64,000 nt of DNA from NCBI RefSeq assembly GCF_040802235.1, contig NC_133166.1, positions 112,296,991 through 112,360,990 of the forward strand, written 5' to 3'. Shown here in pieces: positions 1-64,000 of the stretch; position 1 is the stretch's first letter; every line of letters begins with the position of its first letter. The notes beneath the pieces are model-generated. The model did not search any database. It had not been told where the DNA came from and was given only the letters and a program-made list of their open reading frames with translations. A program made the position numbers and the translations under genes. Source of the DNA: Manis javanica (Eukaryota; Chordata; Mammalia; Pholidota; Manidae).

Positions 1-26
1 CAGGCCTGGCCCTCCGCCCTGCCTGA

Positions 27-6191
<6,165 letters not shown>

Positions 6192-6880
6192 CAGCCCCCC
6201 CCGCCCACTGGCAGAGCGGAGTCCGATAGGAAGCTGGCCCCCACCCGTGCCAGCCCCAGCAGCCGTACGCACTCACCCACACACTCACAAGGCTGTGGCC
6301 CACTGTTCTGCTCTCTGGTCCCCCTCTGGCTTCCTAGGGCTGCCTGCTTGCCTGCCCGTTTGTGGAGGGGGGCCCGGGGCAGCGGCCAGTAGACTGACCC
6401 AGAGCATGGCTCCCTTTCACTAACTTGGCACACCCAGCCCCACTTGGCAGCCGGTCAGCTGTGCATGTGGGCACTCCCCCTCCTCCCCTACACCTCGTTG
6501 TTCCCTCCCCAGCCTGCGCCTTGGGAGCCTGGCTGCCTGGACAGGGCCTTGGTTGAAGCCCACCCTGCACCAGGCTGCCCTCTTGGTTCCCACCCGGGCC
6601 AGGGGCTGGGTGCTGCCCATCACGGACCTGTCGGGTGCGGCCAGCCAAGGCCTGACAACGAGCAGGAAGAAGCTGGAAGCTGGGAGTGGACAAGAGCTGG
6701 TCTTGTGAGGCCTATGGGATCAGCCTGGGGCTTGACCACATCCAGAAGGGCATTCACTGGCACAAGGGTGGGGCAGAAAGGGAGGGGTGCTGGCACCAGC
6801 TGCTCTGTGGCTGCTCCTCTCTTGAGCAGCTGGGAGCCAATGTTAATGTGAAAATACAGTTGTTTGGGCCTCTGTGTGTT
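6192..6880 (+). other. CTSD: CTSD 3' untranslated region (inferred)
   Basis: Sequence after the CTSD stop with no coding signature, C-rich then mixed. The 3' boundary is inferred from the weak poly(A) hexamer AATACA at 6853-6858 and the GT-rich stretch just after it (about 6,875-6,900). Confidence 0.5.
6853..6858 (+). terminator. CTSD: Possible CTSD poly(A) signal (variant AATACA)
   Basis: A known non-canonical poly(A) hexamer, followed within 15-45 bases by TGTGTGTTGGCGTGTTTTGT, a GU-rich downstream element. No canonical AATAAA lies between the stop codon and here. Confidence 0.4.
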
Positions 6881-6889
6881 GGCGTGTTT

Positions 6890-9800
6890 TGTGGTCTGTG
6901 GGGAGCATGGCTCTAAATCCAGATGTGTGGAAGCTGGTGTGTGCTGTGCTGTCAGTGCGGAGGCTGACTCCTAGCCAGGCAGGGGAAAGCCCTTGAGGTT
7001 CACAGACCCAGACCCCCTGCCATGCACATGGGACCCTGAGGCTTTAGCCTGCTGCCCAGCCTCCCGGCCAGGATGCCTCTGGGGGCGGGGGACTCCAGCA
7101 CGTACCGAGGCTGGAGTGGTGAGCAGGAGGCTGTGGCCTCTGCTGGAGATGCAGGGCAGGCGGCACGAGGTTTCTGGTGTAAGCCTCACACTGAGGCATG
7201 GTCTTGGGGGCACAGGCGGGGGGGTGCAGTCCAGTGCGTGCCCACCATGTTTTCCCGTGGAATGTTTCCCTAGCAGCAGGGTGTCCCAGTGGTCCCTGGT
7301 GCCCTGCACTCCCCATTCAGGCCTAGGAAAGGAGCCTGCGAGGGCCTGGCAGCAAGTGGGCATCCTGCCTCCAGTCTGGGCCTCCTTGCCAGCCCCTGGA
7401 AGCAGCCAAGTACAAACCCAGCCAGTGCCCTGCAGCCCCACTGAGGGCCCTCAGTGCTGGGGGTTCCAAGGGATCCCTGTGGGCTGCAGCGACCTCTGCG
7501 GTGGGCTGGCCCGCTGGGGATGGGGTGGTGGATCAGGAACATCTGCCCAGATGCAGCTACACTGTTGGTGAGGCGAGATGCCCTCTGGTATCAGCTCTGG
7601 ACTCCCTGGGAGCCCTCCTGCTGCGGGAGTTGGGGGGAATGGTCACTGTGATGTCTCATCTGGTGTCCTCTCAGCCTGCAGGGCTGTGGCTGCCATTGGC
7701 CTGGTCCTGCGGGGTCCAGGGGCTGCACTCAAGAGCTGAGCCCTGGGGTGCCTTTAAAAAACATTCAACTGGGATTGCACAGAGGTATAAGCACGTGCCC
7801 CTGTTCTCTGCACCTGAAATCTGAGCTCCACAGGGCCTGGCAGGGCTGACAGTGTCATCAGAGCCTTCCTGCACTGAGGCCAGGAGCGAGGCAGCCCCCC
7901 ACCCCACCGCCTCCTCACTCCTCCCCTGTTGACTGCCCAGGGGGTCAGTCTTTCCTCCCTCCCACCCACCCACCCAAGGCACAGGGGCTCAGCGGCCACA
8001 TGCCCCTGTTCTGCCATGCACACAGACCATTTAGCTGGGAAGCCACCTCCATCCCCTCTTCTGGAACATGGGGGGGAATGAGCACAACCAGACGTCTCTG
8101 CCATGCTGTGTAGATCATGGTGCCCCCCCAGCCCCTAAACACTGGCCTTGGGGCCATGAAGCCCCTGCCTGCTGCAGCTGCCCTGGACTGCCCCCAGGGG
8201 GGCTCTGCCCAGCTGCTCAGGGTTCTCCAGACCCTGGACTCTGATGCCTGGCTGAGCTCCCGCCACCTTGACTGACCTGAGCGTCCAGTCTCTTGTCTAT
8301 AGAAGGTGTGTGATAATGGCCGGCTTGCCCTGGACTTGAAGACTCTCCCAAAGGAGCCCAGCTGAGGGCCTGGCCTGCAGGGGCCCCGAACCCTGGTGCT
8401 CATCTTGGTGCATTTTCTGCCCCACGCCCCTGTCTGGAGGACACCGTCTTGGGTGGGGATCCTCCCCCTTCCATGCTCTGGGTGCTGGGGGCCTGGGAGA
8501 GACGCAGCCTCTCTCAGTAGTCTGTAGGAGAGGGTCCAGACCCCACCCTGCGACCTGTAGCAGGCCCCTGGGAGCTGGGCACCCCCTCCTGCTGTCTGAG
8601 GACCAGGGGACTAGCAGGGAGACAAGCACAGTCTACACGCCTGCAGCCCCAGGCAGAGCCTGTGGCCAGGGAGGTGGTGCCCGGACCCAAGAAGCACAGC
8701 CCAGATGATGGAAAGACCTGGTGGTGTGGCTCGCAGGCCTCATGCAGGCTGGGAGGGCACCTTCAGTCAGGTTCAGCCCAAGGACGGGGGTCTGGGTGCC
8801 GCCAAGCCAGGCCTAGGGTGCTGGGGGAGGGAGAGCTGAATCGTGCCTGGCTCCCCCGGCTCCCCATCCGCGCTCAGGCCCATGGGCCGAGATGGGGAGC
8901 CCGTCCTGCTCACGGAGTTTTACCAAGTCGTCGGGGCGGACTGTGTGGCAGGCTCCTGCCGGCCCAGAGCCGGGGAGCCAGGCTGGTCAGGGGTGGGTGT
9001 GGGCATGGGCGAGGCTGGGCATGGGCGGGGCCTGGGCAGGGGGCGGGGCCTGCCCGGGACTGGGGTTCAGGGAAGGCTCTTGCAGAGAGCCCAGAGGCCC
9101 AGGGACAGCAGGGCATTCGCGGAGGACTGAGCGCAGACAGGCAAGGCTTCTGAGGAGGGTGAGGTCAGCGGGCAGGCAGGCCACGTGGGAGGACGAGCTC
9201 CGGACGTGGCGGGGACCCTGAGGAGGACAGGGGCTTGGAGGGAGACGAGGGAGGAGCACAGGGGCCGCCGTACATCAGGGCAGCTTCTGGGGGACTTTGG
9301 AGGGTCTGGGCTCAATGGGGGCCAGCAGATTGGTGAAGAGGACCCAGTTCAGGGAAGGTACCGGCAGGGTGAGGTGAGGTTGGGGCTCAGTGGAGGCACA
9401 GAGGGCTGGGGGTCTCTCCGTGGTGCAGGGGGCTCATGGGGACTTGCAGGAAAGAAGGAGAGTGGTGGGCAGATGGAAGCTGCAAGGGGCCGAGGCCGGG
9501 AGGGCAGGCAGAGGTTCCGGAAGCGGCTGGCGGGGGGCAGAGCATCAGCAGGGCCAGGTGGGGCAGGCAGGGCGCTCAGAGGCGCGGGCAGGTGAGCGCA
9601 GACGCCATGGAGACGAGTGTCCTTAGGGGCCTGGACAGCGCTGGACTTTGTGGGGAGCCCGATTAGTGAGGGTGGGGCTGGGGGGCTCCTGGCAGGGTGT
9701 GTGTGGCTCAGATTTTGGGTGACAGGAACTCAGAAAGGATTGGTTCAAGTGGGGCCCCAAGGCTCAGCGAAGGCGGGGACTTTGTGGGCTTAAGAGGCCT

Positions 9801-9989
9801 TAGTTGGGGATGGGGGTGTGCAGAAGTGGACGCCTGGGTGGGGCTCGGTGAGGGGTACATGTTAGGGGCTGGGGGGCCTGAGAGGGGGCTTGGTTGGGGG
9901 CGGGGGTGTGCGGGGACAGGAGAGCGCACGGGGCATGGGTAGGCGTGCGCACGGACATGGCCAGAGGGGCAAGTCGCGGGCGCCTGGGC
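6890..9989. other. CTSD-IFITM10 intergenic region
   Basis: About 3.1 kb of GC-rich sequence, G-rich on the + strand from 8,660 on. A short CCCACCCACC run lies near 7,965. The many open frames on both strands are compositional. I see no exon with a family match and no clear mobile element. Confidence 0.55.
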
Positions 9990-22441
<12,452 letters not shown>

Positions 22442-22915
22442 GGCCGCTGCCCCGTGGCCGCGGGGACAAAGCGCCAAGACGTGTTTGCTTCGGCGATTGA
22501 GGTGATGCGGGACACCGCGGGGTGGGGGCTGGGCAGGGCGTCTGCGTCGGGATCCCCAAAGCTGTGAGCCAGGCAGCGAGGACGCTCCGCACAGGAAGGG
22601 GGCAGCGAGCTCCTGCCGGCCCACCCTCTCTGCCTCCCGGCCTCCTGCCTCCACCTGTTTTGGGGTCCTGGGCTCCCCCTTCTGCTGCTGTACCCTGGCT
22701 CCCGTGGCTGCCCTCCCTGCCCTCCTGTGTCCACGCCCCTGGGGCCTCTCAGATCCAACACCTGGTACGAAGGGCTTCTGTGGGAGTGCCCCAGGCTGAG
22801 GGGGCCTGCCGGCATCTGGGGGCTCCCCACCCTCCTGGGCCCACCTCCCCCAAGCTGTGACCCTGCTCAGAGCTCTTGTATCTGTGAACTTTCAATAAAA
22901 CACTGTCCAGCTCTG
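22442..22915 (+). other. IFITM10: IFITM10 3' untranslated region
   Basis: GC-rich, non-coding sequence from the stop codon to just past the canonical poly(A) signal at 22,894-22,899. Confidence 0.8.
22894..22899 (+). terminator. IFITM10: IFITM10 poly(A) signal AATAAA
   Basis: Canonical hexamer in TTTCAATAAAACACTG, about 450 bases after the stop codon. A CTGTCC-type cleavage zone and a T/G-containing downstream stretch follow. Confidence 0.85.
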
Positions 22916-22929
22916 GCCCAGCCTTCTGT

Positions 22930-25900
22930 CCCATGCCCGGCTAGGGCATGGGGGGAAGTGGGAGGCTCTGGGAACCCCCTTCAGGCCCTGCCTGGCGACC
23001 CAGGGCCCCAAGTGCTGCATCCGCTTCCCGGCCAGGAAGGTTGCTCTGTAACTGGCAGCCTACTGCCTGCTGTGCATTACAGGACTGAGGGGCTTTGGGG
23101 GGAAAGACACCCCAGACCCGAGCCCCTGGAGGATCAGGCAGCCTCCATGGAGGGGCAGGTGCCCCCTGAGCACAGCTGCCTGCATGGCTGAAGTTGGAGT
23201 GCACAAAACCACCCCATCCACAGGGGAACGGGCAGCCGAGGGGCCTGGGCCTGACAGCCCCTGCCCCTGGCACCTGCCTGTGTCCTCGGCTGAGGAATGG
23301 GGCAGTGGCAGTCCCACCCCTCAGGGGGGCTGCGGGACCAGCAAGGCGTCCTGTGCTCAGGAGGAAGATCAGAGCCCCGGGGCGGGTGCCCTGTGCACCG
23401 TGTTCCCACGGAGAGCTCGGCTCCCTGCCCCCGGCCGGTCGGCCTCTGAAAGCAAGGCTGAGGAGTGATAAGATGGGAGCGGAATAAGGTGGGACACCAG
23501 CCCGGCTCAGAGAGCCTGTGGAGGGCGCCGGGCCGCCGCAGAGGCCACAGGCGGGACCCCGAGCAGGGAACCCTCACCGTGGGGGCCATGCTGGCCGGGA
23601 AAGCGGGGGACACTGCACACAGCCCAGGTGGGGCGGGAAGCGCTCTGTCCCATGGGAAGGCCTGTGAACAGAGCCCAAGGCCCAGGGGCATGCTAGTGGT
23701 GTTTTCCTGTGGCACTGCCTGCATATGGGGACCAGCTTGCAGGAGCCACAGACGGCAGAGGCTATCGCCCCAGGTGAGGACTGGGGGCTGGTGGGGGCTG
23801 CACAGGAGGCACTAGAAGATTCTTGGGGCAAGGGTGATAGAATTTGGTGACAGCCCGGATGTGAGAGGTGAGGCCAACAGGAAGGCCAGGAGGGGTTCCT
23901 GCCTGTTGGACTTGGACCCCTGGTAGGTGGTCCAGGCTTCGTGCTCAGCTGGTGCAACTGAGTCGGGGTGGCCTGGGCTGGGACAGCCCGGGCAAGGAGC
24001 CCGAGGACCCCCACTCACATCCGCGTGGGAGAGTCCACAGCACGCAGGCCCGCAGAGGAGCCAGCCCGCAGAGGGAGAGGTGCCCACCGACCCAGGCCTG
24101 TAGCGGCAGGAAGGAGGGGGCAGAGGAACGGGGGGGTGGGGGGGTGACAGAAGGACGAGGACGTGACCACAGGGGCCGGCCTTTCCGAAAGCCAGCTTTG
24201 AGGGAGGAGAGAAGGGGTGTCCTCAGAGCGGAGCAGCAGCCCCGGGCTGGGGTACGTGTCCAGGGTCATGATGGCAGCCGGTTGGAGAGGTGATGACCCG
24301 GCGGGCATTTGGAGAGGGCGGCGGGCCCAGGTGGTGCACTGGCCCTCATCCCCACCAGGAAGGGAGGCAGAGGAGCTGGGTCTCCCCCAGGTGAGACCCC
24401 CAGGTGAGATGTCAGGAGACGGGGTGTTGGCTATCACCCAGACGTGCCCAGGGCTGGGTGTAGAGCTTCCAGTGAACGGGGGTGAAGCCTTTGGCCAGAA
24501 GATGGAGGACGGTGGTGAGCAGGCTCAGCACAGGCCCTACCCAGAACCCTCCAGGGACAGGCTGGGGAGCCTGGAGCTGACCCCTCACCCCGGACAGTGC
24601 AGAGGAGAGGGGGCAGGGGCCCTGCAGGATTGCACGGCTTGAGACCATCAGGGTCAGCACCTGGGGTTTAGGGGCTGTAGGTCATGAGGGCAGCCGAGGC
24701 CCACCCTGGTGTCCAAGAGGCTTTATGGTGCCTGCTGGGGCTGAGAAGTTCGGGCAATGCTTCTTAGTTCACTTTCCTTAAGCCTTTGAGGTCACAGCCG
24801 GCCGGCTGCCCTGGAGGAAGCGCATCTCCTGAAGAGACCTAGGTGGCTCTTTGGGGGGCTGTGCCCCACCTGCTGAGGCCTTTGGGCTCACGTGCAGCCA
24901 GCAAAGGCACCCTCAGCTCACAGACACCTCTGTCCATTCCCGGGCAGCGTGGGGCACAGACTTCCATGCCATGGGCTCAGGAGGGGGCTGTGGCCACAGG
25001 GCGGGTGTCCACACTGGGGTCTGCACCCCGATGCCAGTGGGCAGGTGGGCACTGGCTCCTCCTTGGCCTCTGGCTCCCAGGTCTGTGTCTGTGGCTCTGT
25101 GGGCCCCTCCCTCACCCCGTGGACCTCCCCGAGTCCTGCTCCGTTCTCCTATCTTATTTTATTTTACCTGGTTTGCACACTGCCTGGGGCACACTTGCCA
25201 TTCAGTAAAAGTGTGTGTGAACATATGAAATGGCCTTGCTCACCCTCTTCCTGTCCCTCTACCTCTGTGTCTTTTGGGCATCGGGTGACTTTCCCTGCAC
25301 CCCTGGTTGGCCCTGACCATGGCCCTTCCGACCCCCAGCCACCAGTCCAGTTTAAAGGGCTCAGGACCAAGTGGCTGAAGGAGGAGTGGGTCTGAAGTAT
25401 GAGCCCGGCTGTGTGCACACGTGTGTGTAGGTATGTGGGGGGTAGGGTACCATGCGGTAGCCCCTGTCTCTCTCACCTTGGCGGCAGAGCCCACGGCTCC
25501 TTTTGGATTTTATGGAGATTTCCTCCTGCAGCCGTGACTGATCCTTAACTCCTCTGCCAGCTCCTCTCCCCTCCCTGGGGAGTGTGAAGCTCCTAATCTT
25601 GCCTCGGTCTTTCTGGTCCATCCAGGAGCCCACCAAGAGCCCACCCAGCACTGCCTCCTTAGAACAGAAGGTGCTCCCATCACCCAGGAAATCCCCAGGG
25701 ACTCAGGAGCTCTGCGCCCAGAACTGCGGGTGTTGTCTGTGATCTCGCACGGCCCCAGCTGATGCACTGCCGGAAACATAGGCACCCACCAGGCAAACCC
25801 ACACAGAGAGACAATGAAACACACCTGCCCTGTAACCTTCACAAGTGTGGAGGCCACGCAAATCTAGGGGAGACTGAGGACCCTTCCCAGACCACAGACC

Positions 25901-28125
25901 ATGAAAACTATGGAGAATATATTTATCCTCACTTTGCAACTCACCTATTCACTCTCACAATGTTATCTTTTGATAAACCAAAGTTGCTATTTTTTATGCA
26001 AGTCCCATTTGGGACTTTGTTCTTGTTTAATTCATGTTTCGGCTAATAGGATTAATGTCCTGGGAATTCTTCATGTTTCTAGCTTCTCCTGCTCTATGAT
26101 CCTGAGCTTTTTCTCCCAGTTTGGCTGTAGCAGCTTTATTGTCCTGCCTTCCGCACTTAGGTCTCGGATTAATCTCTGTACAGCGTGAGGCTGGGATTAG
26201 GGGGTCTCTGCTTCCTTGTGCTCTTTCCTGAGCATCCACAGAGCCCCTAGCTGAGACGGTCCAGCGTGGGGCTGACCCTAGGCCCAAGAGCTGCTCTGTG
26301 TCCACAGAGAGCCCAGTGTGCCCATCGTGTCCTGATGATTGGGTACATCTGCTCACTTGCATCTCCTTGTAGTTTTTGCTGCATTGCACACACTGTGCAT
26401 TACAGACCTGCAGGGGCTGAAAATGACGTAAGTTTCTCTTAGAGAGGCTTCCCTCTCTCTGCTGTTAGTGGCCAGCGTGGACGGCATTAGTGTGTCTGAG
26501 GGATCAGCTGGGTGGAGTTTGCTGAGGTTTGGGTTTGGGGTTCCTGAGACTCGGTCCACTTCGGGTTTGTCGCTGCTGTGGGCAGGGTGCTCCTGTCTTC
26601 CTAAGCCCTGAAGGAGTGCAGGGGATCCCCTTTTTCCCTGCAGAGATTTTGAACTCAGTGCTTCAGCCGGCTCTGCACAGCTGGAATGTCTTGGCAGGAG
26701 TCCTGAGGGGTGGGCTTGGCAGGAGTCCTGAGGGGTGGGCCACTCAGAGGGCTGAGGCAGCCCCAGCCTGTCCAGCGGGACTTTGTCTCCTGCTCATTCG
26801 AGAGAATTCCCTCAGCCTCTTGGCAGTTCCAGCACCCGTGCCCAGCCCGGATGGCCCCAAGGAGCTCAGCGAGTGTCTGGCGAGCGAACCAGCTCTGCCC
26901 TGGGGCTGCTCTCTTCCACCTCGTCAATGAGCCCGTGAGACCCAGAACAGTCTCCCTGGTTTCCCTCTCCCAGGAGAGTCCCAATACCCTGGCCGATCCT
27001 TGTCACCCCCAGCCCCTCCCAGAACTGGACTCCCGAGAAACCTGGCTGTATCAGCTGCCTTGAGGGGCTGCTCCTCTTTGGAATCTGAGTTCCTCTGACC
27101 CTCCTTGCCTTTAGGGCCCTCTGGTGTCACATGTGTGTCTGCAATCGGTGCCCACATTTGTCCCCACTGGCTGTAGGATGTTTACCTGACGTGATGTGCT
27201 GCATCTCAGTGAAGCAAGTGCCGGCTGAAATGAACCTGACCTGGTGTGTTTAAGAAAAAGTTTATCTGGTGTCTTACTGAAGGCCAGAGTCCGAGAGTGC
27301 CCATCCATGCCCTCTCATAAACTTCTCCAAAGGCCCTTTATTTGGGAAGGCTGAAAAGAAAGATGCAGGCCCACATGGCATCGCTTCTGCTGGGCCGCAT
27401 CACCAAACCGGGGCTTCCCGCTGCACCTAACTGCAGTTTCAACCTCCCCCAGAAATGCGGTCAGTCAGGAACTTTCCGGTCAGCATTGGTAGGACAACAT
27501 CACATGTGTCTCTCCTTCCCCAAAAGGAATTCGCCTAATGAGACCCTTCTGTCCCCAGTGAGGGCGACTCCACCCAAAATAATCCTTTTTCTGTGCATAA
27601 CTTCCTTGTCCAGCCTTTAGAAACCTGTCCCTTTCTGCAGCCCTTCAGTGCATCTCTGCCTGATAGAGGGGATGCTGCCCGATACACAAATCACTTAATG
27701 AAGCCCGTTAGACCTTCAGGTTTACTTGGATGAATTTCGGTTTTCACTAGGAACTTCTTAAATACTTGTTCTACAACAGGGGGCAGGCACAGGGAAGAGG
27801 CTGTATCAGCCACGGACCAGGCGGTGAGCTAAGGGAACAGACAGTGAACATGCTGATGCCATCAGGGTGTGATAACAACGATCAGGGTTGCTAATCATTC
27901 TCCTGAAGGATTCCACCAGGGACCACAGACCGGTTGACCTCCTCTGAGCATTACGGGCTGGCTTTACCTCTGGTCATGGGTGTGGGGTGTGGGGGACTGT
28001 GAGCCTTGTGAGCCGGGTGTGTCACAGCGAGGCAGGAGCCCTGGCTGAGGTGGGGCTCTCAGCTCAGAGCCCTTTGCCTGCATGACCACCATGCAGATCC
28101 ACAGACTTCATTTCATTTCACAAGA
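22930..28125. other. Gene-poor region downstream of IFITM10
   Basis: About 5.2 kb without a supported gene. It is G/A-rich at 23,300-24,700 (with a G-run GGGGGGGTGGGGGGGTG near 24,130) and becomes mixed after 25,000. A weak L2-like 3' end may lie at 25,130-25,215. Open frames are unremarkable and lack families. Confidence 0.5.
26691..26740. repeat. 25-bp tandem duplication
   Basis: The unit TTGGCAGGAGTCCTGAGGGG + TGGGC occurs twice back to back without a mismatch. It is a minimal two-copy minisatellite in non-coding sequence. Confidence 0.85.
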
Positions 28126-28129
28126 GCAT

Positions 28130-30060
28130 CTTCAGCAGCATCTTTTTCTTTGTTAACAGTTAGTATCTTGCCAATTCTGGAAAGATATTATCCTTTATTA
28201 TCTTCTACAATCTTTACTATGCTTTTCATACTTAGCTATATAATCTGGTATATGTCCAAACCTAAATATGGAGACAGGTAGATTTCCCTCTTTCTCTAAT
28301 TTTTGGAAAGCTGTCCTTTCCTTCTTGCTCGGCAGCGCGGGCTCTGTCACATACTGACGTCTGTTTAGGTAGGGTCTGGTTCTATGCTCTGTTTTGTCTA
28401 CTGTCTGACTTGCACTGTTACCACATAATCTGATTACAGCTGCTTTATAATAGGTCCCAATAACCACCAGTCCTTTCTTGACCTTTGATATTCATTTAAC
28501 TTTAGAATCAACTTGTCAAGTAGAAAAACAAAGCTCTATTGGGACTTGGATTAAATCTATAGATCCATTTGGGAAGAATTTACATTTTTACAATACTGGG
28601 TTTTCCAGATCTCCAAGAACACTCTGTAATCTGCGGTTTATTTAAATTTTAAGTTCTGTGGGAAATGCTCTACGCTTTCTGTGCAAAGATCTTGCACAAA
28701 ATTTGTTAGATATATATCTAGGTACTTGATTTGGATGCTATTGTAAGTCTTATGGTTTGAAATATTTTCTTTTCTGTGTTGGCTGCTGATGTAAAGAAAT
28801 GCAATTGGACTTAAGGAAGGATCGTGTATTCAGCATCCTTACTAAAAGTATTTTTATTTTCATGATTTTTTTGTAAGTTCTGGATCTTCTACATATACAA
28901 CCACAGCATAAGACCGTAGGGATCATCTGTTTTATTTCTCCCTTTCTCATCCACATACATCATATTTTTTCCTGACTTACTGAATTCCCTAGAAACTCAG
29001 TTACAATATAGGTTCTGACAGGAGGATTTCCTTATCTCAAAGACAAATCTTTGAAGGCTGTCCATTTGGGATGATATTTGCTCTATTTGGAATTTGTAGA
29101 CATGATTCATTAGTTTAAGGAACGTCCTACTATTCATAATATGCTAATATTGACATTTTGCTATAATGCCACAGATATGAAAAAATTTGCATTCTGCGTA
29201 AGCATGGACTAAACATAACAGAGCTAATGGGATAAAGGATTTGGGGGACAGACAACTCAAAACCCGAGGGGCTTTGTCAGACTCAACATGATCCCGAGCA
29301 AGGGCAGTCCCCAGCTTGCCACCCCCTGCTCCTCCTCCCGGCCCCTTAGAGGCTCGCACCCCAGACTTCATCAGACTCGAATGTCTGACTCCAAGCACAC
29401 ACTCTCTCAGCACGTTGCTCCAGCCAAGGGTCATGTCTTCCCAGCTTTTCCATTTGCGCTTCAGCATCTCCAGAAGCTGAGACCTGTGGACATGGTGTGG
29501 GACTCACGCTGCAAGGCGTCTCCTCCAGCTCCCTTGAGGTCCCCGTGTCCTAGGTCTTGCTCTCTGACTGGGGAAGTGCTTATTACCCCAGCCATTTAAA
29601 GTATTACATGTCAGGAGGAAATGACCCTAAGTGAGCATGATTCTTTGCATACGATGGCCCTTCATTTACCAATTGCTTTTGAGCTAATGTGCATCTTATG
29701 AACACATGCAGCACATCAGAAATGGCTCTACTTTATGAAATTAATATTGAATATTTTCAAATTATCTTTCTGCATCTTTTGGTTTGATTACATGATTTTC
29801 CTCCCATAATAAGTTAACAGTGCAAATTATGTTATTTCATTTTTCTCCACTAACATCAAAACAGCCTTGCATGTCTGAAATAAACCTAAGATGTTCATTT
29901 TGTAGGATTATTTTTGCTGTTTTTTTTTCTTTTCCCTCTACGTTCAGGAGTGTGACAGCCCTGCGGTTTGCCTTCCTCATGCGTTCTTTTGGGGTTTGTT
30001 GGCAGGGCTCTTAGTCTTGAGTTATTTCGAAGTGTTTTTATTTGTGCTTTATATTTAGTG
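28130..30060 (-). mobile_element. L1 fragments, antisense
   Basis: AT-rich antisense LINE-1 ORF2 remnants: CAACTTGTCAAGTAGAAAAAC, GGACTTGGATTAAATCTATAG ATC, ATATATCTAGGTACTTGAT TTGG, then CCTTGCATGTCTGAAATAAACC. A unique-looking GC-richer island lies within at 29,270-29,560. No intact frame. Confidence 0.65.
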
Positions 30061-30064
30061 CAGT

Positions 30065-32340
30065 AGCTGGTGAAGCCAGGTGGCCCTAGCTTTCTTTGTA
30101 GGGAGACTCTAAGTTTAGCTGCAATTCCTTTAATAGTTACTGTTTTATTTGCTGCCCTGCATTTATTTGTCCGTATTGCCCAATATCTTACACTAAATAC
30201 TTAACTCATTAATTTTCATTGTTTCTCATTTTCAAATAGAGACTTAACCACAGTTCAGTTTACTACTCTTTCACCCTAAAGACTACTGAAAGTGTGTACT
30301 GCCCTTAGTACAGCAATTTCATTTCATTTAGTATAGTGATTTCTTTCTCAAAATATGTTAAATAAATAAAAATAAAAAGTGATTGATTGTCATTATGGTT
30401 TCAAAAAAAGATGCTTTTTTTCACTCAATGCAGCAGTGCTTAGTCAGAGACAAATATGTTACCCAGTCTGAATTGTGTGCCACATCTGGATAAGCCAAGC
30501 AAGAGGGGAGAAAAGGAGCATTTTCTACAGCTCTTCAGTCCATCTAGTACATACATGTCTAAAACTGCCTCATGCTTAGCTCCCATTTTTCCCCTCAGCT
30601 GACTTTCTGTGCTATAATTTTATTGTCACATGTCCTGTGAGTGCAAGGTAACTGACAAATTGGTTGGCTGAAAAATGGGTAAAGAAAAAGGTGCAGAAAA
30701 AAGGTAAGGAGTAAAGTGAACCTTTATTATATTATATTTTATGCACAAACTGTCATCATTTCTGATTGTTCCCATTGCTCACTGCAACGAAGTTTCTTTC
30801 ATTAAAGCAGTTTTGGTGCTTTGGGCTGAAATGGGACACACCATAACTTTTCCCGTTAAAGTTAATGCAAATGCTATTTTGTCTCCTTGGGTTTCACTAG
30901 AGGCAGGATTTTCAGGAAAATGTCGAGTCAGGGTGGGGTCTGTATGCTTGCATTCAAACCACACTTTGTTCCAGTATGTCAGCGAAATCATTCTCCTCAT
31001 TTTGATCCATTGTGTTTTCATTGTCTTTGATTGAACCATCTGAAATTGCTGTTTTGAGAGTAAGCACATACAAAAAAATAGCAATTTCACACATTCAGCC
31101 CCAGGATATATTAGTAACATTATTAGTTTCAGTTAAACATAATTTCCACATCACACTGCATTTTTATCAACCATAGTATGTGTATAATGATATGATTTTT
31201 CTTTTAGAAGTTAAAAAGTTGTTTTTTTTAATTATCAGGTGACCACTGATAATTCACAGCGTTCAGCAGTCCTCCCGACCCTTGGTGACCACTGGTCACT
31301 TCTCAGTGTCTGTGAGCTCAGGGACATTTTTAATATCCCAACATGTGGGTGCTGAATGTTTCCCTTGCTGTTGCAGCAGTCACACTGCGGGTAGTGAAGA
31401 ACCCCTGTATGACTCGTCTTTCACGGCCGATCCTTTGTTAATGTGTGAGACATCCTTGAAAATGTTTGTTATTCCGTGTTGGTGTGCGGGAGGATCTTTA
31501 CATGACGTGGAGGGAAAATCTGCTGTTTGTGGTGTAAAATCTTCAGCGGACTTGCTGGCTTTGCTGTGCTTGGGGAGAGTGATGGATTGTAGGCCCAGGG
31601 GCTGCTCTCTGAAACCTTATGCCGTGGCCTCAGGCTGCCCCTGGCCCCTGGCTGGGCTCCCAGGGGGCTCCTTCCTGAGAGCTCCCCCAGTCCCCGGGGT
31701 AAGATGCTGGCCGGAGGCTGCCCTGAAGGCCTCTCCCAGCTTTTCTGGGACAGGTTCCTTTCCTCCCCTCACTCAGGCCCAGCTGCACCCCAGCCCCAGG
31801 CTTCCCCAGGCTTCACGATGCCTCCCAAGTGCCCCCACCCTGGGGATGCTCCCCCAGGACAGTCCCTGCCCCGGTCCTGTCCTGGTGTCTGACCCCTGGA
31901 AGACCTGCACTAGCAGAGTCCCACCGAGAGAGCAGGTCACAAAGGGGTGCCTGCCTCCTGTGTGGAGGCGGAAGGGCACATCTGAGCCCAGCCCGAGGAC
32001 CCAATGTGATGGTCACAGAGCCCGGGAGGCCTGGACTGTGGGCGTCAGGGCCCAGGGAATGCTGAGGCCCTGAGGGCTGGGGCGGGGATGTGTGGAGGGC
32101 TGCTGCCCCAGGCTGCCCCCGCCCACCTGATCTCTGAGCTCACAGAAGATGGGCGTGACACTCACCCTCCCCAGGACTCACCCTCATCCCTTCACCTGGC
32201 TGCCAGGTGATGGGGGCTCAGTCCCTGCCCGTGTCATCCAGGTGGGGATGCACGGGCCTGATGAGTCAGAGAGACAGAGATCACAGGGAGAAGCCGGCCC
32301 GACCCGGCAGGGGCCACGGGCGCCCTCTAGGGACAGGGCT
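30065..32340. other. Unassigned, partly AT-rich non-coding region
   Basis: From 30,065 to about 31,260 the sequence is AT-rich but does not show L1 landmarks I recognise. It contains an octamer ATGCAAAT at 30,865-30,872. From about 31,280 it turns GC-richer, with an open frame on + (31,282-32,073) that matches no family I know and has no splice or promoter context. Nothing is called as a gene. Confidence 0.4.
32315..32335. promoter_or_regulatory. Weak CTCF-like motif
   Basis: GGGCGCCCTCTAGGGAC resembles the CTCF core in the form GCGCCCTCTxGxGG. It is one of two candidate sites in the window and the weaker one. Confidence 0.3.
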
Positions 32341-32344
32341 TTGT

Positions 32345-35300
32345 TTCCTCTAAGGGAAAATTAGGGTGTAATTTACATTCAATAAACCTCACAGTGAGTT
32401 TTGACAAATACATGTTCATACGACCTCCACTGAAATCAAGACGCAGAACGGTTCTGCCATCACGAGAGACTCCCTCACATCTTGTGCAGCCAGCCCCGCC
32501 GCAGCCCCAGGCCCTGGCAACTGCCCACCTTTTTTCTGTTCCTGAACATTGCTCTTTGAAGGCCGCATAAATGGCATTGCACCCCTGAGTCCTTTCCCAC
32601 CTCTTTTCACTTGTGACGGCACATTGAGGCTCATGCACGTCATCACATTGTTGCACCATCGCGGTCCCTACCTGGATTGCTGAGTAGGGTGACGGCAGTT
32701 CATTTCAGGTAGAGGACAGGCCGGGCTGTCTCTGGCTTCTGGTGGCTACAGACAAACATTTGCACTGGTGTGAATGTGGATCTGTATTTCACGTGAATGG
32801 ACGCTGTGAGCAGGCCTGCAGCATCCGATGGCAGCATGCTGACATTTATAGGCACCTGCCAAGCCCCCGTCCCAGGGCAGCGCCGATCTGCATACCACCA
32901 GTGGGTTGAGGGCACCTGGGCTCCATGCCCGTCAGCACTTGGAATGGTCTGTTCTTAAACTGAGCCATTCTCAGAAGCATGTAGTTGCCCCACTGCGTGT
33001 TAGTGTTCACTCCCCTCAAAGTATTTTCTCCTTACCTGTGGCTTGCATTTTTATTCTCCTAACAGTGCCTTTCTGAATACAAAATTCCTTAATTCTGATG
33101 AAGCCCAGTTTATCAGATTTGTTCTTTTATTGATAGCACATCTCAGACACTCTTACCTAACCCACAGTCACACAGACTTTCCTCCTGTATTTACACTTAG
33201 ATCTGTGATTCACTGGGAAGTAATTTTTATATATGGTGTGAGGAATGATCAGACTTCACCATCTGCATGTGGATGAGCCTTGAAACCAGGCGATGATCCT
33301 CTTTTGTCCTAAGTTGTGTGGTATTCCAGGCATTTTAATTCCCACGCACATTTTAGAGTAAGTCGGAAACATTCCTTCTCCAGTTGTGCGGAACTGCATG
33401 TGCAGAATCAATATCACCTCTTCTTTCCATGTTTGCTAGAATCCATCCATGAAACTATCTGGGGCCTGGGTGTTCTTTGTGGGAAAAATTTTAAGCCAAA
33501 ACTTCGCTTCTTTAATAGGTAAAGGTTATCCTGGTTTTCTCTTTCTTCTCACGTGAGCTTGGAAGCTGGTGTCTTCCATAGATGTTGTCCATTTTATTTC
33601 ATTTATCAAATAAAAGGCTATGAAGTTGTTCTCTGGAGTCTCATATGTGTACAATCTGTGATATTGGCTATTTGTGCCTTCTCTTGATTTCTTTTTTCTT
33701 TTTTTTTGATATTACAAATAATACTTTAATCTCTGCTCAGTTAAGAAAAAAATCAAGCAAAGAGATAAAACTCAATATAATGTACTTCCATTCTTGAAAT
33801 GTTATTTGGCCTAAGGCGTGTTTACATATATTTCGTGTTAAGAGATATTTTTTTTGCAAACAATTTGTTCAATTTTGAGTCTGACCATCTATTTCCTTCT
33901 TTTTAGAATACAATCTGCTAACACTCAACTCAGATATTTTTTTATTAAGGTATCATTGATAGACACTCTTATGAAGGTTTTGCATGAAAAACAATGTGGC
34001 TACTACATTCACCCATATCATCGAGTCGCCCCACCCCATTGCCGTCGCTGCCCATCAGGGTGGTGAGATACCGTGATTCCCTTGGTCTCTTGCTCAGTCC
34101 GGCTGAGAGTTCATCAGTTCTCAGACATCTTCTGGTCTCATCAGTCTCCTCTATCGCTTGTCTGTTTTCTGTCTCATTGATACTCACCCTGATCTTCTAA
34201 ATTTACCTTATTTTGCTTCTCTTAAGTCTCATCTACTCTTATTTCTCCAGTTACTTGAGGGGGAAACTGAGGTCATTTCTTCCTTGGAAGTGGCCCAGGA
34301 CCATTTCCAGAGACTACATGGTTGTTTGTATTCTTTAAAGGGGTTTTCTTCAGTTTCACAGGGGAGCAAATCCATGAAGAGCCCATATGTCTCGCTGAAA
34401 GTCCGGCTTTATTGAGATTTGAAGGTAAGATAATCACAAGACCCCTCCAGGGGCCAAACGTTCCATAAAGAAAATGCACAGAAAAAAAAGGGAAAATAGA
34501 TACGTTTCCTGTGGCCAATCGCTACCCACTGGCAGGCTGGCTGCTCTCCCGTGGGCAGGTCCACTGAGGCACTACCACCTGACCCGTGCATTCAAATAGG
34601 ATGCGTCCTACTGGCATTATTGCCCGCATCTCACACACACGCGTTCTCAGCCCTCAAGGTCCTGCAGATGTCTCCCTGTGTTCTGTGCTAAGTGCCTTAT
34701 GGTTTTATATTTACACTGAGGTCTATGGTTGGTTTCGAGTTCATTTTGCACCAAGTGTGGGGTTAGGTCAGGGGCCGTTTTTAACACGGCTGTTTAGCTA
34801 TTCCAGCAGCTTTGCTGAAAAAGACCATCCCTTCTCCACTTGGCCGCCGTTAGGCCGCAGTGGGGCACCAGCGGTGTGTCTTTGTATCCAGCCGTGTCTA
34901 CACCCAGCTCTTTGCCATCAATCCACTGCCCTCCCTGTCAGGATCGCACTGCCTACACTGCTGCACAGTGAATCTTAGAGGCAGGTGCTATCATGGCCCT
35001 GGCTTTCTTTATTTTTGCCAAAATTGTTTTGGCTCATCTCATATTTTTTGCCTTTCCACATAAATTTCACAAACAGACCAAGTGAAATTTCTGTATATCT
35101 ACAAAGACTCCTGCTAAGATTTTTGCTGGAATCCCATTAAATTTGCATGCCAGGGTTGGGAGAGTTGACACCTTTACTGTGTTGTGTCCTTAAAGGCGGG
35201 AACACTCGCCTGTGCTCCCCCCGCTGAGGCAACTCTTCACTGGTGGTGTGCGGTTTCTCTTGTACAGATTCTGTATGTTTTGTTAGATTCATAGCTAAAT

Positions 35301-35380
35301 ATTTGATTTCTTGGAGCTATTTTTTAAAAATTGACTTTCTTTCTTCATTTCCAAATAGACTATGTTTTTTGGAGCAGTTC
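32345..35380 (-). mobile_element. L1 fragments, antisense, with a younger insertion
   Basis: Order and orientation fit a decayed LINE-1 tail read in antisense: GTAATTTACATTCAATAAAC, TGAGTTTTGACAAATACATG, then TGGCTTGCATTTTTATTCTC, CTGATGAAGCCCAGTTTATC and later TCCCATTAAATTTGCATGCC, AGATTCATAGCTAAATATTT GATTTC. Around 33,690-34,075 a separate T-rich element (TTTTATTAAGGTATCATTGA TAGACACTC) interrupts it and looks younger. Confidence 0.65.
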
Positions 35381-35384
35381 CTGG

Positions 35385-37650
35385 CCCAGGGCACAGTTGG
35401 GTGGGAAGTACAGAGGGTTCCTGGATGCCCTCCCCACAACCCGCGGCCCCACCTGCGACAGCCCTGCCCGCGGGCACGTGTTACCGCCGGGAACCTGCAC
35501 TGATTCGTCCTCACCCAGAGCCCGCATTTGCTCTCGGTTCACCCTTCCTCTTCTACTTACTTTTTGTCTGAAAAGACGTGCAGGGAGTAACTTTCTCCTA
35601 CACACTGGCCCTCGAGGCCTGGGCTTGACGTCCAGGTTGCCTGCCTTTAACATGGGCTTTCAGTTGTTCAATGTCATCTATTACCCACTGGCAGGCCCAG
35701 CAGCCTGCTCCCGACAGAAGGACGCCAACTCACACGCTCCATAGCTGGGGGCACCCAGATCCCAGCGCGGGACCCGGGGCCTGTGCGGCTCGCCTAGGTT
35801 CAATGCCAGAGCCGTCCAAGGGCAGGCATCTCCCCCGGGGCTGGTTAGCTGAGACCTGCAGAACTCCGGCCTCTGTTGCCCTAAGAGAGCATCTCGCTGA
35901 AGGGGCTCAGGAGGCCCTGGAGCCACAGCTGCACTGGGCGAGTCTGTGGGTGGCGTCCCTGCAGCCATTAGCTGACGTCCTCCAGAGCGACAGGACAGGA
36001 CGTGTAGAAAGACGCTGCTGTAAGGCATCGGCTCGTGCACTGTGGAGGCCTGGAGAGCTCAAGTCCGACGGGGGAGGCCTGCACTGGCGCCTCAGAGCAG
36101 GGCAGCCGTTTGAGTCTGAGGGTCTCTGGGGCCAAACCAGAAGCCAAAGGCCATCTGGGCAGAGCACCTGCCCTCGGGGGAGCCGGCCTTCTCCTCCTGT
36201 TCTACTCAGGCCTTCGCTGGCTGGGGAACAGCCATCACCGTGCCGCAAGTCCCCCAACTTACATGCTCATCTCATCCGAAATGCCCTCACAGAAGTATCC
36301 AGAACAACGTCAGACCAGCAGTCTGGGTGCCACAGCCCCACCAAGTTGACGCGTACATTGACCACCGCAGTCAGGAACTTGGTGAGCCACGTCCTTGCTC
36401 CACAGTGGACTGAACATGCTTTCCCTGAACACTGACTTTAAATCCATGGCCCCCACACAGACTCATTCAGCTGTTAGACGTGGTGTGCAGAACTTCCCAG
36501 CGGGGCCAAGACTTGGTCCCCAAGGCTCCCTGAGACATCTGGGGCCTACCCAAGGACACCCCCTCTCCTGAGGCCTATCACCCCACATGACTCTTCACTG
36601 TGAAGTGGGATGTAAGTGCTTTTTTGGTAAACTCTTCCACACCCTCCCTGGTGATAAAGCCCATCTGCCCTCTCCTTCCCTTTTTGCCCTGGCTGCTAGG
36701 GAGTTCACAGCAAAAGGTGGGCTCAGGCGGTGGGTTCCCTGGATCTGGCCCCCATGTTGTCGTGTCTCTTCCACCTTCTTTCCTTTTGGGTGCCTCCGCT
36801 CCAGCTGAACTCTGCTGAGAGAACAGTGTGCGCGAGCCAGCTGGCACCCAGGCGGGCAGGGCAGATGTCCTTGGGGACAAGGTGATGTCGGTTTATGTCT
36901 GGACTTCCTGGCTCTGTGCCTTGGGGAAAATTCCTTTACCTCCGGTCCCCTGTGTTTTAATTATACATTTGGGCTAGAGTATGCACAACATTTAACTCAG
37001 GACCTGGCACATGATTCTCAATAAAAGTAAACTATCATTATCTTTTAATAATAGTGTTGTCATGTTAAGGCCACTACCAAATTAGGTCTGAATGGAGTGG
37101 GCACCACTGGCCAGCAGGCAGCACTCCTGGCTGAGGGCAGCTAAGCAGAGGGTGTGAGGCCTTTCCCGTGCCCAAGGCTGGCCCCAAGGTGTGGAGCTGT
37201 GACAGCCTGGGGGTCAGGGGCTGAGGGCAGAGGCTCTCACAGAGAGGCCCCCTCCCCCATGCCCCTGCCTCTCCTTTGCCCTCCAGGCATCCTGCATAAA
37301 TCGAGGCCTTCCATCCTGGCTGGCCCTCCTGTCACACCAGACGGATGGGTCGCAGTGCTGCCCATGCCACCTGTGCCCAGAACCTGCCCCAGATGTATGC
37401 CTGCTCTGTGCCTGGGCTTGGGGGCTGTGAGACGCGGAAACAGGAGCAGCCTCGCGGCCACTGGAGGGCTGGACTGGCAGCCCTACACAGAACACGAGCC
37501 CTCGGCAAGAGTTCTAGGTCTCCCCACTGCGGGGTCCCCACGGCGGAGCCAAGAGCTGAGACACAACAGACTCACAACGTGTCCGAAGAATTTGGAAGAG
37601 CTGCATCCACTGGCCGAGATCTCAGGACAGAATCACAGTGAGAGCAGGCC
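35385..37650. other. Gene-free flank of KRTAP5 (3' side)
   Basis: Mixed composition with no supported gene. It contains one MIR (36,890-37,050). Open frames, for example 35,671-36,435 on +, have no recognisable family. Confidence 0.5.
36890..37050 (+). mobile_element. MIR SINE, sense, 3' half
   Basis: CTGGCTCTGTGCCTTGGGGA, then TTCCTTTACCTCCGGTC and the tail CAGGACCTGGCACATGATTC TCAATAAAAG follow the MIR consensus order (CCTTGGGCAAGTTACTT... to ...GCCTGGCACATAGTAAGCGC). Confidence 0.65.
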
Positions 37651-37666
37651 AGCTGGTACAGAGCAC

Positions 37667-37672
37667 TTTATT
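37667..37672 (-). terminator. Poly(A) signal of the KRTAP5-type gene
   Basis: TTTATT on + is AATAAA on the minus strand, in the context CTTTAAATAAAGTGCTC. It lies about 350 bp past the stop codon of the KRTAP5 frame, a normal distance for this single-exon family. Confidence 0.8.
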
Positions 37673-38018
37673 TAAAGGGATCGAAGGTCCAAGTGGACCT
37701 TGAGTCTCAGAGGTTGCTTCTCCCCCCAGTTCCGATCTCTGTTCCAAGGCTCAGATGGGGTGTGGAGGGAAAGCCAGGGTGGGTGGGAACCAGGGGACAG
37801 GGAGGGTCCTGTCCACGGCCAGGACCGGCAAAGGGCTTATGGAGGAGATTTCAGGGGGCAGGTGGGTGGTGGGGAAGAGCTGGAAAGGGGAGCACAGGAC
37901 AGGCCAAGGACTGTGATGGGGACACCGTTCTTCAGGATGCGGGTCTGCAGGACAGCCCAGAACTGAGATGGTAGCTTCCTGGGGAGACTGGACTCACCTG
38001 AGGTCTGAGGTCTGCATC

Positions 38019-38579
38019 TCAGATCTTGCACTGGCAGCAAATGGGGACACAGCAGCCAGACTGGGAGCAGCAGGGTTTGCAGCAGCAGGGCTGGGAGCAG
38101 TTGGATTGGGAGCAGATGGGGACACAGCAGCCAGACTGGGAGCAAATGGGGACACAGCAGCCGAACTGGGAGCAAATGGGGACACAGCAACCAGACTGGG
38201 AGCAAATGGGGACACAGCAGCTGGACTGGGAGCAGCAGGGTTTGCAGCAGCCAGGCTGGGAGAAGCCACAGGACCCACAGTTCCCCTTGCAGCCCCCACA
38301 GGACCCACAGCCCCCCTTGCAGCCCCCACAGGACCCACAGCCTCCCTTGCAGCCCCCACAGGACCCACAGCCCCCCTTGCAGCCCCCACAGGACCCACAG
38401 CCCCCCTTGCAACTCCCAGAGGACACACAGCCCCCCTTGCAGCCCCCGCAGGACCCACAGCCCCCTTTGCCACAGCCGGAGCAGGAACAGGCTGGCACAC
38501 AGCAGCACACCGGCTTGCAGCAACAGATGGGCACACAGCAGCCGGAGCCACAGCCTCTGGAGCAGCCACAGCAGCCCAT
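38019..38579 (-). CDS. Keratin-associated protein 5 family member (ultrahigh sulphur)
   Basis: Structural protein of hair cuticle/cortex matrix that cross-links keratin filaments by disulphides. A single-exon frame of 186 aa, with Met at 38,577-38,579 and stop at 38,019-38,021. It starts [21 protein letters not shown] count 61 Cys in 186 residues (33%), the rest mostly Gly, Ser, Lys. Residues 41-110 are six decapeptides of the [10 protein letters not shown] type; the second is a variant ([10 protein letters not shown]) with one Cys lost. Residues 121-160 are four [10 protein letters not shown]-type units. The end is [12 protein letters not shown]. This architecture is diagnostic for KRTAP5, and synteny next to IFITM10 agrees. 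Which KRTAP5 paralogue it is cannot be told because the family evolves by duplication and conversion. A TATA box and poly(A) signal flank it. No frameshift. Confidence 0.95.
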
Positions 38580-38580
38580 G
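38022..38580. repeat. Coding minisatellite of the KRTAP5 gene (30-bp units)
   Basis: Two blocks of 30-bp tandem units: the Gly-Lys-Cys decapeptides (about 38,250-38,460) and the [10 protein letters not shown] units (about 38,100-38,220). Because 30 is a multiple of 3, other frames on both strands also remain open across the repeat (for example 37,837-38,523 on - and 37,968-38,606 on +). Confidence 0.85.
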
Positions 38581-38664
38581 GTTCTGGTGGGTTGAGGGTG
38601 GAGTAGGTCAGAGGAGCAGGGGGAGGGGGAGGAGTTCAGGTGTGGCTCCTCCTGGGCCCGGGGC

Positions 38665-38672
38665 CTTTTATC
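38665..38672 (-). promoter_or_regulatory. TATA box of the KRTAP5-type gene
   Basis: On the minus strand the sequence reads CAGGGATAAAAGGCCCC, about 90 bp upstream of the start codon. Start of transcription is expected about 30 bp downstream (near 38,640), leaving a short 5' UTR, as is usual for KRTAP genes. Confidence 0.75.
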
Positions 38673-38974
38673 CCTGCAGGGCCAGGGGTGATGCTAGGCA
38701 CATGGTCACTTCCTGGCTCCTGTTTGTGCTATTTCCCCAAGGAAATTGTGTTTATTAAATCTTAAAATAACCTGAGTGATGTTATAATTTTGTACTTTTT
38801 CTTTAGTTCATATTTTCCCTCACACGTTTCCTGAACAATAACACAGCCCTTGATTTGTGTCACTGAGGCAGCAGGGAGCATGTCCTGGCTCTGAGGCCCT
38901 GTCCACCTGTTCTGTGAGGGTTCCTGTGGCTGCCAGAACACACGACCACAAATGCAAACATCTGGACGCATCTC

Positions 38975-40750
38975 CCATGTGAGAGAAACAAAAGCAAAAT
39001 GAACAAGCGGGACGACATCAAACTAGACAACTTCTGCACAGCAAAGGACACCATCAGTAGCACAAAAAGGTTGTAACATCTTCCTGTGTGGACGGATGGT
39101 AACCTCACTCGTCGGGGTGAGGATTTAATAATGTGGGTAACTTTTGAACCACTGTGTTGTATATTTGAAGCCAATATAAGATTGTAGATCAACTATACTT
39201 CAAGTAAAAAAAAGGCAACCTACAGTATGGGACAATATATCCAATAAAGGGCTAACATCCAAAGTACATAAAGAATTCATAGAGCTCAACACCAAAACAA
39301 CAAATAATCAAATTTAAAAAATGGGCAGAGGACCTGGACAGACACTTCTCCAAAGAAGACATACAGATGAACAACAGGCACATGAAAAGATGCTCCACAT
39401 CGCTAGTCATCAGGGAAATGCAAATCAAAACCACAAAGAGATATCACCTCACACCAGTTAGGACGGCCACCATTCAAAAGACAAGAAATAAAAGTGTTGG
39501 CAAGGATGTGGAGAAAAGGGAACCCTCCTACACTGTTGGTGGGAAGGCAAACTGGTGCAGCCACTGTGGAAAGCAGTATGAGGTTCCTCAAAAAACTAAA
39601 AACAGTAATCCCATACGACCCACCAATTCCACTTCTGGGAATTTATCTGAAGAAAACAAAATCCCTGATTCAAAAAGACATAAGCACCCCTATGTTTACT
39701 GACACATTATTTACATCAGCCAAGACATGGAAGCGACCTAAGTGTCCATCAGTAGGTAAATGGAAAAAGAAGAGGTGGACGTATACAGAATGGAATATTA
39801 GTCAGCCACAAGAAGAAAGAAATCCTGCCATATGCAGCAACATGGATGGATGCAGACGGTATTGTGCTCGGTGAAATAAGCCAGGTGGAGAAAGACAAAT
39901 ACCATATGATTTCACCTACGGAAAATGAAAAACAAAACAAATGAACACATAAACAAATAGAAATAGACTCATAAGCATGGAGAACAAACTGGTGGTTGCC
40001 AGAGGGGACGTGAGGAGGGGTGGGGGCAGGGAGATGGGAGACATAGGGGAAGGGGATGAAGAGTTACAAACTTCCAAATAAGAAATGAATTAGGGGGATG
40101 GAGGTACAGCCTGGGAATATAGTCAATACTATTTAATGACTCTGCATGATGACAGACAGTAATTCCTGCCGAGGAGAGAACTGTCCGATCACTGTGTTGT
40201 ACGTCTGACACCAATACAATATTGTATGCCAACTATATGTCAATGAAAAAAAAGACGGAGATAACAAACGCTGGTGAGGATGCAGAGGAGAGGGTGCCCT
40301 CGTGCCGGTGCAGATGGAAACCGGTGAGCCACGGTGGGAAGCAGGATGGAGGTCCCCCCAAAACTGGGAGCCCCCACGTGACCCAGCAACCCCACGTCTG
40401 GGTCTACGTCTTGAGAGAAAGAAAATCACTGTCCTGAATGGACATCTCCTCCCGCGTCCACAGCTGCCCAGCTCACAACAGCCAAGACACGTAACAACCT
40501 GAGGGCCCACGCGGATGAACTGATTGATAAAATGTGATTCATATAAACAATGGAATGTTATTCAGACTTAAAGAAGAAAGGAATTCTGGCATATATTCCA
40601 ACATGGTGGACCCGAGGGGGACTATGCTCAGTGAAATAAGTCAGAGAAGACAAATGTTGCAGAGTATCAATTCTGTGTGGAATCTGAAAAATAAAGAAAT
40701 CCAACTCATAGGAACAGAGGATAGAAATTGGGGGTTGGGGGAAATGCGGA
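38975..40750 (+). mobile_element. Stacked L1 3' ends, sense
   Basis: Three L1 fragments head to tail. The first ends with GTAGATCAACTATACTTCAAG and an A-run at 39,206-39,213. The second (about 39,215-40,253) is the best preserved: CATCCAAAGTACATAAAGAA, AAAAAATGGGCAGAGGACCT, CAAATCAAAACCACAAAGAG, TGGTGGTTGCCAGAGGGGA, and an A-run at 40,246-40,253. The third (40,254-40,750) is GC-shifted and ends near GGAACAGAGGATAGAAATTG. ORF2 C-terminal remnants carry stops. Confidence 0.85.
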
Positions 40751-40754
40751 GTGG

Positions 40755-41200
40755 TAGGTGAGAGAGAGGAAGGAGGGAAGGGCAGAGGGCGGAGCGAGGG
40801 AGGGAGGGCCGGCCAAGGTGTTGGCACCGCTTTGTCCCCTTCCCTTATTTCGCCTCGAGCAGCCACCCTCTGTTCTTTGGGTGTGTGAGTTTATCTCTGT
40901 GTGTAGGTGCATTTTTAATTCCACAGGTGGGAGTGTGCGAACACCAGCCCGCACTGCTGCTTGCTCAGCACTCTTCTGGGAGGCGATGGGCCCTGCCTCC
41001 CCACCGCCCCAGAGGCACCCGTGCCCCAATCTCCCACCCACCCATCCACCCAGGCACAGCTGCAGGGAGCACCCTGTACACAGCCTGTCAAAGTGGGGTG
41101 CAGGCTGTAGGACGTGTCTAAGGCGGGAGGCGCAGGCCACGAGGTGTTGATGTCCACCCTCTCTCGTAGAACCGCTGCCTGGGTCAAACCCCACGGGGCC
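40755..41200. other. Spacer between L1 block and CpG island
   Basis: Purine-rich at the start (GAGGAAGGAGGGAAGG), then GC-rich with CCCACCCATCCACCC. No gene recognised. Confidence 0.5.
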
Positions 41201-41202
41201 TC

Positions 41203-41292
41203 CCCGGGGTCATGTGACCTTGGGCAATCATGTGACCTCTGGGGCCCAAGTTTCTTTGCCTGTAAACTGAGGTCAGCACGGCTGCTTCCAGG
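41203..41292 (+). mobile_element. MIR fragment, sense
   Basis: Short match to the MIR core: GTGACCTTGGGCAATCATGTG, ACCTCTGGGGCCCAAGTTTC, TTTGCCTGTAAACTGAGG. Confidence 0.6.
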
Positions 41293-42170
41293 GTGAGAGC
41301 GTCTCGGCCCTGCACAGACTCCCGTGAGGGCACCGCTGCGGGGTCACTCCTGCTGAGCCGTGCCCGGCGCCCAGCACAGGCGGCCCAGCCGCAGCCGCGG
41401 CCCTGAGGGCTGGGGACCGACCCGTCGCGGGAGCGGAGCGCTGGGAGGTCCGCGGCTGCCCCCTGGCGCCCGCCAGCCCCGGGCGTGTGTACCGCCGGGG
41501 AGGCGCCCAACCAACGCGCGCTCGGGCAGGGACGGCCTGGACCCCGCCATCCGCTCCCCGGGGACCTGGCCCAGGCTGGCGCCGGCTGCGGGCTCGGAGC
41601 CGGTCCCGGGCCCTCCCTCCGGGGAGCAGGGCCTGGTGGAAGCGACGGCCTCCTCGGCCCTGACCTCTGCGCGCTGACCTCCTCGCTGAGCTCTGCAGGG
41701 CTGACTCGGCTCCCAGGAAGGAATGGGCACCTCGCCTGGGGTCACACGGCCAGCCCGCCCCTCCCCGCCGTTCGCCGCGGTGGTCGGGTCGGTGTGCCAC
41801 CCCCCAGGTCTCCGTGGCGTCCGCCGCCTGTCCCTCCAAGGCCCGGGGCCTCGCTCCCTGAGCGCTGGCCCGCAGGTGCGCTCCGCCTTTGCTGGCTTCC
41901 GGGTGGCCTCCCTGCCCCCTTGGCATCTGCACCCTTCTGGTGCTGCATTACTCCGGGGCGTCTGTGTCCTGGTAGGCTCTGGTCCTCACCACGACTGCCT
42001 CAGGTTTCATTCTCGCTGCGTCCGTTCCTCACACCTACTGGGCAGTGGTAGCGGAGGGCGCACCCCGTTAACCATCGGACTGCAGGTGCGGCCGGGGCTC
42101 GGGCGCAGGCTCGTGGGGCCGAGGGCGCCACCTGGTGGCAGCGCGTGCACACGGCAGGGGACGCCCGTGG
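41290..42170. promoter_or_regulatory. Orphan CpG island
   Basis: High CpG density, strongest at 41,370-41,700 (GGGAGCGGAGCGCTGGG, CCAACGCGCGCTCGGGC), without a recognised first exon on either strand. It could be a promoter of a non-coding RNA, an enhancer, or a boundary element; a strong CTCF-like motif lies at its edge. The frames inside it are GC artefacts as far as I can tell. Confidence 0.5.
42122..42144. promoter_or_regulatory. Strong CTCF-like motif
   Basis: GGGCGCCACCTGGTGGCAGC differs at one or two positions from the CTCF core (GCGCCCCCTGGTGGCCA). It sits in the CpG island flank. A second, weaker look-alike (TGCCCCCTGGCGCCC) is at 41,456-41,472. Confidence 0.5.
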
Positions 42171-42174
42171 AAGG

Positions 42175-43635
42175 AAGACACGCTCTGTCGAGGAAGTGAC
42201 CAGCTGACCTCCCGGGTCCGGGGTCTGCAGGAGACCTCGGCCCTTAAAGGAGCCCTGTTCCCAGCTAGTCTGGCACCTCTGGGCCCCATGAAACACCCCT
42301 CCTCTCCTAGGCCGTCCAGATAAAGCAAGGAAACCAACACCAAGTTGATGCATCTCCCCAAGTCTGGCCTTCCGGTCATGCCTTTGACGCATTTAAAAAC
42401 CAAAACCCCACATCCTTAAAAGGTTTCTGCAGGCTCCTCCTCCCGGGGCCCACAGCAGGGGTTCAACTTGCACACCAGCAGAGCTGCTGCGGCCTGAGGT
42501 CCTGCTGCAGGAAAGCACCCACCATCACATCCCCAGGGACAACCACAGGCACACCAGGGCTGGGGGACCAGGGATCGCCAGCGCCAGGGTCTGGGCCTGA
42601 GGTGAGAGCCCCAGGACCCCTGAGGGAGGTGCAGAGGGTCAGGTGGTGGAGGATGGAGGGTGGGAGGGCCAAACCTCAGCCCAGACCATCACTGCAGCCC
42701 TGACTCTGCCCAGGGTGGGGTCTTCTGCTTCCTACCTGCCCTGGGGACACCCCTGCATGGAACGTTTAACAGCTGGTTCCAGTTCAGCCGTGGGGACTTG
42801 TACTCTGCCTCCATCTGAATGCACGGTGTCTGCAGTCCTCTCTGAAGCCCCCCACGGTCAGCTCATCAGCCATGGCAGAAGAGGGGAGAGGCTTCTGGCA
42901 GGGAGGAAAGAAACGGTGGCCCCTCCCCATGTCCTCTTTCTGTCCAGAATATCCAGTACACTGAAGAGTTTCTTTTTCTGCTCCTTCATAACCAAAGTGC
43001 TATCCCCTCGGAGGACCACGGTGGCAACCAGGATGGAGAACAGCACATTTCCATGCTGGGTGAGCATGACTGGCCAGCCTGAGGTGTCATGCAAAGGAAG
43101 ACGCACCATGGGCGCCTTCACCACTCACCAGCCTGTGTGGCCAGCCACAGGAGGGCTGCACGGGGGCGGCTGGGCCTTGCAGCCACAGCGCACAGCTCGG
43201 CCGTGCACATCCGCGCTGACTGCCTCTCCCCACACAGCAGGGCTGCAGGACCAGAGCACAGAGACACAGAGTGGGAGGCGCCCAGTCCTGGACGCCCCAG
43301 CCGCGCCCTTGGCAGAATGCCCCAGGACCGCCAGGACCTGCCACCCACTCAGACTGCTCTGGGGTGGGAGTGGGGACAGGGCTGGCACACAGGGACTGGC
43401 AGGCCTCCACCTGGGCCCTGGCCATCTGCTCGCACGGAGTCCACGCTCCCACACGCTCACCAGCCTGAGGATCACTTTCCTTCTTGAGGCCTTCTTGGGG
43501 TCGGAGCCACGGGCTCTGCGCACCAGCAGCCTTAGCGTTCCCCAGGGCCTCCCTAAAGGCCGTTCCTCCCTTGTTCCAGGACAGCCGGTCCTGGGGGCTG
43601 AAATGAGCAGCCCTGTGGACAAACCTCCTTTCTGT
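42175..43635. other. Region between CpG island and left inverted-repeat arm
   Basis: GC-rich, no supported gene. A frame open on + from 42,643 to 43,923 has no family and runs into the L1 tail at 43,801, so I do not call it. The left arm of the inverted duplication may begin inside this stretch, because its partner is cut by the window end. Confidence 0.5.
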
Positions 43636-43800
43636 GACAATGAAGAGGTTTCAGCAGGGGCTGAAGGGGGTCACTGCATAACTGAGATCCTGCACGAACG
43701 TGGGAGCCTCCTCTCCCCGCCAGCTGCAGGGATTCACAAGGGCGTATGGCCTCTCACCCCCGCTTCCCATTGGAAAAGCCGCTACCTTCTGCCTGCCACT

Positions 43801-44186
43801 TCTTTTTTTTTTTTGAGAGGGCATCTCTCATATTTATTGATCAAATGGTTGTTAACAACAATAAAATTCTGTATAGGGGGAGTCAATGCTCAATGCACAA
43901 TCATTAATCCATCTCAAGCCTAATTCTCGTCAGTCTCCAATCTTCTGAAGCATAACGAACAAGTTCTTACATGGTGAACGAATTCTTACATAGTGAATAA
44001 ATTCTTACATGGTGAACAGTACAAGGGCAGTCATCACAGAAACTTTCGGTTTTGATCATGCATTATGAACTACAAACAATCAGGTCAAATATGAGTATTC
44101 GTTTGATTTTTATACTTGATTTATATGTGGATCCCACATTTCTCCCTTTATTATTATTATTATTTTTATTTTTAATAAAATGCTGA
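43801..44186 (-). mobile_element. L1-type 3' end inserted in the left arm only
   Basis: Begins with a T-rich run (43,803-43,814) on +, i.e. a poly(A) tail in antisense, and is 5'-truncated at about 44,186. The matching place in the right arm (63,770-63,826) has about 56 unrelated bases and no element. It shares ACAAGTTCTTACATGGTGAA and other blocks with the element at 2,215-3,060, which defines the family. Confidence 0.8.
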
Positions 44187-45309
44187 AGAAACACAGGTAT
44201 TTTTAAGTAAGCCAAATTAAATTAATACCAAACAAGTTCAGGTGTGGTGAACACCTGTGACTGTCCTGTCAAAGTTTGTTAACCATGAACATCTAGCGAA
44301 CTCAAAACCTAACAGAACACCAAAACCCAAAGAAAAGGTTAACACCGGGTCTGAAAACTGTTCATCTACTTAGTTACAAAGAAAGAAACGCAGGGGAAGG
44401 AGGACAGGGCACCCGCTCTCCACCAAAGCGGTGGCCGCAGAAGGTGATGTCAGAGCGGAAGCCGGCGTGGACAGGGCGGCTGAGCAGAGCTGCCCAGGGG
44501 AGGTGGGAGCCCCTCTGGAGGCAGCCTGGCCTCCAAATTCTCCCCGAGCTTCGAGTGGCGATCTCTCCGCTGACATCATCCCCGCGGAGGCATCGACAGG
44601 GTGGTCGTAGAGGTGGTGCTGGTCAAGGACCTCCAGCACTGCACTAGGAAAGGCACGGCCTCGCCTGGGACATTATTAGGCCATTAACATCCTGGATGTG
44701 AGGAAGATGAATGTCGTGGGAAATGCACGGAAATACTGGACTATTTACATGACCACACGATTTGCAAGCAGGAGTCAGGGTGTGCGTGGAGTCCGTGGAT
44801 GGCTGACCAAAAAGCGCCAGGCATGGTGCATCTCCCGGTGAGACGACAGCCACTTTCATTCATGTCTCCTGCTTTTCTACAATAAAAAAGTCTAATTCTA
44901 AGTTTCTCAAGACATAGGAATGATTTTTGAGGGGGGGGTGTGTGAGGAATACCCCAGCAGCAATGGCTTAAACAGGATGGAATTAATTCTCGATCACACT
45001 TGTGCAGGCACGTCAGGATGCAGGGTCCCCTGAGGCTGGTGTGCAGAGGCCCCAGCGCAGAGCCAGGGATCCAGGCTCCTGCTGTCTTCCCACCGCGCAG
45101 TCCTAGCAGCAAGTCTGTCCTCGGAGGCAGAAGCCAGTGGATGCCGGGGCACTGCCATCTCAGCAGCATCGTAGAAGCAGGAAGGAGTGCAGGGGGACAG
45201 CCACAGCGTGCTCCGACCAGCCATGTGTGCCCCCCTGAGAGTGAGACGCAGCGCTTCCAGAGGCCCTGGCACTCGCACCCCCAGGGGTGGACCCAAAGAG
45301 TGAGCAGAC

Positions 45310-45765
45310 GCTGAGCACCCACCTTCATGGTGGCGGTGCTCACAACAGCCCAAAGGCCCAACCTCCTCAACAGGTGATGGGTAAACCAAGTCCATCCACT
45401 CGGGGACTGTCCCTCAGCCTTGAAGGAGAGAACCATGGCCCCACTGCAGCGCGGGGGAATTGAGGACGCTGTGCTTGGGGAAATGGGCCGATGCAGAGGG
45501 ACAGACACTATGTGACCCCCTCCCAGGAGGGCCTGGAGCAGCCAGATCCATGGGCACAGGGAGTGGGTGGGGGCGCCCGGGCGGGGGAGGGGCGGGGGAG
45601 GGTGTTTAGGGGCACAGGGCTCCAGTCTGGGGAGATGGAGAGCTCTGGAGGCGGTGGGATGGCTGCAGACGGCGTGAACATGCCTAATCCTGCCGAGGGT
45701 GCCCTGAGATGTGGCAAAGATGGCGAGTTTTATGTTGTATGTATTTTGCCACCATAACAAGCAGG
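45310..45765 (+). mobile_element. GC-shifted L1 3'-end remnant in left arm
   Basis: Sense L1 tail: GGGTAAACCAAGTCCATCC, CTCAGCCTTGAAGGAGAGAA, and the end GTTTTATGTTGTATGTATTT TGCCACCATAAC. It is old and has drifted to high GC, so it predates the duplication; the copy in the other arm is at 62,190-62,640. Confidence 0.55.
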
Positions 45766-46379
45766 GGAAAGAAAAAGAGGAGGGAAAGGGTGGCTACCAG
45801 GCCGTTTGTCCTCAGTGTCCCCAGGGAAGGGGCCAGCAGAGGCCTGGGTCCAGTGGGCCGAGGGGCAGGAAGGCGGGTGGGTACGGCGCTGGCTCTGTCT
45901 CTGGGTGGAATGAGGGGGTCGGGAGCCTGGGCACAGCTGAGAAGCCGCCCCACCTGGATGGTCCTGGGGCGAAGGCATCGACCCCCTAGGGATCCGGGTC
46001 AGGCCAGGCAGGGTGCAGGGAGTGGTGTGCCCTGGCTGGCACCCAGGAGGGGCTGAGTGCCAGGCAGTGGGGGGCCTCCTCTTAAGCAGGAGGTCCCCAG
46101 GGTGTGGCCATAGCCCCCGGACGGAGCCCCAGGGACTGGTGCAGGGCAAGATGGCCTCGGGGGCCTCCGGGAGCCTGCAGGGACTGGGGGTGGGGGAAGG
46201 GACTCGGAGGCCACAGCAGGGCCCAGCCTGGAGCAGCCCCCGCAGCCAAACATCCCAGCGGGTGGAGTGCCTGTAGGTCAGGGGACAGGTGGGAGGGGAG
46301 GGGCCAGGAGCCCCTCAGCTTTGCCACTCCAGGACCCCAGCCGTGAGCCCACCCAGAGGCTCCTGTGCTGTCAGCGCCC

Positions 46380-47330
46380 CCGCTGGGCCCTGGGCTGGCT
46401 TCGCGGGCTGGACCTCGGTCCCCGGGCACCTGGCTCCTCACTGTCCGTCCGGCTCAGCCACAGACCCCGTGCCCCTCTCGGCCTCTGCGTCCACGACACT
46501 CCACGGGGCGCCAGCTCCCGTCCTCTGGGCCGGCAGCGGCTTGGGCTGGGCGGCCCGCTGCCCTCCACCCGAGGCCGTTCGCTCCCCACCCAGGGCCCCC
46601 AGCCCGTCCGCACTGCCAGCCCCGACGCGGGCTGACCACGCGGGGGGCGGGGCCCTGAGCCGGGCTGAGGCCGCGTGCCCCGCGTGATGGCGCGGACGGT
46701 CCCGCGGGGGCCCGGGCAGACCTGCGGAGCGTTACCGGGGAACGAAGGCGAAGGAGGCGCGCGGGCGGCCGCGGTGTCCGTCCTGTAAGCAGTCGGCCTC
46801 TGGACGCAAACCAGGCTCCGGCCGGGACGTCAGGGAAACATCTGCGTCGGGGCCCCGCGCCCCCCTCGGGCCCTGGGACACGTCAGAGGGACCGCGAGCC
46901 GTCTCGTAATTAGGCAAATTGGTCTCACATTCCTCCACTAAATCCCCAGATCCCTGCAATTTTAGGTCTCCTCAGAAATGAAAACATTTGGCGACTGCGT
47001 GACCCAGGAAAGAAGCGGGGGCCGCTCTCGGCTGGAAAGCACCGATTGGGGGCAGCTGTGGGGTGCGGCCGCCTTGGGCCGAGAGGAACCTGCCGGGGAG
47101 GGCTGGGCGCCTGGGGCGCGGGGCTGCTTCCCGGGGCCGCCTGCGAGGGCACGTGGCCCGGGGCCCGGCTCCCACGGCTCGGGGGTCTGGCTGCGGGCGG
47201 CGGGGTGGGCCCCGTGGCTCTGACCCCAGGATCTGGGGCTGGGGCCCATCTGCGGGCAGCACCAAGGACCGTGGCCTGGCAGCAAGGGTCCCGGTGGAGA
47301 GCTGGGTGTCCGGGGCCGCTGTCTGCGCCC
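46380..47330. promoter_or_regulatory. CpG-rich block in the left arm (no gene recognised)
   Basis: About 950 bp of very high CpG density (CACGCGGGGGGCGGGGC, GGCGCGCGGGCGGCCGCGG). It includes a minus-strand frame of 75 codons (46,732-46,959), whose translation is identical to the + frame at 60,993-61,220. It could be a bidirectional or non-coding RNA promoter. The coding potential of the 75-aa frame is unproven: it has no known domain. Confidence 0.5.
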
Positions 47331-47609
47331 GTGGCTCCCACACCTGAATGCTATATACTCTTACTCTATTTTGCTTATTCTCCATCTCTATTGATTTTAT
47401 TTAATTTTATCTTTTTGATAATGTAAAACACTAAATTGTCTCCAGAAATGAAATTTGCCTACGCTGAGCCCCAGTTTCTGAGTTCTGGTCCACCTTCCCT
47501 GTGGTTTCTGCAAGAATGACAAGAAGCAGGTACACCTTATGTCACTTCCTTTGTTACAGAAAAGGAGCAGACGATAGAGGCTCTTTTTAAAAAACACATA
47601 CCGCTTTAA

Positions 47610-49000
47610 AAAACTTATTGATTTGAAATATTTATAGGGTCACAGGAAGTTTCAAAATTAGTGGTTCCTAGGTTGCGTTCAACCACTTGCCCCAGGGGCT
47701 CACCCTACCTACCTACATCGTGATCCTGGGGCCGTCCCCCCCAGAGCCACAGTCCCCTTCGCCCACATGCCTCCTAACAACCACCAACCTATTTCCTAGG
47801 GCATCATCCTGACATTTTGGGGGTGATGTATAAACGGAGTCGTACAGTATGTGACCATTTGAGATTGGGTTTCTCACTCAGCATGATGCCCTGGATACCC
47901 ATCTAACTTTGTGTGTGTATCAGTAGTTTCTCTTTATTGATAAGTGTACCCCATGTCCTGGTGCTGTTTGACTAGCCGTTCGCCTACGGAAGGATACTTT
48001 AGCTGTGTCCAGTTTGGGGCTATTACCCCTGAAGCCCTAGAGCACGGTCATGTCGGCTGAGTGTGTGAACCTATGTTCCATTTCTCCAGGATCAATGCCC
48101 GGGACCCGACTGCGGGGTCACATGGTAAGTGTATGCTTAGTTTTTGAAGAAACTGTCAGACGTGCCATTTGCATCCCCAACAGCTGTTTGTCCCCTCCAG
48201 CCCACGCTCCTGAGCGTTGTCGTCCTGTTTCACCTCAGTGGTTCTAAGAGGTGTGATGTGGTAGCTTGCTGTGGTCCTAGTGTGTGCTGCCCGGTGGCTG
48301 TGGGTGTGCACGTCTTTCCACATGGTCCTGAGAGACCCCACACCCTCTGTGAGGCATCTCCTCGCTCTTCCAACCACTTTGCTCGTCTCCCTGCCTCCCA
48401 GCCTGTAGCTTCTGTTTTCATCCTGTTAACAGCGGTGTTTGCAGGGTAAAAGCTTTTTTTATTTTTTGACAAAACCTAATTCATTGATTTTTTTAAAAAA
48501 CTTTAAGGCTCATGCCTTTGATGTTGTGTCTCAGAACTCTGCCAAGCCCCAGGGCCTGAAGAGTCTTAAGTTTTCTATGCATAGTTTTAAGTTTTATTTT
48601 GTGTATTTAAATCTGTGATCCGATTTGAGTTAATTTTTTATAAGGTGGCATGAAGTTTAGGTCAAGGGTCTTTTCTCTTTTTTTTTTCTGCCTGAGGCTC
48701 CCCAGTTGCTCTGACACCATTTGCTGAAAAGGCTACACTTTCCCCTCGATCATTCTCTCCGTTCACCTGTGCGTCTGTGTCTCCCCAGGGGGACATTCTC
48801 CAACACTGTGGTTTCAGAGAAAGTCCTAAAATGAGTGGTGCATGCCTCCAATTTCACTCTTCTTCTTTTTTTTTTAAAGTCTAACACTTCCAGTATTTTT
48901 TGCCCTTCCATATACATTTTTAGAATCCATTTCTCTATTTCTACAAAATTTTTTTCTGGTGTTGTGATAGGCATTGTGTTAAATGTACACAGATCAACTT
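47610..49000 (-). mobile_element. L1 fragment, antisense
   Basis: Ordered antisense L1 words: GCATCATCCTGACATTTTGG, GGGTTTCTCACTCAGCATGA, ATCAGTAGTTTCTCTTTATT, GTCACATGGTAAGTGTATGC, and TTCTATGCATAGTTTTAAGT, CCATTTGCTGAAAAGGCTAC. The same family block as 32,345-35,380. The next 1.5 kb (49,000-50,480) is AT-rich and probably also L1, without landmarks I trust. Confidence 0.65.
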
Positions 49001-50489
49001 AGGAAGGATGAAAATAAAATGTAAAAGCAATCAGTGTAGCTTACTCCATGACTACATTTACGAGGAGAACGTCACAGGTGACACGCCGACCCCGAGCCCG
49101 GCCGTCCCCCGAAGCCCCCTGGCCAGTCTCCTCTCTGCGTGCTCAGCCCATTTTGCTGTTCAGTTGCCGGATCTTGTAGTTGCTGATTTATGTGATCAGT
49201 GTGGATATGAGGGTTATTGATTTGTTATGGTTACATTTATCAGAAGTAACTACTCTTACTCTGAAATACTTCTTTTTTATTGTACTTTCAATAGAGAGGT
49301 GTTTCATTTTGAAAGAGTCAAGTCTCTGCAACATTCCCACGATTATTTCTGCATTAATGCCATGTTAAGAGCTTTCCTCCCTCACGATTACAGTAACATT
49401 CCTGTGCGTGTCCTGTCAGGAACTTCCTATTTTATTTTTTCTGTTTAGATTTCCATTCCTCTTTGATTTTCTTTCGTGTCTCAGTCCAGATCTAATCACT
49501 GTCCTCCAGATGAACTGGCAGTAGCTGCCGTGCCATGTCGGCGGTAATCGTGCCTAGTTCCTGTTGAGCCAGGATGTCGTGTCCGCCTGACCCTGAGCTG
49601 TGACGGGGGACTTGACGGAGTAGCCGGGCATCAGTCTATCCGATCTCCAATCAACAAGCTGCTGTTTTCATTACTGGCCTCGGTGACTTGTTGCGCTATC
49701 TGTCCCGGAAATCTCTATTCATTTTCTTCCTTTATATTTTGCTTTCAAAACTTTAATAGCTACTCTGTATACACAGTCTTTAACGAGGATCTGAGAGGAA
49801 GCTTGGTAAGATAAAAATAGTCCTTTGTTTAATGGAATGGAATTAAATGGAATTGGATTCGCCCTTGGAGAACTGAATTACACTGCATCTTCCCAGTCGA
49901 GGAACATGCTATTTCTCTGCATTTATTTAAATATTTTCTTAGGAAGAATAAGCTCTCTAAGACTTTTTTTTTTGAACTATGTTTTCTTCATTTATTTTTT
50001 TCTCCAAGGCATTTATGGTATTCTATGATTTTTAACTTATGAATGGGATATGTTGTCACATGATATTTTCTGTACACTGTGTGACTCGTGGTGTTTTGTA
50101 CTGAGCTTTGACTTGTTCTGGTGTTTTTCTCTTCCTTTTCAATATTTTGAGTTGTATTTACTTGTTGCTTTGCCGCAGTGCTGTCTTCCAAACACTGTGA
50201 CATGAAACAGGTGGCGCTCTTCCCTTCATGTCGCATCTGCATGGGGAGTTTAATGTCACTTCTGATGGACATCTTTCAGAGGGCAAAGGTCATGCTAGCT
50301 TTTCAAGATTTTTCCTTTTTTCTGAATAGTGAATGTTGAGCTTTAAGCTTTCGGACCTCTGACTTTGTTGAACTTAGAAGGCTTCGTGACTTATACTTGA
50401 AATATTCATAGAGTTTATCATCCATGGAGCTTCAAGGTTACATGAATCGATTAACTGCTGCTCCTCTCTTCCTGGAATCGCCCACACTT

Positions 50490-50545
50490 GTTTAGTGCCT
50501 GGCAGGTAACAGGCACTCAGTGAGTATTTGTTGCATAAGAGTGGA
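50490..50545 (+). mobile_element. L2/MIR 3' end fragment
   Basis: GTGCCTGGCAGGTAACAGGC ACTCAGTGAGTATTTGTTG matches the shared end of L2/MIR elements. Confidence 0.55.
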
Positions 50546-50984
50546 TGGAGGAGAAGAAACATGGAGAAAACCCCTTCCGTGGTGCGGGCATGAGGGGCCT
50601 GCTGTGGGGCAGGGACGTGCTGGCACCCAGGTCGGCCCCGTGCTGAGCGCAGGGCGGTGGCAGCCTCGGCTGGAAGGGCTCCAAGCCCATGACGTCAGAG
50701 AGAAGGCCAGCTTATCTCTGTTCTCTGGTGCCTTATCTTTGGTCACCCAAACCCAGGTCACCTCCTGACTAGACCGACAAATCCCACACAAATGACAGGA
50801 AAAGAATCAGGCCTGCAGGGGACCTAATGCATTCCAGCCTCTGTTACTCGCAGGCACCATGTCTGGCACTCCTGAAATTAAGAGATGACAAAAAGGAAGG
50901 TGGAAGGAGCCACTGTCCCTCCATAAAGCCTGTACTTAGTGGAGTCCTACTCAGAGACGGTCAGATGAGGGATAGAAATGCCGC

Positions 50985-52240
50985 CTTGCACTCTCACACA
51001 CACACCTACACACACACACACTTACACAAGCGCACACACACACACCTACACAAGCACAAACACACATACACCTACACAGGCACATACACACACACACCTA
51101 CACAGGCACACACAGCTACATACACACCTACACAAGCACACACAGCTACATACACACCTACACAGGCACACACACACATACCTACACAAGTGCACACACA
51201 GCTACATACACACCTACACAAGCACACACAGCTACATACACACCTACACAAGCACAAACACACACACCTACACAAGCACACACACACATACACCTACACA
51301 AGCACAAACACCTACATACACATCTGCACAAGTACACACGCACACCTACTCAAGCACAAACACACATACACCTACACAGGCACACACACACATACCTACA
51401 CAAGTGCACACACACACCTACACAAGCACACACAGCTACACACACACCTGCACAAGCACACACACACCTACTCAGGCACAAACACACATACCTACACAGG
51501 CACACACACACATACCTACACAAGTGCACACACACACCTACACAAGCACACACAGCTACACACACACCTGCACAAGCACACACACACCTACTCAGGCACA
51601 AACACACATACCTACACAGGCACACACACACATACCTACACAAGCACACACACACATACACCTACACAAGCACAAACACACACACCTACACAGGCACAAA
51701 CACACACACCTGCACAAGCACACACATACACCTACACAAGCACACACGCACGCCTACTCAAGCATACACACCTACCTACACACACCTACACAAGCACACA
51801 CACATACCTACACAATCACACACAGCTACATACACACCTGCACAAGCACAAACACACATACACCTACACAAGTGCACACACACACCTACACAAGCACACA
51901 CACCTACATACACACCTGCACAAGCACAAACACACATAAACAAACACACATACACCTACACAAGCACACACGCACGCCTGCACAAGCACAAACACACATA
52001 CACCTACACAAGCGCACACACACACCTACACAAGCACACACACCTACATACACACCTGCACAAGCACACACACACATACACAAACACACATACACCTACA
52101 CAAGCACACACACCTACATGCACACCTGCACAAGCACAAACACACATAAACAAACACACATACACCTACACAAGCACACACGCACACCTACTCAAGCATA
52201 CACACCTACCTACACACACCTACTCAAGCACACACACAAG
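50985..52240. repeat. CA-rich minisatellite with higher-order structure
   Basis: About 1.25 kb built from short CACACACCTACACAAG-type variants (CACCTACACAAGCACA, CAGCTACATACACACC, CTGCACAAGCAC). A 120-bp higher-order unit repeats: the start CCTACACAGGCACACACACA occurs at 51,371, 51,491 and 51,611, and the first two units look identical. The + strand is nearly G-free. All long frames in it (Thr/His-rich on +, Cys/Val-rich on -) are repeat artefacts. Confidence 0.93.
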
Positions 52241-52244
52241 CACA

Positions 52245-52635
52245 GTTATAGACGAGGAATTCTGTGACAGGCTCATGAGCAGACTGGACAGACCTAAGGA
52301 AGGAATCAGCGAGCTGGAGGCAGATGAATAGAAATCACCCAGAAGGAAGCATCTATGAGGAAAACAGGGAGAGAGACCTGAACTGAGCATCTGAAAGCTG
52401 TGAGATGCTTCACAATCCTCAGCATATGTGTGACCTGGGCTCTAGGAAGAAGAGAGAGAGAGCACACAAGAAAAACGATTTGAAGAGATAATGGCTGAGA
52501 TTTACCCCAAATCAGGGAGAGACAAAGCATCACAGACTCAAAGATTTCGGAGGGCCGTCAGCAGGACACCCCTCTGGGACTAATGAGCAAGGCCCGCAGA
52601 GCTGACGGATACAGGATCAGGGGGATTTCTGTCAG
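52245..52635. other. Short non-repetitive stretch after the minisatellite
   Basis: About 390 bp with purine-rich AAGAAGAGAGAGAGAGC; no gene seen. It may already be L1-derived. Confidence 0.4.
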
Positions 52636-52639
52636 CCAT

Positions 52640-53630
52640 CAACAATCTGGAAATAAAATTAAGAAAACAGTTCCATTCATTATTGTGTTGACAAGAATAA
52701 AACACGTAAGAATAAATGTGATACAAAAAGTACAAGCCTGTGCGTTCAGACCTCTGAACCACAGCCAGGAAGGTTCCAGGAGAACCTAAGCAAACTGGGG
52801 GACCCTCCAGGTCCGCGGACTCCAGACTCAGCCTTGTTACAGTGGCAATTCTCCCCCAGAATAATTTGCAAATTCAATAAAATCCCCATCAAAATTCCCG
52901 CAGACCTTTGTGCAAAAATCTACAAATAGACCCTAATATTTATATGGAAATACAAAGGGCCCAATATAGACAAAATCATTTTGAAAAAGAACAAAATGAG
53001 GGGACTTTCACTCCCCAATCTCAAAACCTACTATAAAATTACAGTAATCAAGACAGGGTGGTTCTAACACCAGGGCAGACATACAGAAGAGTGAGACAGA
53101 ATTGAGAATTCAGAAATAAACCTTTATATTTATTGTCTACTAATTTTGGACAAAAACTCAAAGGCAATTCAATGGGGAAAGAATAGTCTTTTCAACAATG
53201 GTGCAGAGACAGCCGGATATCCCCATGCAAAAGAATAAATCTGAAGCCCTCCCCGCTGCAGGTCCCAAAGGAATCACAAAGCGGGCCTAAATGTAACAGC
53301 TCAGACTAAACTGTTGGACAGGAACACAGGAGAAAATACATGTGGCCGTGGTGTAGGCACGATTCCTAGAAATGACAGCAAAAATACTAGCTGTTAAAGA
53401 AAACCTTGATTAAACCAGACTTCATTATATGAAAAATATTTTGTGGTCCAAGAGACCCCGTTAAGAAAATGAAAAGACAAGCCACAGACTGGGAGAAAAC
53501 ATTTGCGAATCATATGGCTTAGAGTGGATGGTGTCCTGAATATATTAAAAAATAGTAACTCTTAATATGACAAACAGTCCAATCAGAAATGGGCAATGTA
53601 TTTGAATAGATATTTTATAAAGTCATAATT
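52640..53630 (+). mobile_element. L1 ORF2 3' fragment, sense
   Basis: Clear L1 order: AATTCAATAAAATCCCCATC, ATATGGAAATACAAAGGGCC, GGGACTTTCACTCCCCAATC, ATTACAGTAATCAAGACAGG, CATGCAAAAGAATAAATCTG, AGTAACTCTTAATATGACAA. The frames are broken by stops. Confidence 0.8.
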
Positions 53631-53634
53631 TGTG

Positions 53635-54950
53635 ATTCACTCACTCAGTGCCATGTATTTCCCAGCAAGGACGGTGTCTGTGTGCTCCACGCATTCTAAC
53701 ACGCACTGCTTTTATTAACCCTACTTCTAATCACTTTGTATTTTAACCCCAAGTTTACAGCACAGTGTTATATATACATTATCTTAACTATCCCTTTTGT
53801 GACTTAATTGCTAATATTTTGCTTTGGTGGTGGGAGGAATATGTTCTTTATGTTGACCCTTAGAATATCAGAAAAATTTATGAATATCAGCTCCACCAGG
53901 GGCTTAACACTGAGCTTGCTGCCCCGGCGCCCTTCAGGTCCACAGACATTTGGTATATGTTCTCCTGTCCCTCTGCAGAAAGCTCATTGCTGGATCTCTT
54001 AATCTAATCCCTAACCTCTGTCCTAGTCGGGAAATGTAATCCACTCACTCTCCTGCTAATCCCTACTGTGCGAGGATTCATTTCTGCTACTTGAGATTGT
54101 GTTTTCTATCTCACTCAGTTTCTCCCCTTGCTTCTTATTTTTGTCATTACCACACACCATTGGACCAACGCTTCCCCTGGTTTAAAAATCATACATCCTT
54201 GTTTTATTATGGTGACGACGCCCGAGTTTGTTCGCTCTGTTTCTTAAGTGCCACTGCGTCTGTTTCTTCTCCGCGGGCGCCTCGCTTCTGCTGCCAGTGC
54301 CTTCTCTTCCCCGCGCCCTGGCCCATCCCCGGTGCGTGGGAATCTCACTCTGAATTGCCCGGCAGGTGCACTTTCTTATTTTGCTCTCGTCCTTTTAAAA
54401 GATAATAATAAATTTAGAAAAATATTGGATTATTGGATTGCCCTGTTTTCTCACATCTTCTCAAGGTCTGACTGGATGTTTCTCTTTAACTCGCGTTTTC
54501 CTTAAAAAGTGCTTTTAATGTGGGACTTTGTAGGACAATTTTTCTGAGTCCCTGTTTGCCTAAGAATATTCCTGCTGCACCCTCACCTACCCCTCGCTCT
54601 TAGGCATGGTTTTTCCTGCATAGAGACGGTCCTGTTCCTCCCTTGCGTGAAATGTCTTGCCCCTGCCTTCCTGCTCCAGCGCTGTCCGGGGAGGGTTGTG
54701 CCAACCTCGTGATTACTCTGTTCGAAGGGATCCTTCTCCCAGGGCAGCTTTAGAACTGTCTCTTTACCACTCACACTGTAACAGGCTTATCGTGGACAGT
54801 GTGTTTCTTCTTGAACTCCATTCAGGTTTTTTTAAAAAGCCTTCAATTATGGGGAAAATTCACTCATTTGTTTATTCATATATGGGATCTCTCCTCTGGT
54901 GTTTGGGGCCAGCTGAGCCCATCCTGCCAGTGCCCCATCAAAATTCCTCC
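53635..54950. other. AT-rich stretch, probably old repeat debris
   Basis: T-rich non-coding sequence without landmark motifs that I can assign, between two sense L1 fragments. No gene supported. Confidence 0.4.
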
Positions 54951-54954
54951 TCAG

Positions 54955-57385
54955 ACATCATTTGAGAAAACCAGCAAAACTGACTACTCCCTACGTAGTC
55001 TAATCAATGAAGAGAAAGAGAGAGACACACACAGACAATGTCAGGAATGAGAGAAATGACAGCACCACAGACCCTACAGATATTAACGGAATATAATGAG
55101 CAATGTTATGTCAGTAAGTTTGACAACTTAGATGCAATGGACAGATTTCCTGAAAGACACGAACTCCTAGAGCTCTCTGCAGAAGAAACAGATACACTGA
55201 ATAACCCTATATCTGTTAAAGAAATTCAATGTGTAATTAAAAACCTTCCAAAAAAGAAAACTACAGGCCCTAATACTTCACTGGTGAATTCTACCCTAAT
55301 ACCAAAACCAGACAAAGACATCACAAGAAAAGAAAACCACAAACCAATATTCCTCATAAATAAGGTGCAAAAATCTTAGCAGATTGGAGCCAGTAAATAT
55401 TGTCAAGGACGGGGCGAAGTCTGAGCCCTCCTGTGTCGTTGGCAGGGATGTGAAGCGAGGCGACCACACTGGGAAACAGCCTGGCGGTTACCCGGAATGG
55501 AGAATGGGCTCGTCACGTGATCTGGCAAGTCCACGAGAGAAATGAAAACGTATGTCCACACAAAAACTTGTCCACAGTGTTCATAGCAGTATTATTCCTA
55601 ACAGACCTAACATGGTAACAACCCAAATGTCCATCAACTGATAAATGAGGTAACAAATGTGGTCCAGCCGCGCACGGAACATCACAGAGCCACGACCTGA
55701 CAGGCGCAGCCTGGATGGACCCCGAACGTGTTACGCTCAGTGGAAGATGCCAGTCAGGACAGACCACATATGTACTTATACTGTGTCATCTTATGGTGTA
55801 TCTGATAAAGAATCCATTACTGAGCGTCCGGAGCAGGCAAGTCCAGAGACAGAGAGCAGGTTGGGGCGGCCCACTGTGGAGCAGCTGGGTGGAGGAACGG
55901 GGAGGAACCGCTAGCGGGATGGTTTTTTGGGGTGAAGAGAATGTCCTAAAGTTACATAGTTGCACAGATCTGTGAATATACCAAAAACCACTAAATTGCA
56001 TACTTTCAGTGAATTGTGATATGTGAAATATATCTCAATCAAGCTATTTAAGATCAATTGTAGTTCTATAGCCTAGCAGTTACCAATCGAAAGATTGGAA
56101 AAATATTTGAAATTATATATGAATATGAAATCTGTAGGAATAAATTGGACAAAAGGTGTGTAAGGCCTGCACACTAAGAAGTCCAAAACATCCCTGAGAG
56201 AAAATAAAGGCAAATAAAATTAATTGAGATGAATATCTTGTAAACGGGGCAAAATCACAGAAACTAACTTAAAATGTAGGTCCAAGAGGACAGCATGAAA
56301 GTTCAGAGCCTGTAGAAGAAAATACAGGAGAAAATGTTTGCAAACTTGGCAAAGACTTCTTAGTTCCAACCCCAAAAGCATGACTCATCAAAGAACAAAT
56401 CGATAAATTAGGCATTTATCAAAATTAAAACTACAGCTTCAACTCTTCAAAAAAGAAGGAAACTAGGGAAAAGACAATCACAGACCAGTAGAAAATAGTT
56501 GCAAACCGGTCATCTGAAAAGGGTCTCATATCCAGAATATATAAATAAATATCCCTCTAGTCTCAACCATAAGAAAACAAACAGCCCCATTTAACCCCCA
56601 TTAATGGGCAAAGATCCAGCAACCAGTTGCTTCACTGAAATATGCAGAAGGCACCTAAAAAGATGCCCAAGATGAGTAGTCAGTGACTGGAAATCACCGC
56701 CACCGTGAGACCTCATTCCATGCGTGCTAGAACGCTACAGCAGCAGCACTAGCCGCCGGCGGCCGGGAGGCCTGGGGGAAGCTGGAACTCTACGCTGCGG
56801 GCGAGCGTTTGAAATGATGCAACCGCTTTGCAGAATGGCTTGGTGGCTTCCAAACTCGTTAACGTACACCTTCCGCATGACCAGACACTGCACTCCTAGG
56901 TATTTGTCTAAGCAAAGGGAGGGCGTACAGACGTAGGGACGCACATGCAGACGTCCACAGCGGCTTCCTTTATAACACAGCCCAAAGGGCCACCAACAGG
57001 TGACTGTGGGACGTCCACCCGGGGATCCCTCTCGGCAAGGAGGGTGAAATACACAGAAACACTGATGAGCCCTTAACGGATGTGCTGAGCAAAAAGGCCA
57101 GGCCAGGAGTACAAACAGGATTCCACATGTCTTGGAGATGCAAAGCCATACACAGTGACAGGGACACTGGGAGCTGTGTGGGGACGGGTGGGTTTATGGT
57201 GAAGGGAGGGAGGGATCACCACGAGATTGAGGGGTTTTGGGGGTGATGGATGTGTGCATTTCCTGGTCATGGCGATGGCCCTATGGGTGAATCCACGTCG
57301 CGTCTGCTGAATTATACACTTTAAAAGTGTGCAGTTTATTGTACTCGATTATACCCCAATAAAGCATTTAAAAATATATACATGT
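54955..57385 (+). mobile_element. L1 fragments, sense
   Basis: ORF2-region remnants at 54,960-55,380 (AGTCTAATCAATGAAGAG, CTTAGATGCAATGGACAGAT, TTAAAAACCTTCCAAAAAAG), then 3'-end remnants at 55,390-56,050 and 56,060-57,385 (ATAGCAGTATTATTCCTAAC, CCAAATGTCCATCAACTGAT, GAGACCTCATTCCATGCG, and the final ATTATACCCCAATAAAGCAT). At least two insertions are joined; none is intact. Confidence 0.7.
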
Positions 57386-57399
57386 CTTACTGCATTTTT

Positions 57400-57800
57400 T
57401 TAATTAGACTGAGTGCCCAGTTCAGAGGCATTAAGTCCAGTCGCACTGTGTGCAGCCCTCCACTGCCCCCTCCCAGAACTCTTCCGTCTTGTAAATTTTA
57501 ATAACAAAACAGACTCACCCAGCTCCACACCCTCATGCTCTCTTCTCTCGCCATTGCTGCAGGCCACGGGGTGGGCTGTTCCGTCAGCCTTCAAAGCTAT
57601 AGTCCCTTCCTTTCCTAGGCTCTGCTCAGGGCCCGTTTCCCCGAGAGTAGAAGCATCTGTTATCTCAGCCTCTCACATTTGATCTTTGATGTTCATGAAG
57701 TCTCCCCTGCTGTGTCTCTAAGCCTTTCAAGCCCAATGTCTTCTTGAAAAATCCTGTTTTGAATACCCCAAGATGAGCATTCACTCTTCTGCAATGATTA
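57400..57800 (-). mobile_element. L1 3'-UTR remnant, antisense
   Basis: GAGTGCCCAGTTCAGAGGCA TTAAGTCCAG, then CCCAGAACTCTTCCGTCTTG follow the antisense L1 tail order. Faint beyond 57,520. Confidence 0.45.
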
Positions 57801-57814
57801 TGTTTTGTGTCACC

Positions 57815-58155
57815 CTGCACGGTGTTTTGGGCTGAATTTAACATTTTAATCAGTGGCCCTTAAATAAAGCAGATTGCCCTCCCCAGGGTGGGTGGGCCTC
57901 GTCCAATCAGTTGAAGGCCTGCACAGAACAAAAGACTGACCTCTGCAAGCAAGAGGACTTCTCTGGCAGCTGGCCTCCGACGTCATCTGTGCCATCAGCT
58001 CTCCCGCATCTCCCATCTGCAACCCACCCTGCAGAGCTTCGACTCAGCAGCCTCCATAATTGAATTAGTCAGTTCCTTATAATTAAGTCTCTTTAAACAC
58101 ATGTATGTATACTGACTAGCTCTGACTCTCTGGAGACCCCCAACTAATGTAACTC
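57815..58155 (+). mobile_element. Ancient interspersed repeat (family unnamed)
   Basis: Matches a repeat seen often in mammals: GCCCTCCCCAGGGTGGGTGG GCCTCGTCCAATCAGTTGAA GGCCTG, then CTTCTCTGGCAGC, CAGCCTCCATAATTG, CTTATAATTAAGTCTCTTTA and the end TCTCTGGAGACCCCCAACTA ATGTAAC. Probably LTR- or MER-type; I do not name it. Confidence 0.55.
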
Positions 58156-58159
58156 CCAA

Positions 58160-60606
58160 GGAAGGCAGGACTTGAGGGTCCACAAGCCCAGGAGAAAGGG
58201 AGCCACGGAGACTTTCCCTTAAGGGATTCTGACACCTAAACAGAGCATGTATGCTGAGAAACAGGCAGAAAACAGCTGCTCAGAGGCTAGAATTCCAGGC
58301 AGGGTCTTCAGTGGTTCACAGTTTCGGGGGAGGCCTGTGGTGAAGGCCTGCCAGTATGAGGCCCTGGCTGTCAGTTGACACCAGGGAAAGTCTGCCCCCG
58401 GGCAAGGGTAAACGCGAGATCAGACTGAGTCACAGGCCGGCTGTGCTTCTGCCGCCAGAAGGAAATGATTTTGGCTCTAAAGGGACGTTGCATCACCCAG
58501 TTTCGTACTGATGTTCATACAGAGTCTGATGCAGTCAGAGCTCCTCGGGGAGCCAGGCCCTGGCTCTCACCTCAGCATGTGTGACCTTGGCCTAGCTACT
58601 TATTTCTCTGAGCTCCCGTCTCCTCAAACAGGAGGGAAGGGCATGCTGGCATGGGCCTCATAGGCTGTCCTGAAGATGCCCGACCATGGGGGCAGGTGAA
58701 TGATGGCTGTTTATCCTCATCTCCCAGACTAACAGATGAAGGTTGATGTGAGCATCTCCCAAGCAGGATGTGTCAAGGGTCTGCTGAGGGTGGGCCCAGT
58801 ACAAAGCAGCAGACACCCCTGTCGAGTGCTTGAGCATCCATCACAAAGCCCCAGGGACCAGAGGCAGCTGGGCCCAAATCCCCTGCCAGTTAACAATCCC
58901 TGCTTGGAGCAATGGGCTGCTGCCTTGTCAGTGAAAGGAGTCAGGCTATCTGTCTTCTTAAAAATTACTATTCTGCCACCAAACTATGGAAATTTCTGTT
59001 TTAGACTAGAGAGCCCTGGGAAGTCATCCTCCTAGGGGCAACATAGAATCTCTGCTGTGTTCTGCAGGGCCACGACCCCATGCCTGGTCAGGCCAACTCC
59101 CTGTGCATTGCAAAGCCCAGCTCAAAGCCCCTCTAACTCTGCAGCCTCCCCTCACATTCTCCTGCTGCCCTAGAAGACGTAAGCTAAATGCTCCCAACAG
59201 TAAAGAGTGTGACGGCATCTCTGGGATGTTTGGCTGCTGACGGCTTTAAGCTTCCCTCCCCTCCACCCGTGCCCACGTCTGGACACACAGGTAAGAGTAA
59301 GGGGTGTGGTGCCCCTCCTTTGGTGCTAGTGGGAAGTTCAAACCTGGGACCTACTGCCATGCAGGGCAACCCCATCCTTTACCAAAAGCCCTTACCTGGA
59401 GCCGTGCTGAAAGCCTCATTATGTAAGTGACAGGCCTCTTCAAACTTCTTGGTATATGTGCCTCATCACCAGTCTTGATACCAGAACCAAATTTTGGGTG
59501 GGGTTCCTTCTCTTCCTTCACGGTGACCACAGCACCCCCACTCCTGAGCCAGCTGCACTTTCTTACAAAACCCCCACCACTGGCCGCACTGCAGGCTCGT
59601 TTGCATGTACAGACCTCTGCGTGCATTTCCGCGTGGGCTTGGTGAGTGCACAAAACCTGCAATTACGTTCTCAAAAGGCAGCAGGCACAGGACACATGCC
59701 CACTGGGTTATACCATGTTCCCTTGGAAGATGGGACGCGGTGCGCAGAGAGGCCGAGGAACGTGCTCGGGTGCCCCTCTAGGGGCCGGAGCCCAGGGGCA
59801 GGCTCCCAGCCTTGTACCACAGGACCTTACCTTTGTGTCTTAATGGATTTTCAGGACACCCTTGAAGCAGAGACCACATGTCAGTCACCTTGGTGTCCCC
59901 ACCTGAAGCCCATGGCAGGTTCATGTTCTAGGAACACATTTGGCCGTTGGCTAGAATTTCTGGAAACCCCAGATCTTGAGACAGGCAGCAGTGTTATAGA
60001 GAAAGAGGTCCAAGATGGACGACAATTCTACTCTGGGCCTGAGAAACCTTCTGCGTAAGGACCTAGGCCAGGGTGAGGCAAGCTGTCTCCAGGGGGTCAA
60101 GTAACAAGCATTTCAGACTTTGCCCCACGACCACTGTGGCGGCCTCTCAGCCCCGCCACCACTGCGAGAACGAGGCCAGACCATCCCTCAGTGGACGGGG
60201 GGCTCTGCTCCCCACAGCATGACTTAGGGATGCTGGAATTGGAACTCCATGTGATTTCATGTGCCAAAAAAATCTTTTGATTTTTAGGCAATTACTTTGA
60301 AATATGAAAATGGCTCTCAGCCTGTGGACTTTGCTGAAGCAGGGGATGAGCGGATGTAGCCTCAACCCCAGCCCTGGGTCACCAGACAGAGCGACACGTC
60401 CCTCCAGGTGGGCCACCAGGACGAGGGTGAGCCACTGGCTGAGAGGACCCAGGGGCGTGCAGAGCGAGGCACCTGCTGTGAGCACCCAGCCCCTGCAGCT
60501 GTCACAGCCCGGGGACTGAGGCCCGACAGGACAGGACAGATGCAGAGGAGGGTGATGCGCAAGGAAGCTTCTGCCCGTACACAGAGGCCCCGACCCCTGA
60601 GACGGG
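58160..60606. other. Non-coding stretch before the right arm
   Basis: Mixed sequence. It holds one MIR (58,545-58,700); otherwise I see no gene, RNA gene or repeat I can name. Confidence 0.5.
58545..58700 (+). mobile_element. MIR SINE, sense
   Basis: CCTGGCTCTCACCTCAGCAT GTGTGACCTTGGCC, TACTTATTTCTCTGAGCTCC and GGGCCTCATAGGCTGTCCTG follow the MIR consensus order. Confidence 0.6.
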
Positions 60607-60619
60607 CAGGCGTGGGAGC

Positions 60620-61570
60620 CAGGGGAGCAGCCAGCGGCCCCGGACACCCAGCTCTCCACCAGGACCCTTGCTGCCAGGCCACGGTCCTTGGTGCTGCCCG
60701 CAGATGGGCCCCAGACCCAGATCCTGGGGTCAGAGCCATGGGGCCCACCCCGCCGCCCGCAGCCAGACCCCCGAGCCGTGGGAGCCGGGCCCCGGCCACG
60801 TGCCCTCGCAGGCGGCCCCGGGAAGCAGCCCCGCGCCCCAGGCGCCCGGCCCTCCCCGGCAGGTTCCTCTCGGCCCAAGGCGGCCGCACCCCACAGCTGC
60901 CCCCAATCGGTGCTTTCCAGCCGAGAGCGGCCCCCGCTTCTTTCCTGGGTCACGCAGTCGCCAAATGTTTTCATTTCTGAGGAGACCTAAAATTGCAGGG
61001 ATCTGGGGATTTAGTGGAGGAATGTGAGACCAATTTGCCTAATTACGAGACGGCTCGCGGTCCCTCTGACGTGTCCCAGGGCCCGAGGGGGGCGCGGGGC
61101 CCCGATGCAGATGTTTCCCTGACGTCCCGGCCAGAGCCTGGTTTGCGTCCAGAGGCCGACTGCTTACAGGACGGACACCGCGGCCGCCCGCGCGCCTCCT
61201 TCGCCTTCGTTCCCCGGTAACGCTCCGCAGGTCTGCCCGGGCCCCCGCGGGACCGTCCGCGCCATCACGCGGGGCACGCGGCCTCAGCCCGGCTCAGGGC
61301 CCGGCCCCCCGCGTGGTCAGCCGGCGTCGGGGCTGGCAGTGCGGACGGGCTGGGGCCCTGGGTGGGGAGCGAACGGCCTCGGGTGGAGGGCAGCGGGCCG
61401 CCCAGCCCAAGCCGTTGCCGGCCCAGAGGACAGGAGCTGGCGCCCCGTGGAGTGTCGTGGACGCAGAGGCCGAGAGGGGCACGGGGTCTGTGGCTGAGCC
61501 GGACGGACAGTGAGGAGCCAGGTGCCCGGGGACCGAGGTCCAGCCGACCAAGCGAGCCCAGGGCCCAGCG
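60620..61570. promoter_or_regulatory. CpG-rich block in the right arm (no gene recognised)
   Basis: Counterpart of 46,380-47,330. The 75-codon + frame at 60,993-61,220 has the same translation as its partner, with one silent difference noticed by eye. CpG sites are retained in both copies. Confidence 0.5.
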
Positions 61571-62189
61571 GGGGCGCTGACAGCACAGGAGCCTCTGGGT
61601 GGGCTCATGGCTGGGGTCCTGGAGTGGCAAAGCTGAGGGGCTCCTGGCCCCTCCCCTCCCACCTGTCCCCTGACCTACAGGCACTCCACCCGCTGGGATG
61701 TTTGGCTGCGGGGGCTGCTCCAGGCTGGGCCCTGCTGTGGCCTCCGAGTCCCTTCCCCCACCCCCACTACCTGCAGGCTCCCCCCCGAGGCCCCCAAGGC
61801 CATCTTGCCCAGCACCAGTCCCTGGGGCTCCGTCTGGGGGCTGTACGGCCACACCCTGGGGACCTCCTGCTTAAGAGGAGGCCCCCCACTGCCTGGCACT
61901 CAGCCCCTCTTGGGTGCCAGCCAGGGCACACCACTCCCTGCACCCCGCCTGACCTGACCCAGATCCCTAGGGGGTCGATGCCTTTGCCCCAGGACCATCC
62001 AGGTGGGGCGGCTTCTCGGCTGCACCCAGGCTCCCGACCCCCTCATTCCACCCAGAGACAGAGCCAGTGCCGTACCCACCCTCCTCCCTGCCCCTTGGCC
62101 CACTGGACCCAGGCCTCTGCTGGCCCCTTCCCTGGGGATACTGAGGACAAACGACCTGGTGGCCACCCTTTCCCTCCTCTTTTCCTTTC

Positions 62190-62640
62190 CCCTGCTTGTC
62201 ATGGTGGCAAAATACATACAACATAAAACTCGCCATCTTTGCCACATCTCAGGGCACCCTCAGCAGGATTAGGCACGTTCACGCTGTCTGCAGCCATCCC
62301 ACTGCCTCCAGAGCTCCCCATCTCCCCAGACTGGAGCCCTGTGCCCCTAAACACCCTCCCCCGCCCCTCCCTCGCCCGGGCGCCCCCACCCACTCCCTGT
62401 GCCCATGGATCTGGCTGCTCCAGGCCCTCCTGGGAGGGGGTCACATAGCGTCTGTCCCTCTGCATCGGCCCATTTCCCTAGGCACAGCGTCCTCAGTCCC
62501 CCGCGCTGCAGTGTGGCCATGGTTCTCTCCTTCAAGGCTGAGGGACAGTCCCCGAGTGGATGGACTTGGTTTACCCGTCACCTGTTGAGGAGGTCGGGCC
62601 TTTGGGCTGTTGTGAGCACCGCCACCATGAAGGTGGGTGC
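62190..62640 (-). mobile_element. GC-shifted L1 3'-end remnant in right arm
   Basis: Antisense counterpart of 45,310-45,765: CATGGTGGCAAAATACATAC AACATAAAACTCGCC, then AGGATTAGGCACGTTCACGC and ACTGGAGCCCTGTGCCCC, an old L1 tail in reverse. Confidence 0.55.
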
Positions 62641-64000
62641 TCAGCGTCTGCTTACTCTTTGGGTCCACCCCTGGGGGTGCGAGTGCCAGGGCCTCTGGAA
62701 GCGCTGTGTCTCACTCTCAGGGAGGCACACACGGCTGGTCAGAGCACGCTGTGGTCGTCCCCCTGCGCTCCTTCCTGCTTGTACGATGCTGCTGAGATGG
62801 CAGTGCCCCGGCATCCACTGGCTTCTGCCTCTGAGGACAGACTTGCTGCTAGGACTGCGCGGTGGGAAGACAGCAGGAGCCTGGATCCCTGGCTCTGCGC
62901 TGGGGCCTCTGCACACCAGCCTCAGGGGACCCTGCATCCCGACGTGCCTGCACAAGTGTGATCGAGAATTAATTCCATCCTGTTTAAGTCATTGCTGCTG
63001 GGGTATTCCTCACACACTCCCCCCTCAAAAATCATTCTTACGTCTTGAGAAACTTAGAATTAGACTTTTTTATTATAGAAAAGCAGGAGACATTAATGAA
63101 AGTGGCTGTCATCTCACCGGGAGACGTGCCATGCCTGGCACTTTTTGGGCAGCCATCCACGGACTCCACGCACACCCTGACTCCTGCTTGCAAATCGTGT
63201 GGTCATGTAAATAGTCCAGTATTTCCGTGCATTTCCCACGACATTCATCTTCCTCACATCCAGGATGTTAATGGCCTAATAATGTCCCAGGCGAGGCCGT
63301 GCCTTTCCTAGTGCAGTGCTGGAGGTCCTCGACCAGCGCCACTTCTACGACCACCCTGTCGGTGCCTCCGCGGGGACGATGGCAGCGGAGAGATCGCCAC
63401 TCGAAGCTCGGGGAGAATTTGGAGGCCAGGCTGCCTCCAGAGGGGCTCCCACCTCCCCTGGGCGGCTCTGCTCAGCCGCCCTGTCCACGCCGGCTCCCGC
63501 TCTGACAGCACCTTCTGCGGCCACCGCTTTGGTGGAGAGCGGGTGCCCTGTCCTCCTTCCCCTGCGTTTCTTTCTTTGTAACTAAGTGGATGAACAGTTT
63601 TCAGACCCGGTGTTAACCTTTTCTTTGGGTTTTGGTGTTCTGTTAGGTTTTGAGTTCGCTAGATGTTCATGGTTAACAAACTTTGACAGGACAGTCACAG
63701 GTGTTCACCACACCTGAACTTGTTTGGTATTAATTTAATTTGGCTTATTTAAAAATACCTGTGTTTGTGTTTCTCAGTGACAAAGGGACGCAGGCCCAGG
63801 GGAGCAGGGGCAGTGCTTCAGTTATAAGTGGCAGGCAGAAGGTAGCGGCTTTTCCAATGGGAAGCGGGGGTGAGGGGCCATACGCCCTTGTGAATCCCTG
63901 CAGCTGGCGGGGAGAGGAGGCTCCCACGTTCGTGCAGGATCTCAGTTGTGCAGTGACCCCCTTCAGCCCCTGCCATGGCTGGAAGGAAACCTCTTCATCG

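Follow-up and report, generated by a model that had tools for sequence, protein, structure and literature searches.

The window, a 64,000-nucleotide stretch of Manis javanica DNA, contains a long inverted repeat close to a KRTAP5-type gene. The question raised by this locus is whether the two arms represent a recent duplication, an old pair kept alike by exchange between them, or a product of misassembly.

Extent and copy number of the arms

Self-BLAST of the window pairs 44,189-47,346 with 63,766-60,607 in reverse complement (3,163 columns, 96.9% identity), and a second reverse-complement block pairs 43,654-43,801 with 63,973-63,826 (148 columns, 98.6%). Among the matches listed at E <=1e-3, the other inverted matches comprise just 95 and 40 columns; Alu-like pairs, which would point to a primate, are absent from this self-comparison. 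Because the window end cuts arm B, the analysis was carried 100 kb further along the chromosome, to 163 kb in all, and the outer block then extends to 43,109-43,801 versus 64,530-63,826 (705 columns, 96.2%). The large, near-identical inverted duplication proposed in the earlier note is thus confirmed and lengthened to 43,109-47,346 and 60,607-64,530, and the self-alignment into the following sequence that the note had called for places the outer end of arm B at 64,530. The components are as follows.

43109..47346, + strand: first arm (arm A), 4,238 bp long with its 387-bp insert
43802..44188, - strand: 5'-truncated poly-A retroposon of 387 bp, absent from arm B, where 59 bp (63,767-63,825) take its place
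47347..60606, no strand: spacer, 13,260 bp as measured (13.3 kb in the earlier note), 46.7% GC, no gene recognised
50,995-52,238: tandem array in the spacer
55,011-55,379: open frame in the spacer, no Pfam match, which we take to be L1-like
60607..64000, - strand: in-window part of arm B, which runs on to 64,530, 530 bp past the window

Inverted segmental duplications are defined by oppositely oriented arms of 1 kb or more that are at least 90% identical. Here, 3,847 aligned bases in opposite orientation are 97.24% identical over the full arms, with 106 mismatches (2.8%; K2P 0.028). The open frames of the arms and their margins yield Pfam matches in none of eight cases at E <=0.1, no KRTAP5 gene is seen inside the arms, and neither Rfam at gathering scores nor a tRNA scan returns a match.

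In principle, such a pairing could also be due to chance, to low complexity or to a common transposon present twice. Part of the arms, ~62,192-62,566, is indeed dispersed sequence, with 22 further matches in the genome (11 on C11 and 9 on C13). However, a genome search with the in-window part of arm B, in which all 24 first-look candidates were scored, gives 25 matches of which only arm B and arm A exceed ~341 bp, and 3.8 kb at 97% excludes a chance match; the probability left to this explanation is negligible. The flanks likewise reflect low copy number. Probes of 800 bp from the four flanks each have a sole full-length match, at the locus they come from; two of them have no other match at all, and two have short, weaker extra matches. 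The genome search of these four flanks gives no answer as to which arm is the copy.

Gene order and the human FAM99 position

Three landmarks lie on one side of the arms.

3459..6145, + strand: cathepsin D (CTSD) region, with PF00026 in frames 3459-3860 and 5564-6145
10251..11936, + strand: open frame with a CD225 stretch (~11,622-11,714; PF04505, E 5.4e-07), presumably the IFITM10 counterpart, a name we give it from its position
38019..38579, - strand: Cys/Gly-rich ORF of 186 aa from the first ATG, without a Pfam match, which we take to be of KRTAP5 type; positional counterpart of human KRTAP5-6

For frame 5564-6145, cathepsin D chains rank best among 41 distinct PDB sequences. On the other side, the downstream 100 kb contain at least six further KRTAP5-like blocks, which together with the gene at 38.0-38.6 kb bear out the KRTAP5 neighbourhood named in the earlier note. 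The order is CTSD - IFITM10 - KRTAP5 - arm A - arm B - KRTAP5 cluster.

The human order, as printed in PMC5024517, is KRTAP5-5, FAM99A, FAM99B, KRTAP5-6, LOC402778, CTSD, and PMC4394429 names the same genes plus IFITM10. The two orders are equal, and the arms sit between the positions of KRTAP5-6/CTSD and KRTAP5-5. The feature is a real inverted repeat, autosomal as judged by its position, at the place where human has FAM99B and FAM99A. FAM99A and FAM99B are adjacent genes (PMC12282501), constitute by name a sequence-similarity family (PMC4394429) and have been studied in humans as imprinted genes (PMC6116391). Like the arms, they are two similar units in the slot between KRTAP5-6 and KRTAP5-5 (11p15.5). 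The human pair is characterized as liver-enriched non-coding transcripts, the arms by their sequence. The passages cited here give no orientation of human FAM99A relative to FAM99B. The link between the arms and FAM99 is one of position only, which suggests that they are orthologous.

Because human has FAM99B and FAM99A at this place, the position favors an old pair, and to an old inverted pair kept alike by gene conversion we assign a probability of about 0.5. The arms would be non-coding units long paired in inverted orientation, and each carries a CpG island at its inner end; intrachromosomal gene conversion would hold them at 97% identity, and crossing-over between them would invert the 13.3-kb spacer. 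The main rival, which we rate at somewhat under even odds, is a lineage-specific inverted duplication: a few My ago a segment of ~3.9 kb would have given rise to a reverse-oriented copy ~17 kb distant, and the arms would since have drifted with little conversion. This rival requires a chance coincidence with the human site of two non-coding genes of one family. In its favor, and against the old FAM99 pair, the available human FAM99 stretches find no match. The queries, an 82-nt stretch of human FAM99B and joined FAM99A primers, are short pieces taken from papers, and they score within shuffled controls both in the window (17 versus a maximum of 22; 15 versus 15; 11 versus 14) and in the extended 163 kb (19 versus 22; 15 versus 16; 13 versus 14). 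A spaced FAM99 primer pair scores 35, against controls of 36 and 39. In the 163 kb, two 2-kb chunks score best with the 82-mer, and one of them overlaps arm B at its outer end, a result within chance; by our estimate the 82-mer should stand out at ordinary neutral conservation.

Divergence between the arms

The differences between the arms have the spectrum of natural mutation. There are 85 transitions and 21 transversions, CpG sites hold 54 of the 106 mismatches, and divergence is 11.7% at CpG sites versus 1.54% elsewhere. The earlier note had treated assembly error, either a false inverted copy or unresolved haplotypes, as a serious alternative. This is now unlikely. First, the mismatches are weighted toward CpG sites. 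Second, one arm alone carries the 387-bp retroposon, with the 59 bp beside it missing. Third, the four flanks are distinct, each probe having its sole full-length match at its own place. Fourth, there are no N bases in the 163 kb of window and next 100 kb, all on one 119-Mb sequence.

CpG islands were called in 300-bp windows with GC >0.55 and CpG o/e >0.6, and each arm has two.

44,301-44,850: weaker CpG island in arm A, o/e 0.62
46351..47450, no strand: inner-end CpG island of arm A, o/e 0.77, reaching ~100 bp beyond the arm
60651..61600, no strand: inner-end CpG island of arm B, o/e 0.74
63,101-63,650: weaker CpG island in arm B, o/e 0.65

Divergence is 1.25% (10/800) in the CpG-island part (~46,498-47,299) versus 3.2% (96/3,047) in the rest, with P 0.002 for a split that was picked after the profile was seen; the counts made by eye in the earlier note, ~2% in a CpG-rich stretch and 3% in another, come close to these values. 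Drift alone, as in a lineage-specific duplication, leaves the low divergence of the CpG island unexplained, but constraint would explain it. Arms maintained by conversion would show patchy divergence and decayed edges. Mismatch clustering, which points that way, is mild, both over all sites (variance/mean 1.46, P 0.038) and over non-CpG mismatches (1.51, P 0.040). The longest identical run is 541 at non-CpG sites (P 0.006) and a non-significant 257 over all sites (P 0.063). Three of these four measures fall at P 0.04 to 0.06, a near-random spread that suits a lineage-specific duplication. The inner arm edge has 4 mismatches in the last 47 bp (P 0.04), and the outer edge has 4 in the first 200 bp, no excess.

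With a rate of 2.2e-9 per site per year, a lineage-specific duplication would date to ~6.4 My from the K2P distance of 0.028 and to 3.5 My from the 1.54% at non-CpG sites. The sharp arm boundaries also fit such an event. Decayed homology past them, sought as a sign of an older, larger duplication, is nowhere clear: the comparison of the outer 4-kb flanks is borderline (28.5, where controls reach up to 29.0), and the single inner score above shuffles (6 kb) is a weak match of 48,403-48,546 with 56,345-56,483, away from the boundary.

The retroposon in arm A fits insertion after such a duplication as well. It is young, because it has copies in the genome at ~98%: the best of 40 scored is ~98% alike, and the terminal branch is 0.8%. 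These 40 rank highest among 626 first-look candidates and so were chosen for likeness. A relative at 2,243-2,378 in the window is only 75% alike. On that account we considered whether the retroposon could show the duplication to be far older than the arms' divergence implies, and rejected this, since copies at ~98% make it young; it sets only a modest lower bound on the age of the duplication. Its presence in arm A suggests that the insertion site has escaped homogenisation since it landed.

Base composition bears on the favored old pair with conversion. The arms have a GC content of 64%; the 5-kb flanks outside them are at 56.5% and 57.8%, and the spacer is at 46.7%. Without the inner CpG islands the arms are at 61%, a value that 67 out of 293 other windows (2.9 kb each) in the region also reach. 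The raised GC of the arms lies in the direction expected under GC-biased conversion, and primate X palindromes with such conversion similarly have arms richer in GC than their flanks (PMC8981503). Unlike the pair here, at 97.2%, those palindromes have arms more than 99% identical and lie on sex chromosomes. CpG-island constraint could be an alternative source of both the GC rise and the uneven divergence, and the sequence evidence for conversion is mild.

Possible history and known inverted repeats

The placental ancestor lived some 90 million years ago. More tentatively than the old pair itself, we propose that FAM99A/FAM99B formed an inverted repeat in that ancestor, with arm-to-arm conversion over ~90 My and repeated flips of the spacer across lineages, which would make it the autosomal equivalent of the FLNA/EMD repeat. 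If the pair is old, it may offer a small, tractable autosomal case for measuring conversion and recurrent inversion across mammals, and studies of human FAM99A and FAM99B would have to allow for sequence exchange between the two. A recent pair would be an ordinary lineage-specific duplication, in a kind of neighbourhood with similar known cases.

Structures of this kind are already known, and this pair is a further case. In the FLNA/EMD repeat (HsInv0389), inverted arms likewise flank a spacer, and it serves as the model of an old repeat that inverts recurrently. It lies on the X, and its inverted part contains genes, whereas the pair here is autosomal by position, 97% identical and has no recognised gene in its spacer. 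HsInv0209 resembles the pair in its KRTAP5 surroundings and its inverted segmental duplications. It differs in that its arms, located on 11q, contain KRTAP5 genes, whereas the arms here show none and occupy the place of human 11p15.5; its inversion polymorphism is shown in people, whereas the pair here is known from one assembly. According to PMC3961182, HsInv0209 (human chr11) has KRTAP5-10 and KRTAP5-11 in inverted duplications linked to a polymorphic inversion, with arms of 7 kb at 94% average identity and a 782-bp stretch at 99.9% as the likely breakpoint.

Layout of the inverted pair

Self-comparison of the window together with the next 100 kb of the same chromosome reveals one large inverted pair, and arm B crosses the window end (C11:112,296,991–112,360,990, C11 being the contig); the other inverted matches listed in the window span only 95 and 40 columns. 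The earlier note had pointed to this pair, and the observation stands, with limits now extended past the window. The pair is a real inverted segmental duplication. Positions count from the window start, and those above 64,000 lie in the next 100 kb.

Features of the inverted pair
43,109–47,346: arm A
43802–44188: poly-A retroposon insert in arm A only, 387 bp, a repeat-family copy lacking its 5' part
Between the arms: spacer, 13,260 bp
50995–52238: tandem array in the spacer, 1.2 kb, ~24-bp units (ACACACACACACACCTACACAAGC)
60,607–64,530: arm B, the inverted copy
~62,192–62,566, with its mirror in arm A: dispersed sequence, about 370 bp

No clear decayed homology is found past the arm limits. 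The GC content of the arms exceeds that of both outer flanks and of the spacer, but elsewhere in the region 67 windows out of 293 also reach the value measured in the arms outside the CpG islands at their inner (spacer-side) ends.

Inversion-mediating inverted repeats have been well described, and the pair belongs to a known class, inverted segmental duplications. The nearest known case found is human HsInv0209, in which inverted 7-kb duplications of 94% identity hold KRTAP5-10 and KRTAP5-11 and the inverted allele has a frequency of 0.02 in 90 chromosomes; HsInv0389 at FLNA/EMD appears in the same table (PMC3961182).

Arm divergence and the assembly

The arms are 97.24% identical, with 106 mismatches (85 transitions, 21 transversions) in 3,847 aligned bases. 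Mismatches fall at 54 of 461 CpG-site positions and at 52 of the remaining 3,386. Several observations speak against an assembly artefact, which the earlier note had weighed as a serious alternative. First, the differences look like germline mutation plus CpG decay, not like an exact false copy or read errors. Second, at the site of the 387-bp retroposon in arm A, arm B carries 59 bp. Third, four 800-bp probes, one per flank, each find their sole full-length genome match at the site they come from; for two of them it is the only match of any length, and the remaining two also give short, weaker repeat matches at other sites. Fourth, the window and the fetched next 100 kb contain 0 N. Judged from the sequence, the pair is thus probably not an artefact.

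Searching the 2.56-Gb assembly (63 contigs) with the portion of arm B inside the window gives 25 matches, of which one is arm B, two are pieces of arm A, and 22 are to the dispersed sequence. These 22 show 68–86% identity and lie on C11:110–114 Mb (11), C13:95–101 Mb (9), C10 (1) and C2 (1), all contigs of this assembly.

Position relative to human FAM99B and FAM99A

Neighbouring genes
3.5–3.9 and 5.6–6.1 kb: aspartyl-protease stretches in open frames (Pfam)
Near 11.6–11.7 kb: CD225 stretch (Pfam), presumably IFITM10
38.0–38.6 kb: gene seen in translation, which we take to be KRTAP5-type
79.1, 82.1, 89.0, 96.3, 102.3 and 114.8 kb: KRTAP5-like blocks, among the matches listed

Cathepsin D is the best match of the 5.6–6.1 kb frame among 41 PDB sequences. 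The 38.0–38.6 kb gene has no Pfam match; three of the ten open frames searched matched any family. At least six KRTAP5-like blocks lie past arm B among the matches listed (within 79135–115589), the first of the six sharing the orientation of the 38-kb gene and the remaining five facing the opposite way. After the CD225 exon, C strongly outnumbers G on the + strand for eight kilobases (14001–22000), with a skew between −0.23 and −0.34 in each 2 kb. The genes of the window identify the DNA as mammalian. The human gene LOC402778 we assume to be IFITM10.

A human deletion report prints the order KRTAP5-1 to -5, FAM99A, FAM99B, KRTAP5-6, LOC402778, CTSD (PMC5024517), and a review gives the same genes plus IFITM10, nested in MOB2 (PMC4394429). 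FAM99B and FAM99A are described as adjacent non-coding genes (PMC12282501) of one named family (PMC4394429). The gene order here matches the printed human order, and the arms therefore occupy the place of human FAM99B and FAM99A. The point of interest is whether the inverted pair is the ancestral FAM99 pair. An 82-nt FAM99B piece (PMC11829061) and FAM99A primers (PMC9609286, PMC7584153, PMC5077982) were aligned to the window and extended sequence, and no score beat shuffled controls. The titles and abstract openings listed, a coverage outside which most subscription journals fall, yielded no inverted repeat or inversion at FAM99A/FAM99B.

Age of the pair and of the retroposon

At 2.2e-9 per site per year, the face-value age of the arm divergence ranges from 3.5 My, counting non-CpG sites, up to 6.4 My when every site is counted. 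The arms show weak signs of possible gene conversion between them: their mismatches cluster mildly (P 0.038; at non-CpG positions, clustering P 0.040 and run P 0.006), and with all sites counted, the longest stretch of identity, 257, is not significant (P 0.063). The inner CpG island holds 10 mismatches in 800 positions versus 96 in 3,047 elsewhere (P 0.002, for a region picked post hoc), and mismatches are slightly denser in the final 47 bp at the inner edge (P 0.04). We give a probability of about 0.5 to an old pair homogenised by gene conversion, and place it slightly above a recent duplication, itself a tentative but substantial possibility, mainly because of position.

A poly-T run opens the arm A retroposon where arm homology stops. 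Its family has 626 first-look genome candidates; among the best 40 of 626, which were scored, the others are 96–98% alike to the insert, the closest ~98%. With a terminal branch of 0.8% and 0 private differences in the 385 columns compared, the insert is young. A more distant relative lies at ~2188–2382.
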